A DNA stretch of 64,000 nucleotides from Pirellulales bacterium (GTDB taxonomy: Bacteria > Planctomycetota > Planctomycetia > Pirellulales > JACPPG01). How positions within the stretch are numbered: position 1 is the first letter of the stretch; every line of letters begins with the position of its first letter. The position numbers and the translations under genes are program-made. The stretch covers positions 1 through 64,000 of the forward strand of contig DASZWQ010000031.1 of NCBI GenBank assembly GCA_035546535.1. Reading direction: 5' to 3'. The notes beneath the pieces are model-generated. The model saw only the letters and a program-made list of their open reading frames with translations, made no database searches and had not been told where the DNA came from. Shown piece after piece: positions 1-64,000 of this stretch.

Positions 1-445
1 GTCATAGACTGGCCGAAACGGTGCAAGTGCATCGCACTTTGCACGGATTCATTCATTTGGCCCACGGGAAAGCTAGTGAAGACCGTCAAGAGTTCCTAAC
101 TAGTAACTCTGTCTCACAATCGGTTTTCGACTGGCAGTAAGGTTCCTGTGGGTCTTCTCGTTTTTGCACCGCAAGGCATCAGCCGCGGATGCAACTTCAC
201 GAAGGCCTGATCGTGAGCCAGGATCTTTCGGCTTAAAAGCCGATGGTCGTCACGTCTCAAGAGGCCGATCGCAGTAGACAGCTTGAAGATATTCCTTCGG
301 GCGTTTGCGCCGCCTGACACGTTTGCAGTCTCGATCAATTGCCACTTTTGTTCACAGGACTTGCTAGTGACCGCCAACCGAGTTCCGCGTTTTCAAAACC
401 TGGTTCTATCTGTTGCACGGTTTCCATCTAGTGAAAGGCACTCCT
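1..445. other. Leader region without a confident gene
   Basis: No reading frame in this stretch looks like a complete protein. The only structured piece is a hairpin near the left edge, listed separately. A minus-strand reading around 114-240 contains a short stretch C-G-A-K-T-R that resembles a small cysteine-rich family, but it lacks the rest of that domain, so at most it is a decayed remnant. The right part is presumably the promoter and 5' leader of the PEP-CTERM gene that follows; no convincing -35/-10 pair was identified. Confidence 0.4.
21..44. repeat. Imperfect inverted repeat (hairpin)
   Basis: GTGCAAGTGC pairs with GCACTTTGCAC across a 3-nt ATC loop, with one bulged base. No T-tract follows, so it is not a canonical intrinsic terminator. 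It could mark the end of a transcript entering from outside the window. Confidence 0.4.
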
Positions 446-1162
446 GTGAAATTCTCTTTGTTGAATCAAACTCATGGCAAAGCTCTGCTGGGCATGGTTG
501 CACTGGCACTGAGCCTGTCTGTTGGTTTTGGCCGTACTGAGGCCGCCCCGATCACGCTGTTCTCGACCGGCGTAGACGGCTCGAACAATGCTCTGCCGGC
601 CGGCTCGGTCGACCCGCATTACGTTTTGACCTCCAGCGACGACCCCGCCTGGCCGATTCCCGACGCGCACGTGGTTGGTACTCCGCCGGCTACCTGGGTT
701 CCGAACAATACAACCCCCGGTGCCTCGGCGCAGTGGATCGCCCCGAATCCGGTGCAGGTCGGCGACGTAGCCGCGCCGGGCAATGCCGCTGGCAGTTATG
801 TTTACGAGGTCACGTTCGATCTCGGACCGAATCCTAGCCAGGAGTCGATCTCCGGCGAATGGGCGGCCAGCACGTACGGTCTGCTCTTCTTGAACGGTGT
901 GTACGTCGGCAACTCCACGAACCTGAACGGACCGACGCAGCTAACGCCGTTCTCGGTCCCCAGCACCGCGAACTTCGTGTCGGGCGTCAACAAGCTCGAC
1001 TTTGTCGTGGTGAATGCCGCACAAGGTGCAACCGGACTGTATGTCGGAGCTATCTCGGGCAGCTATACGCCCGGCATTCCGGAACCGTCGAGCGTTGTTC
1101 TGGCTGGCCTCGGTATCGCTGGTATGTTGGTGTACCGCTGGCGCCGTGGTCGAACGAAGTAG
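446..1162 (+). CDS. PEP-CTERM sorting-domain exported protein
   Basis: This 238-residue exported protein has an N-terminal signal peptide, a beta-rich passenger and a C-terminal PEP-CTERM anchor. The anchor consists of P-E-P-S-S, a roughly 15-residue hydrophobic segment and the basic tail R-W-R-R-G-R-T-K. In this family the tail is a sorting signal processed by an exosortase; no exosortase is in this window. The GTG start at 446 is chosen because GAAAGG lies 8 nt upstream and the signal peptide follows directly. A GTG at 431 would only lengthen the n-region. The passenger carries tryptophan, glycine and valine-rich strands typical of ligand-binding beta-sandwich domains, but its ligand is unknown. 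A strong intrinsic terminator lies about 100 nt downstream, so it is probably monocistronic. Confidence 0.85.
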   Translation: MKFSLLNQTHGKALLGMVALALSLSVGFGRTEAAPITLFSTGVDGSNNALPAGSVDPHYVLTSSDDPAWPIPDAHVVGTPPATWVPNNTTPGASAQWIAPNPVQVGDVAAPGNAAGSYVYEVTFDLGPNPSQESISGEWAASTYGLLFLNGVYVGNSTNLNGPTQLTPFSVPSTANFVSGVNKLDFVVVNAAQGATGLYVGAISGSYTPGIPEPSSVVLAGLGIAGMLVYRWRRGRTK

Positions 1163-1260
1163 TTCTTGCGCGGCTGTGCCGGGCGCAGCGCGACGGGAAT
1201 GCGAAGGAGCCCGTCGGTTCACCTGGAATAGGGCAAGCGCAGCAGTTTGAGTGCCTTCAA

Positions 1261-1296
1261 AGCCCCGCGGGTTCACAGCCGCGGGGCTTATTTTAT
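1261..1296 (+). terminator. Intrinsic terminator after the PEP-CTERM gene
   Basis: AGCCCCGCGG pairs perfectly with CCGCGGGGCT (10 bp, 8-nt loop). It is followed by the T-rich TATTTTAT. The strand assignment follows the upstream gene and the position of the T-rich tail. Confidence 0.85.
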
Positions 1297-1407
1297 GCGC
1301 ACAGCCAGCGATCGACTCTCTCGATGAATCGGAGCCCCGCTTGTGGGCCGGGCGGCCCTGACAGAGAATTGACCCCGCCTTCGGAGCCCGTCGGTGGAGC
1401 CCAACTC

Positions 1408-2673
1408 ATGATGAACCACTCTCTCGCACGAATCGGAATAATGTGCATCATGGTTGCCTGCGCCCGGCTTGCTCCATCTGCCGAGCCGAAGCCGCCGGCC
1501 AACCCCGCCGCCGACCAGCGACCGCCGGTCGTCCTCACGGACGAAGCGCGCCAGCTTCATCGCAGTGCCATTTTGATCGACGGGCACAACGATCTTCCCT
1601 GGCAATTGCGCACGAAAGGAGACTCGGGCTTCGATAAGTTCGACGTCGCAAAATCTCAGCCCACGCTCGATACCGACATACCGCGCCTGCGGCAGGGGGG
1701 CGTGGGAGCCCAGTTCTGGTCGGCATACGCGCCGGTCGAGACGATGCGCACCGGCGAAGCGGCGAAGGTCACGCTCGAACAAATCGATCTGATCCGCCGG
1801 CTGATCGCGCGCTATCCCGACGACCTGGAACTGGCACTGACGGCCGACGACATCGAGCGCATTCACGCTGCCGGCAAGATCGCTTCCCTGATCGGTGTCG
1901 AAGGGGGCCACGCGATCGAAAACTCGCTCGCCTCCTTGCGCCGGCTGTACGAGTTGGGGGCCCGTTACATGACGCTCGCCCATACCGATTCGCTCGATTG
2001 GGTCGACTCGGCCACCGATGTGCCGCGCTCGCAAGGGCTGTCCTCCTTTGGCGAGGACGTAGTGCGCGAAATGAACGATCTTGGCATGCTGGTCGATATT
2101 TCGCACGTTTCGGCGGAAACGATGCAGGATGTGCTCCGCGTCAGCCGGGCGCCGGTAATCGCTTCGCATTCGTCGGCCTTCGGCGTGGCCGCCCATCCGC
2201 GCAATGTCCCCGATGAAGTACTCCGCCAATTGTCCAAGAACGGCGGCGTCATCATGGTGAACTTTTTCTCGGGTTTCATTGTCCCCCAGCGCGCGGAGAT
2301 CGGAGCCCGCATGGTGGCCGAGCGCATTGCGCGCCGCGCGAAGGACCCCAAGGAAAGCGACGAGGGGGGCGCCAACTCGGTGTTTCGCTCAACGACCGAG
2401 CAGCAGCAACTGTCGGCCGGCAGCGTGCATACGCTGGTCGACCACATCGACCATATCGTCAAAGTGGCCGGCATCGACCACGTGGGCATCGGCTCCGACT
2501 ATGATGGCGTGACCCAGCTGCCGGCACAGCTTGAGGACGTGTCGAAATATCCATACATCACCCAGGAATTGCTGAACCGCGGCTACAAGCCGGACGACAT
2601 TCGCAAGATTCTGGGCGGAAACCTGTTGCGGGCGATGCGGCAGGCCGAGCAGTCAGCGAAGCCCAAGAAATAA
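1408..2673 (+). CDS. Membrane-dipeptidase-family (peptidase M19) protein, exported
   Basis: This 421-residue protein belongs to the renal dipeptidase (M19) family of zinc enzymes that hydrolyse dipeptides, often including L-D dipeptides. Zinc-ligand motifs are present in order: D-G-H-N-D (H60, D62), E-G-G-H (E165), the S-H-S block and G-S-D-Y-D-G near the C-terminus. The length is typical of the family. A signal-peptide-like hydrophobic stretch (I-G-I-M-C-I-M-V-A-C) precedes the catalytic domain, which suggests periplasmic or lipid-linked location. ATG 1408 is chosen because GGAG lies 8 nt upstream; ATG 1411 is also possible. Substrate preference cannot be read from the sequence; peptide scavenging or wall-peptide turnover are plausible. 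Confidence 0.88.
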   Translation: MMNHSLARIGIMCIMVACARLAPSAEPKPPANPAADQRPPVVLTDEARQLHRSAILIDGHNDLPWQLRTKGDSGFDKFDVAKSQPTLDTDIPRLRQGGVGAQFWSAYAPVETMRTGEAAKVTLEQIDLIRRLIARYPDDLELALTADDIERIHAAGKIASLIGVEGGHAIENSLASLRRLYELGARYMTLAHTDSLDWVDSATDVPRSQGLSSFGEDVVREMNDLGMLVDISHVSAETMQDVLRVSRAPVIASHSSAFGVAAHPRNVPDEVLRQLSKNGGVIMVNFFSGFIVPQRAEIGARMVAERIARRAKDPKESDEGGANSVFRSTTEQQQLSAGSVHTLVDHIDHIVKVAGIDHVGIGSDYDGVTQLPAQLEDVSKYPYITQELLNRGYKPDDIRKILGGNLLRAMRQAEQSAKPKK

Positions 2674-2748
2674 TCCAGCCGACGAATTAATGCATCGCGT
2701 ACAAAGTCGCGGTCGCCCGGCTTACTCCTTCCGCGGAACTCCCTCAGC

Positions 2749-3699
2749 ATGACGCTCGCCATCCGAGCCACCGAACTGCGCAAGCGCTACGAAGGTAAGC
2801 CGCCGGTGGATGCCGTGCGCGGGCTGGACCTGGCGGTCGAGCAGGGCGAATGTTTTGGCCTCCTGGGACCCAATGGCGCGGGAAAAACCACCACGATCGA
2901 AATTCTGGAAGGGTTGCTGCCGGCCACTAGCGGCGAGGTCGAGATTCTTGGTATGCACTGGGGACGCCAGGACCAGGCGATCAAGGAACGCATCGGAATC
3001 TCACTGCAAGAAACCAAACTGGCCGAGAAATTGTCGGTGCGCGAAACGCTCGAGCTGTTTCGCAGCTTCTACGCCGACGGCATCGAGCCCGAGACGGCGA
3101 TGCGGTCCGTATCGCTCGAAGAAAAGCAATCCACCTGGGTTGCGAAATTATCGGGCGGTCAGCGGCAGCGGCTGGCCGTGGCTTGCGCCTTGGTCGGCGA
3201 TCCCGATCTGCTATTTCTCGACGAGCCGACAACGGGCCTTGATCCGCAATCGCGCCGTCAACTGTGGGAGATTATCCGCGACTTTGGCCGGCAGGGGCGC
3301 ACCGTGCTACTGACGACGCATTACATGGACGAGGCCGAGCGGCTGTGCAACCGCGTGGCGATCGTGAATGCCGGACAAGTGATTGCCCTGGGCACGCCGC
3401 GCGAGCTGATTGCCAGCCTGGGGGGCGAGCACGTCATCGAGTTTGCCTTGACTGCCGACGGCAACGGTGAGCTTCCTGCGGATGCATTTGCCGAGTTGCC
3501 TGCAGTAAGTTCGGCGCGCAAGGAGACAAACCACTACAGCCTGTCGGTGGCTGAGCCACACGTGGCGTTGCCGGCACTTTTAGGATGGCTTTCCGAGCGA
3601 AACCTGGCACTGGCGAATCTCACGACGCGGCACGCCAGCCTGGAGGACGTCTTCGTACACCTGGCGGGCCGGCACATCAACGATGGAGATGCCTCGTGA
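2749..3699 (+). CDS. ABC-2 type exporter, ATP-binding subunit
   Basis: This is the cytoplasmic ATPase of a two-gene ABC exporter. It has Walker A G-P-N-G-A-G-K-T (residues 40-48), signature L-S-G-G-Q (134-138) and Walker B L-L-F-L-D-E-P (154-160), followed by the switch histidine in T-T-H-Y-M-D-E. The extended C-terminal region after residue 230 is typical of the drug/antibiotic-type (CcmA/DrrA-like) ATPases. The stop codon overlaps the ATG of the permease gene by one base, indicating translational coupling. The exported substrate is unknown; no biosynthetic genes adjoin it. Confidence 0.9.
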   Translation: MTLAIRATELRKRYEGKPPVDAVRGLDLAVEQGECFGLLGPNGAGKTTTIEILEGLLPATSGEVEILGMHWGRQDQAIKERIGISLQETKLAEKLSVRETLELFRSFYADGIEPETAMRSVSLEEKQSTWVAKLSGGQRQRLAVACALVGDPDLLFLDEPTTGLDPQSRRQLWEIIRDFGRQGRTVLLTTHYMDEAERLCNRVAIVNAGQVIALGTPRELIASLGGEHVIEFALTADGNGELPADAFAELPAVSSARKETNHYSLSVAEPHVALPALLGWLSERNLALANLTTRHASLEDVFVHLAGRHINDGDAS

Positions 3700-4775
3700 T
3701 GAAACAGACCGCCCACACGACGCATCGCCCTTTGTTGCGGCGGCCACTGGTGCAGATCGTGCTGTCGCGCTTGCGCGAGTTCTATCGCGAGCCCGAGGCC
3801 GTCTTCTGGGTGTACGGCTTTCCCCTGCTCATGGTGGTGGCGCTGGGCATCGCTTTTCGCAATCAGCCGGATCGGCCCATCGCGGTCGACGTCGTCGAAG
3901 GGAAGGCTGGCGCTGCGGCCGAAGCCGCGCTCGCCGCCAATCAGCGCTTTTTGGTGCGTGTCGATACGCTCGAGGCTTGCCGGCAACGACTTCGGCTAGG
4001 CAAAACGGATCTGGTCGTTATCAGCGAGGAGTCTGCCGAACCGCGATACGACTATTGGTTCGATCCTGGGCGGCCGGAAAGCGCGCTTGCGCGAAATGCC
4101 GTGGACGATTGCCTGCAGCGCGCCGCAGGGCGCCAAGATCCCGTTCCGACCGGCAATCGCGAAATGACCGATCCCGGCGGCCGTTACATCGATTTTCTCG
4201 TGCCGGGACTGTTGGGCATGAGCTTGATGGGGGGTGGCTTGTGGGGCGTCGGTTTCGTCACGGTCGACATGCGCATTCGTAAGTTGCTCAAGCGGTTGCT
4301 CGCCACCCCGATGCGCAAAAGTGACTTCCTCGCGGGTATCATGGCAAGCCGACTCTTGTTCATGGTGCCCGAGGTGCTGGTGCTGTTGGTGTTCGCGCGG
4401 CTGGCCTTTGGCGTCGAGAATCAGGGAAATCTTCTATCGCTGATTGCGTTGATTTTTCTCGGCGCCTTCTCTTTTGCGGGCATCGGTCTGCTCGTGGCCA
4501 GCCGGGCCAAGACGTTGGAGGCCGTGAGCGGGCTGATGAACCTGGTGATGCTGCCGATGTGGGTGCTGTCCGGCATTTTCTTCTCGCCCGATCGTTTCCC
4601 CGAGATGGCCCAGCCGTTCATCCGCGCCTTACCGTTGACGCAATTGATCGATTCGCTGCGCGGCGTGATGCTGGAAGGGACTTCTTTGGCGGCGCAGGGG
4701 ACAAACGTGGCGGCGCTGGCCGCCTGGGGCGGCGTGTCGTTTTTGCTGGCGTTGCGGCTGTTTCGCTGGAGTTGA
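3699..4775 (+). CDS. ABC-2 type exporter, permease subunit
   Basis: This 358-residue inner-membrane protein has one N-terminal membrane segment (after residue 30), a long periplasmic loop and a C-terminal block of about five hydrophobic segments, which is the ABC-2 permease layout. It pairs with the preceding ATPase: the stop TGA of that gene shares its A with this ATG, and GGAG sits 10 nt upstream. A GTG at 3696 would also be compatible. The permease ends 25 nt before the next gene, a predicted lipoprotein, which may be co-transcribed. The transported substrate is not evident. Confidence 0.88.
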   Translation: MKQTAHTTHRPLLRRPLVQIVLSRLREFYREPEAVFWVYGFPLLMVVALGIAFRNQPDRPIAVDVVEGKAGAAAEAALAANQRFLVRVDTLEACRQRLRLGKTDLVVISEESAEPRYDYWFDPGRPESALARNAVDDCLQRAAGRQDPVPTGNREMTDPGGRYIDFLVPGLLGMSLMGGGLWGVGFVTVDMRIRKLLKRLLATPMRKSDFLAGIMASRLLFMVPEVLVLLVFARLAFGVENQGNLLSLIALIFLGAFSFAGIGLLVASRAKTLEAVSGLMNLVMLPMWVLSGIFFSPDRFPEMAQPFIRALPLTQLIDSLRGVMLEGTSLAAQGTNVAALAAWGGVSFLLALRLFRWS

Positions 4776-4800
4776 ACACTGCATCAAGGGATTGCCGCGC

Positions 4801-6429
4801 ATGAGATCAGGATGGTCGCTGCTTTCTCTTGCATTGCTCTTCTCCGCAGTGGCGGGGTGCGCTGGCGATCCGTCACAGAGCGAAAAGTGCGCGCTGACGA
4901 TCGAACTAGTGGATGAGGCTACTGGCGAGCCTTTGCCAGGCGTTGTGCAGGCGCGCGACGCCGCCGGGAAGCTGATTCCGTTCGAGGAGCTGGTAAATCG
5001 TGGCCAGGGAATCGAAGAACCAGGCCCAATCCACGACTGGTGGATATTGCCGAAGGTTACCACGGTAATGGTGCCCGCGCGGCTGCTCAAGCTCACGGCT
5101 TTTTCCGGCCTGGAAACCGAGTTGGCCACCCTCGACCTCGATCTACGTGACCGACGGGAAGCGAGTCCGAAGATCGCACTCAAGCGTTTTGCCGACGCTC
5201 GGCGCGCCCGCTTGCTCGCCGGCAATACGCACCTGCATTTGAAAAAGCTCAGCAAGCAGCAAGCCGATCGCTACCTGAGCGAGGTGCCGCTGGGCGACGG
5301 GCTGGATGTCGTGTTCCTGTCGTACCTCGAGCGTGCCGGATCGGATCTCGACTACACGAGCAACAAATACTCGCACGAGGATCTACACCGGCTGTCGCAC
5401 AACCACTTGCACCTAGGGTACGGCGAAGAACTGCGACACAACTTCGACGCCTACGGCGAAGGGTACGGTCACATCCTGCTGTTGGATATTCCGATCATCA
5501 TTCGGCCGGTCAGCATTGGGCCGGGATTGACCGAAGCAAAGTTCGATGCGCCCCCTCTGCAGGCCGGGATCGAACAAGCCCGCGACGCAAAAGGCAAGGT
5601 CATCTGGGCCCACAATCGCTACGGCTTCGAGGACATTCCCAATTGGATTACCGGACGCATCCACGCCAACAACATTTACGACGGCAGCGAGCGCGGCAGC
5701 TACCGCGATACGTATTACCGCTACCTGAACATCGGGCTGCACGTGCCGTTTTCGACCGGCACTGACTGGTTTATCTACGATCTTTCACGGGTGTACGTGG
5801 AGACCGATCCGGCACGTCCAGTTACGCCGACGGAATGGCTAGAACGGCTGGCGGCGGGCAAGACGTACATCACGAACGGGCCTCTTTTGGAATTCACCGT
5901 CGATGGCCAGCCGATCGGGAGCACGATCGAACTGGCGAAATCCGGCGCGCTATCGGTGCGTGCCCGCGCTGTCGGGCGATCGGACTTCAAGCGGATCGAA
6001 CTCGTACACAACGGCCAGGTGGTCGAGCGCGCCGACAGCCGGCGAGACAAGGGGCATTTCGTTGCCGACATGGAGTTGCGGTTACCGATCAACGCTTCGG
6101 CGTGGCTGGCGCTGCGCACGCCGCCGAGGCCGGTGGCTGGGGATCCCGAACTGCAGGAGCCGGTTCCCAGCAACGAATTTGGCGGCGGAATCTTCGCCCA
6201 TACGAGCCCCGTCTATGTGAACGTGGGCGGCGACGCGGTCTTCGACGCGGCCACAGCCGAGGGCCTGCTGGACGAGATGCGCTCCGACATGCGAGAGATC
6301 GACGAGCACGCGACGTTCGCAAATAACGCCGAGCGCCAGCGGGTGATGCACGTCTATGAGGAGGCGATCGGCGTGCTCGCCGAGCGCTTGGAGAAGGCGC
6401 CGTCGCGCGAAGAGTCGCCGTCGCCGTGA
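4801..6429 (+). CDS. Predicted lipoprotein, CehA/McbA-like (PHP superfamily) metallohydrolase
   Basis: This 542-residue protein begins with a lipoprotein signal ending in A-V-A-G-C (lipobox cysteine at residue 20), so it is probably acylated and membrane-anchored; Lgt is encoded at 53-54 kb. The middle holds histidine motifs in PHP/CehA-McbA style: N-T-H-L-H-L, H-N-H-L-H-L-G-Y-G, W-A-H-N-R-Y-G and T-G-T-D-W, consistent with a metal-dependent hydrolase core. An N-terminal domain with E-L-V-D-E-A-T-G-E-P-L-P looks like a carboxypeptidase-regulatory Ig-like domain. AAGGG 10 nt upstream supports ATG 4801 over an in-frame TTG at 4792. The gene follows the ABC exporter by 25 nt. The substrate is unknown; the carbaryl and microcystin hydrolases that named the family do not fix function here. 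Confidence 0.72.
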   Translation: MRSGWSLLSLALLFSAVAGCAGDPSQSEKCALTIELVDEATGEPLPGVVQARDAAGKLIPFEELVNRGQGIEEPGPIHDWWILPKVTTVMVPARLLKLTAFSGLETELATLDLDLRDRREASPKIALKRFADARRARLLAGNTHLHLKKLSKQQADRYLSEVPLGDGLDVVFLSYLERAGSDLDYTSNKYSHEDLHRLSHNHLHLGYGEELRHNFDAYGEGYGHILLLDIPIIIRPVSIGPGLTEAKFDAPPLQAGIEQARDAKGKVIWAHNRYGFEDIPNWITGRIHANNIYDGSERGSYRDTYYRYLNIGLHVPFSTGTDWFIYDLSRVYVETDPARPVTPTEWLERLAAGKTYITNGPLLEFTVDGQPIGSTIELAKSGALSVRARAVGRSDFKRIELVHNGQVVERADSRRDKGHFVADMELRLPINASAWLALRTPPRPVAGDPELQEPVPSNEFGGGIFAHTSPVYVNVGGDAVFDAATAEGLLDEMRSDMREIDEHATFANNAERQRVMHVYEEAIGVLAERLEKAPSREESPSP

Positions 6430-6450
6430 TTGATAGCTGACGGAGCGAGC

Positions 6451-8100
6451 CTATTTCGGCTGTGCTTCTTTGGGTAGTTCCTCTTCGACTTGCAGGACGA
6501 GCGGATCCTGCGAGACGACTTTCGGCTCGTAATTCACATCACGCACCTGGATCTGCTTCGGCTCTCGCCAGGAAGCGCGCCAACGCACCGGTGGATAAGT
6601 TTTCGGAACATTTCCGCTGAAGCGGCCTTCGCGATCGGTATTCACGCCGCTGAAGCTGTTCATGGTCATTTCATCGGGCTGCACTTTCCCATCCGCGTCG
6701 ACAACCCGGGGGAAGCCGAACACCGTCCAATCCTTGGCCAGCGGCTTGCCATTCTTGTCGATGAGCTTGCCGGATACTTTTTCGGTCGGAACCAGGTCAA
6801 TCGGTTCGAGTTCGAATTCTTCCACGTTAGCGGGCACTTCGCGTCGGCTTCCCCAGCGACCCCCTCGGTTACGCCCTCCCCACGACTGGACGTCATGATA
6901 GTCTTCCGGAGCGCTATGCAGCCGCAGTTCGACGAATCCCGGAGGAACCATCGCGGTGTAATAACCCTGCGCGTCGGTTTCTACCTCGACGCACTCCTTC
7001 ATATCATTTTGTGTCTTCGCGGACTGGCCATAGATCACGCCGAGCCTGAAGTTCGGATAGCCTTCGCCGGTGTCTTGCTTGCGAATTAGCCCGCGTACCT
7101 TCACCGCGGGGACGAGGTCGATAATCAGCACGGTTTCCAGGCCGGATGCGACGCGCTGACCTACGGGTACCTGCGGTCGTAGCGGCTGATTCGCCGGGAG
7201 TGATAAATCGGCGGAGAGCGCTCCTTCGGCCAGCCGCTCAACAGCGAACGCGCCTGTCTCATCCGCGCGGACGTCCGCCACGCCCCAGACGCCGACGCGT
7301 TTCGCTTGCGGAGGAACACTTGTACGCAGCGTGATGGGCCACCACAAACGAACGTTCTTCGCTGCGGATTGGATCGTACCGGTGACTTTGCCGGCGTCTG
7401 GCAATTCGATGTCGAAATGCGGGCTCGTCTGTGCCGGGCGATTATTGAGAAAGTAGTTGATGTCGAATTCGACGCGCCCCGACGCCGGTGCATCGACGCG
7501 CAGGTGATCAAGCGTTTCCGGCGAGAACGATTCGATCGTGGCAATTCCCTGCGCGTCGCTGCGGACGCGGAAGCGATCCGCCCAATCGGTCGGGATCAGC
7601 CAACCGATGCTGCCGCGCACACGAACCCGCATAACAGTCACGAGCGCATCAGCAACCGGTTTTCCCTGCGCGTCGTGCAGCAGCAGGGTTGTGCTCTTGC
7701 CTGGCTCGAGTTGCAACTTGTGTGGCTTGTCGGCGCGGGTACGGAGGTACCCCTGGATCGATCCCGTGCCTTGCAATCGCGCGGGGCCAAATCCCTTGGC
7801 GTGTGCCCAGAGAGTGCCCCAGGCCTTCTTGAATTCGTCGCGCCAGGGGATGCGAAACGTGCCGTCGGCGTCGGTCTTCGCCACGGCGGCAAAGGAGGCG
7901 GTTTCCTGCGATTGGTGATTAACGTCTTCGACGATCATCAGGCCGACGTCAGCGTCCGGGATGCCTTGGCCTTCCGGATCGACAACCCGACCGACGATCT
8001 CGCGGTCGTCCGCAGCAAGGACTCCGCAGGGCACCCCTGCCCAAAAAAAGATCGAGGCGCCCACAAGAAGCGCTACCCGAGAAACTGCCCGACGGTTCAT
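6451..8100 (-). CDS. Secreted protein with carboxypeptidase-regulatory-like domains
   Basis: This 549-residue protein has a clear signal peptide (hydrophobic core ending near residue 29, then A-A-D-D). It contains several Ig-like modules with the carboxypeptidase-regulatory signature, for example G-R-V-V-D-P-E-G-Q-G-I-P-D-A-D-V near residues 37-52, and later G-K-L-I-D-K-N-G-K-P-L-A. Such modules are binding or scaffold domains rather than enzymes. GAGGGA on the minus strand lies about 8 nt before the ATG. It is convergent with the lipoprotein gene (21-nt gap). No catalytic motif is visible; a surface or periplasmic binding role is inferred. Confidence 0.7.
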   Translation of the reverse strand: MNRRAVSRVALLVGASIFFWAGVPCGVLAADDREIVGRVVDPEGQGIPDADVGLMIVEDVNHQSQETASFAAVAKTDADGTFRIPWRDEFKKAWGTLWAHAKGFGPARLQGTGSIQGYLRTRADKPHKLQLEPGKSTTLLLHDAQGKPVADALVTVMRVRVRGSIGWLIPTDWADRFRVRSDAQGIATIESFSPETLDHLRVDAPASGRVEFDINYFLNNRPAQTSPHFDIELPDAGKVTGTIQSAAKNVRLWWPITLRTSVPPQAKRVGVWGVADVRADETGAFAVERLAEGALSADLSLPANQPLRPQVPVGQRVASGLETVLIIDLVPAVKVRGLIRKQDTGEGYPNFRLGVIYGQSAKTQNDMKECVEVETDAQGYYTAMVPPGFVELRLHSAPEDYHDVQSWGGRNRGGRWGSRREVPANVEEFELEPIDLVPTEKVSGKLIDKNGKPLAKDWTVFGFPRVVDADGKVQPDEMTMNSFSGVNTDREGRFSGNVPKTYPPVRWRASWREPKQIQVRDVNYEPKVVSQDPLVLQVEEELPKEAQPK

Positions 8101-8531
8101 GGGATCGTCCCTCTTGCTGCCTGCCCGGACGCGATCGCCGTAAGACTGGCCCTACGGCGACGTTACCGCATTCACGGGGCCGGTCAAGGATTTTGCCAGC
8201 TCGCGAATTCTTCGCGCGAGTGGGGCGGGGTGACCACAATGTGAGGATTCCGGCCTTTGTTCGCGCGGTCCGGAGCACAACGCAATCGCCGTGGACGCCT
8301 AAGTACTTGCCATGCTTCGGACGGGCGACAACCGCCGTTTTTCACGCTCTCGACACGCCGGGTGTGGCCCAAACAACCGTTCTTGACCCTCATTGCCCAA
8401 AGCTATAAACTTCTGCGCTGGAAAACTTTGCGCAGTTTCTCACCGTGCGGCCCAACCTGTTTGCCGCACCACTGCCGCCGCCGGTGCGTAAGGAAGCGCC
8501 TGGCAGGGATCATTCGCGCCGGATCATACCT
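8101..8531. other. Divergent intergenic region upstream of secA
   Basis: The 430-nt spacer between the minus-strand secreted protein and secA contains no convincing coding sequence. It should hold both divergent promoters; one plus-strand candidate is listed separately. Confidence 0.5.
8383..8409 (+). promoter_or_regulatory. Putative secA promoter
   Basis: TTGACC (8383-8388) and TATAAA (8404-8409) are separated by 15 nt, somewhat short of the ideal 17. They lie about 120 nt before the secA ATG. Confidence 0.35.
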
Positions 8532-12227
<3,696 letters not shown>

Positions 12228-12261
12228 GGTTCCTCACACCGCGTTGGGAAAGGATTCCCGC

Positions 12262-13578
12262 GTGCCGTATCTGTTCAATCTTTTTTACATGGCGCTGATC
12301 GTCGTCGCCTCACCCTGGCTCTTGTACCAGGTCGTGCGGCGCGGCAAATATCGCGCTGGACTGGCCGAGAAGTTTCTTGGCCGCGTGCCGGTGCGACAGG
12401 GGAATCGTCCCTGCCTGTGGCTGCACGCCGTGAGCGTAGGCGAGGTGAATTTGCTCGCGCCGCTTCTGGCCGAGATTCGCCGCACGCGCCCCGACTGGGA
12501 ATGCGTCATCTCGGCAACAAGCGTCACGGGCTACACGCTCGCGCGAAAGAAATACGCCGACTACACGGTCTGCTACTGCCCGTTGGATTTCAGTTGGGCG
12601 GTACGCGCCGCGATGCGCCGCATCCGGCCCGATTGCCTGGTGCTCGCCGAGCTCGAGTTGTGGCCCAACCTGATCCGCGCCGCGCGCGAGGCGGCGTCCG
12701 CCGTGGCGATCATCAACGGCCGTCTGAGCGAGCACAGCTTTCGCGGTTATCAGCGGGCGCGGCTCTTCTTGCGGCCGCTGGTTGAAAAGATTGATCTCGT
12801 GGCGGTACAGAACGAAGAGTTCGCCGCCCGGTTTCGGGCGCTGGGCGCACGCGACGAGGCGGTGCGCATCACGGGCTCGATCAAGTTCGACGGCGCCCAG
12901 ACCAGCCGCGCCAATCCGGCGACGGTGGCACTGGCCAAAGCGGCGGGCTTTGCGACCGACGACATTGTCTTTCTAGCCGGCAGCACGCAGCAGCCTGAAG
13001 AGGCATTGGCGCTAACGGCGTATAAGTCCTTGCGTGATCGGTTCCCTAGGTTGCGTCTGGTGCTCGTGCCCCGGCATCCCGAGCGCTTCGAAGAGGTCGC
13101 CGCCTTACTGGCCGCTTCGGAAATTCCTTGGCAGCGGCGGAGCAAGTTGAATGCGGACGGTGTCGATCCCCAAGCGCGCGTGCTGATGGTTGATACGGTG
13201 GGCGAGCTGGGGGCCTGGTGGGGAACGGCGCATATCGCCTTCGTAGGCGGCAGTATTCACAAGCGCGGCGGGCAGAACATGATCGAGCCCGCCGCCTATG
13301 GCGCCGCCGTTTCGTTCGGGCCGAACACGCGCAACTTTCGCGACATCGTGGCCCAGTTGCTCGCGGCCAAGGGAGCCGTTGTGGTGCGCGACGGCGCGGA
13401 GATGACCGCCTTCGTCGAACGCTGCCTTGTCGATTCGTCGTTTGCCAGCAATCTGGGCAGCAACGCGCGCGGGCTGGTGGCGCGGCAACTGGGCGCGACG
13501 GCCCGCACGCTCGCCGGTATTGACCGGCTGATGGACCGACCCCAGGGCGAATCGAGTCGCGCGCGCTCGGCGGCCTGA
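12262..13578 (+). CDS. waaA: 3-deoxy-D-manno-octulosonic acid (Kdo) transferase
   Basis: WaaA/KdtA is an inner-membrane-associated glycosyltransferase that adds Kdo from CMP-Kdo to lipid IVA in LPS core synthesis. The 438 residues fit the family. Seen: an N-terminal membrane helix, the G-x-K-x-R-x-G-L-A-E-K-F block, W-L-H-A-V-S-V-G-E, S-A-T-S-V-T-G-Y, the acceptor-side E-L-E-L-W-P-N and G-S-I-K-F-D, and a C-terminal GT-B half with F-V-G-G-S-I and G-G-Q-N-M-I-E-P-A. GTG 12262 is preferred because AAAGGA lies 8 nt upstream; ATG 12289 would remove part of the membrane helix. Its presence implies lipid A/Kdo-type LPS. It lies 34 nt after secA and is probably co-transcribed. Confidence 0.93.
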   Translation: MPYLFNLFYMALIVVASPWLLYQVVRRGKYRAGLAEKFLGRVPVRQGNRPCLWLHAVSVGEVNLLAPLLAEIRRTRPDWECVISATSVTGYTLARKKYADYTVCYCPLDFSWAVRAAMRRIRPDCLVLAELELWPNLIRAAREAASAVAIINGRLSEHSFRGYQRARLFLRPLVEKIDLVAVQNEEFAARFRALGARDEAVRITGSIKFDGAQTSRANPATVALAKAAGFATDDIVFLAGSTQQPEEALALTAYKSLRDRFPRLRLVLVPRHPERFEEVAALLAASEIPWQRRSKLNADGVDPQARVLMVDTVGELGAWWGTAHIAFVGGSIHKRGGQNMIEPAAYGAAVSFGPNTRNFRDIVAQLLAAKGAVVVRDGAEMTAFVERCLVDSSFASNLGSNARGLVARQLGATARTLAGIDRLMDRPQGESSRARSAA

Positions 13579-13734
13579 ATAGCGGCGCAGTCCGGCGAAC
13601 AGTTCTCGGTCCACTCTCAGCCTGTGTCGGATCACCACGCGCCGATCCGCTACAATAGCAGTTCGTTCGGGCTGTCCAAGTTTCAGTTTCGCCGCGAGTA
13701 TCACCTTCTCATCGCGGCGGTCGAGGGTTGATCC

Positions 13735-14172
13735 ATGGGTTCGAATTTTACGCGAGGCCGCGTGCTGCAAGGTGTGGCCGTGGTGTTCGAGGGGGACATC
13801 TGGGTCGAGGACTATTCGGCGAAAGCGGGAGCGGTGCCGTGGAAAGCCGGCTATTTTTCGCCGAAGACCACGCCCGTCATTCCTGGCGACTGCCGGCTGG
13901 AATTGGCCGATGGCCGTACCGGCACGATGACCTGTATGAAGAGTCAGCCCGGCATGAGTGGCGGCTCGAGCCTGCAATTTCACGGCGTGGGACCATTGTC
14001 CGGTCCCGGCAACAAGGCGACCGAGGAGTTTTTGCCCGAGCGCGTCGACCTGCGGCTCTCGCGCGTGGAGATGGAGCTTTTCCAGCGCGCCGCGCAGCAG
14101 GAAAACCTGAGTCTGACGGTGTGGATTCGCAACCGGTTGCGGGCGTCGCTCAACGAAAAGGATAGTTCGTAA
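13735..14172 (+). CDS. Unknown protein with C-terminal ribbon-helix-helix-like segment
   Basis: This 145-residue protein has no recognised family over most of its length. The N-terminal 90 residues are beta-rich and include G-M-S-G-G-S-S near residue 67, with no signal peptide. The last 40 residues look like an Arc/MetJ ribbon-helix-helix: a strand R-V-D-L-R-L-S, helix V-E-M-E-L-F-Q-R-A-A-Q-Q-E, then S-L-T-V-W-I-R-N-R-L-R. That suggests a DNA-binding dimer, with a sensory or effector N-terminus as an inference. GAGGG lies 7 nt before the ATG, and a TACAAT -10-like box sits at 13651-13656. The overlapping frame starting at 13728 was rejected because its composition is not protein-like. Confidence 0.62.
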   Translation: MGSNFTRGRVLQGVAVVFEGDIWVEDYSAKAGAVPWKAGYFSPKTTPVIPGDCRLELADGRTGTMTCMKSQPGMSGGSSLQFHGVGPLSGPGNKATEEFLPERVDLRLSRVEMELFQRAAQQENLSLTVWIRNRLRASLNEKDSS

Positions 14173-14228
14173 GAAATAGCTTCAAAGCCGACGGTGGCGT
14201 GCAACCGGTTTGGGTTGCCATTAATGGG

Positions 14229-14301
14229 GTGCACTGGTGGCTTGTCCACCAGTGCTTGAGCGCAGCTTTGGGACACCAATGGGACCAGCCACCAGTGGCA
14301 C
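14229..14301. repeat. REP-like palindromic intergenic element
   Basis: GCACTGGTGG (14231-14240) and CCACCAGTGC (14246-14255) form a perfect 10-bp hairpin with loop CTTGT. A third related copy, CCACCAGTGGCAC, lies at 14289-14301 in the same orientation as the second arm and could pair alternatively with the first. The element fills most of the gap between two convergent genes. Confidence 0.7.
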
Positions 14302-14331
14302 TCAACAAGGTTCGAGAGTGTCCACGTCAGA

Positions 14332-16356
14332 CTAATTCGCTGCCGCCGCTTTCGCCTTTCGCGCGGCCAGCTCTTTATCGAGTGCCTCTTTGAGAATCGG
14401 CATCACGCCCACTGATTGTTGCAGCCGCGCGATCTCGGCCTGCGCATCCTTAGCCTGCCGCGCATCGCGACGCTGTGCGGCTTGATAGCGCTCGGCCAGC
14501 GCGCCGGTCAATTGCAGGCCGGCGAGTTGATTCTGCTCTTCGTCCAGATCCATCGAGTCGGCAGTCAACCTGGCCCAGGTCGCGGCATGCTTCTTGGCCG
14601 ATGTCACGTCCTTGATGGTGCGCGCCACGGCCATGAGATCTTCGGCCGTTGCGATCGAGCGCTCGACCAGGGTGACAAACTCTTCGCCGCGAGGGTCGCT
14701 GTTCGGGTTTTGCTGCGCGGCATCGGGTCTTGTTGCCGCCGCCGCTTTCGCGGCGCGCTGTTGCGTGGCCAAGGGACCGTTCGGATCGCGAGCTGCTTCT
14801 GCGTCGATCGCGGCGCGGAAGACGTCGCCCACCTCGGGAATTGCGGTAATGCGCTGAACCTCGGCATTATGCGCTTGGACGAGAGCGTTGATGCGGGTCG
14901 CGAGCGATTCGCACTTGGCGACCTCATCCTTGGTGGCGCTGATCTTGACGTGCGGTTGTTGGTCGACGAGCCGTGCTTGTTCGGCCATGGATCGAACCGC
15001 TTCGGGCGACAACCGTTTGGCCGAAGCAACGTCCACGATTTGCCGCTCGGCATCCAACATCTTTTGCGTCGTCTCGAGCGTCTGCTGGAGAAGCGTCAAG
15101 CGGTCGATGGCTTCCAGGTCGTACACGTAGCCGCCGTGGGAGCGGAGTCGCTTGGCCACGGCCTCGTCCTTTTCGGTGGACAGGCGTGCGTCGAGCGCGG
15201 CCCGTAACATCGGCAGAGCGTCCGGCACCTGGCGAATGTGTGATATGGCGGCTTCGTAGGTCGGCAGGAGCTGATTCATTTTTTGCTCGTTCGCGTGATC
15301 GCGCTCGGCATCGGCTCCCGAGAGACGAACACGCTTCGGACGGTGCTCGGCCAAGGTCGCGACCTCGGCCATTCGATCGGCCCAATGCGCAGCCTGTTGC
15401 CGCGCCGAGGCCGCGTCCGTGATTTTCTGCAACGTGGCGATCACGTCCGCCTGTGCCTCGAGCACTCGGTCAACCGTCTCCATGTAGGCGCGCACGTCTT
15501 CGGGCGACGACGGACCGTCAGGCGTTGTCGTCGCGCTCGTCATGGGAGTCGCGACCGTTGAATCCGGCGGCGGCTGTACATCAGGCGGATTCGTGGCAGC
15601 GTTCTCCGCCGGCGAATGGACCACCGGTGGCGCCGCAACAGGCGGCATTGCGGCAGGTGGCGCTATGGCGGGCGGCGCCGTGGAATTGGCTGTCGGCGGC
15701 ATGGTTGCGACCATCGGGCGATTGCCCGGCGACGCCGAACCAGAGCCTGACCAAAACAGCACGGCTACAAGCAGAACGACGACAACAAGCAACCCGGCGC
15801 CGATCGATGCGTACAAGACCAAGGGATTCTTCCCACGGGCCTTGGCCAAAGCAGGCGAGGTGTTCGCGGCAAAACCTGACGGCGCGGTCGCCTCATCCCC
15901 GAGAAGCGAGTCCGATAGTTCGTCGAAGGGATGAGAGGCCGCCGTCGATATTGGCAATTCTGGTGTCGACGCCGCGGTAACCGGCGAAGCAGTCGATGGC
16001 GGGTTCCCCGGAACGCGCAACTTGTTGCCGCAGCCCGGGCACGCGACGGCGCGACCAGCCGCGGCTGCCGGTGCGCGGATTTTCTTGCCGCAGCCACCGC
16101 AGCGAAATTCGATGTTCTGTGATTGCGACGAGGCCGCGGCGCCGCTCGCTTGCGCCTTGCCGGTAGGCCGGGCCGATTCGTTCGCGCCGATGGGGTTCGC
16201 AGTGCCGGAAGGCGAGGAATTCGCGGCCTCGACCGGTGCGGGCCGGGGCACCCCGATCGGCGCCTGACACTTGGGGCATTGGCCGCGGCGGCCGGCGTAC
16301 TCGTCCTTCAGCCGCAAAGTCGCCTGGCAGCTTGGGCAATTGAATTGAATCGGCAT
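14332..16356 (-). CDS. Zinc-ribbon membrane protein of unknown function
   Basis: This 674-residue protein starts with two zinc-ribbon-like modules: C-P-S-C (7-10) with C-P-K-C (27-30), and C-G-G-C (86-89) with C-P-G-C (106-109). After a low-complexity linker there is a single membrane helix (about 179-202), then a Pro/Ala-rich stretch and a long alpha-helical, coiled-coil-like region to the end. The topology suggests a cytoplasmic metal-binding head and an extracytoplasmic helical part. ATG 16356 places the first CxxC at residue 7; a longer form from 16386 has no support. Function is not recognised; zinc-ribbon-plus-helix sensors and scaffolds of this general design are common in planctomycetes. 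Confidence 0.72.
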   Translation of the reverse strand: MPIQFNCPSCQATLRLKDEYAGRRGQCPKCQAPIGVPRPAPVEAANSSPSGTANPIGANESARPTGKAQASGAAASSQSQNIEFRCGGCGKKIRAPAAAAGRAVACPGCGNKLRVPGNPPSTASPVTAASTPELPISTAASHPFDELSDSLLGDEATAPSGFAANTSPALAKARGKNPLVLYASIGAGLLVVVVLLVAVLFWSGSGSASPGNRPMVATMPPTANSTAPPAIAPPAAMPPVAAPPVVHSPAENAATNPPDVQPPPDSTVATPMTSATTTPDGPSSPEDVRAYMETVDRVLEAQADVIATLQKITDAASARQQAAHWADRMAEVATLAEHRPKRVRLSGADAERDHANEQKMNQLLPTYEAAISHIRQVPDALPMLRAALDARLSTEKDEAVAKRLRSHGGYVYDLEAIDRLTLLQQTLETTQKMLDAERQIVDVASAKRLSPEAVRSMAEQARLVDQQPHVKISATKDEVAKCESLATRINALVQAHNAEVQRITAIPEVGDVFRAAIDAEAARDPNGPLATQQRAAKAAAATRPDAAQQNPNSDPRGEEFVTLVERSIATAEDLMAVARTIKDVTSAKKHAATWARLTADSMDLDEEQNQLAGLQLTGALAERYQAAQRRDARQAKDAQAEIARLQQSVGVMPILKEALDKELAARKAKAAAAN

Positions 16357-16466
16357 GTAAGCGCACGCAAGAGCTGATCGCGACAATCTCCCACTAGCAA
16401 CTCAGCAGCCCCGGCGCTGCATTATGCGCGGTCGTTACAACCGCGGCAAAACGCCCCGTGCGGTGG

Positions 16467-16496
16467 TTGCTGACCTCGTAGGGCAGTGTCTATAAT
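16467..16496 (+). promoter_or_regulatory. Putative metK promoter
   Basis: TTGCTG (16467-16472) and a perfect TATAAT (16491-16496) are separated by 18 nt. The predicted transcription start near 16503 gives a leader of about 70 nt before the GTG start. No SAM-riboswitch core was seen in the leader. Confidence 0.55.
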
Positions 16497-16575
16497 AGCG
16501 AGATTCTGGGCCCTCCGGCCTCTTTCGCTTGCGCCCACCCATCACCAGCTTTTATAGCTTCGAGGAGAACCATCC

Positions 16576-17760
16576 GTGGCATCGGGAAAATACCTGTTCA
16601 CCAGTGAATCGGTCAGCATGGGGCATCCTGACAAGCTCGCTGACCAGATTTCGGATGGCGTGCTCGATGCTCTGCTGGCCGGCGATCCTATGAGCCGCGT
16701 GGCCTGCGAGACGATGGTCACCACGGGCATTGCCATCGTAGCCGGCGAGATCACGACCAAGGCCAAGGTCGACTTCTCCGACATCGTGCGTCAAGTCATC
16801 AACGAGGTCGGTTACACCGACGATCGGATGGGCATCTGCGGCGACACCTGCGCCGTGATGGTGGCAATCGACAAGCAAAGCCCGGATATCGCCATGGGCG
16901 TCAACGAGAACGCGGCGGCGGGCAAGGAAACGGGCGCCGGCGACCAGGGCTTGATGTTTGGTTACGCCTGCAACGACACCCCCGAACTGATGCCGCTGCC
17001 GATTGCCTTGGCCCATCGCATCACGAATGAATTGACCGCGGCCCGGCGTCGTGGCGACGTCGAGTGGTTGCGTCCGGACAGCAAGAGCCAGGTGACGGTC
17101 GAGTACGACGGCGACCGGCCGCTGCGGATCGACACGGTTGTGGTTTCGACGCAGCATGGCCCGAAGGTCAGCCAGCAAGAGATCCGCGACTTCGTGATCA
17201 ATAAGGTCATCAAGCCGGTGCTGCCGCGCGACCTGGCCAACGGCGACATCACCTATCACATCAATCCGACCGGTCGTTTCGAGGTCGGCGGCCCGCAGGG
17301 TGATTGCGGTCTGACCGGGCGCAAGATCATCGTCGACACCTACGGCGGTTGGGGCCGTCACGGCGGCGGTGCTTTCAGCGGCAAGGACCCGACGAAGGTC
17401 GATCGTAGCGCGGCCTACATGGCCCGTCACGTGGCCAAGAACATCGTGGCCGCCAAACTGGCTGAGCGCTGCGAAGTGCAGTTGGCCTACGCCATCGGCG
17501 TGGCCGATCCTGTGAGCGTACACGTGGATACCGCGGGCACCGGCCGATTGGACGACGCGCGGATTTGTGAGCTGGTGCGCGACCTGTTCCCGCTCAAGCC
17601 GGGCAAGATCATCGAGTACCTCGATCTGCGGCGGCCGATCTATCGGCTGACCGCGGCCGGCGGACATTTCGGCCGCAGCGAGCCGGAGTTCACTTGGGAG
17701 AGCACCAAGCGCGCCTCGGAACTGGCCAAGGCCGCCGGCAGCGAAGCGGTGGCTCGCTAG
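16576..17760 (+). CDS. metK: S-adenosylmethionine synthetase
   Basis: MetK makes S-adenosylmethionine from methionine and ATP in the cytoplasm. The 394 residues match the family length. Signature motifs are intact: G-H-P-D-K near residue 16, G-A-G-D-Q-G near 118, and the glycine-rich G-G-G-A-F-S-G-K-D phosphate loop in the C-terminal half. The start is GTG, with GAGGAG 8 nt upstream. A good promoter precedes it. The next gene follows after 45 nt but has no known connection. SAM produced here would serve the methyltransferases encoded nearby (46980-47495, 51751-52422) as well as general metabolism. Confidence 0.97.
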
Positions 17761-17805
17761 TTTGCCGGTTGACTTCGCGCACGATCCGTAACGAGAATCG
17801 ACCGC

Positions 17806-18729
17806 ATGGACGGGCAGTCGAGTACCCACGCACGCACGGATGATTTCGACCCGGCAGCGCTGGCCGCCGATTTGGCCACGGTGTTCGTGGGAGTCTTGCT
17901 GGCGCTCGAGTGCGTTATCGCTGGCGTGCTGTTGGTGCGCCGAGCCCAAGGAGCGCTGTCGGTCACGGCTTCGCCCGGTTGGCTGATGACCTGGATGGCT
18001 TTGGCCGTGGCCGTCACGGCGGCGGCCCGTCTGGCCCTCGGCAAATATGGCAAAGGCGATGCCGGCATGGTGCTCGCCGTACGGTATCTTCCGACCGGGG
18101 CACTGGCGCTAACGGCGCTGGCGCTAACCTCATTTCGCGCACCCTTCGTGGTTCTCATGCTGTGGGCGATGGTGGTCGTGGAAGAGGCAGCCGCGCGCCT
18201 CTTGTTACGTGAGGGACTGCCTGGGACCCTTGGTCGCCTCGGACTACGGGAGCGACGCCGATGGTTGGGGGGGCGCGTTTCGTCGGAATCGGGGCCAGAG
18301 GCACCGGCAATCGATGAGCGGCCCGGCCCGGCGGATTCCGAACCTGCAGCGGGTCGGACGCCCGCACACGTCGATCGAGTCACCTCGGCTCGATTTGCTC
18401 AGCGCATCGAACGCGTACAGTCGGTCGACGGAACCGACTTGCTGTCGAGCACCCTGACAGCGCGCCTTGCCCCAGGGCAGATCACCGCGCACGTACATGT
18501 GGCGTTTTGTCCCCCTTTTTCGCGTGTGCCGCGACTCGATTTTCGGCAGATGGCGGGCCCGGCGGCCCGGATCAAGGTGGGGCAGGTGTTGCCGCACGGC
18601 GTTCGCTTCGACCTGAAGCTCAATACGCCCGCGGCCGAGCCCGTGACACTTAGTCTCGAGGTGCGGGCATTGCACGCGGTCGAGCAAAGCACGCCATCCC
18701 CCCACGGCAACTCGGCCTTGAACGAGTAG
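17806..18729 (+). CDS. Unknown membrane protein downstream of metK
   Basis: This 307-residue protein is not recognised. It has hydrophobic segments at about 22-44, 58-76 and 96-127 (the last long enough for two helices). A Pro/Glu-rich linker of about 50 residues follows, then a soluble C-terminal domain that is beta-rich, with H-V-H-V-A-F-C-P-P-F and a final L-S-L-E-V-R strand. The ATG at 17806 has only a weak GAGA upstream. The C-terminal domain could be a small Ig-like fold, but this is a guess from strand pattern. It probably shares a transcript with metK (45-nt gap). Confidence 0.65.
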   Translation: MDGQSSTHARTDDFDPAALAADLATVFVGVLLALECVIAGVLLVRRAQGALSVTASPGWLMTWMALAVAVTAAARLALGKYGKGDAGMVLAVRYLPTGALALTALALTSFRAPFVVLMLWAMVVVEEAAARLLLREGLPGTLGRLGLRERRRWLGGRVSSESGPEAPAIDERPGPADSEPAAGRTPAHVDRVTSARFAQRIERVQSVDGTDLLSSTLTARLAPGQITAHVHVAFCPPFSRVPRLDFRQMAGPAARIKVGQVLPHGVRFDLKLNTPAAEPVTLSLEVRALHAVEQSTPSPHGNSALNE

Positions 18730-18802
18730 AATGTCGGCGACCCCAAGCCCGCGGAAGGAGCGCTCACCCGGCTAACCGCGCGCTGGGAAAGGTTCATGCC
18801 TT

Positions 18803-18830
18803 GCTTACGATCCCGATGCGGATCGTAAGC
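18803..18830. repeat. Perfect 11-bp inverted repeat upstream of carbonic anhydrase
   Basis: GCTTACGATCC and GGATCGTAAGC pair perfectly around a 6-nt loop. There is no T-tract. It sits 41 nt before the carbonic anhydrase start and about 75 nt after the previous gene. It could be an mRNA hairpin or a dimeric repressor operator; the sequence does not decide. Confidence 0.6.
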
Positions 18831-18871
18831 GCGAATGTCCGCAACGTGAAGCCATTGATCGGAGGATTCGC

Positions 18872-19738
18872 GTGGATTTGATCTATCGATATGACCCTTT
18901 CCAGCCGATCGCGGTTAACCGGCCCGGCACCGTCGAGGAGGCCATCCAAACCCTGGCCGCCGGAAATCGCCGGCTGGTGGACCTGGTGAGCCACATGCAA
19001 AGGGCGACTCTGGGAGAAACGGCGGAGGGCGAGATCGTCGTGCCGATCAGCCCCGTCTCGTTGGGGTTGCCCTTTTTTCGCGGCGCGATCCTCGACCAGC
19101 AGCCGTTTGCCATGGTTTTGGGCTGTTCGGATGCGCGGGTGCCGTTGGAATCGATCTTCGACCAGAGCTTCAACGAAATGTTCGTCGTGCGCATCGCGGG
19201 TAACGCGCTGAGCACGGAATGCGTCGGCAGCTTTACCTATGGCGTGCGCAATTTCAAGAAATCGCTCAAAATCATGGTCGTGCTGGGTCATACCGGTTGC
19301 GGCGCGCTGACGGCCGCGGTCGATACCTATCTGGCACCCAACGAATACGCCAACATCGGCTTCACGCATGCGTTGCGGGCCCTGGTAGACGGCGTGATGA
19401 TCGCGGTCCGCGGCGCGGCGAAGTCGATCGAGCGCTGCTGCGGCCGCGACATCGCCAAACATCCCAACTATCGCGCCGCGCTGTTGGACGTGGCGGTCTA
19501 TCTGAACGCCGCGATTACGGCGCTCGACCTGCGCCGCGAACTGCAAGCCGTGTCGGATTTCGACCTGCCGGTGTACTACGGGGTGTGCGACTTGAAAACG
19601 CTGCTCGTGACCCCGGTGCCGGTCTCGCCCACGACGACCGAGCCCGATCTTCGCCTTGCTCCGCAAAGCGTCGCCGGCTTTATCGAGTTGGGGAAAGAAA
19701 TGGTAGACGTGCTGGTGGCGAACGGCACACTGGCGTAA
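18872..19738 (+). CDS. Beta-class carbonic anhydrase
   Basis: This cytoplasmic zinc enzyme interconverts CO2 and bicarbonate. The 288-residue protein has the zinc-binding C-S-D-A-R (C85, D87, R89) and H-T-G-C (H140, C143), so the catalytic Cys2His site and the Asp-Arg dyad are intact. It is longer than the minimal family (about 200 residues), with an N-terminal extension and extra helices after the core. GTG 18872 follows GGAGGA by 5 nt. A perfect hairpin precedes it (18803-18830). No bicarbonate transporter or carboxylase adjoins it. Confidence 0.92.
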   Translation: MDLIYRYDPFQPIAVNRPGTVEEAIQTLAAGNRRLVDLVSHMQRATLGETAEGEIVVPISPVSLGLPFFRGAILDQQPFAMVLGCSDARVPLESIFDQSFNEMFVVRIAGNALSTECVGSFTYGVRNFKKSLKIMVVLGHTGCGALTAAVDTYLAPNEYANIGFTHALRALVDGVMIAVRGAAKSIERCCGRDIAKHPNYRAALLDVAVYLNAAITALDLRRELQAVSDFDLPVYYGVCDLKTLLVTPVPVSPTTTEPDLRLAPQSVAGFIELGKEMVDVLVANGTLA

Positions 19739-19802
19739 AGTCGGCAGCGCGACCGCCGGTCGAGCACTGGCCAAATGTCCGCGGTGACGGCGCCTGGCGG
19801 AC

Positions 19803-19808
19803 TATAAT
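19803..19808 (+). promoter_or_regulatory. TATAAT -10 box before small membrane ORF
   Basis: A perfect TATAAT lies 49 nt before the ATG of the 38-residue ORF. No good -35 was seen. Confidence 0.35.
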
Positions 19809-19856
19809 GGAACAGACACGTGCGAGTGCCGCGCGCAACTGACCGAGGAAGCGACA

Positions 19857-19973
19857 ATGGCCCGTTGGCCGCGACATACCTGGACTACGCTCTACACGTA
19901 CCTGGCGGTATTCGTGTTGTTCCCGGTGTGCTGCGCGCTCGCCTATCTGTGGGTCCGCGGCTGGCACTTCTAG
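19857..19973 (+). CDS. Small single-span membrane protein (38 residues)
   Basis: This ORF has an ideal ribosome-binding site (GAGGAA, 6 nt before the ATG) and a TATAAT box upstream. The product is 38 residues: a basic, aromatic start (M-A-R-W-P-R-H), one continuous hydrophobic segment (about residues 11-33) including a C-C pair, and a short W-V-R-G-W-H-F end. It is not recognised as a known family. The clean initiation signals and membrane-peptide composition argue that it is real. It stands alone between the carbonic anhydrase and the convergent S41 protease; the bidirectional hairpin at 19981-20019 follows. Confidence 0.55.
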   Translation: MARWPRHTWTTLYTYLAVFVLFPVCCALAYLWVRGWHF

Positions 19974-19980
19974 CGGTCAG

Positions 19981-20019
19981 AAATAAAAAGGGCCCACGCC
20001 GACCTGCGACGTGAGCCCT
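19981..20019 (-). terminator. Intrinsic terminator of the S41 protease gene
   Basis: On the minus strand AGGGCTCACGTCG pairs with a CGGCGTGGGCCCT-type arm (about 13 bp with wobble pairs). It is followed directly by TTTTTATTT. It sits 30 nt past the protease stop codon. Confidence 0.8.
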
Positions 20020-20049
20020 GTTGCAAACGTTAGTTCGGACGATTGCTGA

Positions 20050-22170
20050 TTAGTTCAGCTTGGCCAGCCGCGTCAGTTGCAAGAGGTCGACCGTGATCGC
20101 CAGCACTTCGCGGTTGTAGAAGTTCTCGGGATCGAAGACCGGCTTATTGCTCTTGGCCAGCTCTTCGAGTTCCTTTTCTTCTTCCTTGTCGGCATTGATT
20201 TCCTCGCGCTCGGCGAGGAACTTCTGCTCGTTCAGCGAGACCGTTTTGCGGTTCTTCTGCTCTTGGTAACGATCGATGTTCCGCAGCACGCCTTGGAACT
20301 CGGTCGATCCACTGCGGCGCTCGGCCGAAAGCTTTGTCAGTTGGTTGATCAAATGGGAGTCGACATTGGGCGACCGGCGATAGGGGACTTCGTCCACTTT
20401 GTCGAAGCTGAGGGCATAATCCAAGTCGGATTCGCCCATCGCGGCGACGCTCGTGAGCGAAGGCAGCTCGATGTCGGAAACCACGCCACGATTCTGTGTG
20501 CTGTCGCCGTCGGGCCGATAGAACTGCTGCATCGTGATCTTCAGAGCGCCCAATTGCGGGGCGTTCGGAATGCGTCCGAAGAACTGCCGCGACAGGTCGA
20601 GCAGACTTTGCACGGTACCTTTACCGTGCGTCGATTTGTCCCCCACGACCAGTCCGCGGTGATAGTCCTGAATGGCACCGGCGAAGATTTCGCTGGCGCT
20701 CGCGCTGAACTTGCTGGTCAGGACCACCAGTGGGCCGTCCCAGGCGACGCCACGCTCCAGGTCGTCGTATTGTTGCACGCGGCCCTCTGAGTCCTTGACT
20801 TGCACGACGGGCCCTTCGTCGATGAACAGCCCGGTCAAGCTGATGGCCTCGGGCAGGCTGCCGCCGCCATTCATGCGCAGATCGAGTACGACGGCCTGCA
20901 CGCCCTTCGACTTGAAATCGTCGAGAATGCGTCGCACGTCGCGCGTCGTGCTCTTGAAGTCGGGCAGATCGCGGCGGGCACCTTCCATGTCCATGTAGAA
21001 GCTCGGCAGATCGATCACGCCGATCTTGTAGGTTTGCCCCCCCTTGGTCTCGTCGATGATGCGGGCCCGGGCTTCGCTGTCGGTGAGCTTGATTTCATCG
21101 CGAGTAATGTCGTAGACGCGCTTCTCGCTCGAGCCGTTCGGAATGACTTCCAGTCGCACGACCGTGCCGCGGCGACCGCGAATCTTCTGCACGACGTCCG
21201 AGAGCTTCATGTTCACGATGTCTTCGATCGGTCCATCGCGGCCTTGGCCGACGCCGATCACCTTGTCGTCAGCCTTCAGACGTCCATCCTTGTCGGCGGC
21301 GCCGCCGGGCACGACCTTCGTGACCTGGGTGTAGCCATCGTCGCCAGCCATCAGGGCCGCGCCGATGCCGTCGAGTTGCAAGCGCATCTCGATCTCGAAG
21401 TTCTCCAGCGTATGCTTCGACATGTACGAAGTGTGGGGATCGAAGGCCGTGGAGAGGGCCGTCAAATAGACCTCTAGCAGCTCGTCGCTGTCGTACTGGT
21501 GCATACGACGGGCGAAGTTGTGGTATCGCTTCGACAGCTTCTCGCGCGGGTCCTCGGGCGGCTTGGCCGCTTCGGCCGGCGTGGTGTCGTCTTTCGGAGA
21601 ATGTTCGGTAGTTGCCTTCTTGGTCTTGCCGGCTTTCAGTACCAGCAGGTCATACTTGATGCGCTTGCGCCAGAAGTCACGCGCCTCGGCCTTGTTGCGA
21701 GCGTAGTGCGTGGCGTCGGGATCGGTGATCATGTCCTCGTCGACCGTGAAATCGAGATTGTCCTTCAGGATCTCGTCGGCCAATTTCACGCACTCATCGA
21801 CGCGTTGCAAAAAGACGTTGAACACCTGGTAGGCGAAGCTGACGTCCCCCTTGCGCGTGAGTTCGTCGAGATCGTCCTGACGCATCTTGAAGCTGTCGAC
21901 GTCCTGCTGCTGAAAATACAACTTCATCGGATCGAGCATTTTCAAGTACCGATCCAGAAAGCGATGCCCGATTTCGTTATCCAGCGGGTGCTTCGACATG
22001 TGCTGGCTTCGAAGCAACTGCACCACCGCCTTGGTTACGTTGTGATCATCATCCGTCGGTCCGACGGGATCAGCCCAAGCAACCCCCGGAGCCGTAGCCG
22101 CCATGGCGAGCATTGCCAGCGAGACGCGGTTCAGCGAAAGTCGGCGGACGGCTGGGAGAATATGACGCAT
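20050..22170 (-). CDS. C-terminal processing peptidase (S41, Tsp/Prc type)
   Basis: This is a 706-residue periplasmic serine protease of the Tsp/Prc/CtpA family. Order of parts: signal peptide (about residues 1-33, ending A-W-A), an N-terminal helical region, a PDZ domain (about 265-345, including V-V-P-G-G-A-A), the S41 catalytic domain with L-R-x-N-G-G-G-S-L, the nucleophile block S-A-S-E (Ser about 491) and the general-base lysine in T-H-G-K-G (Lys about 517), and a C-terminal charged region of about 150 residues, as in E. coli Prc. ATG 22170 is chosen because AAAAGGAT precedes it and a signal peptide follows. Tsp proteins trim envelope proteins and peptidoglycan hydrolases; the specific target here is unknown. 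Confidence 0.93.
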   Translation of the reverse strand: MRHILPAVRRLSLNRVSLAMLAMAATAPGVAWADPVGPTDDDHNVTKAVVQLLRSQHMSKHPLDNEIGHRFLDRYLKMLDPMKLYFQQQDVDSFKMRQDDLDELTRKGDVSFAYQVFNVFLQRVDECVKLADEILKDNLDFTVDEDMITDPDATHYARNKAEARDFWRKRIKYDLLVLKAGKTKKATTEHSPKDDTTPAEAAKPPEDPREKLSKRYHNFARRMHQYDSDELLEVYLTALSTAFDPHTSYMSKHTLENFEIEMRLQLDGIGAALMAGDDGYTQVTKVVPGGAADKDGRLKADDKVIGVGQGRDGPIEDIVNMKLSDVVQKIRGRRGTVVRLEVIPNGSSEKRVYDITRDEIKLTDSEARARIIDETKGGQTYKIGVIDLPSFYMDMEGARRDLPDFKSTTRDVRRILDDFKSKGVQAVVLDLRMNGGGSLPEAISLTGLFIDEGPVVQVKDSEGRVQQYDDLERGVAWDGPLVVLTSKFSASASEIFAGAIQDYHRGLVVGDKSTHGKGTVQSLLDLSRQFFGRIPNAPQLGALKITMQQFYRPDGDSTQNRGVVSDIELPSLTSVAAMGESDLDYALSFDKVDEVPYRRSPNVDSHLINQLTKLSAERRSGSTEFQGVLRNIDRYQEQKNRKTVSLNEQKFLAEREEINADKEEEKELEELAKSNKPVFDPENFYNREVLAITVDLLQLTRLAKLN

Positions 22171-22601
22171 CGCAAATCCTTTTCTGCTCGTTAACTTGGG
22201 AAAAGGCCAGAGCCAGGGGTGCGAAATCAAGTCGTGCCGTAGAAACGGAGATTGCCTTTCATGTTCATCGGTGCCTGACAAGCCAGGCCATCACACCGTC
22301 GCCGTTCGCTATCCCTTTCAACCCTCCTACGGTTGTGCGGGGTCGCCTGGCCAGCATCACTACCGATAAACCTGAAATCTGTTTCCGCGCGGCCGAGAAT
22401 GGCGTTGACGGGCGACAAAGATAGCTAAGTCTATCGAAGACAATGGGTTAGCGGATACTATACAGTCGCCAATTGAAAAGCAATATCAACCACGATGGCT
22501 CGAGGGCACCTGTCTTGTTACGGCTGCCGCAGTAATTCGGTTTCCGTCGAATCCCGTTCCAGTCCTGGATATGTTGTTAGTTTCGACGCCGCTGGGGGGC
22601 T
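22171..22601. other. Intergenic region upstream of the S41 protease
   Basis: This is a 430-nt spacer between two minus-strand genes with no convincing coding sequence. It contains a small hairpin, GCCTG/CAGGC (22271-22286), and a minus-strand promoter candidate. If that promoter is used, the protease mRNA has a leader of about 275 nt, long enough to hold regulatory structure. Confidence 0.45.
22455..22483 (-). promoter_or_regulatory. Putative S41 protease promoter
   Basis: On the minus strand TTGCTT (22483-22478) and TAGTAT (22460-22455) are 17 nt apart. Confidence 0.35.
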
Positions 22602-23405
22602 TCAGGGTTGTGCCGCGGGTGGCTTGACGATTCCTGCAAGTTCCAAAATCGCTTCAGCAAGGTCGGAATCGGGCCCCAGACGGTCGGTTACGACGAACTC
22701 GCGTGCGGGCCATCGGGCCGCGGCCGCGGCGACCATGCCACGAATTCGATCGAGTAGCTCTCCTTGAAAAAGCAGGTGCGGTTCGACCACGATCCGCGGC
22801 AAGGCCAACTGCGGCAATAAGCCCAAAGCACGCTCGAGCGAAGGTTCCGCCATTGCCAAGAAGCAGGTTTCGTGTCGGCCGGCACCGGTTTGCGCTGCTC
22901 GCTGCCGGGCAAAGGCGCCGAGTGCCGCGTTGGCACCTTCGTCCTTCGTGCCGCGGCCGACCACAACGAGCAGCGTCTGGTCATTCGGCCGTGGCGGCAG
23001 ATTCTTGAGTGACTCCTCGTAGCGGCGCTGCGCTAATTCGCTGATCGCCGCGTGCGAGCCGAGATGTGGCCGTTGCTCGATCGTGGCCTCGGGAAATTGG
23101 GCCGCCGCCGCCGCGACCAGTCGCGGGATATCGCGTTTGGCGTGCCCGGCCGAAACTAAGAGCAGTGGCACCACCGCCAGCCGCCTTGCGCCGCGTCGGA
23201 TGGCCCGTTCGACGCCGCCGATCAGATCCGGCTCGACCAGCTCGAGGAAGCACCCCTCGACGGTCGTCTTGGGCGCGAGTCCCGTGACCAGGTTCACTAG
23301 CTCGGCGAACTCAGCGCACCCGCGATCATCGCGCGTGCCATGCCCCACAACGATGAGACCATCGGGGCGCGAGCGGTCGAGTGTCTGCGCGGTGGATACG
23401 TCCAT
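22602..23405 (-). CDS. Sirohydrochlorin/precorrin chelatase family (CbiX/SirB), two-domain
   Basis: This family inserts Fe2+ or Co2+ into sirohydrochlorin for siroheme or cobalamin. The 267 residues comprise two homologous halves. The first has both metal-binding histidines: H22 in V-V-G-H-G-T-R-D and H88 in S-A-G-H-A-K-R-D-I-P. The second repeats the layout (V-V-G-R-G-T-K-D; C-F-L-A-M-A-E-P-S-L against C-F-L-E-L-V-E-P-D-L), but the histidines are replaced by R151 and E216. Only the N-terminal half is therefore likely to hold metal catalytically. ATG 23405 is favoured over an upstream TTG (23453). No other tetrapyrrole gene lies nearby, so the metal and pathway cannot be assigned. Confidence 0.85.
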   Translation of the reverse strand: MDVSTAQTLDRSRPDGLIVVGHGTRDDRGCAEFAELVNLVTGLAPKTTVEGCFLELVEPDLIGGVERAIRRGARRLAVVPLLLVSAGHAKRDIPRLVAAAAAQFPEATIEQRPHLGSHAAISELAQRRYEESLKNLPPRPNDQTLLVVVGRGTKDEGANAALGAFARQRAAQTGAGRHETCFLAMAEPSLERALGLLPQLALPRIVVEPHLLFQGELLDRIRGMVAAAAARWPAREFVVTDRLGPDSDLAEAILELAGIVKPPAAQP

Positions 23406-23573
23406 CGTGTCGCGGGATGTTTCAGCGAATCTCGGATAGGCGAAGTGCCCCAAAAGCTGCCCGGCTGCTGCCCCATTTTACGTACCAAGACCGCAATCGT
23501 CGCGGCCGAAGCGCCGTAGTTCGCCGCGGCACGCCGTGTCTCCGGGCAACGCGCCCCGCAATTGTACGGCGTG

Positions 23574-23582
23574 TGTTATAGT
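23574..23582 (+). promoter_or_regulatory. Extended -10 promoter candidate (TGtTATAGT)
   Basis: The sequence TG-T-TATAGT forms an extended -10 element, 40 nt before the ATG at 23622. No clear -35 is present, as expected for extended -10 promoters. The same nonamer recurs at 61486-61494. Confidence 0.4.
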
Positions 23583-23621
23583 GGACGAAATGGCCTGATG
23601 ACCGCCCCGGGCGAAAGGTTT

Positions 23622-25469
23622 ATGCCCCCGCTGTACACGTATTTGACCATGACCATCGGGCCGCAAGCAGGCATGAATTTCCTGCTGCACGAGGCCCGCG
23701 AGTGCCGGATCGGGCGGGGCGAGGAATGCACGATCACGCTTCTGGACCCGATCTGCTCGCGCGTCCACGCCGTGCTGTCCTGCCGCGATCGAACCTGGCG
23801 GGTGCGCGACGCCGGCAGCCGCAACGGCACCTTCGTCAACGAACAGAAAGTCGACGAGGCCGTGCTGGCCGAGGGGCATTCGGTGCGCATCGGTGCCTGC
23901 GAATTCACTTTCCACCAGACCGAGCAGCCCCCCACAGCCGGCTCCGTCGTCGCCGACAAAGGCAAGGAAACCATTGTCCGCGATACGGTCATGGGAAGCT
24001 TCCTCGGTGAGGAGCTCGCACTTTCCGCCATCCAGGATTCGGAGCAGGCGCAAGATCTCTTGCTCCTCTATCAGCTCAGCATCAAGCTCTTAGGTTGTGC
24101 TGACCCACAAGAAGTGATTCGCGAGTCGCTTGATCTGCTGCGAACGCGCACCAATGCGTCGGTCGTCGGCTTCTTGTGGGTTAGCGATGACGGCCATTTG
24201 AAGCCAAAGCTCGTCATCCCCGAATCGGCCGCCAAGCAAGTTGCGTTGAGCGAATCGCTTACGCGGCTGGTCTCGGACGAGGGGCACGCCGTGTGGACCG
24301 CCAACCAACGCTCAGCGCCCGAAGATGATCGGCCGCAGGACTTTGCCGATGCGTTTTGCGTACCGCTCGTGCAATCCGGCGCCGTGCTGGGCGCCATCCA
24401 CGTTTATCTCGATCACGGTCGCTTCCGGCAATCGGAATTCGAATTCGCGATCTCGGTCGCCAACATCTCGGCCGTGGCGCTGGCGCGAGCGCGGCACGAA
24501 GAATCGCTGTCGAGCGATTTTGCGCGGCTCAAAGCCACCTCGCCCGGCTACGACGAACTGGTCGGCGATTGCACGGGCATGCGCGACTTGAAGGCCAAGC
24601 TCTGCCGCCTGGCGCGCGCCACCGGCTGCGTACTGGTGCGCGGCGAAAGTGGTACCGGCAAGGAACTGGTCGCACGCGCCATCCACCGCGCCAGCCCGCG
24701 CGCCGATCGGCCGATGTTGACCGTCAATTGTGCCGCGATTCCGGCCGACATCATGGAAAGCCAGTTGTTCGGTCACAAGGCCGGCTCGTTTACCGGCGCC
24801 TCGACGGATCATGCCGGCTATTTCCGCCAGGCCGACCTGGGAACGCTCTTTCTCGACGAAGTGGGCGAGCTGACGCTGGCCGGGCAATCGAAGCTGCTGA
24901 GAATTCTCGAAGGGCACCCGTTTTTGCCCGTCGGTTCGAGCCAGGAGGTGAGCGTGGACGTCCGCGTGATCGCCGCCACGAACCGCGACCTGCTCTCGTA
25001 CGTGCGCGAAAAGAAGTTCCGCGAAGATCTGTATTACCGACTCAGCGTGTTCGAGGTCGTGATTCCGCCGCTGCGTGAGCGCGGTGCCGATATTGGCCTG
25101 TTGGTCGATTTTTTCCTGGAACATTTTCGCCAGCAGCACGGCCGGCCAGGGCTCGAGCTTTCGCCCGGAGCCAAGGCCAAGCTGCTCGCCTATCAATGGC
25201 CCGGCAACGTGCGCCAGTTGCGCAACGTGATCGATAGCGCTGTCGTCCTGGCGATGGGCAAAACCATCGACGAGCAGGACCTGGGGCTGCAGGATGCCGG
25301 CGCCACGGGTGAACTCGATTCGCTGCGCATGGACGTGTGGGAGCAGCGCCTGATCGTCGAGGCCCTCAAGCGCACCGCCGGCAACGTTCCTGAGGCGGCC
25401 AAGCTGCTGGGCGTGGGGCGCGCCACGATTTACCGTAAGATCGAAGAATACGGCATCGTGCGGCGTTAA
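23622..25469 (+). CDS. Sigma54-interacting transcriptional activator with FHA and GAF domains
   Basis: This 615-residue cytoplasmic regulator activates RNA polymerase holding sigma54. Order: FHA domain (about 10-100, with R-I-G-R-G, S-R-x-H and G-S-R-N-G-T), GAF-like sensory domain (about 150-300), AAA+ domain with Walker A G-E-S-G-T-G-K-E (341-348), the sigma54-contact loop G-S-F-T-G-A (about 388-393) and Walker B L-F-L-D-E-V-G-E, and a Fis-type helix-turn-helix near the end (A-G-N-V...A-T-I-Y-R-K-I). FHA domains bind phosphothreonine, so control by a Ser/Thr kinase is inferred; no kinase is adjacent. ATG 23622 is preferred over 23598 because the -10 at 23577-23582 leaves little leader for the latter. 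Targets are unknown. Confidence 0.92.
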   Translation: MPPLYTYLTMTIGPQAGMNFLLHEARECRIGRGEECTITLLDPICSRVHAVLSCRDRTWRVRDAGSRNGTFVNEQKVDEAVLAEGHSVRIGACEFTFHQTEQPPTAGSVVADKGKETIVRDTVMGSFLGEELALSAIQDSEQAQDLLLLYQLSIKLLGCADPQEVIRESLDLLRTRTNASVVGFLWVSDDGHLKPKLVIPESAAKQVALSESLTRLVSDEGHAVWTANQRSAPEDDRPQDFADAFCVPLVQSGAVLGAIHVYLDHGRFRQSEFEFAISVANISAVALARARHEESLSSDFARLKATSPGYDELVGDCTGMRDLKAKLCRLARATGCVLVRGESGTGKELVARAIHRASPRADRPMLTVNCAAIPADIMESQLFGHKAGSFTGASTDHAGYFRQADLGTLFLDEVGELTLAGQSKLLRILEGHPFLPVGSSQEVSVDVRVIAATNRDLLSYVREKKFREDLYYRLSVFEVVIPPLRERGADIGLLVDFFLEHFRQQHGRPGLELSPGAKAKLLAYQWPGNVRQLRNVIDSAVVLAMGKTIDEQDLGLQDAGATGELDSLRMDVWEQRLIVEALKRTAGNVPEAAKLLGVGRATIYRKIEEYGIVRR

Positions 25470-25615
25470 CTCGATCTCCGCGGTTGGGATTCGCCCAGGC
25501 GGTAGCATCGGCACCGTCAGCCGGTAAGATGTCTGTCAGTCTATAAGATGACCGTACTCGCCCACCGACGTCCCACCGACTCGCCCCGCCTTCGGTCGAC
25601 ATAGGATTTCAACCC

Positions 25616-26866
25616 ATGAAAGCAATCACCGCGCATCTTTTGTACCTTGTTTGCCTCGGCGCGATCGTGCATCTGGGGGCAACGTCGTCCAGTGGGCAAG
25701 AATGGTCGCGCTTCCGTGGTCCCAACGGCACGGGCATCAGCGATGCCAAGTCGATCCCAACGACATGGACCGAAAAGGACTACAACTGGCGCGTCGAGCT
25801 GCCGGGGATCGGTCATTCGTCACCGGTGTTGTGGGGTGATCGCATTTTTCTCACGAGTGCCATCGAGGATAGCGCCGAGAGGATTCTGCTGTGTCTGAAC
25901 GCCGCCGATGGCCGGATCATGTGGGAGCGGCACTATCCGTCGGAAGTACACGAAAAGCACTTGCGCAACAGCTTCGCCACGCCGAGCGCCGCCTGTGACG
26001 AAGAGCACGCGTATTTCGTCTGGTCGACGCCGGCCGAATATACGCTGGTGGCGATGAGCCATGACGGCCAGGAAAAGTGGAAGCTGAACCTCGGCCCCTA
26101 CTCGAGCCAGCACAGCGCCGGCCCTTCGCCGATTGTCTACAAGGACCTGCTGGTGCTCGGCAACGACCAGGATGGCGAGAGTTCGCTGCTGGCCTTCGAC
26201 CGGCACACCGGCAAATTGCGATGGCAGACGCCGCGAGAGCACGAATTCGTTTCCTATGCCACGCCCTGCGTGCTCGCGCGCGAGGGGATGCCCGACGAAC
26301 TGATTTTTCTCTCCGGCGCGCACGGCGTGTCGGGGATTGATCCGACGTCGGGAAAGACGAACTGGGAGCTTGACGTTTTCGACAAGCGCACCTGCGCTTC
26401 GCCGGTACTCACCGAGGGCATGATCTGGGGGAGCTGCGGTTCAGGCGGAGGCGGGAACTACGTGGCGGCCATCCGCCCCGGCACGCCCGACGGCGCGATC
26501 AAGCCTCAGGAGGTGTGGAAGATCACGGATTCGGCGCCCTATGTCCCAACGATGATCGGTCAAGGGGATCTCGTCTTCATGTGGAGCGACAAAGGCGTCG
26601 TGGCGTGCGTGAAAGCTTCAACCGGGCAGATCCTGTGGAAGCAGCGCGTGGGGGGAAATTTCTCAGGCTCGCCCGTCTGCGTGAACGATCGTCTGTATTG
26701 CATCGCCGAAGATGGCGAAGTCGTCGTCCTTGCAGCCAGCGAGCAGTACGAACTGATCGCAAAACAGCCTCTGGGCGAAGACAGCCGAAGCACTCCGGCC
26801 GTGGCCGGCGGCCGCATGTACCTGCGCACCTACTCGCACCTGATTTCGCTGGGCGGGAGGAAATAA
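25616..26866 (+). CDS. Secreted PQQ-type beta-propeller protein
   Basis: This 416-residue protein has a signal peptide (ending near residue 27) and repeated propeller blades of the WD/PQQ-like type, for example W-S-R-F-R-G-P-N-G-T-G, L-L-A-F-D-R-H-T-G-K-L-R-W and V-A-C-V-K-A-S-T-G-Q-I-L-W. The R-G-P-N-G-x-G start and the T-G-K-x-x-W blade ends are typical of planctomycete outer-membrane-assembly-like/PQQ-repeat proteins. No alcohol-dehydrogenase catalytic disulfide or cofactor ligands are evident, so a binding or scaffold role is more likely than a quinoprotein dehydrogenase. The gene stands alone; a MITE-like element follows. Confidence 0.83.
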   Translation: MKAITAHLLYLVCLGAIVHLGATSSSGQEWSRFRGPNGTGISDAKSIPTTWTEKDYNWRVELPGIGHSSPVLWGDRIFLTSAIEDSAERILLCLNAADGRIMWERHYPSEVHEKHLRNSFATPSAACDEEHAYFVWSTPAEYTLVAMSHDGQEKWKLNLGPYSSQHSAGPSPIVYKDLLVLGNDQDGESSLLAFDRHTGKLRWQTPREHEFVSYATPCVLAREGMPDELIFLSGAHGVSGIDPTSGKTNWELDVFDKRTCASPVLTEGMIWGSCGSGGGGNYVAAIRPGTPDGAIKPQEVWKITDSAPYVPTMIGQGDLVFMWSDKGVVACVKASTGQILWKQRVGGNFSGSPVCVNDRLYCIAEDGEVVVLAASEQYELIAKQPLGEDSRSTPAVAGGRMYLRTYSHLISLGGRK

Positions 26867-26898
26867 CGTGCAGGGCGGCGCCGGGCTTCGCGCGTAAA

Positions 26899-27093
26899 CA
26901 CCTCTCCCTCGCAGGGAGAGGGCAGGGTGAGGGTCATGGTGTCGCGCTTCCACCAGCGCGAGTGTGCCATGCTTTTTCGCTGCAGGCGAATCAGTATGCG
27001 CAAGATTCAAGTCTCTCAGTTGTCGCGCGAGTGAACGTCTTTCATCTCATAACGCTTTACCCTCCCCTGACCCCCTCCCTGACAGGGAGGGGA
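26899..27093. mobile_element. MITE-like element with 34-bp imperfect terminal inverted repeats
   Basis: The left end (26901-26934) begins with the hairpin CCTCTCCCT-CGC-AGGGAGAGG and continues into a G-rich CAGGGTGAGGGT. The right end (27060-27092), read on the minus strand, begins with CCCCTCCCT-GTC-AGGGAGGGG and continues into TCAGGGGAGGGT. The two ends align over about 34 bp, so the 195-bp unit has long inverted ends that are each self-complementary. It encodes nothing. No target-site duplication was established. Confidence 0.6.
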
Positions 27094-27161
27094 ATAATTG
27101 GGACCGAGCGCCGTGCCTGCCCGATTGCCAGCCGCGCGATTTTTCGCCACACTCGGCCGTC

Positions 27162-30100
27162 ATGCAGCAATCAGCATGGCAATTCTGGATCGACGTCGGC
27201 GGCACCTTCACCGACTGCTTTGCACGGCGGCCGGATGGCTCGCTCGTGCGGCACAAGCTTCTCAGCTCAGGCGTCACCAAGGGAAGCGCGCAGACCGGAT
27301 CGACCCCGAGCAAGATCCTCGACCCGCTGCGCGCGGGCGATCCGGCGCGGTTTTGGAATGGTTATCGATTGCGATTGCTCGGGCCCGGTGGCGACGTCGT
27401 CGCCGAGTCTCGTGTGAAATCGAGCGCTGCCGACGGCACGCTGTACTTGGACGATGCGCTCGCGCTTCCACCTGCGCCAGGTCAGGCATACGAACTCGCG
27501 AGTGGTGAAGAGGCGCCGATCGTGGCAATCCGATACCTGCTAGGGCTCTCGCTGGCGGATGAAATTCCACACGTCGTCGTGCGGCTGGGAACCACGCGCG
27601 GAACGAACGCTCTCATCACGCGGCGCGGTGCGAGAACCGCCTTCGTCACCACGCGTGGGCTGCGCGACATTCTGGAAATCGGCTATCAGAACCGCCCCAA
27701 GCTCTTCGAGCTGGCGATTGAGAAGCGGGTGCCATTGTTCACCGAGGTCGTCGAGATCGATGAGCGCGTCACCGCCGAAGGGGAAGTCCTGCGCGCGCCC
27801 GACGCCGACACGGTGCGCCGGCAATTGCAGACGCTGCGCAGCAAAAATATCGAGTCGCTAGCCATTTGCCTGCTGCACGCCTACCGCTTCGGCGATCATG
27901 AAGAGCTGGTGGCCCGGCTCGCGCAAGAAATGGGCTTTCAGGAAATCAGTGTTAGCAGTCGTGTGGCGCCGCTCGTAAAGATCGTCGCCCGCGGCGACAC
28001 GACCGTGATGGACGCGTATCTGAACCCGATCCTGCGCGACTATATTACCAGGTTGCGCCGTTCGCTGCCGGCGGTTGATCTGCGGATCATGACCTCGGCC
28101 GGCGGTCTGGTGGCGGCCGAGCATTTCGTCGGCAAGGATAGTATTCTCTCCGGGCCCGCCGGCGGCGTCGTCGGCTTCTCGCGCGTGGCGCAGGCCGCCG
28201 GATTCACGCAGGCCATCGGCTTCGACATGGGGGGCACCAGCACCGACGTATCGCGGTTCGACGGTCGTTTCGAACTGGAATACGAAACCGAAAAGGCGGG
28301 CGTGCGCGTCGTCGCCCCCATGATGGCCATCGAAACGGTCGCTGCCGGCGGCGGTTCGATCTGCGCCTTTGACGGAACGAAGCTCGTCGTCGGACCGCAA
28401 AGCGCGGGCGCCGCGCCCGGCCCGGCCTGCTATGGCCAGGGAGGACCGCTGGCCGTTACCGATGTGAACTTCTACCTGGGCAAGATTCCGCCCGAGCATT
28501 TTCCTTTTCCACTCGATCGAGCGGCGGTCGAGCGCCGACTGGCAAAGCTGGTCGGCGAGATCGAGCGGGCCACGGCGCGCCGCTATTCGCCGGTCGAGCT
28601 GTGCGACGGCTTTTTGCAGGTCGCCAACGCGAACATGGTGAAGGCAATTCAATCGATCTCGGTCGCCAAAGGATGCGACCCGCGCGATTATGTCCTGGTC
28701 GGGTTCGGTGGTGCGGCCGGGCAGCATGCGTGCGCCGTGGCCGCCGAACTGGATATGTCGCAGGTGCTACTACATCCGGATGCCGGCATCTTGAGCGCCT
28801 ACGGCATCGGCGCCGCCGACGTTGTACGACATGCGGCGCGAGGAGTCTATCAAGCGTATTCGGCCGAACTTGTTGATAGCCTGGCCGCCGTTTTTACGGA
28901 GCTAAGTGGCCAGGCCCGTCGCCAGGTATTGGCCGAGGGGATCGCGCCTGACCGCATCGAGATACGCCGCGCGCTCGATCTGCGCTATCGCGGACTGGAC
29001 GCCTGGCTCACCGTGCCTGAACCGGCTGATGGCAACTACGCCGAGGCCTATGCCGCCGCGCACGAAAAGCTGTACGGTTATCGCAACGAGCGGCGCGAGA
29101 TCGAAGTCGTTGCCGTGCGCGTCGAGGTCGTGGGGCATACCGTCGAACCGGAGCCCGTGTCGGCGCACGCGGCTGCGCGTTCCGCAACACCCGAACGTAT
29201 GATTCAAGTCCACTTTGCGGCGCGCTCGGAATCCACGGCGCTCTACGATCGCGCGAAATTGCAGCCCGGCGATGTGATCGTGGGGCCGGCCGTGATTCAC
29301 GAAGCGACCGCGACCACGGTGATCGATCCGGGCTGGCGCGGCGAAGTGCTGTCGCGCGGCGAGCTTTTGCTGTCGCACCAGCCTGCCGCAAATGCCGACG
29401 TTGACCTGCAACCAGCAGGCGCTAACTCAGAAGTTCCGTGTGACCCGGCAACGCTCGAGGTCTTCAACAACCGCTTCGCGGCCATCGCCGAGCAGATGGG
29501 CATCACGCTGCGCAATACCTCGAGCAGCGTGAACGTCAAGGAACGGCTTGACTTTAGTTGCGCGATATTCACCTCCGTCGGAGACCTGGTCGTCAACGCC
29601 CCACATATACCCGTCCATCTGGGCGCGATGGGGGAGACGGTGCGCTGCATTTTGGCCGACAATCCTGATCTGCGTCCCGGCGATGTATATGTCACCAACG
29701 ATCCTTACCGCGGTGGGTCGCATCTGCCCGACGTGACTGTGGTGACGCCGATCTTCGATGCCGCGGGGCGCCGGCTTTTGTTCTTCACGGCCAGCCGCGC
29801 GCATCACGCCGAGATCGGCGGCATTGTTCCCGGCTCGATGCCCCCGTTTTCGTGCAACCTGGCGGAAGAGGGCGTGCTGATCAGCAACTTTCAGCTCATT
29901 GCGGCGGGCCGGTCGCGCTTCGACGAATTTGCCCGGTTGCTCAGCACCGCAAAATATCCGACGCGCAAGTTGACCGACAATCTGGCCGACGTCGCGGCAC
30001 AAGTCGCGGCCAATCAACAAGGCGCGCGCGACCTCCGGCGATTGGTCGAGCGCCATTCGCTCGCGGTCGTACAGGCGTACATGGGCCATATCCAAAACGC

Positions 30101-30989
30101 GGCCGAACAGAAGATGCGGCAGGCGCTACGAAAGCTCCCAGACGGTCGGCACCGATTCGAGGACCATCTGGATGATGGTTCGCCGATTGCCGTGGCAATC
30201 GACATCGACGGCGACCGGGCGACGATCGATTTCACCGGCACCGGGCCGGTGCTGGCTGGGAACCTGAACGCCAATCGGGCGATCGTCACGGCGGCCGTGA
30301 TGTACGTGCTGCGGACCTTGATCGCCGAGGACATTCCACTCAATCAGGGCGTGCTCGCGCCCGTACGGATCGTGCTTCCCGAATGTCTGCTGAACCCACG
30401 AGCGGGCGCCACGCCCGAGCAGAGTCCGGCCGTTGTCGGGGGCAATGTGGAAACTTCGCAGCGCGTGGTCGATGTTCTACTAGGCGCCCTCGGTCTGGCC
30501 GCCGCCAGCCAGGGGACGATGAACAACACGCTGTTTGGTGATTCGACGTTTGGCTATTACGAGACGATTTGCGGCGGCGCCGGGGCTACGGCCGATCGCG
30601 ATGGCGCCGACGCCGTGCATACGCACATGACGAACACCCGACTCACGGATCCGGAAGTTCTGGAACAACGCTACCCGGTGCGGTTGCGCGAGTTCTCGAT
30701 CCGCCGCGGCTCGGGAGGCACGGGCAAACGTCGCGGTGGCGATGGCGTGGTGCGACAGATCGAATTCTTACGTCCGCTCGATGTATCGCTCTTGGCCGAA
30801 CGACGTGGACACTACGCACCGTATGGTATGGCCGGCGGAGCCGTGGGCGCGATCGGCCACAATACGCTCGTTCACGCCGACGGCACGCGCGAAGATGTGG
30901 GCGGGCACGCCCAGTTCAGGGCCGCGGCAGGCGACGTGCTAGAGATCGAAACGCCCGGCGGCGGCGGTTGGGGCGCCGACCTGAAATAG
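27162..30989 (+). CDS. Fused hydantoinase/5-oxoprolinase (HyuA-HyuB)
   Basis: This single 1275-residue protein joins both halves of the ATP-dependent oxoprolinase/hydantoinase family. The HyuA half (about 1-740) has [28 protein letters not shown] and A-G-G-G-S-I. The HyuB half (about 765-1275) has F-N-N-R-F-x-x-I-A-E-Q-M-G, N-D-P-Y-x-G-G-x-H-L-P-D and the C-terminal G-G-G-G-W. Eukaryote-type 5-oxoprolinase has this fused order; many bacteria keep two genes. The reaction is opening of 5-oxoproline or a related hydantoin with ATP hydrolysis, in the cytoplasm. ATG 27162 gives the canonical N-terminus. Substrate specificity (oxoproline, hydantoin or acetone-like) cannot be read from sequence. Confidence 0.93.
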
Positions 30990-30997
30990 TGCTGCCG

Positions 30998-32050
30998 CTA
31001 CATCTGCGGAAAATAGTCGTTTACCACTGCGGCGAAATCCTCGGGCGTCACCACATGTGAAACGCGCGTGCGAAATTCGCGCGCTCCCGGCCGCCCCTGC
31101 GCATAGCAACAGGCAAATCTTCGCATCAAGATGGTCCCTCGGTCTGGGCCGAAGCGGTCGCAGACCAGCCGGTAGTGGTGCAACAACAGCGTTCGTTCTT
31201 CTTGGGGCGTTGGGTCTGGCGGGATCGGCTCGCCACGCAGCGCCGCTTCCGCCTGGCGGAAAAGCCACGGCTTGGCCAAGGCCGCACGGGCGATCATCAC
31301 GCCGTCGACATCGTAGCGCTCGAAAGCGCGCACGACCTTTGCCGGTGAATCGAGATCGCCGTTGCCGATCAGCGGGATGCGTTGCAAGTGCGGTTTGATA
31401 GCCGAGATTCGTTCCCAATCGGCCGAGCCCTTGAAGAAGTCCTGCGCCGTGCGGCCATGCACGGTCAGCGCCGCGGCGCCGGCCCCTTCGACGACTTGCG
31501 CCACATCGATGGCGTTGATGTTGTCGCGCGTGCAGCCCAAGCGGATCTTGGCCGTGACAGGGGTCGGCGCGCACGCTTGTGATACGCGCTCGACGATCGC
31601 GCCCACGCGCTCGGGGCACTTCAGCAAATAGCTGCCGCTATGCGCGGCGACCGTGATCTGTTTTACCGGGCAGCCGAAATTGATATCAACGACGCTCACT
31701 TTGAACTCGTGCGCGAGCCTCGCGCCGACCGCGGCCAAAGTGCCCGGGTCGTTATCCCAGATCTGTACGGCTAGCGGTCGGACTTCGTCGCGCACGCCCC
31801 ATAGGCGATCCGGAAATTCGCCGTCGCGTTCGTCCTTGGCCAGAAAGCCACGGGCACTGACCATCTCCGTGGCTTGCAATCCGGCGCCGCCGAATTCGCG
31901 CACGATCTGCCGGTAGGCATAGTTCGTGAACCCAGCCATCGGCGCCTGCAGCACCGGCGGATCGACGACGACATGGCCGATCATCAGCGGCCGCGCGCGC
32001 GTAGCCCGTTTGCTCGTGAGGCTCGGCGAATTATCGGTGATCGTGGCCAT
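30998..32050 (-). CDS. dusB: tRNA-dihydrouridine synthase, DusB type
   Basis: This FMN-dependent enzyme reduces uridine to dihydrouridine in tRNA. The 350 residues include the TIM-barrel start (L-Q-A-P-M-A-G-F-T), the catalytic N-F-G-C-P (C127), K-I-R-L-G in the middle and H-G-R-T-A-Q with G-N-G-D in the phosphate-binding half. R-R-F-A-C-C-Y near the end is unusual in having two cysteines. The stop codon is 8 nt from the convergent oxoprolinase stop. Membership of DusB rather than DusA/C is inferred from overall motif pattern. Confidence 0.9.
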   Translation of the reverse strand: MATITDNSPSLTSKRATRARPLMIGHVVVDPPVLQAPMAGFTNYAYRQIVREFGGAGLQATEMVSARGFLAKDERDGEFPDRLWGVRDEVRPLAVQIWDNDPGTLAAVGARLAHEFKVSVVDINFGCPVKQITVAAHSGSYLLKCPERVGAIVERVSQACAPTPVTAKIRLGCTRDNINAIDVAQVVEGAGAAALTVHGRTAQDFFKGSADWERISAIKPHLQRIPLIGNGDLDSPAKVVRAFERYDVDGVMIARAALAKPWLFRQAEAALRGEPIPPDPTPQEERTLLLHHYRLVCDRFGPDRGTILMRRFACCYAQGRPGAREFRTRVSHVVTPEDFAAVVNDYFPQM

Positions 32051-32143
32051 GGCGCAGTGGCGGGGAGGACATGCGCGGGTTGATTCTACCAGGCAAACTG
32101 CGAGTCGCGCGCAAAACCCAGCTTGCCGAGTACGGTCGGCTGC

Positions 32144-34480
32144 CTAATTCGTCGGCGGCGCAGGCTTCGATGTGACCAGCGCCTGTACCAGCGACTCGCT
32201 GGTCGTGGCCGGTGGCAGCACGGCGTTGGCGTACGCCGCGATTTCCACATTGTAGTCGGTCAGCCGGGCAAGAAATGCGCCCGTCTCCGCCGTCTGCTGG
32301 GCAATCGCTTCCAGGGCCCTGTACGTGCCGGCCAGCGATCCGGCGGCGTCGACCGTCATATTGCCCCGCTCGTGGTCGGCGGCGATAACGGCCGCGGCCC
32401 GATCGATTAGCGCCGCACGCAGTTGTGGAATCGTGGCCGACAGGCGCTTGACGATGGCTGAATCGGCCAGCTCGCGCGACAGCTCGGTTAGTTGCAGGCG
32501 GTACCCGCCCGCATGCGGCGACGTTTCGGCAGCCAACCAAGGGCCGTCGGTCAACGTGCGGCCGGCGGCCATCGTCAGGTTCCACTGCGCGATCACGCGA
32601 TCGATCTGTGCGTTGCGCGCGTCGGCTTGTGCCGCGAGCTGCGCCGCCCGCACCAGCAACATGGCGGTCGGGCCGTTGCTCTCAGGCCCCAAGTGTTCGG
32701 CGGTGATCGCGGCACCCAGCGCCTCGAACTGTTCGAGCTGCTGTGAGAATAATTGGGCAAGCGCGGCGTTGCGCTGCGCCTGCCAGTAGGCCGTGATCGC
32801 ATCGCGGCGCCGCTCGGACGGCATGCTGGCCAGATACTCGGCAAGCGCAATCGGCGTATTCTCGGCACTCGTCGGCTCCCAGCAAAGTACCTGCACCAGT
32901 TGTCGCGCCTGATCTGCCGGCGAACGATCGACAAGGGCAGGATAGAGGCACGGTGAAGCCAAGAGCGGTGCGGCCGCCTGTGACGCGTCCTCGGCGACGG
33001 GTGAGATGGGCCGCGCGGTTTCCTGGGCTTCGGTCAGCGTGTTGGTCGAAAGCCGCTCAGCAGAGGTTCGATCGTCAGGCAACCGGTCCGCGGGAGCTGT
33101 TTGAATCTCGGCAGCCGCTGCTGGACGCCGCGCCGCGTAAGTGTTCGCCGAAGGTCTCCGACCCCCAGTTGATGTCGAGCCGACGGGCGTCTTTTGGCCG
33201 TCGTCGTCGCGCGGCAACGTCGGCCGCTCGCGATTTCGCGGTGGCGCCAAGGTCGGCTCGTTACGCGCCGGCGCTGGCCGGGGCGGATTGCCAGCAGCAG
33301 GCGCAGCACCCGGCGGCGGCGCCAATTTCAATTGTCCCTCCGGTACGGGTTGCAGTCCGACAGGTGGCGCGCCGCCAAGGGGCTGGTTGAAACCTGCTCG
33401 TTCAATGCCCGTCGTTCCGGCGCCCGGACCAGCCCCGCCCATTGTCCCGGCAGCCATGGCGCCCGCGGGCACGCTGCCGGTCGGGAGCTTGATCAGCATC
33501 GATGCCAATCCTTGCGGGTCCAAAGGAGGCGTCGGTGCCGACATGGCGTATTCGGCAATATCGAGGTTGTAGAGCCGGACGTCGGCGAGAAAGGCGCGCC
33601 GCTGGCGCGACAGATCGTCAACCAGCGACAGAACGAGAGCCAGGTCGGCGCGACCTTCGAAATGTGCCTCTTCCGCAGCCACCAGCGCGTCGGCGGCCGC
33701 ATTGACGGCCGCGGCGCGCGACTCGATGGCGCTGCGCCGAATCGGCAGTGTGCGATCGACAAGCACCGCCCGTGCGGGTATCGCGCGCCCTTGATAGAGA
33801 TTATCGAGCTCGGTGCGGTACGGCCCCACGTGCGGCATGTCCGCTGTCAGGGGCAAGGTCTGGCCGGCCGGCAAGCGAATAATGCCGGCGAGGTCATATT
33901 GAGCGGCAACCAGCACCACGTCGGCATCTTGCAACCGCGCCTTTGCCGCTTGCAGGCGCGTTGCCAAAATTCGCTGCTCGGCCGTCGGCTCGTGGTCGGG
34001 ATGCTGCGCCGGCTTGAGCCGCTCGAACTGTTGATATTCGTCCCAGGCGAAGTTGTAATCGCCCAGCGCTTCGGCCAGCCGCCAGTAACTTTCCGTCGCG
34101 CGCAACTGCCCGGCCCGATCAGGTACCGAGCGCAACACTTCAACCAGTGGCATGGGTCGGCCGCGCGGTTTTTCTCCTTCGGGCACGGCCAGCGCCATCG
34201 AGAGGATTTCCAACGGCGCGGTGCGAGCCGATCTTGGTTCCACTGGCACAAGCTGGCCAGGCGCCTTCGGTGGCGATGGCGGGGCGGTCTCTGGACTGAC
34301 GGCCGGCGCTCCGGCATTAGGCGGCAGTGCTGCCGGCGGTTCTGCCGCGGGCGCAAACGGCGGCGCCTCGCTCGCCTGATCGGCCGGCGAACCTGTCGCG
34401 TGCTGCGGCCGTGCCGGAGGTTGCGTCGCCGGGGGCAATTGCGCCGCCAGGCAGCAAACGAGTAGTTGAGTCAAATACAT
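32144..34480 (-). CDS. Large secreted protein with internal tandem duplication
   Basis: This 778-residue protein of unrecognised family starts with a hydrophobic leader and a long Pro/Ala-rich region (about 15-105). Two homologous helical halves follow (about 110-330 and 545-770), separated by a Pro/Arg/Gly-rich linker. Shared positions include Y-W (132-133; 565-566), Q-Q-x-E/F, P-H-[VA]-G-x-Y-R (216-222; 655-661), R-A-A-A-V (255-259; 694-698) and Y-N-x-[DE]-I-A-x-Y-A (304-312; 743-751). Only a few gaps are needed. The two-fold helical layout and the Y-N-x-x-I-A-x-Y motif recall TolC-type efflux channels, but no beta-barrel strands are evident. GGAAGGAT precedes the ATG on the minus strand. 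Function unknown. Confidence 0.65.
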   Translation of the reverse strand: MYLTQLLVCCLAAQLPPATQPPARPQHATGSPADQASEAPPFAPAAEPPAALPPNAGAPAVSPETAPPSPPKAPGQLVPVEPRSARTAPLEILSMALAVPEGEKPRGRPMPLVEVLRSVPDRAGQLRATESYWRLAEALGDYNFAWDEYQQFERLKPAQHPDHEPTAEQRILATRLQAAKARLQDADVVLVAAQYDLAGIIRLPAGQTLPLTADMPHVGPYRTELDNLYQGRAIPARAVLVDRTLPIRRSAIESRAAAVNAAADALVAAEEAHFEGRADLALVLSLVDDLSRQRRAFLADVRLYNLDIAEYAMSAPTPPLDPQGLASMLIKLPTGSVPAGAMAAGTMGGAGPGAGTTGIERAGFNQPLGGAPPVGLQPVPEGQLKLAPPPGAAPAAGNPPRPAPARNEPTLAPPRNRERPTLPRDDDGQKTPVGSTSTGGRRPSANTYAARRPAAAAEIQTAPADRLPDDRTSAERLSTNTLTEAQETARPISPVAEDASQAAAPLLASPCLYPALVDRSPADQARQLVQVLCWEPTSAENTPIALAEYLASMPSERRRDAITAYWQAQRNAALAQLFSQQLEQFEALGAAITAEHLGPESNGPTAMLLVRAAQLAAQADARNAQIDRVIAQWNLTMAAGRTLTDGPWLAAETSPHAGGYRLQLTELSRELADSAIVKRLSATIPQLRAALIDRAAAVIAADHERGNMTVDAAGSLAGTYRALEAIAQQTAETGAFLARLTDYNVEIAAYANAVLPPATTSESLVQALVTSKPAPPTN

Positions 34481-34928
34481 CCTGGGATCCTTCCGGACGC
34501 GTGAGCCAGCTTTCCGACTGTGTCATGGGATCGCGGCCTTGCGAAGGCACGCGACAGACGTGCGGTCGACCTGGCTATTTCCTCGCGGCGCTACGATTAA
34601 CGCCGCCGGCAACTGCGTTTAGCGTGACCGGTTCCTGCCAAAGCGTCAACAGGGCTCGGCACGTTCGCGGGGGTCGCTTGGGTCGCCAGGCATTTGGCGT
34701 CACTGCCACAGTCGCCGCACAGCGATCCCAAAATCTGTTTCGCGCTGGAAACTGGCCGTTCAGGTTTGCCCAACCGGCCGAGGCTATGATAGCGGGACCT
34801 TGGCCAGCGGATGCTGCGCCAATGAATGATTGACGAAGGCGCACGAGCGTCGCGAGAATGACGCACCCTGCGGCCAACAATTCGACCCGAGTCCGGCGGG
34901 CGGAACCTTTTCTGATTTTACAACGCCC
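34481..34928. other. Divergent intergenic region
   Basis: This 448-nt gap lies between a minus-strand secreted-protein gene and a plus-strand membrane-protein gene. Frames in it do not look protein-like. A TATGAT -10-like box at 34785-34790 (followed by AGCG, as in the metK promoter) may drive the plus-strand gene. Confidence 0.4.
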
Positions 34929-35495
34929 ATGGAAGCGACCACCGGCGGCAGACGCTCATCGAACGGTGCAAGGCTGCGGCCGCGCCGATCGCGATTACGT
35001 ACCTCGGCCCTGGTGCTGGGCGTGGCGGGCGGGCTGGCCGTGGGATTGGCCGGCCTGCTGTTGTTCATGATCTTGAAACGCGGACCCACGTTGCCCGAGA
35101 TCACCCGCGCCGGCCTGGCGGTGGCCGAACAAAAATGGAACGCCGCCCAGCCGCCCGGCTACGACATGGATATCGTGATCGGCGGCCGGCAGCCGGGCGA
35201 AGTACACATCGAAGTCCGCCGTGGCACAGTGACCAAAATGACGCGCGACGGCGTAACTCCTTCGCAGTCGCGCACCTGGGAATACTGGACCGTGCCCGAG
35301 CAGTTCGAAACCATCCGGCAGGATTTTGATTCGTCGGAAACCGAAGGCGGCTTCGGCGCGGCCCCCGGCGCACAAACGATTCTCAAGGGCGAGTTCGATC
35401 CGCAATATGGTTATCCGCGGCGCTACGAACGTCATGTGCTGGGTACGGATCTCACGGTGGAATGGACGGTCACGCGGTTCGCGCCAGTGGAATGA
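34929..35495 (+). CDS. Membrane-anchored protein, DUF6174-like
   Basis: This 188-residue protein has a short basic, low-complexity N-terminus, one membrane helix (about 34-52) and a soluble extracytoplasmic domain of about 130 residues. The soluble part has Y-D-M-D-I-V-I-G-G and, near the end, a Y-G-Y-P-R-R-Y-E-R motif that resembles the DUF6174 family's Y-P-x-x-I block. No enzymatic motif is visible. ATG 34929 is chosen because an upstream in-frame start at 34830 would add a segment without supporting signals; the ribosome-binding site is weak. The SDR gene follows after 37 nt and may share the transcript. Confidence 0.6.
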   Translation: MEATTGGRRSSNGARLRPRRSRLRTSALVLGVAGGLAVGLAGLLLFMILKRGPTLPEITRAGLAVAEQKWNAAQPPGYDMDIVIGGRQPGEVHIEVRRGTVTKMTRDGVTPSQSRTWEYWTVPEQFETIRQDFDSSETEGGFGAAPGAQTILKGEFDPQYGYPRRYERHVLGTDLTVEWTVTRFAPVE

Positions 35496-35532
35496 AAAAA
35501 AGGGAACGTCTCTTGGGAAGGCTTGGGCCGGA

Positions 35533-36351
35533 ATGAGCGACTGGTCAGGAAAAGTGGTCATCGTCACGGGCGGATCGAGCGGCTTGGGGCGCGCGATCGC
35601 GGCGGCCTTCGGGCGTCGCAAGGCGCACGTCGTGATCGCGGCGCGCGGCGAAGAGGCGCTCGCGCGCACCGCCGCCGAACTGGCGCGGCAGGGAATCGCC
35701 GTTGCGACGATCACGGCCGATGTCACGCGGCAGGAATCGGTCGACGCACTCATCACGCAAACGGTCGAAATGTTCGGACGCCTGGACGTGGTCGTCAATA
35801 ATGCCGGGCGGTCGAGCCGGCGGGCGGTGCTCGATACGACCGTCGAGGATTTTTCAGCGCTCCTGGAATTGAACCTGCTGGGCGTCGTGCGCATGACGCG
35901 CGCCGCGGCGCCGCACTTGCTGGCCACGGGCGGGCACCTCGTGAATATCGGCTCGCTGGCCGGAAAGTCGGCCACGCGTTTCATGGGCGCTTACCCGGCC
36001 AGCAAGTTCGCTCTATCGGCTTACACGCAACAGTTGCGATTGGAGCTGGCGCCGCAAGGCTTACACGTGCTCTTGGTTTGTCCCGGGCCGATCGCGCGCG
36101 ACGAGCCGCGCGCCGCGAGCAGCGAGCGCGCGCAAGAGGACGTCAGCAACATCCCGGAAGCCGCCCGCAAACCGGGCGCCGGCGCTAAAGTGAAGCTGCT
36201 TAGGCCCGAGAACCTGGCTGAACGCATCGTCGCCGCCTGCGACGCGCGGGCGCCGGAACTCGTGATCCCCGGCAAGGCACGGCTCTTATTCGCGATTTCC
36301 GCACTATCGCCGCGGCTGGGCGACTGGCTGGTGCGAAGGATGACGAGTTAA
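35533..36351 (+). CDS. Short-chain dehydrogenase/reductase (SDR)
   Basis: This 272-residue Rossmann-fold oxidoreductase has the NAD(P) motif T-G-G-S-S-G-L-G (12-19), N-N-A-G (about 89-92), a catalytic serine in I-G-S-L-A-G, and Y-P-A-S-K (Tyr and Lys of the catalytic triad). A basic residue after the glycine motif (A-A-R-G) would favour NADP. The ATG at 35533 gives the standard N-terminus. Substrate is not determinable. The C-terminal tail ends with a hydrophobic segment (L-L-F-A-I-S-A-L-S), which suggests membrane association, as in some sphingolipid-type reductases; this is an inference. Confidence 0.9.
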   Translation: MSDWSGKVVIVTGGSSGLGRAIAAAFGRRKAHVVIAARGEEALARTAAELARQGIAVATITADVTRQESVDALITQTVEMFGRLDVVVNNAGRSSRRAVLDTTVEDFSALLELNLLGVVRMTRAAAPHLLATGGHLVNIGSLAGKSATRFMGAYPASKFALSAYTQQLRLELAPQGLHVLLVCPGPIARDEPRAASSERAQEDVSNIPEAARKPGAGAKVKLLRPENLAERIVAACDARAPELVIPGKARLLFAISALSPRLGDWLVRRMTS

Positions 36352-36476
36352 CGTGCGAGAAGTTAACCATCTTGCACGGTTGTGCTTCTGAGAATCGTTC
36401 GAGAAATCGTGCGGGCGCTATTCTTTGGCGTCATTATCACAACGGACCGCGTCGTCGTTTTCGTTCATTTCGTTCG

Positions 36477-36779
36477 GTGAGGAACATCGTGTGCTTGACC
36501 GTATTCGCCGTGGCCGCCTTGTGGACCGGCAGCAATTCCGGGCGCGCCGGCGTCGATCCTGGTTACCAGTCCACCACCAGCGACGGCTTCTTCGAACTCG
36601 ATAGCGCATCCGGTAGCACCACATTGAAGATCGCAGCCGCGCCGGAGCCCGGCAGCTTGGCGCTTTTCGGTCGTGGCGCGGTTGGTCTGGCGCTGGGCAA
36701 TTCGCAAAGGCGGTCGCCGAAAGATGCGCGGCTAATCCCCCGCGTGGGGAAGCAATTCAGCGCTGCCGAGCTTGCGTAG
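36477..36779 (+). CDS. Short degenerate PEP-CTERM-like protein
   Basis: The 100-residue frame has a signal-like start (V-R-N-I-V-C-L-T-V-F-A-V-A-A-L-W), only about 30 residues of passenger, and P-E-P-G-S-L-A-L-F-G followed by a hydrophobic segment. The usual all-basic tail is interrupted: Q-R-R-S-P-K-D is followed by about 20 extra residues. The GTG start at 36477 is tentative. This may be a truncated or decaying paralogue of a longer PEP-CTERM gene, or a minimal exported peptide. The passenger is too short to assign a fold. Confidence 0.45.
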   Translation: MRNIVCLTVFAVAALWTGSNSGRAGVDPGYQSTTSDGFFELDSASGSTTLKIAAAPEPGSLALFGRGAVGLALGNSQRRSPKDARLIPRVGKQFSAAELA

Positions 36780-36945
36780 CCACGAATGTCGAAATGCACG
36801 CGAAAAACTCGGAGGGCAGCTTGCGATCCGCCTCGCGGCGCAATCATAATCGTCGGAGTTGTTGAGCTCATGACGAGTGCACGAACTCAGGGCATTTGCT
36901 GGCACCCTTCACGAATTACTTCTTGGTCGAGGCAAGGAGCCTGTC

Positions 36946-37980
36946 ATGCAGCGAAGCCGCTTGCGTCGAAGTTTCAATGCTACGTTGTCATGTCTAGTTG
37001 TTCTAGGAATCGGTCCGCACGCGGCAAGCGTGCGTGCCGATGAGCCGTCAACCAAGGCCAAATCGAAAACGCCGCCCGCGAAGGCCCAAGCCACTTCCGG
37101 TCTCGGCCCGAGGGTTTTGGTGCCCGACACCAGCATTCGGCTTTCGCCGCCCGCGGGATCTGTGCCGGGCGAAGGGTTCAAGGGCTTTCAGAATCCGGAG
37201 CTGGGCGCGGTCGTCGAAGTGGTGGAGATGCCGCGCCCCTTTGTCGACACCGGCCTCGATGCCGAGACGTTTGCCAAGAGCGGCGTGACCATGAAGCGAC
37301 GCACCGATGTGAAAATCGGTGGTCGTCCCGCGGTGCTGCTAGCGCTCGCGCAAAATGCCAACGGCACGAATATCAATAAATGGCTGTTAGTGTTCGGCAA
37401 CGAGCGGCAGACATTTCTCGTCGCCGCGATCTTCAAACCGGAAAATGCCAAAGAGCTCTCACCGCTGCTGCGCGCCTGCGTACTCACAGCCGAATTCGAC
37501 AAGAACGCGGTGCGTGATCAGGTCGCGGTTCTGCCTTTCGAGATCAAGCCTGTCGATCCGTGGGCGTATGCCAAACAATCGGGCGGATTCTTGACGATCA
37601 CACCGAACGGCGAATTCCCGCCGGCCGACGCCACGAAGGGGATGCTGCTCGTCGCCATGGCACCACTGCCGCCAAACCTGGGCGATCGCCGGAAACTCGT
37701 CGAAAAGCGTTTCCTGTCGATCCCCGTGGCCACAGACATCAAGCTCGAAACGTGCGAGCCGGTCGAAATCGACGGCCTCGAAGGTTTCGAATCGATCGGT
37801 ACCGGCGCCGCCAAGGGAACGGGCGCCGCGCTGTGCATTTTTGAAGTCGTGTTGTTCGAACGGGATGGACAGAATCACGCCTCGATCTCGGGCGTGATTG
37901 GCGCCGACGACCGCGACAAGGGCCTCAAGGACCTGCAGGCCATGGCGCAGAGCTTCAAACGAAAGCCAGCGGCCGAGTGA
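36946..37980 (+). CDS. Unknown exported protein
   Basis: This 344-residue protein has a signal-peptide-like N-terminus (R-S-R-L-R-R-S-F, then a hydrophobic core ending near A-D-E-P). No family is recognised. The body is alpha/beta with repeated valine-rich strands and conserved-looking blocks such as S-I-R-L-S-P-P and G-F-K-G-F-Q-N-P-E near the start, and ends in a charged helix (L-K-D-L-Q-A-M-A-Q-S-F). A PsbP/DUF1795-like stress or binding protein is a possible comparison. GGAG 7 nt before the ATG at 36946 decides the start. Confidence 0.7.
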   Translation: MQRSRLRRSFNATLSCLVVLGIGPHAASVRADEPSTKAKSKTPPAKAQATSGLGPRVLVPDTSIRLSPPAGSVPGEGFKGFQNPELGAVVEVVEMPRPFVDTGLDAETFAKSGVTMKRRTDVKIGGRPAVLLALAQNANGTNINKWLLVFGNERQTFLVAAIFKPENAKELSPLLRACVLTAEFDKNAVRDQVAVLPFEIKPVDPWAYAKQSGGFLTITPNGEFPPADATKGMLLVAMAPLPPNLGDRRKLVEKRFLSIPVATDIKLETCEPVEIDGLEGFESIGTGAAKGTGAALCIFEVVLFERDGQNHASISGVIGADDRDKGLKDLQAMAQSFKRKPAAE

Positions 37981-38025
37981 CCGAGATTCGTTCGACACTC
38001 GATCAAGCGAGTTAGTCGCTAGCCC

Positions 38026-38313
38026 TTATTCGACGATCGTCGACACGTGCCCTTGCCGTTCGACCTTGGGAAGCACTTTCGGCTGATAGATTTCGGTATA
38101 GGCCTTCGCCTTGCGATGCAGGTCGAGGGCCTCGTTCGATTCCCACCGCTCGATCAAAAAGAAACGCGTTTCATCGACGTTCGACTGGTAGACTTCGAAG
38201 CGGGCGCAGCCAGGCTCGGCTCGCGACAGCCGTCCTTGCTCGCGCAGCAGCTCGCGAATCTCGGGAACGTCGTTGGCGTCTTTCACCGTCAGCAAAATAT
38301 TGGCATAGATCAT
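38026..38313 (-). CDS. Antibiotic-biosynthesis-monooxygenase-type (ABM) domain protein
   Basis: This 95-residue protein is a single ferredoxin-like dimeric alpha/beta barrel of the ABM family: I-Y-A-N-I-L-L-T-V-K at the start, then P-G-C-A-R-F-E-V-Y-Q, F-F-L-I-E-R-W-E-S and a closing helix with H-R-K-A-K-A-Y. Members include quinol monooxygenases and heme-degrading enzymes, but most are uncharacterised. GGAG precedes the ATG on the minus strand. It is divergent from the next gene. Confidence 0.85.
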   Translation of the reverse strand: MIYANILLTVKDANDVPEIRELLREQGRLSRAEPGCARFEVYQSNVDETRFFLIERWESNEALDLHRKAKAYTEIYQPKVLPKVERQGHVSTIVE

Positions 38314-38461
38314 CGGTCCACTCCGGCTTAGGCTCAGGATTGTAGGTACTATCGTTTAAATCGCCCGGCACGCACCGCGCGGTTGTAATCGATCGCGGCG
38401 CGGCTGCCAAGAAGCGACCAATAGAAGGAGCCGGGCCGAGGCAACACATGGTGACCTAAAG

Positions 38462-39904
38462 ATGCGACATACATCGAGGCACATGCTCGCCGTTGTGGCC
38501 CTGACGGCCGCTCTCCACGTGCCGGTGCTGGGCGACGAGACCGCCGGTGAATCGAAAAGCGCCGACCCGAAAGGCGCCGAATCGCAGAGCAGCGTCCCGA
38601 TGCTCACCAAGCGCTTCCGCATCACGAACCCGCAGGGCGACCCGGTTGCCGGCGCCACGGTAATTCCGTGGGCCGTGCGTTCCGAACGGGGACATGGGCA
38701 CTGGAACATTAACGGCGATTACAACGCCAAGCCGCCTACACTTGTCACCGACGCGGCCGGCCGAGGCCAGTTCGAGTTTCCACGCTTTCTCGACAAGGAC
38801 GGCAGAGTTCCACCGCAACAATACACCTGCAGCGTCGTTCATCCCAACTATGCCGGCAGCACGTACAACGACATTCCGGTCGAGGGAGAATCCTACAAGG
38901 ACGAATCCGTGATCCAGGTGCGGCAGGGCGCCTTGATCGAAATCACGCTCGCGGCGGAAGGGCAGAGCATTTCGCTGGACGACGTTTACATACTTTGGAG
39001 CAGTGACGCGCCCGATAAGTACAAGAACAAGATCAACGACCGCGGAGCGATCGTGCTGCCGCGATTGCCGGCGGGCAAGGAATTGCTGATGGCCGTCTAC
39101 GCGCCGGACGACGGCCCCGTGCTGTTTAGCGATGTCCAGAAGGTCGAACTCGATGATGGCGATCATCATCAACTACGGATGGAACTGAAACCAGGGGTGC
39201 GCGTCGAAGGCAGGCTCACGGGCTCTGTCGAGCGGCCCGTCCGCCAGGGACGAGCGATCGGCGTGGTGATCATTTCCAACAAGGAAGTGGAAGGGAACGT
39301 GCAATGGCGCGTTGCCGCGAAGATGCGCATCGATGGCAGCTTCGTTTTCGAGTCGATGCCGCGCGGGGCTTTGCAAGTCATTGCGCTCTGCGACGGAGCC
39401 GTGGCCGAAAGCGGTGACCCGCCCGACTTCGCACGCGACCGCGAGAAAGAGCAAGCGGCGGCATTCTCGCGACCACAGGTGTTCGCGCTCTGGGAAGAGC
39501 AGACCCGTATTTTCGTAAAGATGGCTCCGAGCGCATCCTGCCGCGTGCAGGTCCTCGACGCCGCGGGCGCCCCGATCAAGGGCGCCGAATGCTGGTTTTC
39601 TCCGAACGTAGGTTGGTGGCATGGCGGCAGCCAGATTTATGGCGGCCCCTTCTTCAGTACGATTGAATATCTCAAGGATCAGGACATCGTTCGCAAATAC
39701 AACCATCAAGACGAGCTTTTCATGGCTAGGACCGACGAACAGGGCGAAGCCTTGGTCGCGAATCTGCCCGGCGGTCAATGCTGGATGTCCGTGGTCCATG
39801 ACGAATACCGAATGCCAGGGCCGGATCGAAATCGCTCGCAGCGGGTCTCATTGACCTCGGGGCAGACAGCCGAGGTTACGGTGCGCATGGAAGCGAAGAA
39901 GTAG
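38462..39904 (+). CDS. Secreted protein with carboxypeptidase-regulatory-like domains
   Basis: This 480-residue exported protein starts with a signal peptide (core L-A-V-V-A-L-T-A-A-L). Its Ig-like modules have I-T-N-P-Q-G-D-P-V-A-G-A-T-V near residues 59-72 and later V-L-D-A-A-G-A-P-I-K-G-A near 362-373, the carboxypeptidase-regulatory pattern. It is the same general class as 6451-8100 but the order of modules and the sequence differ. No enzyme motif is visible; a surface adhesion, binding or scaffolding role is inferred. The ribosome-binding site is weak. Confidence 0.68.
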   Translation: MRHTSRHMLAVVALTAALHVPVLGDETAGESKSADPKGAESQSSVPMLTKRFRITNPQGDPVAGATVIPWAVRSERGHGHWNINGDYNAKPPTLVTDAAGRGQFEFPRFLDKDGRVPPQQYTCSVVHPNYAGSTYNDIPVEGESYKDESVIQVRQGALIEITLAAEGQSISLDDVYILWSSDAPDKYKNKINDRGAIVLPRLPAGKELLMAVYAPDDGPVLFSDVQKVELDDGDHHQLRMELKPGVRVEGRLTGSVERPVRQGRAIGVVIISNKEVEGNVQWRVAAKMRIDGSFVFESMPRGALQVIALCDGAVAESGDPPDFARDREKEQAAAFSRPQVFALWEEQTRIFVKMAPSASCRVQVLDAAGAPIKGAECWFSPNVGWWHGGSQIYGGPFFSTIEYLKDQDIVRKYNHQDELFMARTDEQGEALVANLPGGQCWMSVVHDEYRMPGPDRNRSQRVSLTSGQTAEVTVRMEAKK

Positions 39905-40065
39905 AGGCCGATTCCGTTGCCCAGCCGCAATTCCATCGGCAGCTAGTGCCCATTTGACCCGCCCGCGTGCGCGATTCAGAATACGGGTTCTTCGAACTTG
40001 CTATTCCCGCGCGTGATGCGGCAGGCCGTGCGCGCGACTCATTGAAATCTTTCGCGGAGGGTGCC

Positions 40066-42168
40066 ATGCGGTTGCGACTCACAACGGTTCTTTCATGCAC
40101 GATGACGGCCGCGATGTGCATCGCGCTCGCCGATGCAGCGCGGGCGGAGACGGTCACCGTTTATCGCGACGATTGGGGCGTGCCGCACATCTATGCCGAG
40201 TCGCTGCCGGGTGCCGCCTATGGCGCTGGGTATGCCCAGGCCGAGGATCGGCTCGAACAAATGTTGCAGAATTATCGATTGGCCGCGGGTAACCTGGCCG
40301 AGGTGGCCGGGCCGTCGCTCGTGGATCAGGATTATCGGTCGCGCGTCTGGCAGCACGAAGAGGTCGCCCGCGACCACTACGAGCGGATGGACCCCAGGCT
40401 GAAGGCCACGTGCACGGCGTTCATCCGCGGCGTGCAAAAGTACATGGACGAGCATCCGGCTGATGTGCCCAAGTGGGCGCAAAAGCTCGAGCCGCATTTC
40501 CCCGTGATGCTCAGCCGGTTCATCATTTGGAACTGGCCCGAGGGACAAGCCGCCGGCGACCTGGAACGCGCCGGGATCAAACCATCGCCGCAACCATACC
40601 TGGGCTCGAACGAGTGGGTGATCGCCGCCAATCGCAGCGCGACGGGAAACGTAATCGCGCTGATTGATCCGCACCTGAGCTGGTACGGACCGTTCCGCTT
40701 CTACGAGCAGCGGATGTACGCCCGCGGCGAGGACTTTGCCCTCTCGGGCGCGGCGATCCTGGGCTTGCCCATGCCGGGCTTGGGACACACGCAATACGCG
40801 TCGGTCGCCATGACCACAGGCGGGCCCGACACGGCCGACGTCTATGAAGAGACCGTCGATCCGGCGAACCCGCTGCGTTACGAGGTCGACGGCAAGTGGC
40901 GCGAGATGAAGACGCGCAAGATCACGATCCGCGTCCGCGACGGAGAGAAGATCATCGAGAAGCACTTCCAACTCGATTCGACACATCACGGCCCCGTCGT
41001 CGCCCGCAAGGACAACAAGGCCTACACGATGGCGCTGGCGTACATCGATTGCGCCGGACTGATGGAAGAGCTGTATAAGGTTCACACGGCTCGCAACATG
41101 GACCAGATCAAGGCCGCGCTGTCGACCTGCGAGCTGATGCCGCAAAACATCATGATCGGCACCGTCGACGGCGACACCTTCTACGTACACGACGGTCGCG
41201 TGCCGGTGCGCAATCACGGCCTGCCGACCAATCGGCCGGTGCCAGGCAACGTGTCGAAAAACGATTTCGCCGGCATTCACCCGTTCGAGGATCTGCCCCA
41301 AGTCACGAATCCCAAGGCCGGCTACATGCAGAATTGCAATGTCGCGCCGGCCGTCATGATGCGCGGCAGCCCCATGACCAAGGAAAGCGCCAAGCGGCCG
41401 TACTTGTATTACGACGACGGGCGAGGGAACCACCAGCGTGCTGAAATGGTGACCGAGATTCTGCACACCGATAATTCGGTCACGCTCGAAGAAGCCATTG
41501 ACCTGGCGTTCTGCACGCAGGTGCTGGGCGCCGAGAAGTGGCAAGATCGCATCGCCCAGGCGTGGCAAACGGCCAGCGCCGACGCCAAGACGCCCGACGT
41601 GCAGGCCGTGGTCGCGAACATCCGCGACTGGAATCGCCGTTCCGACCCGGGCAGCAAGGGGGCGATTGCGTATTACGCCTTCAAGCAGGCGCTGGGCGGA
41701 AAGACCTCCGAGGCCGTCGCGGTGCCGGCCGAACTTTCGGACGCCGACATCGTTGCGGCCCTCGCCAAGGGAGCCGAATGGCTGCGCAGCAAGGTCGGCG
41801 GCGTCGACGCGCGGTACGGCGACGTCTTCCGCGTTGCGCGCAAGGACGGCAAGCAGAGTTGGCCGGTCGGCGGCGGCAGCCTGAAAGAAGCGGGCATGGC
41901 CACGCCGCGGGCGATTTCGTTCGGCAACGTGGGCGAACAAAAGATTGGCCACGGCGGCCAGACGTCGACGCAAATCGTCGTGCTCTCCAAGCCGCCACGC
42001 TCGTACATGGTGCTACCGCTGGGCGAAAGCGATCATCCCGAAACCGGTCACTGGGACGATCAGGCGGCCAAGCTCTTCAGCGAGGGGAAGGCGAAGGACA
42101 CGTACTTCATGGACCTCGACGCCCTCAAGCCGCACGTGACGAGCACGGCCACCTTGGCTTTCGAATAA
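40066..42168 (+). CDS. Penicillin-acylase family (S45) N-terminal-nucleophile hydrolase
   Basis: This 700-residue exported amidase has a signal peptide (about 1-27, ending A-R-A), an alpha-chain region (D-x-x-G-V-P-H-I-Y-A, then G-Y-A-Q-A-E-D-R), and a G-S-N-E-W block whose Ser (about 181) should be the autocatalytic N-terminal nucleophile of the beta chain. GGAGGG lies 4-5 nt before the ATG. Known members cleave acyl amides, including beta-lactams, cephalosporin side chains and acyl-homoserine lactones. Which of these applies cannot be told. It is followed after 66 nt by a TlpA-like protein. Confidence 0.92.
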   Translation: MRLRLTTVLSCTMTAAMCIALADAARAETVTVYRDDWGVPHIYAESLPGAAYGAGYAQAEDRLEQMLQNYRLAAGNLAEVAGPSLVDQDYRSRVWQHEEVARDHYERMDPRLKATCTAFIRGVQKYMDEHPADVPKWAQKLEPHFPVMLSRFIIWNWPEGQAAGDLERAGIKPSPQPYLGSNEWVIAANRSATGNVIALIDPHLSWYGPFRFYEQRMYARGEDFALSGAAILGLPMPGLGHTQYASVAMTTGGPDTADVYEETVDPANPLRYEVDGKWREMKTRKITIRVRDGEKIIEKHFQLDSTHHGPVVARKDNKAYTMALAYIDCAGLMEELYKVHTARNMDQIKAALSTCELMPQNIMIGTVDGDTFYVHDGRVPVRNHGLPTNRPVPGNVSKNDFAGIHPFEDLPQVTNPKAGYMQNCNVAPAVMMRGSPMTKESAKRPYLYYDDGRGNHQRAEMVTEILHTDNSVTLEEAIDLAFCTQVLGAEKWQDRIAQAWQTASADAKTPDVQAVVANIRDWNRRSDPGSKGAIAYYAFKQALGGKTSEAVAVPAELSDADIVAALAKGAEWLRSKVGGVDARYGDVFRVARKDGKQSWPVGGGSLKEAGMATPRAISFGNVGEQKIGHGGQTSTQIVVLSKPPRSYMVLPLGESDHPETGHWDDQAAKLFSEGKAKDTYFMDLDALKPHVTSTATLAFE

Positions 42169-42234
42169 CGCATGCACGCACCTTTCGCGGATAGCGGGCT
42201 TTCGATTCTGGCTGGATAACCAAGGGAGGACGCC

Positions 42235-43623
42235 GTGCTCAGATTCGTGAGTTTGCTATGCGTCGCCGTCGTCCTGTCCTTCACTTCTCTGGCCGCGGTG
42301 CGCGCGGTCGACAATCCACCCGTGAAGAAAGATGCCAAACCGCCGCGGTACAAGTTGCACGTCGGGCTGGAACTGAATTACGCCGGCGAGAGCGAGGTGA
42401 AGTTCGACGGCGGTAGCCGGCACTCGCGCTCGACGTGGAAGTTGCTCGTCGTGCGGCAGAATACCGATGGCGGTGTTCGGGTTTTCGTGCGTTACGGCAT
42501 CCAGCGCGAGAAAAGGCAGAATGACGCCGCAGAACCGCAGTTCGGTGACGAGCACGTTGTGCTGGCCTGGTGCGACGTGAAGCCCGACGGCCGCGTGGCG
42601 GACAATCCGACTCTCGATTTTATGCTCAATGTACGGCCGCTCTTGCCGCAATTGCCACCAGCCGGCGAAGCGACGTGGCAGGCCGAGAACGCGCTAACGA
42701 AAGTCCGCGAGGACTATGCGCTAGGCGCTACCGCGGACGAGGATCATCTCGCGATTGTCGACACCACACATGGACCAACGGACGAGATCTACTCGACTTC
42801 CGAGAAGAACACGATTTTGTTCGATACGAAACGCGGCTTCGTCGATCAGGTCGAAGGGGAGTTGAAGCAGGACTATAGAAACGCAGCGATACAAACGACG
42901 CATGTCATGCTTAAAGAGGTCAATCGGGTCGATCCGAATCTGGCTACGGCCGTGGCTTTAGAGATGTCCGACTATTTTGCCGTGAAGCGCGAGTACGATG
43001 AACTCATCGAACGAGCAGGGATCGAGCCTGCGCAGACGGCCAAATTGCTCGCGCAGGCCAAGTCGAATCTCGAAGATCTGCGTGCTGCGCTCCTAACGGA
43101 AGTTCTCCAAAAGCAAATCGATGCTGATCTCGCCCAGCACGATCTGATGGCGACCATGAGCGAAGAGCAGGCGCAGGACGTCGCGGCGGTGCTCGACAAA
43201 CCATCGCCCGACTGGAAAACGACCGATCTGGAAGGCGACGCGCGGTCGATCGAGGGGTGCCGAGGCAAGGTCGTGGTGCTCGACTTCTGGTACCGCGGCT
43301 GCGGATGGTGTATCCGCGCCATGCCGCAGATCAAGGAGGTCGTCGCGCACTATCAGGGCCAGCCCGTGGAAGTGCTCGGCATGAACATCGACAAGGAAGA
43401 AGCCGATGCACGCTTCGTCATCGATAAGCTGGCACTCAACTACCCGACGCTCAAGGCCGAGGGGCTGCCAGGGAAATACGGCGTCCGCGGCTTCCCGACG
43501 CTGATCGTGATCGACCAGGCGGGCCTGGTCCGCGCTTTCCATGTCGGCTACACGCCAACGCTCTACAAGAATCTGACCGCAACGATCGACAAACTGCTGG
43601 CTGAAACCCCCGCCGCCAAATAA
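42235..43623 (+). CDS. Exported TlpA/thioredoxin-like protein with N-terminal unknown domain
   Basis: This 462-residue protein has a signal peptide, a beta-rich N-terminal domain of about 250 residues of unknown family, a helical linker, and a C-terminal thioredoxin-like domain with C-G-W-C (356-359) preceded by V-L-D-F-W-Y and followed by M-P-Q-I-K-E. It should act as a periplasmic thiol-disulfide oxidoreductase. GTG 42235 is supported by GGGAGGA 4 nt upstream. A cis-proline-like G-F-P-T-L-I-V-I-D lies near residue 420. It lies 66 nt after the S45 hydrolase gene. Confidence 0.85.
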   Translation: MLRFVSLLCVAVVLSFTSLAAVRAVDNPPVKKDAKPPRYKLHVGLELNYAGESEVKFDGGSRHSRSTWKLLVVRQNTDGGVRVFVRYGIQREKRQNDAAEPQFGDEHVVLAWCDVKPDGRVADNPTLDFMLNVRPLLPQLPPAGEATWQAENALTKVREDYALGATADEDHLAIVDTTHGPTDEIYSTSEKNTILFDTKRGFVDQVEGELKQDYRNAAIQTTHVMLKEVNRVDPNLATAVALEMSDYFAVKREYDELIERAGIEPAQTAKLLAQAKSNLEDLRAALLTEVLQKQIDADLAQHDLMATMSEEQAQDVAAVLDKPSPDWKTTDLEGDARSIEGCRGKVVVLDFWYRGCGWCIRAMPQIKEVVAHYQGQPVEVLGMNIDKEEADARFVIDKLALNYPTLKAEGLPGKYGVRGFPTLIVIDQAGLVRAFHVGYTPTLYKNLTATIDKLLAETPAAK

Positions 43624-43742
43624 AGGTAAACAGGGCGTTGTTGGCATCGGGTAGGTGGATGCGCCGGCGCGAGTCGCCGGAAGGCAATGCTTGGCATGAT
43701 CTTCGGAGTTGATCATGGCCGCCGGGCTGTTGGTTCGTGCGA

Positions 43743-43772
43743 GGGCTCGTGCAATACGAGCCCCGACTTTTT
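43743..43772 (+). terminator. Intrinsic terminator after the TlpA-like gene
   Basis: GGGCTCGT pairs with ACGAGCCC (8 bp, GCAAT loop). A TTTTT run begins 4 nt after the stem. It lies 120 nt past the stop codon. Confidence 0.7.
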
Positions 43773-43909
43773 GGCCGGACATCTATTTACATAGCTCCGG
43801 CCAGCCGATAAAAATGTTTGTAGGCTAATTAATTTTGACCGGGAACCGTCCTGTGTTACGGGCGGCGATGTCCCGGCTCGTTTCGCGTCAATTCTTGAAG
43901 AGGTGATTC

Positions 43910-45739
43910 ATGCGCGGCTCGTTGCAAGTGGCGGCTGTGGCGGTTGCCCTTGTGGCTGGCGGACAGGTCCAGGCGGACCAGCCCACGAAAAGTTCGATCG
44001 GCACGAAGATCGACAGTTTCTCGTTGCCCGATGTGCATGGCAATGACCGCACGCTCGCCGAGCTGCGCGGGGACAAGGCCCTGGTCGTGGCGTTCGTCGG
44101 CGTGGAATGCCCGCTGGTGAAGCAATACGCTCCGCGCTTGCAGGCGCTGGCCAATGAGTACGAGTCGAAGGGGGTGAAGTTCGTCGCCATCGATTCGAAC
44201 TTGCAAGATTCGCTGGCCGAGATCGCGCACTTCTCGAAGATGCACGACCTGAAGTTTCCGGTCCTCAAGGATATGAACAATCGCGTGGCCGACGCTTTCG
44301 GCGCCACGCGCACTCCCGAGGTGTTCGTGCTCGATGCCGACAGCGTGGTTCGCTACGGCGGTCGCGTCGACGATCAGTTCGGCTTTAAGACTGGCGCCGG
44401 CTATGCCAAGCCGCGTCTCGAACGGCGCGACCTGGCCGTGGCGCTCGACGAATTGCTGGCCGGCCAACCGGTGAGCAAGCCGACGGTGAAGGCCGATGGT
44501 TGCTTGATCGGCCGCGTGAAGCACGAGCCGCACGGCGACGTCACCTATTCGAACCAGATCGCGCGGATCCTGCAGGATCGCTGCCTGGTCTGTCATCGCG
44601 AAGGGGAAGTCGCCCCTTTCTCGGTCGAATCGTACGACGAGGTCGTCGGCTGGGCTGAAATGATTCGCGAAGTCGTCAGCGAAGAACGCATGCCGCCGTG
44701 GTTCGCCAAGGCGCCGCACGGAAAGTTCTCCAATGATGCCCGTCTGACTGAGGAAGAGAAGCAGCTCATTTCCCGCTGGGTCGATAACGGCTGCCCCGAA
44801 GGGGACAAGTCGCAGATGCCTCCGCGGCGCGAGTTTGCCAAGGGCTGGCGTATCGGCGAACCCGACCAGGTGATTTTCATCGACGAGGACGCCTATCCCG
44901 TCCCGGCGGAAGGGACCGTGGAATACAAGTATTTCACCGTCGACCCGGGCTGGACCGAAGACAAATGGGTGCAGGCCACGGAATGCCGTCCCGGCAACTA
45001 CGCGGTGGTGCATCACATCATTTGCTTTATCCGTGCGCCGGGCGCGGGTTTCGAGGGGCCGATGCACGGCCTGGGCGGTTATGCCCCCGGCAACCCGGCC
45101 GACGTACATCCGCCGGGAACGGCGACGTTCGTGCCGGCGAATTCCAAGCTGGTGTTCCAGATGCACTACACGCCCAACGGCGTAGCGACCGAGGATCGCA
45201 GCTCGATCGGCATCAAGTTCGCCGACCCGAAGACGGTGAAGAAGAAGGTGCACGGCGACGCGGTGGGCAACTTGTCGCTGAACATCCCGGCCGGCGATCC
45301 GAATTTCGAAGTGCGATCGAAGCACAAGTTCCGCCGTGACATGCTGATCCTGAACATGACGCCGCACATGCACCTCCGCGGCAAGGATTTCCAATACGTG
45401 CTCGACTATCCGGACGGCCACAGCGAAGTGCTGCTCGATGTGCCCAACTGGGATTTCAACTGGCAGTTGCGCTACGAGTTCGCCGAGCCGGTCCTTGCCC
45501 CCAAGGGCTCGACGCTGCGGTGCATCGCGCACTACGACAACTCGGCCGATAACCTGGCCAATCCCGATCCCACGAAGGTCGTTCATTTCGGCGACCAGAC
45601 GTGGGAAGAGATGATGTTCGGCTTCTACGCGTCGATCGACCCGAAAGAGGATCTCAGCGTGAAAGTGGCGGGCGAGAAGGACGCCGACGAAGGTCCTCGC
45701 TCGGGCACCACCATTCAACGCGACGCGGGAGGAGAATAG
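43910..45739 (+). CDS. Fusion of redoxin, heme-c motif and Cu type II monooxygenase-like domain
   Basis: This 609-residue exported protein has a signal peptide (about 1-22) and three parts. First is a redoxin/TlpA-like domain (about 28-190) with a single conserved cysteine in V-E-C-P (C67). Second is one C-x-x-C-H heme-binding motif (C225 to H229). Third is a C-terminal domain (about 340-600) with histidine motifs V-V-H-H-I-I-C-F, F-Q-M-H-Y-T-P and M-T-P-H-M-H-L-R-G, the pattern of copper type II ascorbate-dependent monooxygenases such as PHM. The combination recurs in planctomycetes, but its substrate is unknown. The ATG at 43910 has GAAGAGG upstream. Two terminators bracket the gene, so it is monocistronic. 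Confidence 0.85.
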   Translation: MRGSLQVAAVAVALVAGGQVQADQPTKSSIGTKIDSFSLPDVHGNDRTLAELRGDKALVVAFVGVECPLVKQYAPRLQALANEYESKGVKFVAIDSNLQDSLAEIAHFSKMHDLKFPVLKDMNNRVADAFGATRTPEVFVLDADSVVRYGGRVDDQFGFKTGAGYAKPRLERRDLAVALDELLAGQPVSKPTVKADGCLIGRVKHEPHGDVTYSNQIARILQDRCLVCHREGEVAPFSVESYDEVVGWAEMIREVVSEERMPPWFAKAPHGKFSNDARLTEEEKQLISRWVDNGCPEGDKSQMPPRREFAKGWRIGEPDQVIFIDEDAYPVPAEGTVEYKYFTVDPGWTEDKWVQATECRPGNYAVVHHIICFIRAPGAGFEGPMHGLGGYAPGNPADVHPPGTATFVPANSKLVFQMHYTPNGVATEDRSSIGIKFADPKTVKKKVHGDAVGNLSLNIPAGDPNFEVRSKHKFRRDMLILNMTPHMHLRGKDFQYVLDYPDGHSEVLLDVPNWDFNWQLRYEFAEPVLAPKGSTLRCIAHYDNSADNLANPDPTKVVHFGDQTWEEMMFGFYASIDPKEDLSVKVAGEKDADEGPRSGTTIQRDAGGE

Positions 45740-45780
45740 TCCAGGGCGATTCTGCTTTTCGATTTTGCTGATCGATAACG

Positions 45781-45821
45781 CCGGCTGGCTGGGGTTTTTG
45801 CCTCGGCCGGCCGGTTTTTTT
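45781..45821 (+). terminator. Intrinsic terminator after the redoxin-cytochrome fusion
   Basis: A 14-bp hairpin (45781-45794 with 45801-45814, three G-U pairs, TTTTTG loop) is followed by seven T residues. It lies 41 nt past the stop. Confidence 0.88.
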
Positions 45822-45926
45822 GTCGCGCGACCCTGTCGTTCGCCCCTGGACAGGTCGCGCGTGGGCCTGGAAAATTAGCCGTCGGCCGCCGCTGCCCCGA
45901 ATCCTACCGCGAACGAGTTTCATTTC

Positions 45927-46964
45927 ATGCCCACGCTGCATCACTGCGTACGCTTGCTGGGCATGTTCGCGGTCGCAAGCGTTCTTGCGCAATCCGCGGC
46001 CGCGCAACCGCCCGTGGTCACCCGGATTCTCGAACGGATTCCGCGCACTACGCAGGAATTGGCCGCAGCGCACGAAAAGAGCGACCTGATCTGCGCGATG
46101 CTGCCCCAAGGGGTGCCTCTGGCCGAGCGCTCCTTCGTCGAGCAGGAGGCGATCGACGTCGACGTGCGCCGCGGCGGCGGCCTGGTGCGCGAGCGCGTCG
46201 TGCTCGATTTCGGCCGCTGGCCCGTGATCGATTATGGCACGCTGATGACCGAGGGAGATCGCAAGCAATTGCCGTTTTTCACCAGCGGCATGATCCTGGA
46301 CGTGATCGACAATACGTATGTCAGCCTCCAGGCCCGCGTGCAACGCGCCTCGCCCGATGGGGCTCCGTATCTCTCGTACATTCCCGTGGCTTGCGCCGGC
46401 GAATATGGAAAGACGGCTGAATCAACGGAATTTGCGGCACTGCAGCAAAGCGCTGTCAGCAACGTACATGGCTTGGGATTGTTCCTCAAACGGGGCGAGC
46501 GCGCCACGCCCGAGACATTGCGGACGCTCGTGGTCAGCATCAACGGGAGCCGCATCCGCCCCAACAAGGACCCCGAAGTGATCGAGACGGTACCCACGTT
46601 GGAATTGCTGTTCATTCGCATGCGGATGAAGCCCGTCGCGGCCGGTCAGTCGCCCGCCGAAGGGGTGCAGCTGTATGCCTTCGGCACGACCGACAACATG
46701 ACGAAGCTCGTCAGCTTCGCCCCCTATTCGATTCCCAAGGATGCCAACGACTGCACCATTCGCAGCACGGTGCGTATTACCGAGTATGGTTTAGCCGGAC
46801 AGCTACCGTCGGCCCGCGCCGCGCGCCAGGTGCGCGTGCGCACGGCCAAGGAATTCACGTTTCCGCAGCTCAACGAATACGTGCGCAGCATCGGGCTGGA
46901 GGGCGAGGCGCTGGATCATCCCGCGGAAATCTTCGACGCCATCATCGATGGAAAGTTGCGCTAG
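45927..46964 (+). CDS. Unknown exported protein
   Basis: This 345-residue protein has a signal peptide (about 1-26, ending A-A-A-Q). No family is recognised. It is alpha/beta with many Arg-rich segments; the last 100 residues contain Y-G-L-A-G-Q-L and a final helix A-I-I-D-G-K-L-R. It is followed after 15 nt by the SpoU methylase gene, which suggests one transcript, although the functions appear unrelated. No metal or catalytic motif is evident. Confidence 0.65.
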   Translation: MPTLHHCVRLLGMFAVASVLAQSAAAQPPVVTRILERIPRTTQELAAAHEKSDLICAMLPQGVPLAERSFVEQEAIDVDVRRGGGLVRERVVLDFGRWPVIDYGTLMTEGDRKQLPFFTSGMILDVIDNTYVSLQARVQRASPDGAPYLSYIPVACAGEYGKTAESTEFAALQQSAVSNVHGLGLFLKRGERATPETLRTLVVSINGSRIRPNKDPEVIETVPTLELLFIRMRMKPVAAGQSPAEGVQLYAFGTTDNMTKLVSFAPYSIPKDANDCTIRSTVRITEYGLAGQLPSARAARQVRVRTAKEFTFPQLNEYVRSIGLEGEALDHPAEIFDAIIDGKLR

Positions 46965-46979
46965 CGCGCCGGGCGCCGC

Positions 46980-47495
46980 ATGACCGAGTTCGCCCACGAA
47001 CGTCATAAGCCGCCCACCGCGCTCGAACGCCCTCGCGAGCTGGTGGTTGCCTGCGCTCCGCTTCGCACGAACGTCAATCTATCGCGCATCGTGCGTGCCG
47101 CCGGGTGCTGCGGCGTGCAGCGCATCGTATGCTGTGGGAATGCCAAGGTGATCGGCAAGATCGCCCGCGACGCGCTCGACCCCGATAACCCAGCGGCGCT
47201 CGCGCTGGAAGTGCATCGCACGCTGGCGCCGGCCCTGCTCCGGCTGCGCGACGAGGGGTATCGGCTCGTGGGCCTGGAGCAAACCACGGGTTCGAAATCG
47301 CTGTACACGTTCCCCTTCGAGCGCCGTACCGCGCTTATTGTGGGGAACGAGCGGCTTGGGATCGAGGACGACGTACTGCGGCTCCTGGACGACGTGGTCG
47401 AGATTCCGGTCTACGGTCTGCCATACGCGCACAATGTCGCCACGGCCGCGGCCATGGCCTTATACGAATTCTGCCGGCAATACCCGAATGGGTGA
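46980..47495 (+). CDS. SpoU/TrmH-family RNA 2'-O-methyltransferase
   Basis: This 171-residue SPOUT enzyme has the family motifs N-x-x-x-x-x-R-A-A (N-V-N-L-S-R-I-V-R-A-A, motif 1), L-I-V-G-N-E-R-L-G-I (motif 2) and I-P-V-Y-G-L-P-Y-A-H-N-V-A-T-A (motif 3, knot with SAM binding). The usual S-L-N-V-A is replaced by A-H-N-V-A, with H where serine is expected. It methylates 2'-OH of tRNA or rRNA; the target cannot be assigned. The ATG follows the preceding stop by 15 nt. The length equals the catalytic domain alone, without the L30e-like extension of RlmB. Confidence 0.88.
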   Translation: MTEFAHERHKPPTALERPRELVVACAPLRTNVNLSRIVRAAGCCGVQRIVCCGNAKVIGKIARDALDPDNPAALALEVHRTLAPALLRLRDEGYRLVGLEQTTGSKSLYTFPFERRTALIVGNERLGIEDDVLRLLDDVVEIPVYGLPYAHNVATAAAMALYEFCRQYPNG

Positions 47496-47502
47496 CACGG
47501 CG

Positions 47503-47537
47503 GCGCGAAGTAACTGCCCCACGCGCGCATTTTTTTT
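47503..47537 (+). terminator. Possible terminator between convergent genes
   Basis: GCGCG pairs with CGCGC (5 bp, long loop). An 8-T run (47530-47537) follows 3 nt later. The stem is weak; the T-run is the main evidence. Confidence 0.3.
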
Positions 47538-47588
47538 GACGACGCCGCGAACTGATTGCGGAGTGTACAGGCGATAGTGCTCGCCGGC

Positions 47589-48164
47589 CTACTTCACGGC
47601 CCAGTGCGCGGGATTCCAGCGCCACGCCCCGTTCTCGGCCGGGTCCCACTCGCCGGGTACCCACACCGATTGCGGACTGGTTGTTGCCACGTATTGGCCG
47701 GCCACCCACACCCAGGTGCCGCGCCACTCCCAATGGCCTGGCGCCCAGGCAAGATTCGCGGGGCTCGCCGGCGGGGCGGGCTGCGTCTCCACAAGCGGCG
47801 CCGGAGGGGGCATCTTTTGCGTGACCACGGCTCCCTGCGTGCCGGCCGCCCAGTGGCCGGGCAACCAGTGGTACTGACCGCCGACGTGCTGCCAATAGCC
47901 GGGCGTCCAATAAGCGCGGCGAAACGGCGGCGTGGTCCATTTGCCGTCGACCCAGAACCATTCGTCGGGCGTTCGCTCCCAGGAGCCGGGGACCCACACC
48001 ATTTGCGGCGACGGCGCGACGGTGATCGTCTCTTGCCGCGGCGGCGGCGGCTCGACATACGTCGGCGAGGTTATCGGTGCGGTCACCTGGCCCCAAACTA
48101 CGGCGGCGCTCATTGCACTGGCATACGCTGTGGCAAAAACGAAAGCACGTGAAGCGGGTCGCAT
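47589..48164 (-). CDS. YXWGXW-repeat exported protein
   Basis: This 191-residue protein has a signal peptide (about 1-25) followed by Trp-rich repeats of the YXWGXW type: V-W-V-P-G-S-W, Y-W-T-P-G-Y-W, H-W-L-P-G-H-W, A-W-A-P-G-H-W and V-W-V-P-G-E-W. A Pro-rich segment separates the middle repeats. Such proteins are common in planctomycetes and proteobacteria; the function is unknown, and cell-surface or wall association has been suggested for similar families. GGAG precedes the ATG on the minus strand. Confidence 0.85.
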   Translation of the reverse strand: MRPASRAFVFATAYASAMSAAVVWGQVTAPITSPTYVEPPPPRQETITVAPSPQMVWVPGSWERTPDEWFWVDGKWTTPPFRRAYWTPGYWQHVGGQYHWLPGHWAAGTQGAVVTQKMPPPAPLVETQPAPPASPANLAWAPGHWEWRGTWVWVAGQYVATTSPQSVWVPGEWDPAENGAWRWNPAHWAVK

Positions 48165-48315
48165 GAATTCTCCGATCGTGCGGCAGTGGGGTTAACAGCC
48201 CAATCCGGCGGGCTGCCACGACGGACCCTAATCTAGACCGGAGAATCGAAAAAAGTAAATGCCAGCTGCCAGAGGGGCCCCTCGGCGGATGCCGGCCAGG
48301 GTGCCTGTCGTCGGC

Positions 48316-49737
48316 TTATCGCTCGAGATTGGCCGGCAGCCGACCTTGCTGCACGGCATGCTCGAAAGTCGCGAAGTCTTCCTCGTTCTGATCCGCATAA
48401 GACTCGGCAAAGTCGGCCACGGCCTCGTCGAAAGAGTCGCTGGTCCCGAGGTAGGAACTGATGGCGCGCGAATCGCCCGAGCGCGCGTGAGCCCGGGCCA
48501 ACACCCAACCGCAGCTTTCGGCATACGCAGCCATGGTTTCGGCATCGTACAGCTCGACCAGCGGCTTGATCTTCACGTCGCGCAACTGGCGAATGTAGAA
48601 GTGCCGGCCGTTTTCGCCGTGCGTCCACCCCAGGAACAGATCGCTTGCGGCCTGCATCAGCCGCTGGCCAACGACCACTCGCTCGCCCGGTTCGTACTTC
48701 GAGGCGCCGGCATACGGCTCGAGCACCGAGCGCTGCGCCTCCTTGACCTGTAAGAACAGTGCATCGCCGGGGCCGGCCATCAACAGAAAGACCCCGCAGC
48801 GCGTTCCCACGCTGCCCACGCCCACGACCTTGATCGCGTGGTCGGTGAGTGCGTAACGATCGAGTAGCACCCGGCGCTCGTCGGGCAGCGTCGAGCGGTA
48901 CCGATCGAATGCCGCGCGCAAATGATCGACCAGCTCCACCGCTTCGGCGTGCACTGGATGATAAACCAGTGGCGGATTGTCGCGGATCAATGTTTTGTCA
49001 CCGGACTGGATGAGCAGTTTGGCAGCCTCGTGCTCGACCGCTCCTTGGCCGGCGCTGCGGATCTCGTCGCGGTCGCGGCGGCTAAAGGCGCGCTCCGGCA
49101 ACCGCTTGAGCAACTCATCGACGTCGACGCGCTCATACCAAACGTCGAGCGCGGTCATCGTGGCAAACCGCGCCATTCGTTGGCGGTAGCTCCGACAACA
49201 CGCTACGGCCGCGGCGCGTTGTTGCGAACGCTTGAACCGATTGTTGCGCCCCGCGATGACGAAACTCGTCGCCAGACGCTTTACATCCCATTCCCACGGG
49301 GCGGGTAACGTTTCGTCGAAATCGTTGACATCGAAAACCAAGCGCCGCTCGGGCGTGGCGAACACGCCGAAATTCATCAAGTGGCAATCGCCGCAGGCCT
49401 GTACGCGCAGCCCTGTCGAAGGCGTCTGCGCCAAATCGGCGGCCATGATCGCGGCGCCGCCGCGATAAAAGGCAAACGGCGAAGCGAGCATTCGCCCATA
49501 ACGGATCGGCAGCAAATGCGAAACGCGATCCGCGCTCGACTCTTCGAGGACCTGCACCGGATCGCGGCGGTCGAGCGCCGGCTTGTAAATGCCGTGGTCG
49601 GATCGCGGCGTTTGCTTGCGTAAGGATTTCCCGTGAGGGACTTGCTCTCCGTTGCCCGGTGGATGATCGTCGGGCGATGGCGTTTGATTCTCCACGCCGA
49701 CTGCGCCTTTCTTACCGGCCGACTTGATCTTGCCCAT
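48316..49737 (-). CDS. DUF2252 family protein
   Basis: This 473-residue cytoplasmic protein matches the DUF2252 family in length and pattern. It has an R-M-x-x-S-P-F-A-F-Y-R-G core, G-D-C-H-x-x-N-F-G (a kinase-fold-like catalytic-loop motif) near residue 113, F-D-V-N-D-F-D-E-T and a downstream W-D-x-K-R-L-A. The family is related to protein/aminoglycoside kinases, so phosphotransfer is a plausible but unproven role. GAGGAGG precedes the ATG on the minus strand. The first 40 residues are low-complexity and charged. Confidence 0.88.
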   Translation of the reverse strand: MGKIKSAGKKGAVGVENQTPSPDDHPPGNGEQVPHGKSLRKQTPRSDHGIYKPALDRRDPVQVLEESSADRVSHLLPIRYGRMLASPFAFYRGGAAIMAADLAQTPSTGLRVQACGDCHLMNFGVFATPERRLVFDVNDFDETLPAPWEWDVKRLATSFVIAGRNNRFKRSQQRAAAVACCRSYRQRMARFATMTALDVWYERVDVDELLKRLPERAFSRRDRDEIRSAGQGAVEHEAAKLLIQSGDKTLIRDNPPLVYHPVHAEAVELVDHLRAAFDRYRSTLPDERRVLLDRYALTDHAIKVVGVGSVGTRCGVFLLMAGPGDALFLQVKEAQRSVLEPYAGASKYEPGERVVVGQRLMQAASDLFLGWTHGENGRHFYIRQLRDVKIKPLVELYDAETMAAYAESCGWVLARAHARSGDSRAISSYLGTSDSFDEAVADFAESYADQNEEDFATFEHAVQQGRLPANLER

Positions 49738-49868
49738 ACAACCGCCTCCTCAATTGAGCAGACAGCGAATCAGCAGTGCGCCGCAACAGAGAATCCCTGT
49801 GTCGAGGGACGGCAGAACCGTCAAAGAAACATGGTACAGCGCCGCGTGTCGGCCGCCAAATTCACACA

Positions 49869-49909
49869 GGCGCCGGTAGTGGGTCAGTCGGACCCACTAC
49901 CCAAGCGCC
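49869..49909. repeat. Long perfect hairpin element
   Basis: GGTAGTGGGTC (49875-49885) pairs perfectly with GACCCACTACC (49891-49901) over a 5-nt AGTCG loop. An outer GGCGC/GCGCC pair extends the structure. It lies in the gap between two minus-strand genes with no T-tract on either side, so it is more like a REP-type element than a terminator. Confidence 0.7.
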
Positions 49910-49964
49910 GATAGTGTTCCGTTGGAAACGGCACGACTTCGCAAGCGCCACCCGCAATCGGCCG

Positions 49965-50963
49965 TCATTTGCCGCGACGATGCTCGACGTCCCAGGAATG
50001 CACCTGTTGCGCCAGGTGAACCGTCTCCGGCTCGTTGTGCAGTACACCGTAATAAAAGAGCGCCTCGGAAACTTCCCGGTAATTCACCTGCTTGATGCCC
50101 CCCGAACCGGCCAGTTCCTTGCCGGTGCCGGTGCGCGTGTTGCCTTCGATTTCGATCTCACCGGTCGGCTTGATCCGCGTGCGCTCCCAGCGCATGGCTT
50201 TTTCGATCGCCGCATCAAGTTCGGGCTCTGGCACGTAGATCGACAGGTGCTGGCCCATTAGAATCACGACCGCGTTATAGCTGGAGTCGCGCCCGCCGCG
50301 CTCGATGAAGACGCCTTCGTCGTCGCGCCGCTCCAAGGCCAGCTTGAGGAGCTTGTGCGCCGATTCGATCATCTGCGCATCGTTGAGCACCAGTCCGCAG
50401 AGGCCGAATGCCTTGGCCGCGATCACCAGGCGGTTGGCCGTGTGACCGACCTTGGGCAGAATGGTCGGGTAGCCCTTCTGAATGAAATCGCACGCCCGGC
50501 GCATCTTGGGCGTGACTTCTTCGACCTGCTTCTGAAAGCGCGGCGCCAGCGGTGATGCCTGTAGCACGAGCAGCGCGCGGCCCAACTCCTGCAAAAAGAA
50601 ATAGGCGTTCTCCACGCGGATGGCGTAGACCGTGATCGGCAGATCGCCCGGTTTGCCGCCGCCGGCGAATCCGCCGTCGTCGATCTGCGTGGCGAACGTG
50701 GCCTGGATCGATTTCCAGGCGTCTGCGGCGCGCTCCTCGTCTCCCAAGGCCACCGCCGCGGTCAAATACCGGCATCCGCCTCGACCGAGAATCGTCGTGC
50801 CCAAGCGCTCGGGGACCATCTGCCCGAGCATCGGCCGCGGCATTTTTTGCAGGAGATCATACTCAGCGCGGTTCGGCTCACCGGCCGATGTCGCCGTCGC
50901 TAATCGCCATAGCACCAGGCCGAAAAAGATCGACCTGAGAATCGCAGTCGAACAGTTATTCAT
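49965..50963 (-). CDS. Unknown exported protein, cyclophilin operon partner
   Basis: This 332-residue protein has a signal peptide (hydrophobic core ending S-A-G-E) and a mostly alpha-helical body of unrecognised family. Recurrent G-G-F/G-x-x-G motifs (I-D-D-G-G-F-A-G-G-G near residue 94) and aromatic-rich helices would fit an alpha/alpha-toroid such as a lyase or cyclase-like barrel, but no catalytic residues can be named. ATG 50963 lies 8 nt after the stop of the cyclophilin gene, so the two are almost certainly one operon; an upstream TTG (50987) would overlap that gene. Confidence 0.7.
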   Translation of the reverse strand: MNNCSTAILRSIFFGLVLWRLATATSAGEPNRAEYDLLQKMPRPMLGQMVPERLGTTILGRGGCRYLTAAVALGDEERAADAWKSIQATFATQIDDGGFAGGGKPGDLPITVYAIRVENAYFFLQELGRALLVLQASPLAPRFQKQVEEVTPKMRRACDFIQKGYPTILPKVGHTANRLVIAAKAFGLCGLVLNDAQMIESAHKLLKLALERRDDEGVFIERGGRDSSYNAVVILMGQHLSIYVPEPELDAAIEKAMRWERTRIKPTGEIEIEGNTRTGTGKELAGSGGIKQVNYREVSEALFYYGVLHNEPETVHLAQQVHSWDVEHRRGK

Positions 50964-50971
50964 CAACGGAA

Positions 50972-51535
50972 CTACAACTCGCCGCAATCGGCGACGACGA
51001 TTTTGGCCGACGTCGCGCCCGATTGCGAGCCCATCGACTCGATCTTCTTCACCACGTCCATTCCTTCAACCACCTGGCCGAATACGACGTGCTTGCCGTC
51101 GAGCCAGGGCGTGGCCACCGTACACAGAAAGAATTGCGAGCCGTTGGTGTTCGGGCCGGCATTGGCCATGCTCAACACACCCGCGCCCGTGTGCTTCAGC
51201 TTGAAATTCTCATCGGCGAATTTTTCGCCGTAGATCGACTTTCCGCCGGTGCCGTTGCCGCGGGTGAAATCACCCCCTTGGCACATGAAGTTGGGAATCA
51301 CGCGGTGGAAGGGGCTCCCCTTGTAGCCAAAGCCCTTTTCGCCGGTGCACAACTGGCGGAAATTCTCGGCCGTCTTGGGCACCACGTCGGAGCGCAGCTC
51401 CATCACGATCCGGCCGATCGGTTTACCGTCGGCCGTGACGTCGAAATAGACACGCGGCAGTTTTTCGCCCGCCGCATGTGCGGCCGAAGCCCCCAGCGCC
51501 AATCCGACCATCACGAACATGCACAGCTGAAACAT
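50972..51535 (-). CDS. Exported cyclophilin-type peptidyl-prolyl isomerase
   Basis: This 187-residue protein assists folding of exported proteins by proline isomerisation. It has a signal peptide (about 1-21) and the full cyclophilin core: [14 protein letters not shown] (active-site Arg and Phe), G-T-G-G-K-S-I-Y-G, and the second block [14 protein letters not shown]. Catalytic-region residues look intact. GGAGG precedes the ATG on the minus strand. The downstream gene overlaps its regulation (8-nt gap). Confidence 0.95.
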
Positions 51536-51750
51536 CTGAGAGCCTCCGTGTGTTGGGCCAATGCGGTCTTGGTTACATGCGATTACGAAGCGAGCGTGCC
51601 ATGGCCTTCGGGCGCGAGCCGAGGTGGGCCCAGGCCGACGGCCAAACAGTCCAGCCCGTCATTCGTCACGCATTGTACCTATGGGCTGCCATCGGCATAG
51701 CCCGGGGGCCAATCGCCGCAGCACAGAAGGCCGGTTCTGAAGAGAGGACT

Positions 51751-52422
51751 TCAGGCCGCCGGCCTGGTCAGCCAGACATTGAAGCCGATCGATTCGGCCT
51801 CGATTTGGCACGAGCCAAAGGCGCTCTCCCGCGCCAGGCGTTCGAATTCCGTGCGGCTCTTGGCACGCTTCAACAGCATGTGCTTGAACGTCCAGCGGAC
51901 GATCGCGCTATTGGCCCGGCCCAGGTTCATGTCGGCGACGCACGCATTGATGTCGTCTTGCGAAGCGTCTTTTGAGAGATCGACGATCCACGCCTGGCCG
52001 CCGGGGCGCAGGACGCGATGCATCTCATCGAGCGCCTCGACCGGCCGCGAGAAATTCTTGAACGCCGCGCGGCAGATGATGAAATCGAATTCGTTATCGG
52101 CAAAGGGCATCGCAGCCGCGTCTCCTTGATGAAACTCGGCCGTCACGCCGGCTTGCCGCGCGCTCTCGGTGGCCATCGCGACAAAGGAATGGCTGATATC
52201 CAGCCCCACGACGTGGCATCGGCCGAAGCGGGCGAGCTCGATCGATAGGTAGCCAGGGCCCGGCGCGACCTCCAGAACTTTCGCGCCGGCGGCCACGCGT
52301 GCGTTCACGTCGGCGGCACCTTTGCGGTAGTCGTCCATGCTGCCGCGCGTGATACGGGCGTACCAGCGGGCCAGATATCCTTCGAGCGGCAGCCCGATAT
52401 AACCCTTTGTTGCGCGCACCAT
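51751..52422 (-). CDS. Class I SAM-dependent methyltransferase
   Basis: This 223-residue protein has motif I L-E-V-A-P-G-P-G-Y (residues 50-58), G-L-D-I-S in the post-I position, and F-D-F-I-I-C-R-A-A-F-K-N-F as the post-II/DPPY-equivalent region, with M-H-R-V-L-R-P-G-G as motif III. The arrangement is typical of UbiE-like small-molecule methylases. Substrate is not assignable. GAGG precedes the ATG on the minus strand. Confidence 0.86.
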   Translation of the reverse strand: MVRATKGYIGLPLEGYLARWYARITRGSMDDYRKGAADVNARVAAGAKVLEVAPGPGYLSIELARFGRCHVVGLDISHSFVAMATESARQAGVTAEFHQGDAAAMPFADNEFDFIICRAAFKNFSRPVEALDEMHRVLRPGGQAWIVDLSKDASQDDINACVADMNLGRANSAIVRWTFKHMLLKRAKSRTEFERLARESAFGSCQIEAESIGFNVWLTRPAA

Positions 52423-52500
52423 CGCTGTGGAACCTCACTTTGAAAGAGGAAGAGTTGCCAGAGCGGGCGCTCGAACGGTTGGCGCTGGCAGGCAACCGAA

Positions 52501-52830
52501 CTAGGCGCGCGGCGGAGCCGATTCCGGCACCGCGTCGCGACGCCCCCCGACTTCGACTTTGAAGGATCCCAGGCCAACGCGTACCGATTGATCGCCGGCC
52601 ATCGCCAGGCGCGCCGCCTCACCATCGGCGCTTGCTTCCAAAACGGTCTTGATGTCGGCCGCCGACATGCCGCGTTCAAGCATGTCGTGCTTGAGCGTGG
52701 CATCGATCTCGGACTGGTGAGAGCGACGCAGGTAGTCGGTGATGAATACGATCGCCACGCAGGCTACGATCACTGCCGCGACCATGGCGCACACGGCTAA
52801 CCACGGATTTGCCATCAATATCTGCTGCAT
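52501..52830 (-). CDS. Small single-span membrane protein of unknown function
   Basis: This 109-residue protein has one N-terminal membrane helix (about 8-30) then a short cytoplasmic or periplasmic tail with S-H-Q-S-E-I-D-A-T-L-K-H-D-M-L-E-R-G and a M-S-A-A-D-I-K-T-V-L-E-A-S helix. A GGAGGAGG sequence lies about 8 nt before this ATG on the minus strand; the longer frame upstream lacks such a signal. The tail helix pattern recalls DUF-type proteins that follow a transmembrane helix with a UBA-like S-A-A-D-I motif, but this is only a comparison. Confidence 0.68.
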   Translation of the reverse strand: MQQILMANPWLAVCAMVAAVIVACVAIVFITDYLRRSHQSEIDATLKHDMLERGMSAADIKTVLEASADGEAARLAMAGDQSVRVGLGSFKVEVGGRRDAVPESAPPRA

Positions 52831-52973
52831 GATTCGATTCCTCCTCCGGCCAGCCCCGGCCACGAGCTTCCCACGCGCTCGGACATTTATTCGACGCCCG
52901 TTACCTCTTATTAGACGCTGGCGCACGAAAAATGCAAAAAAGGGCGATGCAAGGCAGGAGAACTGCAAAATCC

Positions 52974-53038
52974 GTAGCCGGGGCCTGCGACCCCGGAAGC
53001 GACATCGTGAAATCCCGGCCTTCACAGAGGCCGGCTAC
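52974..53038. repeat. Composite palindromic intergenic element
   Basis: Outer arms GTAGCCGG (52974-52981) and CCGGCTAC (53031-53038) are perfectly complementary. Inside lie two hairpins: CCGGGG-CCTGCGA-CCCCGG (52978-52996) and CCGGCCT-TCACAG-AGGCCGG (53015-53034). The outer and inner pairings overlap, so the element can switch between one long stem and two hairpins. Confidence 0.68.
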
Positions 53039-53118
53039 AGAAGATACGCGCGCAGAATCTCAACTTTGCAGGTCTCCTGCGGTGCAAGGAGGCCAAGAAC
53101 GCACCGGCAGTCGGCGGA

Positions 53119-54390
53119 CTACGCCGCCGCCGGCCGGGCCGGCCATACCGAGCCGTGCGGCCGTCGCAGTACGTAGATCCACAGCCCGGCGGCGATCACC
53201 AGCACCAGCAGGCTGATATTCTGGGAAATGCTCAGGCCGGTGCCGAAGACGGGGCCCTCGTCGGTGCGAATGATCTCGAGCAGAAAGCGCGTTACGCCGT
53301 GCAGCGTCAGGGTCCAGGCGGTTACCTCGCCGTCGTGCTGGCGGAACGGGTAATAGGCGAGCAAGAACAGGCACAACAAAAAGGCATCGATCGCGCTGTA
53401 CAACTGCGTAGGATGAACCGGTCGGCTGTGGTCGTGCGTGCCAGCCATCAAAGAAAAGCGACGGACACCGCGCTGGGTGGCTAATTCCAGCGGCTTGTCG
53501 GCGGCAAACGCTTCGGCGATCTGCTTCTGCGCTTCTTCCAGCGTGTCGACGTTGTGGCGGTTGATCTGCTGAATGCGTTCGCCCGCCGATATTCCCAGTG
53601 CCGCGCTTTCTTGGCTAGCACTGAGCGAGCCGATCACGGGTCGATGCTCGGCATCGGCCACGACCGTCAGGCCGTAGACTTGTCCCAAGCGGATCTGCTG
53701 CTCGTGCGGAGGGCTGTCGGCCGGAAATGTCACGGCCCACGGCAAATCGCACGGTCCACCAAAGCAACATCCATTCAGAAAACAACCGATGCGTCCCAGC
53801 CCCAATCCCAACACGACACCGGGCGCGATCAAGTCGGCCAGGGCGAGGCCCGGTAGCCGATGCCGATAGATAAAGGCAATGAGCGCCAGCCCGCCCACGA
53901 GCAACATGCCGTAGACGACGAGCCCTCCCTCTTGAATGCTGATGGCGGTGACGAATGCTTCCTGCCACGATTTATCGACGAAGAGCCGGTCCCAGTATTC
54001 GATCAAGTAGAAGATGCGCGCGCCGATGATGCCGCTGACGAACAGCCAGAAGGCCAGCGACAGAATCACTTCCGGATCGACGCCCATCCGCCGTGCCCGA
54101 TAGGCCGACAGGCCCACGCCCGATGTCACGGCTACCAGCAGCATCACGCCGTAGCCGCGCACCGGCAAACCGTTTTCGTCCGAGATGGCAGGCAGCAGGT
54201 AAGCAATCACGGCCCCCAGCACGAGCAGCACCGGCACATAGCCGCGCGTGTCAGAGCTAAAGCCCTGGCGGCGCACTAACCAACCGAGGAACACGATGCT
54301 GGCGATCGCCCAGATGACCAAGAGCAGGCCATATCCGAAGACAGGCACACCGGCAATCTCGGCAGGGATGTAGAAAAGGGTGGAACGCAT
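53119..54390 (-). CDS. lgt: Prolipoprotein diacylglyceryl transferase with PDZ-like insertion
   Basis: Lgt attaches diacylglycerol to the lipobox cysteine of prolipoproteins in the inner membrane. At 423 residues this is longer than usual (about 260-300). Core motifs are visible: E-G-G-L-V-V-Y-G (156-161), where many Lgts have H in place of Y160, G-R-I-G-C-F-L-N-G (199-207) including the essential Arg, and H-P-T-Q-L-Y (326-331). Two oddities stand out. The first two-helix unit appears twice (about 12-70 and 75-135, each starting P-V-x-G-Y-G). A PDZ-like segment (about 250-310, V-I-G-S-L-S-x-x-S-x-A...G-I-S-A-G-E-R-I-Q-Q-I-N) is inserted before H-P-T-Q-L-Y. It serves lipoproteins such as the one at 4801-6429. 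Confidence 0.93.
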   Translation of the reverse strand: MRSTLFYIPAEIAGVPVFGYGLLLVIWAIASIVFLGWLVRRQGFSSDTRGYVPVLLVLGAVIAYLLPAISDENGLPVRGYGVMLLVAVTSGVGLSAYRARRMGVDPEVILSLAFWLFVSGIIGARIFYLIEYWDRLFVDKSWQEAFVTAISIQEGGLVVYGMLLVGGLALIAFIYRHRLPGLALADLIAPGVVLGLGLGRIGCFLNGCCFGGPCDLPWAVTFPADSPPHEQQIRLGQVYGLTVVADAEHRPVIGSLSASQESAALGISAGERIQQINRHNVDTLEEAQKQIAEAFAADKPLELATQRGVRRFSLMAGTHDHSRPVHPTQLYSAIDAFLLCLFLLAYYPFRQHDGEVTAWTLTLHGVTRFLLEIIRTDEGPVFGTGLSISQNISLLVLVIAAGLWIYVLRRPHGSVWPARPAAA

Positions 54391-54515
54391 GGGCAATTCG
54401 TCGGCAGCCGGCAGAGGGCAGCTGGTAGTAGTCGGTTGTCGGTTGTGTGCGATCATCTGGCCGCCGGGCTTGCCGGGCGACCAGTAGTCACTTGTCAGTG
54501 TGTGTTGGTCGGGCG

Positions 54516-55409
54516 TTATTTCATGCCTTGCCCAAGGAAACAATTATCAATCAGTCGCACGCCCGCGATGCGAGCCGCAATGAGCGCAACGGTCGTGGGC
54601 GTGGTCGCAGGGACCTCGGCCAGCGTTTCGCTATCGGCCAGCGCCAGGTAATCGATCGTCACGCCCGGCGTCTCATCGAAGAGGCTTTTCATGCGTTCTT
54701 TGATCGTTGCGGCGTCGCGCTCTCCCTTGGCAAAAAGTTCGCAAGCCAGCGCCAGGCTGCGGCTCAGTACCAGGCCGCGGCGCCGATCTTCGGCCGACAG
54801 GTACGCGTTGCGCGAGCTCATCGCCAGGCCGTCTGACTCGCGGACCGTTGGGCAGACGCGAATCGTCACCGGCACGTCGAGATCATCGACCATGCGGCGC
54901 ACCACCAGCGATTGCTGATAATCCTTCTGTCCGAAAAAGGCCACGTCGGGTCGCACCATGTTGAAGAGCTTCAGCACGACGGTTGCTACACCGCGAAAAT
55001 GCCCCGGCCGGAATTTGCCTTCCAGCGGTGCAGCCACGGTCGAGGGTTCCACCACCGTGCTGTTTTCCGCGCGATAGACTTCCTCGCGCGCCGGAGCAAA
55101 CACCAGGTCGACGCCGTGCGGCGACAACTTCGTTACATCGCGTAACAAGTCGCGCGGGTAACGTTCGAAATCTTCGCTGGGACCAAATTGCGTCGGGTTG
55201 ACGAAGATCGACACCACGACGCGCGTGCATTCTCGCTTCGCCGCATCGACCAGGCTCAAGTGTCCCGCGTGCAAGGCCCCCATCGTGGGCACGAAGGCAA
55301 TCGATTCGCCCGCCGCGCGCCAGCGGTCCATGACGGCGCGCAATTCTCCGCGGGTCGTGACCATAGCGCAACCGGCTGCCGCGGCCTGATCGAGCGATGC
55401 CTGTTTCAT
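54516..55409 (-). CDS. panC: Pantothenate synthetase (pantoate-beta-alanine ligase)
   Basis: PanC joins pantoate and beta-alanine using ATP in CoA biosynthesis. The 297 residues have P-T-M-G-A-L-H-A-G-H (ATP-binding HxGH), F-V-N-P-T-Q-F, G-Q-K-D-Y-Q-Q and the S-S-R-N-x-x-L K-M-S-K-S-like loop. ATG 55409 is the upstream choice; ATG 55364 would give a shorter N-terminus closer to E. coli PanC. Neither has a strong ribosome-binding site. It lies 76 nt after folK and is likely co-transcribed with it. Confidence 0.94.
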   Translation of the reverse strand: MKQASLDQAAAAGCAMVTTRGELRAVMDRWRAAGESIAFVPTMGALHAGHLSLVDAAKRECTRVVVSIFVNPTQFGPSEDFERYPRDLLRDVTKLSPHGVDLVFAPAREEVYRAENSTVVEPSTVAAPLEGKFRPGHFRGVATVVLKLFNMVRPDVAFFGQKDYQQSLVVRRMVDDLDVPVTIRVCPTVRESDGLAMSSRNAYLSAEDRRRGLVLSRSLALACELFAKGERDAATIKERMKSLFDETPGVTIDYLALADSETLAEVPATTPTTVALIAARIAGVRLIDNCFLGQGMK

Positions 55410-55485
55410 GCAAATCTGCCGAACTATCTCGAAATCTTGGGGGCGATGGTTATTGAACAACTCAGTCGTCGCTCGGCGAGGGTTG

Positions 55486-56478
55486 TCAGCTCATGGCTGC
55501 GATCGCCGCCGTCACTTCAGCGACCTGCGCCGTCGGACTGCCCTCGCTGACAATCAAAACCGGTCCAACTCCCGGTTGCTGCGCCGTCGCCCGAAGCGCC
55601 CGGCGAAGTGCCTCATTGCGATCCACGGCACTTGGCTCGCCTGGCGGATCGAGCAAGACAAGTAGCTTCGGCCGAACCGCTTCCGAGCTTGCGGCGTCGA
55701 TCAGACCTTCGAGTTCCTTCCGGTCGTGGCCATCGTTCCATGCTGAAACGTAAGCCCGCGATTGTTCCAGCCAGAAATCACTGATCGCAAGCCGCGCCTT
55801 TGCTCCCCACCTGTGGGGATCGAGTAGCATGCACCGGCGGGTGAGCAATTCTATCTCCGCCGCACGGGCGCGACCAGCCGAGTCTTTGCTGCTCGGCGCC
55901 GCCGAGAGTTCAGGCACGTCGGCGATCAGCCGGGCATCGAGCTGTGTGGCAAGCTGCGCCGCGAGGGCAGTTTTTCCCACGCCCGGCCGCCCAGTCACCG
56001 CCACGTAAGGCACCGCGAAACGCAGGTGGTCGCGCAACTGGAGCAACGTCCAGCCGATCGCAGGATGTCGCCAATCGGGCGCGATTTCCGCGGCTGGCTC
56101 AACGACGAATTTGCGAAAAGCCATCCGCGGATGAGGTAGCACCAGCCGCGGCGTGTCGAGTTGCACGTCATCGTACAGGAGAAGATCGAGATCGATCGTA
56201 CGCGGCCCCCAATGCACCGCGCGCACGCGGCCGAGCGATGTCTCGATCTCTGCAAGCGTGGCGAGCACTTGCGCCGGCGAATGCGATGTCTCGACGATCG
56301 CCGCGCCGTTGAGGTAGGTTTGCTGATCCGCCGGGCCGCCGACCGGCGCCGTTTCGTGCCAGGTGCTTCGGCCGCGCAAGTCGAAGCCAGTGTGCGCGGC
56401 GAGCAGGCCGACCGCGCGGGATAGGGTCGCCGGCCGATCCCCTTCATTCGATCCCAAGGCGATCAAGCACAGCGACAT
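55486..56478 (-). CDS. folK: HPPK (FolK) fused to a P-loop kinase domain
   Basis: The N-terminal half (about 1-150) is 6-hydroxymethyl-7,8-dihydropterin pyrophosphokinase: A-L-G-S-N (7-11), G-P-R-T-I-D-L-D (91-98) and L-P-H-P-R (114-118). The enzyme makes the folate precursor pyrophosphate. The C-terminal half (about 157-330) adds a P-loop G-R-P-G-V-G-K-T (163-170) and a downstream L-L-V-L-L-D-P strand like a deoxynucleoside-kinase Walker B. No stop or shift separates the domains. ATG 56478 begins at the usual HPPK start. Whether the kinase phosphorylates a deoxynucleoside or another substrate is not resolved. Confidence 0.9.
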   Translation of the reverse strand: MSLCLIALGSNEGDRPATLSRAVGLLAAHTGFDLRGRSTWHETAPVGGPADQQTYLNGAAIVETSHSPAQVLATLAEIETSLGRVRAVHWGPRTIDLDLLLYDDVQLDTPRLVLPHPRMAFRKFVVEPAAEIAPDWRHPAIGWTLLQLRDHLRFAVPYVAVTGRPGVGKTALAAQLATQLDARLIADVPELSAAPSSKDSAGRARAAEIELLTRRCMLLDPHRWGAKARLAISDFWLEQSRAYVSAWNDGHDRKELEGLIDAASSEAVRPKLLVLLDPPGEPSAVDRNEALRRALRATAQQPGVGPVLIVSEGSPTAQVAEVTAAIAAMS

Positions 56479-56682
56479 ATTGCAACGCAAGCGAGAACGA
56501 GGGTGGCTGTGAATCGACCGGCCAAGAATCTCTCCGGCAGGTCAGCGCGCGAGTCGACTCACGGGAAATGACAGCCAGACCTTTCGCGAGGGTAAGCGAC
56601 GGGTAACGACGGCGCGCCGATCACCCGAGGCAGGCGTGCCGACAGCCGGCCACCGGCCGATCGAACCGGAAAGATCGATCTC

Positions 56683-56688
56683 ATTATA
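56683..56688 (-). promoter_or_regulatory. TATAAT -10 box upstream of folK
   Basis: The minus strand reads TATAAT here, about 205 nt before the folK ATG. A weak TTGCGC (56713-56708) lies 19 nt upstream of it. Confidence 0.35.
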
Positions 56689-57150
56689 CCCGCAAAACGT
56701 TGCCGCGCGCAAAGGCCTCGCAGAGTTGACGGCGCCATGGGTGATTTCGGCGATGTACTTGCGCCTCATGGTCGGCCAAATCCGTGACCCAACCGTGAAC
56801 GCGAAAAACTTAGGGGGAAATCCGTTCCGCGACGCAGATTTGACTCCACGTCGCCGGACGTCGGTCCCTCGGTTGCCGGCCCCTAAATTGTTTCAATCAT
56901 CGTCGTTATCCCGTTAGCGTCGTGCAGCGAATTGGCCGGTGGAAGCGAGATTGACTGCCGCAATCACGAGATCCTCCTCGGTCACGGCGCGTCACGCGCC
57001 TCGCGGTCGTACGACTCGCCAAGCAGTCGCGAGTTTTGCATGCCCTTGGCGCGCAGAAAATCCCAATTCCATCCACTAGTAACCGCCGCTGGCCCTAACG
57101 AATCGACAGAACAATCGAAAACGGTTCGCGATCGTTTCGAGTTCGACCCT

Positions 57151-57246
57151 GTGACGCTTTGAACTTGCGAAGCTGTGAATTTCTGATGCTGTGTGCTTGT
57201 GACGCTTGGAACTGATGACGCTCTGAACGTGTGATGCACTTCAAAC
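57151..57246. repeat. Degenerate 16-bp tandem repeat, six units
   Basis: Six consecutive 16-mers start at 57151, 57167, 57183, 57199, 57215 and 57231. The first is GTGACGCTTTGAACTT and the fourth GTGACGCTTGGAACTG. Shared positions give roughly G-T-G-A-C-G-C-T-x-T-G-A-A-C-T-T. The 16-nt period is not a multiple of three, so it is not a coding repeat. It could be a protein-binding iteron array or the residue of slippage. Confidence 0.72.
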
Positions 57247-57581
57247 GCGAACCGCAGAATCATTCACGCACGGGCGTCATTGTGCGTTCTTGCACGCGAT
57301 TGTCAAGTTCAGAAATCGAAAGCACGCGTAACAAAAAAATCTTCCCGCCAAGTTCGCAAAAAGTGCTTGCAATTTTCCGATCGAGTGACCCGCGCGCGTG
57401 CTATCAAGAGCCGCCGCGCAGTGCGCGAAATCATCCGTGGCGCGAGAGTCGCTGAGCTTCGAAGTGGAAATGCTCATCGATGAATCACGCGGCGCCATTC
57501 GCAGTCGCGCCACTCGTGTGAGCCGCCACGCGCGAAATAGATTTCGGCGATGCGTGATCGGGCGCCAATGCCTCATCGAAT

Positions 57582-58406
57582 TCAACGCGGCCGAAGAATC
57601 AAGCGCCGATGCTCAAGCGCCGGCAGTCGCTGGCGAATCGACGTGATGCGATCCAAGTCGATCTCGGCCAGAATCACGCCTTCGCCGTCGGCCGCGGTGG
57701 CCAACACCGTGCCCCATGGATCAACGATCATCGAGCGCCCGTACGTCGTCAGCCCGGGAGCGTGCTGGCCGTATTGATTGGGCGCGATCACGTAGCACTG
57801 ATTCTCGATCGCTCGGGCGCGCAGCAAGATTTCCCAATGATCGCGCCCCGTCGCCAGGGTGAAGGCAGCGGGAATGCAGAAAATAGCGCTTCCCAAGTCG
57901 ACCAATTCGCGAAATAGCTCGGGAAAGCGCAAGTCGTAACAGATCGCCTGTCCGATCGTGCCGCAGGGCGTTGGCGTGGCGCACAGCGCATCGCCGGGCA
58001 ATAGCCAACTCGACTCGCGGCACGACACCTGGCTGGGAATTTCGAAATCGAACAGGTGCCGTTTGCGGTATTGCGCCAGGATTGTGCCCGTCGGATCGAT
58101 CAACAAGCTCGTGTTGAAACACTTCGTCGGATCGGGACTCTGCTCGCAGTAGCTTCCGGCCACGAGCGTGATCGATAGCCGCTTCGCCAGCGCGCATAGC
58201 AAATCGCTCGTGGGCCCCGGAATCGACTCGGCCGAGCCGACCATCTGTGCCGAGCGGCCCAGGTAAGCGAACGTTTCCGGCAAGGCAATAAGCTGTGCCC
58301 CCGCGGCCGCCCCTTGTTCGATCAAAGCGCTGGCTCTGCGCAGATTATGTGGCTGATCGTCACCCGACGACATCTGTACAGCGGCGACACGAAAGAGGTT
58401 GCTCAT
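57582..58406 (-). CDS. Carbon-nitrogen hydrolase (nitrilase superfamily)
   Basis: This 274-residue cytoplasmic enzyme has the complete Glu-Lys-Cys triad: L-P-E-T-F (E44), Y-R-K-R-H-L-F-D (K115) and Q-A-I-C-Y-D-L-R-F-P-E (C156). The C-Y-D-L-R-F-P-E pattern is that of the Nit/omega-amidase branch, which removes deaminated glutathione or similar amides; this specificity is inferred. ATG 58406 is chosen from the Nit-like N-terminus (R-V-A-A-V-Q-M). It is divergent from the GT2 gene, with the promoter for that gene in the gap. Confidence 0.92.
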   Translation of the reverse strand: MSNLFRVAAVQMSSGDDQPHNLRRASALIEQGAAAGAQLIALPETFAYLGRSAQMVGSAESIPGPTSDLLCALAKRLSITLVAGSYCEQSPDPTKCFNTSLLIDPTGTILAQYRKRHLFDFEIPSQVSCRESSWLLPGDALCATPTPCGTIGQAICYDLRFPELFRELVDLGSAIFCIPAAFTLATGRDHWEILLRARAIENQCYVIAPNQYGQHAPGLTTYGRSMIVDPWGTVLATAADGEGVILAEIDLDRITSIRQRLPALEHRRLILRPR

Positions 58407-58454
58407 GGGTGGATCGTTCCTGGCGACTACGTTCGACTTTCGGCCGCAAGTCAA

Positions 58455-58484
58455 TTGTACAGTTTGGAGATTTCTTCGTAGGAT
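58455..58484 (+). promoter_or_regulatory. Putative promoter of the GT2 gene
   Basis: TTGTAC (58455-58460) and TAGGAT (58479-58484) are 18 nt apart, with a predicted start near 58491. Confidence 0.4.
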
Positions 58485-58560
58485 AGCACACGTGGTTCGG
58501 GTGTCGCCTCGGGCGGTGGCGGACAAAATCCTTCGAGGCAATTCAACCAGCAAGGTCGAC

Positions 58561-59415
58561 GTGTCGCAGCAGCAACCGAACGAGGAAAAGTCACAGTTGT
58601 GGCGCCTGGCCGAACAACCTTCGGCCGAGTTTGGCTCTCCCGATTACGAAACGGTGCGACAATTGCTCGGTCCGAGCGTCTGCCGCCGATTGGGAATCTA
58701 TGAATTGCCGCCGGGTTTCGTCCTGTCGGTCGTGATCCCGGTGTACAACGAGCTGCGCACCATCGAAGAAGTGGTGCGCCGTATCCGTGGCACGGGCTTG
58801 CCCATCGAAATGGTCCTGGTCGACGACGGCAGCGTGGACGGCACGCGCGACATTCTCTCCGAGTGGCGCGATCAGCCGGACATGAAGATCATCTTTCACG
58901 CCCATAACCAGGGCAAAGGCGCCGCCCTGCGCACCGGCTTCGCCGCGGCCACGGGCACCGTAGTAATCGTGCAAGATGCCGACTTGGAATACGATCCGGC
59001 GGAGTTCGTCAAATTGATTCAACCGATCATCGAGAATCAGGCCGACGTCGTTTTCGGCAGCCGCTTCTCGGGCGACAACCAGCGCGTACTCTATTTCTGG
59101 CACTATGTCGGCAATCGCGTGCTGACTTTGTTGTCGAACATGATGACCAACCTGAACCTGTCGGACATGGAAACCTGCTACAAGGCATTCCGACGGGAAA
59201 TCATTCAAAAGATCGCCCCCACGCTGCGCGAAAACCGTTTTGGCATCGAGCCGGAGCTGACCGCCAAGATCGCCAGCATCAAGAACGTGCGCATTCACGA
59301 GCGGCCGATCAGCTACGCCGGCCGCACGTACGCCGAAGGCAAGAAGATCACCTGGCGCGACGGTTTCCGCGCCCTCTATTGCATCATTCGCTACTCGCGC
59401 GGCATCGGCGAGTAG
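58561..59415 (+). CDS. GT2 family glycosyltransferase (dolichyl/polyprenyl-phosphate-mannose-synthase-like)
   Basis: This 284-residue protein has V-V-I-P-V-Y-N-E near residue 57 and V-D-D-G-S (the first donor Asp block) and Q-D-A-D-L-E-Y-D (metal-binding DxD) in the GT-A fold. The later G-S-R-F block and E-T-C-Y-K-A-F-R motif match the DPM-synthase-like cytoplasmic family that transfers sugar from a nucleotide sugar to a lipid-phosphate carrier. No C-terminal membrane helices are present. GTG 58561 is preferred (AAGG 5 nt upstream); GTG 58492, 58501 and 58516 are alternatives and would add up to 23 residues. The acceptor is unknown. Confidence 0.85.
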   Translation: MSQQQPNEEKSQLWRLAEQPSAEFGSPDYETVRQLLGPSVCRRLGIYELPPGFVLSVVIPVYNELRTIEEVVRRIRGTGLPIEMVLVDDGSVDGTRDILSEWRDQPDMKIIFHAHNQGKGAALRTGFAAATGTVVIVQDADLEYDPAEFVKLIQPIIENQADVVFGSRFSGDNQRVLYFWHYVGNRVLTLLSNMMTNLNLSDMETCYKAFRREIIQKIAPTLRENRFGIEPELTAKIASIKNVRIHERPISYAGRTYAEGKKITWRDGFRALYCIIRYSRGIGE

Positions 59416-59496
59416 AGCTGCGTTGGCGTTATCGGGTGCTTTCTTGCCTATCGCGCTGCGTCTACACTGGAAGCAATCCTTGAAAGGAGCGCTTTC

Positions 59497-60852
59497 ATGT
59501 TCACTCGCAGTTCGCGAACTTGCGATCGTCGCCGCTTCTTGCAAACTTCGGCTGCGTTGACCTCCACCGGCGCGTGGCTGGCGACGGCCGCGGCCGAAGA
59601 GCCAGGCGAGGCGCCGCCGCCCCGCGCTACGTCGGGCGATACGCACGAGCCCGACTGGAACGAGCGACTCACGATTACCGTCGGGCCTGACAAGGCCGAT
59701 CTGGTTGGAACGAGCGACAAGGTCCTGCAAGCTGCGGTCGACTACGTGGCGCGTGCCGGCGGCGGTACGGTCCACGTGCAGCCCGGCACGTTTCGTTTGC
59801 GCAACGCTGTTTATTTGCCATCGCGCGTGCGCATTCTCGGTAGCGGCACCGACTCGATCCTCGTCAAAGAACCTTCGGTAGCGACCGAGCTATCGGCCGA
59901 CTCGGATTGGTTCGATCAGGAGATCACGCTCGTCGACCCGGCCGGATTTCGCGTCGGCGACGGCGTTTGCCTGCGGGCGCGCAATCCGCACAACGGCGGC
60001 CCAACCGTTTGCAAACGCACACTCGTCGCGCGCAGCGGCAATCGCTTCAAGCTCGATCGCGCCTTGCGCGAAAACTTCTGGCTGATGGGCGAATCGACCG
60101 TGGCCACGCTGTTTCCGATCTTCAGCGGCGAGAACATCGCCGATGTCGTGATCGAGAACATCACGCTCGACGGCAACCGCGCGAATAACGACAATCTCGA
60201 CGGTAATTACGCCGGTTGCGTCTTCCTGCAAGACTGCAATCGCGTCACCATGCGCGGCGTTACGGCGCGAAACTACAACGGCGATGGACTGAGTTGGCAA
60301 ATCTGCCACGACGTCACGGTCGAGGATTGCCACAGCTACGATCATGTGGGGCTGGGCCTGCACCCCGGCTCAGGCTCGCAGCGCCCTGTCATGCGCCGCA
60401 ACCGGCTCGAGAACAACGATATCGGCATCTTCTTTTGCTGGGGTGTGAAAGGGGGCCTGGCCGAAGCGAACAAAATTGTGGGAAACCGCAGCTACGGCGT
60501 TTCGATCGGCCATCGCGACACGAACAACATCGTGCGCGACAACGACATCGAGCGCAGCGGCAAAGCCGGTGTGCTGTTCCGGCCCGAGCGCGGCCGGGAT
60601 TTTGCCCCGCATCGCAATCGATTGGAACGTAACCGGATTTTTGATAGTGGCCCGGCCGACGGCGTCGCGGTCGACGTGCAAGGCCAGACCGAGTCGATCG
60701 TGATCAGCGCGAACGACATTCGCGAAACGCGCGAGCCCATGTCACGGATCGGCGTCCGCATCGGCGCCGAAACCAGCGACGTGCGCCTGGCGGAGAACCG
60801 GATCGAAGGTTTTGCGAGCGCCGTGGCGGATCTGCGCGAAAAGCGGGGATAA
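59497..60852 (+). CDS. Tat-exported right-handed parallel beta-helix protein
   Basis: This 451-residue protein begins with a twin-arginine signal (C-D-R-R-R-F-L-Q, then hydrophobic core to A-A-A-E), so it should be exported folded. The body has repeated beta-helix coils with N-rich turns, such as N-I-T-L-D-G-N, N-R-L-E-N-N-D-I-G-I and N-R-S-Y-G-V-S-I-G, as in pectate lyase-like and polysaccharide-binding proteins. A GDSL or lyase active-site motif was not found, so catalysis is unproven. AAAGGAGC lies 7 nt before the ATG. Polysaccharide binding or degradation would fit the heterotrophic lifestyle inferred for the group. Confidence 0.86.
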   Translation: MFTRSSRTCDRRRFLQTSAALTSTGAWLATAAAEEPGEAPPPRATSGDTHEPDWNERLTITVGPDKADLVGTSDKVLQAAVDYVARAGGGTVHVQPGTFRLRNAVYLPSRVRILGSGTDSILVKEPSVATELSADSDWFDQEITLVDPAGFRVGDGVCLRARNPHNGGPTVCKRTLVARSGNRFKLDRALRENFWLMGESTVATLFPIFSGENIADVVIENITLDGNRANNDNLDGNYAGCVFLQDCNRVTMRGVTARNYNGDGLSWQICHDVTVEDCHSYDHVGLGLHPGSGSQRPVMRRNRLENNDIGIFFCWGVKGGLAEANKIVGNRSYGVSIGHRDTNNIVRDNDIERSGKAGVLFRPERGRDFAPHRNRLERNRIFDSGPADGVAVDVQGQTESIVISANDIRETREPMSRIGVRIGAETSDVRLAENRIEGFASAVADLREKRG

Positions 60853-60858
60853 GGAATT

Positions 60859-60967
60859 CATCCGCCGCAGATAGACGCAGATTCGGCAGACAGGATTCGC
60901 CAGTCCGATATGGATCGATCCACTCTCTTTGTCGAAATTCTGCGTAATCTGTGAAATCTGCGGATTG
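60859..60967. repeat. Inverted-repeat element with CCGCAGAT ends
   Basis: The left part has CCGCAGATAGACGCAGATT (60865-60883). The right part, read on the minus strand, has CCGCAGATTTCACAGATTAC and continues with GCAGA (60939-60963). The two arms share CCGCAGAT and ACGCAGA in opposite orientation. It sits between the beta-helix gene and the convergent DoxX gene and encodes nothing. Elements of this kind are common in planctomycete genomes; no target duplication was established. Confidence 0.6.
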
Positions 60968-61001
60968 TGCTTTCGCTTCCTTGCAATCTCGATGGCGAAA
61001 T

Positions 61002-61373
61002 TCAATCGCGTGTGTACCACCACGCCCATAGGATCAATAGACCCTGGATCGGCAGCCGCGCCAGGTGAAACGACGGCGGTACGTCGGGGAAGATTTCCTG
61101 GTGCTGGTACACGTAGATGTTCGCCGGAAAGACCGCCAGCAGCAGCGCGATCAATCCCCAGGCGGCCGGCTTCGTGGTGCGCGGGATCATCAAGAGCACG
61201 CCCAGGAACACTTCGGCCAGCCCGCTGACGAACACCGCGAGAGCGTGCCAGGGCAGGTAGGGGGGCATGATCTTCAGGTAGAAGGCCGGGTTGATGAAAT
61301 GGTTCATCCCGGCCACGATGTAGAGCGCACCCTGCACGTATTTCAGCACGCCTTTCACGGTTGGCATCGGCAC
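61002..61373 (-). CDS. DoxX-like membrane protein
   Basis: This 123-residue inner-membrane protein has four hydrophobic segments (about 10-25, 42-62, 70-87 and 103-118) and the DoxX-like pattern G-x-x-H-F-I-N-P near residue 25. DoxX family members are linked to redox and sulfur stress in some bacteria, but the molecular role here is unproven. GAGG precedes the ATG on the minus strand. It is convergent with the beta-helix gene. Confidence 0.85.
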   Translation of the reverse strand: MPMPTVKGVLKYVQGALYIVAGMNHFINPAFYLKIMPPYLPWHALAVFVSGLAEVFLGVLLMIPRTTKPAAWGLIALLLAVFPANIYVYQHQEIFPDVPPSFHLARLPIQGLLILWAWWYTRD

Positions 61374-61485
61374 GGACCTCGCTGGGATTGCGGCGACTAC
61401 CCAAAGCCATTCGACCGATTCCTCGAACCTTCCGGCTGCAACTATCCGCCCACCGGCTGTGGCCCTGAACCTATCGGTTGTGGCG

Positions 61486-61494
61486 TGTTATAGT
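61486..61494 (+). promoter_or_regulatory. Extended -10 promoter candidate (TGtTATAGT)
   Basis: This is the same nonamer as at 23574-23582: TG, one base, then TATAGT. It lies 67 nt before the ABC exporter ATG. No -35 was seen. Confidence 0.4.
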
Positions 61495-61560
61495 GCCCGC
61501 ATGTGGTAAGGGCCAAGAGCGCCAGGGTGCGCTCGCGCTGCCTGGGCACCTCGTTCAAGG

Positions 61561-62325
61561 ATGCGTTTCGTGTCTAATTCCTCGCAACCGGCGGTGCAAA
61601 TCCGCGATTTACGCAAAGTCTTCGGCGCGGCGGCCACGCGCGTGATCGCACTGGCTGGCGTCGATCTCGATATTCCCAGCGGGCAATTTCTGGCCGTGAT
61701 GGGTCCGTCGGGGTCAGGCAAGAGCACGCTCTTGCATCTCGTGGCCGGGCTCGATCAACCCGACGGCGGTAGCATCCGCGTCAGCGGCCAGGACATCTTG
61801 GCCCTTTCGGACGATGATCTGACGTTATTGCGTCGGCGCCAGCTGGGGCTTGTCTTTCAAGCGTTTAATCTGCTCGATGCGCTGTCGGCCGCCGAGAACG
61901 TGGCGCTACCGCTGATTGTCGATGGAGTCGACGAATTCACGGCCAACCAGCGCGCGGCCCAAGCGCTCGATCGTGTCGGTCTTGCTCACCGTGGCCGGCA
62001 CTTGCCCAAGGAAATGTCGGGCGGGGAACAGCAGCGCGTGGCCATCGCCCGGGCCTTGGCCATCAGGCCGGTGCTGCTGCTGGCCGACGAGCCGACCGGC
62101 AATCTCGACACGCACAATGGCGATCAGGTGATGCAACTCTTGCGGCAACTGGTTAGCGAAGGGCAGACCATTCTCATGGTCACACACAACCCAGCACACG
62201 CGGCCATGGCCGACCGGATCGTCATGCTGCGCGACGGCGAGATCGTTCACGATCGCCTGCTCGGCCAGGAGCACGCGCGCGGCCATGCCGCGGCCGGCAA
62301 TGAAAGCTCGGGCACGCTGCCATGA
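61561..62325 (+). CDS. ABC transporter ATP-binding subunit, LolD/MacB type
   Basis: This 254-residue ATPase has Walker [10 protein letters not shown] (43-51), the signature M-S-G-G-E-Q-Q-R (151-158) and Walker [13 protein letters not shown]. The [11 protein letters not shown] and E-P-T-G-N-L-D pattern is typical of the LolD/MacB/FtsE export-type family. The ATG at 61561 is the N-terminal choice, with a second in-frame start (GTG, 61570) nearby. The stop overlaps the permease ATG. With the permease it would form a lipoprotein or macrolide-type exporter; the substrate is unknown. Confidence 0.94.
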
Positions 62326-64000
62326 TGCTGCGGCATTACACCTATCGTGAGTTCGTCCGCCGGCCGGGCCGGACGCTGCTCACGCTCGCCGGCATTGTCA
62401 TCGGCGTGGCGGGTGTGTTTGCGATCGCGCTCGTGATCAACACCACGCGGCACGCCTATCAGCAGATGTTTTCGGATCTAACCGGGAACGCCGCATTGGA
62501 AATCGTGGCTGAAGGGGGCGGCGGCTTCGATCCTGCCTTCGCCGCCGACTTGACTACGATCCGCGGCGTTCGTTCAGCCGATCCTGTCGTGCAGATGGTG
62601 GCCGGCCTGGTGAACGGCGAGAACCCGCTGGGCGTGATGGTCATCGGTAACGATCCCGCGCGCGACGAAGAAGCCGCGGCCCATCTGGTCGCCGGCCGCG
62701 GCCTGGCCACGGACGACGAGGTGCTGCTGGTCGATAACTTTGCCAAGAGCCTGAAGCTTGCTGTCGATGCGAAGGTCCGGCTCTTGTCGCGTGGCGGCGT
62801 GAACGAGTTTCGCGTCGTGGGCCTGGTCGAGCCCAGCGGCATCGCCGGCTTTAACGGCGGTTCGGTCGTGTTCGTCACGCTGCCGATCGCGCGGCGAATG
62901 TTCAAGCTGGGCAATCAAGTCACGGCGATCCCCATCGTGCTCACCGACGGCGCCGACCCCGACACGGTGCAGGAGAAAATCGCTGCGCGCTTGCCGGCCG
63001 GATTGATTGTGCGTTCGCCGGCCACGCGCGGCGACCTGGCCCAGCACAGCCTGCTAGGGGCTGAGCAAGGGCTATCGGCCCTCAGCGTCGTGTCGATCGT
63101 GGCCGGCGCCTTCGTGATCCTCAATTCCTTCCTGATGAGCCTGGCCGAGCGGCGCAAGCAACTGGCCATCCTGCGCGCCATCGGCGTTACCAGCAGGCAG
63201 GTCACCGGATTCCTCCTGCGCGAAGCCTTGATCCTGGGCATCGTCGGCATGGTGATCGGCATTGGGCTGGGCCTGGGCGTTTCGGTGGTGCTGGTGCAGG
63301 GCATGGAACAATTGCTGGGCGTGACCTTGCACCGCCTGGAACTCGCGCTGCAGCCGTTCGTCCTGGCCGCGCTGTTTGGCCCCGGCATGGCCGTGTTTGC
63401 CACCTTCGCGCCGGCCCGCCGCGCCGCCCAGCGACCACCGCTTCCCGATTTGCTCGGATTGCAGATTCAAGGCAGCGATACGATCGTCGCACGGATGGCG
63501 TGGATCGGTGTGGTAACAGGCGTCATTGCTATCACGGGCGTGTCGTCGTTCATCGGGCGTTTGCTTCCCGGACCATTACAGCGCACTTTACCGGCACCGC
63601 TATTGGGCCTGATTCTCGTCAGCGGAGTCTTGTTGACTCCCGCGCTGTATCCGTACGTCGCCCGCCTGGTCGCCGGGCTGCTAAGGCCGCTCTGGGGTAT
63701 CGAAGGGCGCCTGGCTGTGCAGCAGTTGTCGCGCAATGCGCTGCGCAGCGGGCTGACGGCCGCCGTTTTGTGCGTGGCTTTGGTGATTTCGATCGCTATG
63801 GGTCAGTCGATTCGCAATAACATCAAGGACGTCGAACAATGGTCGGTCCGCACGTTCAAGGCCGACTATCTGTTGCGCAGCACACTGCCTGAGCTGAGCT
63901 ACGCGGTAGCCGCGCAATTGCCCGAGGAATTGCTCGACGAGCTGCGCCGGCTGCCCGACGTGGAGACGGTACACGAGCTGAACCTGGTGCAAGCCAAGGT
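62322..64000 (+). CDS. FtsX/MacB-type ABC permease (partial, runs off window)
   Basis: The reading frame starts at ATG 62322, overlapping the ATPase stop by 4 nt (ATGA), and stays open to the end of the window (559 codons visible). There is an N-terminal membrane helix (about residues 18-40), a large extracytoplasmic MacB-like domain (about 45-245), then a cluster of helices with A-E-R-R-K-Q-L-A-I-L-R-A-I-G, the typical FtsX core motif. A second soluble region begins near residue 500. The layout suggests a two-FtsX-domain permease. The C-terminus is outside the window. It pairs with the preceding ATPase as an exporter. Confidence 0.9.
   Translation, partial: MMLRHYTYREFVRRPGRTLLTLAGIVIGVAGVFAIALVINTTRHAYQQMFSDLTGNAALEIVAEGGGGFDPAFAADLTTIRGVRSADPVVQMVAGLVNGENPLGVMVIGNDPARDEEAAAHLVAGRGLATDDEVLLVDNFAKSLKLAVDAKVRLLSRGGVNEFRVVGLVEPSGIAGFNGGSVVFVTLPIARRMFKLGNQVTAIPIVLTDGADPDTVQEKIAARLPAGLIVRSPATRGDLAQHSLLGAEQGLSALSVVSIVAGAFVILNSFLMSLAERRKQLAILRAIGVTSRQVTGFLLREALILGIVGMVIGIGLGLGVSVVLVQGMEQLLGVTLHRLELALQPFVLAALFGPGMAVFATFAPARRAAQRPPLPDLLGLQIQGSDTIVARMAWIGVVTGVIAITGVSSFIGRLLPGPLQRTLPAPLLGLILVSGVLLTPALYPYVARLVAGLLRPLWGIEGRLAVQQLSRNALRSGLTAAVLCVALVISIAMGQSIRNNIKDVEQWSVRTFKADYLLRSTLPELSYAVAAQLPEELLDELRRLPDVETVHELNLVQAK

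Follow-up and report, generated by a model that had tools for sequence, protein, structure and literature searches.

Gene and domain organization

The gene considered here lies on the minus strand of a 64,000-nucleotide stretch of Pirellulales DNA (contig DASZWQ010000031.1), referred to below as the window. The coordinates 32144-34480, the strand and the length of 778 residues assigned to this open reading frame by an earlier sequence-only reading were confirmed, and with relatives across the order it is a real gene, present in its genome as one copy. The features of the gene and its product are as follows.

32144-34480, minus strand: gene for the 778-residue two-domain barrel-less TolC protein (open reading frame; homologues in 143 of 196 Pirellulales genomes)
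34436-34480, minus strand: hydrophobic N-terminal stretch, residues 1-15, a possible export signal lacking a basic n-region (sequence; model helix 2-13)
34229-34435, minus strand: disordered Pro/Ala-rich leader, residues 16-84 (composition, low pLDDT)
33485-34228, minus strand: N-terminal TolC-like domain, residues 85-332 (profile; Z 19.1 to TolC over 217 residues, model 110-333)
33881-34117, minus strand: first hairpin of the N domain, residues 122-200, the counterpart of the tip hairpin in TolC repeat 1, lower H3/H4 (profile matches, model)
33776-33880, minus strand: conserved equatorial loop of the N domain, residues 201-235, with LPLTADMPHVGPYRT, corresponding to the TolC inter-repeat linker (profile match, conservation)
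33539-33775, minus strand: second hairpin of the N domain, residues 236-314, the counterpart of the tip hairpin in TolC repeat 2, lower H7/H8, with YNLDIAEYA at its end (profile matches, model)
32945-33484, minus strand: disordered Pro/Ala/Gly-rich linker, residues 333-512 (composition, model)
32171-32920, minus strand: C-terminal TolC-like domain, residues 521-770 (profile; Z 15.1 over 214 residues to the TolC-family chain 5azp_A, model 543-759)
32567-32818, minus strand: first hairpin of the C domain, residues 555-638 (model)
32219-32458, minus strand: second hairpin of the C domain, residues 675-754, with a diverged tip sequence (model, conservation)
30998-32050, minus strand: neighbouring dus gene, tRNA-dihydrouridine synthase (Pfam PF01207, E 4e-69), 93 bp downstream on the same strand

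The composition of the protein agrees with the Pro-rich leader and long Pro-rich linker described earlier, proline making up 30% of the leader and 16% of the linker, which also contains 19% alanine. Both segments have pLDDT values mostly below 50 in the AlphaFold2 model and are predicted to be disordered.

Distribution and genomic context

Relatives were detected with a domain profile in the 143 sampled Pirellulales genomes given above, representing 77 of 102 genera, and a single-sequence search gave matches in 45 of 57 listed genomes, the window's own included. No close relatives were found in genome contigs with a single-protein query, and an alignment of five close N domains used as the query of the same contigs returned 38 loci. 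The alignment of 29 rows contained no segment of sufficient conservation to serve as a query. The named relatives in this set belong to the Planctomycetota and several are labelled Pirellulales; the record titles Kuenenia and Planctomicrobium among them are labels assigned by submitters. Outside the order, no clear family member was found in a phylum-wide draw of 294 genomes searched in six frames with nine candidates scored per genome.

Of the 51 family loci with room for such a neighbour, 31 carry a dus gene downstream on the same strand, no more than 400 nt away. This adjacency points to vertical inheritance of an old locus more than to a common function, and a role read from neighbouring genes was set aside, the frequent neighbour being dus. 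Of the adjacent window genes that were examined, none is an efflux, adaptor or pump gene, so nothing there links the protein to a pump. Other genes of the window include a 1341-residue open reading frame with hydantoinase A and B domains in a single chain (26964-30989, plus strand) and a penicillin amidase family protein (39967-42168, plus strand; Pfam E 1e-122). In the genome, 27 OEP/TolC-type stretches pass the cut-off (E < 0.001), two of them in one 616-residue frame on the window's own contig outside the window (C31:69417-70607).

Two homologous domains

The protein is built from two homologous halves of about 230 residues each, as had been proposed: their Smith-Waterman score of 167 compares with 40 +/- 6.7, and a maximum of 69, for 1000 shuffles. 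Pairwise identity is approximately 24-25%, and the description of the alignment as almost gapless needs slight amendment, as the halves do align but require a few small gaps. The shared motifs fall at matched positions, namely YW at 132-133 and 565-566, PHxGxY at 216-221 and 655-660, RAAAV at about 255-259 and 694-698, and YNxxIAxYA at 304-312 and 743-751. Profile comparison likewise finds the halves similar; those of the N-type (29 domains) and C-type (19 domains) sequences were matched by hhalign with a probability of 99.9% and an E-value of 1.9e-34 over 237 columns.

Members of the family carry either one or two such domains. In an unrooted tree of the 48 domains, all C-type sequences form one side of a single branch (support 100/99), and the one-domain members are placed among the N-type domains. 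The topology fits a single duplication followed by faster evolution of the C copy. The one-domain state may be ancestral or may reflect loss of the C copy. Some loci fit the single-duplication picture less cleanly: one member (L010, G024:C181) has an extra partial N-domain match ahead of its N domain, which looks split or partly repeated, and genomes G018, G024, G402, G414 and G473 each have three or four domain matches, possibly representing extra copies or split genes.

Sequence relationship to TolC

The family had not been recognised from the sequence alone, and neither Pfam nor NCBIfam returned a match when scanned with the full protein; no described family covers the halves at that family's own cut-off. 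The commonest weak match was Pfam OEP, seen in 12 of the 48 member domains with a best E-value of 0.0036, and none of these 48 domains passed the curated cut-off of OEP (PF02321). When the 48-domain profile was compared with PDB sequences, the top match was Escherichia coli TolC (E 0.005) at residues 321-396, the H7/H8 hairpin. Minor matches in the same comparison, including NDM beta-lactamase, ESAT-6-like and polyketide synthase sequences, were weak, had no support from structure searches and were discarded. In the six-frame search of the 294 phylum genomes, most of the weak matches outside the family were TolC/OEP proteins with clear OEP domains; the few that were not, a kinase/sulfatase-factor protein, a histidine kinase and a glycosyltransferase, were also rejected.

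The arrangement of the TolC matches is informative. Of 13 such TolC proteins examined, 10 gave two collinear matches of more than 2 bits each, in which domain positions 27-152 correspond to the first TolC hairpin, often extending into the inter-repeat linker, and positions 136-223 correspond to the second. Between the collinear matches TolC has roughly 100 more residues than the family domain. In L066 and L071 the profile match spans the inter-repeat linker, so that the equatorial connection is present. Reversed and shuffled TolC sequences scored at most 2.9 bits, and forward sequences exceeded 10 bits for 15 of 43 entries, a list in which some proteins are repeated and 13 entries had been chosen because they matched. 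The YW and YNxxIA-type motifs also occur in the same or nearly the same form, and at matched places, in seven ordinary planctomycete TolCs. Taken individually, the sequence matches to TolC are weak and lie in helical coiled coil.

Predicted structure

AlphaFold2, run without templates, gave a model of the window protein with a pTM of 0.73 in which each half is made of four long helices and has pLDDT values that mostly exceed 90. Each half begins with a strand and a short helix; two pairs of long helices follow, separated by the conserved loop, and another short helix closes the half. The longest strand is of 4 residues or fewer in the models of a two-domain and a one-domain member. With VIA-align, the N half superimposes on TolC with a Z of 19.1 over 217 residues (3.3 A), the alignment covering TolC residues 1-414 and thus starting ahead of the first hairpin, and the C half matches 5azp_A as listed above. 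All of the 29 best structural entries are TolC-type outer membrane factors, and the next fold follows at Z 6.6; non-TolC folds in the structure lists, all with Z below 7, were dismissed. A one-domain relative behaves similarly, with a Z of 19.2 over 213 residues and a similar gap to other folds. Whole-chain matches of the family domain to the TolC superfamily range from Z 13 to 19. The structure-alignment tool's own guidance cautions that arrangement alone may bring a helical model to Z 13 to 14, a level exceeded by Z 19 with near-full coverage and a wide margin to other folds. Foldseek returned modest best E-values, 0.075 for the full length and 0.0013 for a single domain.

These results bear on whether the family could be a periplasmic four-helix protein with no relation to TolC whose hairpins came to resemble those of TolC by convergence, as the weak sequence matches and modest Foldseek values might allow. 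We consider this very unlikely in view of the collinear double matches and their reversed and shuffled controls, the matching placement of the YW and YN motifs, and a Z of 19 compared with 6.6 for the best non-TolC fold. The TolC resemblance is best read as homology, not coincidence.

Parts of TolC retained and lost

Each TolC repeat consists of two transmembrane strands, a long helix (H3, H7) and two half-helices (H2/H4, H6/H8) that meet at the equatorial domain (PMC8277102). Relative to this plan, about 100 residues per repeat are missing from the family domain, namely the membrane-crossing strands together with the alpha-barrel's upper half, and what remains lies below the equator. The family keeps H4 and the lower half of H3, the equatorial connection, and H8 and the lower half of H7; H2, H6, the strands and the upper parts of both long helices are absent, with the exact cut points inferred from the alignments. 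Each half is a reduced version of a whole TolC protomer with both hairpins, and the window protein contains four tip hairpins. The sequence-only reading was therefore right to point to a TolC-like arrangement, given the homology seen by profile, collinear matches and structure, but the halves are not the two internal repeats of TolC.

The latter assignment, under which the protein would be an ordinary TolC outer-membrane channel whose halves are the usual two repeats, can draw on the two-fold repeat and the TolC homology. It is extremely improbable, as each half by itself spans both TolC hairpins, only about 35 residues separate the hairpins within a half, no transmembrane strand is predicted and one-domain members occur. 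On the evidence of the models, a family protein cannot form an outer-membrane pore in the manner of TolC because it has no transmembrane strands with which to cross that membrane.

Comparison with known systems places the family closest to the TolC/outer membrane factor superfamily (PF02321 OEP; TolC, OprM, CusC, CmeC, VceC), with which it shares two tip hairpins in like order and equatorial connections, and, in the case of planctomycete TolCs, the YW and YN motifs. It differs from that superfamily in lacking the transmembrane beta-strands and the upper alpha-barrel half, in falling below the OEP cut-off, in the frequent occurrence of the unit in tandem with a disordered linker, and in a conservation peak at the equator with a minimum at the tips. 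Periplasmic adaptors (membrane fusion proteins such as AcrA), in which a lipoyl/barrel-sandwich domain flanks a single hairpin, resemble the family in having coiled-coil hairpins and a periplasmic setting, probable for the family; only one hairpin of the model overlaps AcrA, over 90 residues at Z 5.5, and a Pfam scan of the full protein found no adaptor domain.

We regard the origin from TolC and the architecture described here as highly likely. The ancestor would have been a planctomycete TolC-type outer membrane factor, both repeats of which lost the segment with the membrane-spanning strands and the upper alpha-barrel half. The sub-equatorial unit left behind, two coiled-coil tip hairpins with their equatorial connections, would then have been duplicated within the gene, with a long disordered Pro-rich linker between the copies. 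The product is a TolC descendant that fails a defining feature of TolC channels.

Export and cellular location

The protein had been called secreted, which is supported for one-domain relatives, often equipped with ordinary signal peptides, but export of the window protein itself is only probable. Its N-terminus, MYLTQLLVCCLAAQ, has a short hydrophobic stretch with no basic residues and is not a textbook signal peptide. A short leader of the type MDxxSLLLxxLLGQ, also without basic residues, recurs among two-domain members (L007, L008, L017, L018 and others) and differs from the ordinary signal peptides of one-domain members. One of the latter (L023/L102, G023:C25) begins with MWAMLRYYLAGGLVSAAVLAGGVMEYYRR, which resembles a membrane anchor more than a cleaved signal. 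Because one-domain relatives carry ordinary signal peptides, the periplasm is the likely location, and because there is nothing to insert into the outer membrane, the product should remain soluble; a soluble periplasmic location for the window protein is, in our estimate, likely.

Conservation and possible function

Conservation within the domains is greatest at the equatorial end, with 2.46 and 2.05 bits at the end of helix d and 1.88 and 1.69 in the equatorial loop, and is lowest at tip 1 of N-type domains (0.80 bits) and tip 2 of C-type domains (0.95). In TolC the tips meet the adaptor proteins in a tip-to-tip model (PMC3391258), and weak conservation of the corresponding tips speaks, not decisively, against a conserved tip partner in the family. 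This bears on a possible role as a partner of working efflux or type I secretion systems, in which the tip hairpins would dock membrane fusion proteins or join mixed barrels with full TolC, and the protein would modulate, cap or sequester pump parts. Such a role would be compatible with the retention of the very tips that TolC uses toward adaptors (PMC3391258), with the many TolC-type proteins in the genome as possible mates and with a moderately conserved G..dl..vL at tip 2 of N-type domains, which resembles TolC tips. The least conserved segments are nevertheless tips, namely tip 1 in N-type domains, as against 1.9-2.5 bits in their top equatorial zones, and tip 2 in C-type domains, and no adaptor or pump gene was seen in the part of the gene's surroundings that was examined within the window; we consider the role rather unlikely.

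We tentatively favour a soluble periplasmic coiled-coil collar or scaffold over a pump modulator, although this too is no better than a possibility. The pTM of the model, reached despite about 220 low-confidence residues, suggests that it sets one half against the other. The two units may pack side by side through their helices in the fashion of TolC protomers, and the conserved equatorial face would then be a working or packing surface rather than an exit duct. As a whole, tandem barrel-less TolC units forming a soluble periplasmic collar or scaffold are the best explanation of the data, held with moderate confidence that represents a compromise among the separate confidences in its parts.

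Significance

TolC is the textbook case of an alpha-barrel and a membrane beta-barrel combined in one tube. No description of a barrel-less TolC was found in the open-access literature searched, a scope outside which most subscription journals fall; a match to the term "barrel-less" near TolC concerns MlaD and was set aside. The present analysis assigns an origin to a Pirellulales protein family that is unnamed in profile libraries. An order-wide family retaining the lower alpha-barrel alone would show that the two parts of TolC are evolutionarily separable, and would supply a naturally soluble unit for the study of TolC tip packing and adaptor docking. A more speculative and doubtful extension is that the sub-equatorial half of TolC serves in the planctomycete periplasm as an independent soluble block forming closed helical rings or tubes, with a stoichiometry that differs between one-domain and two-domain proteins. 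If that were true, an outer-membrane pore would have been turned into a periplasmic structural element.
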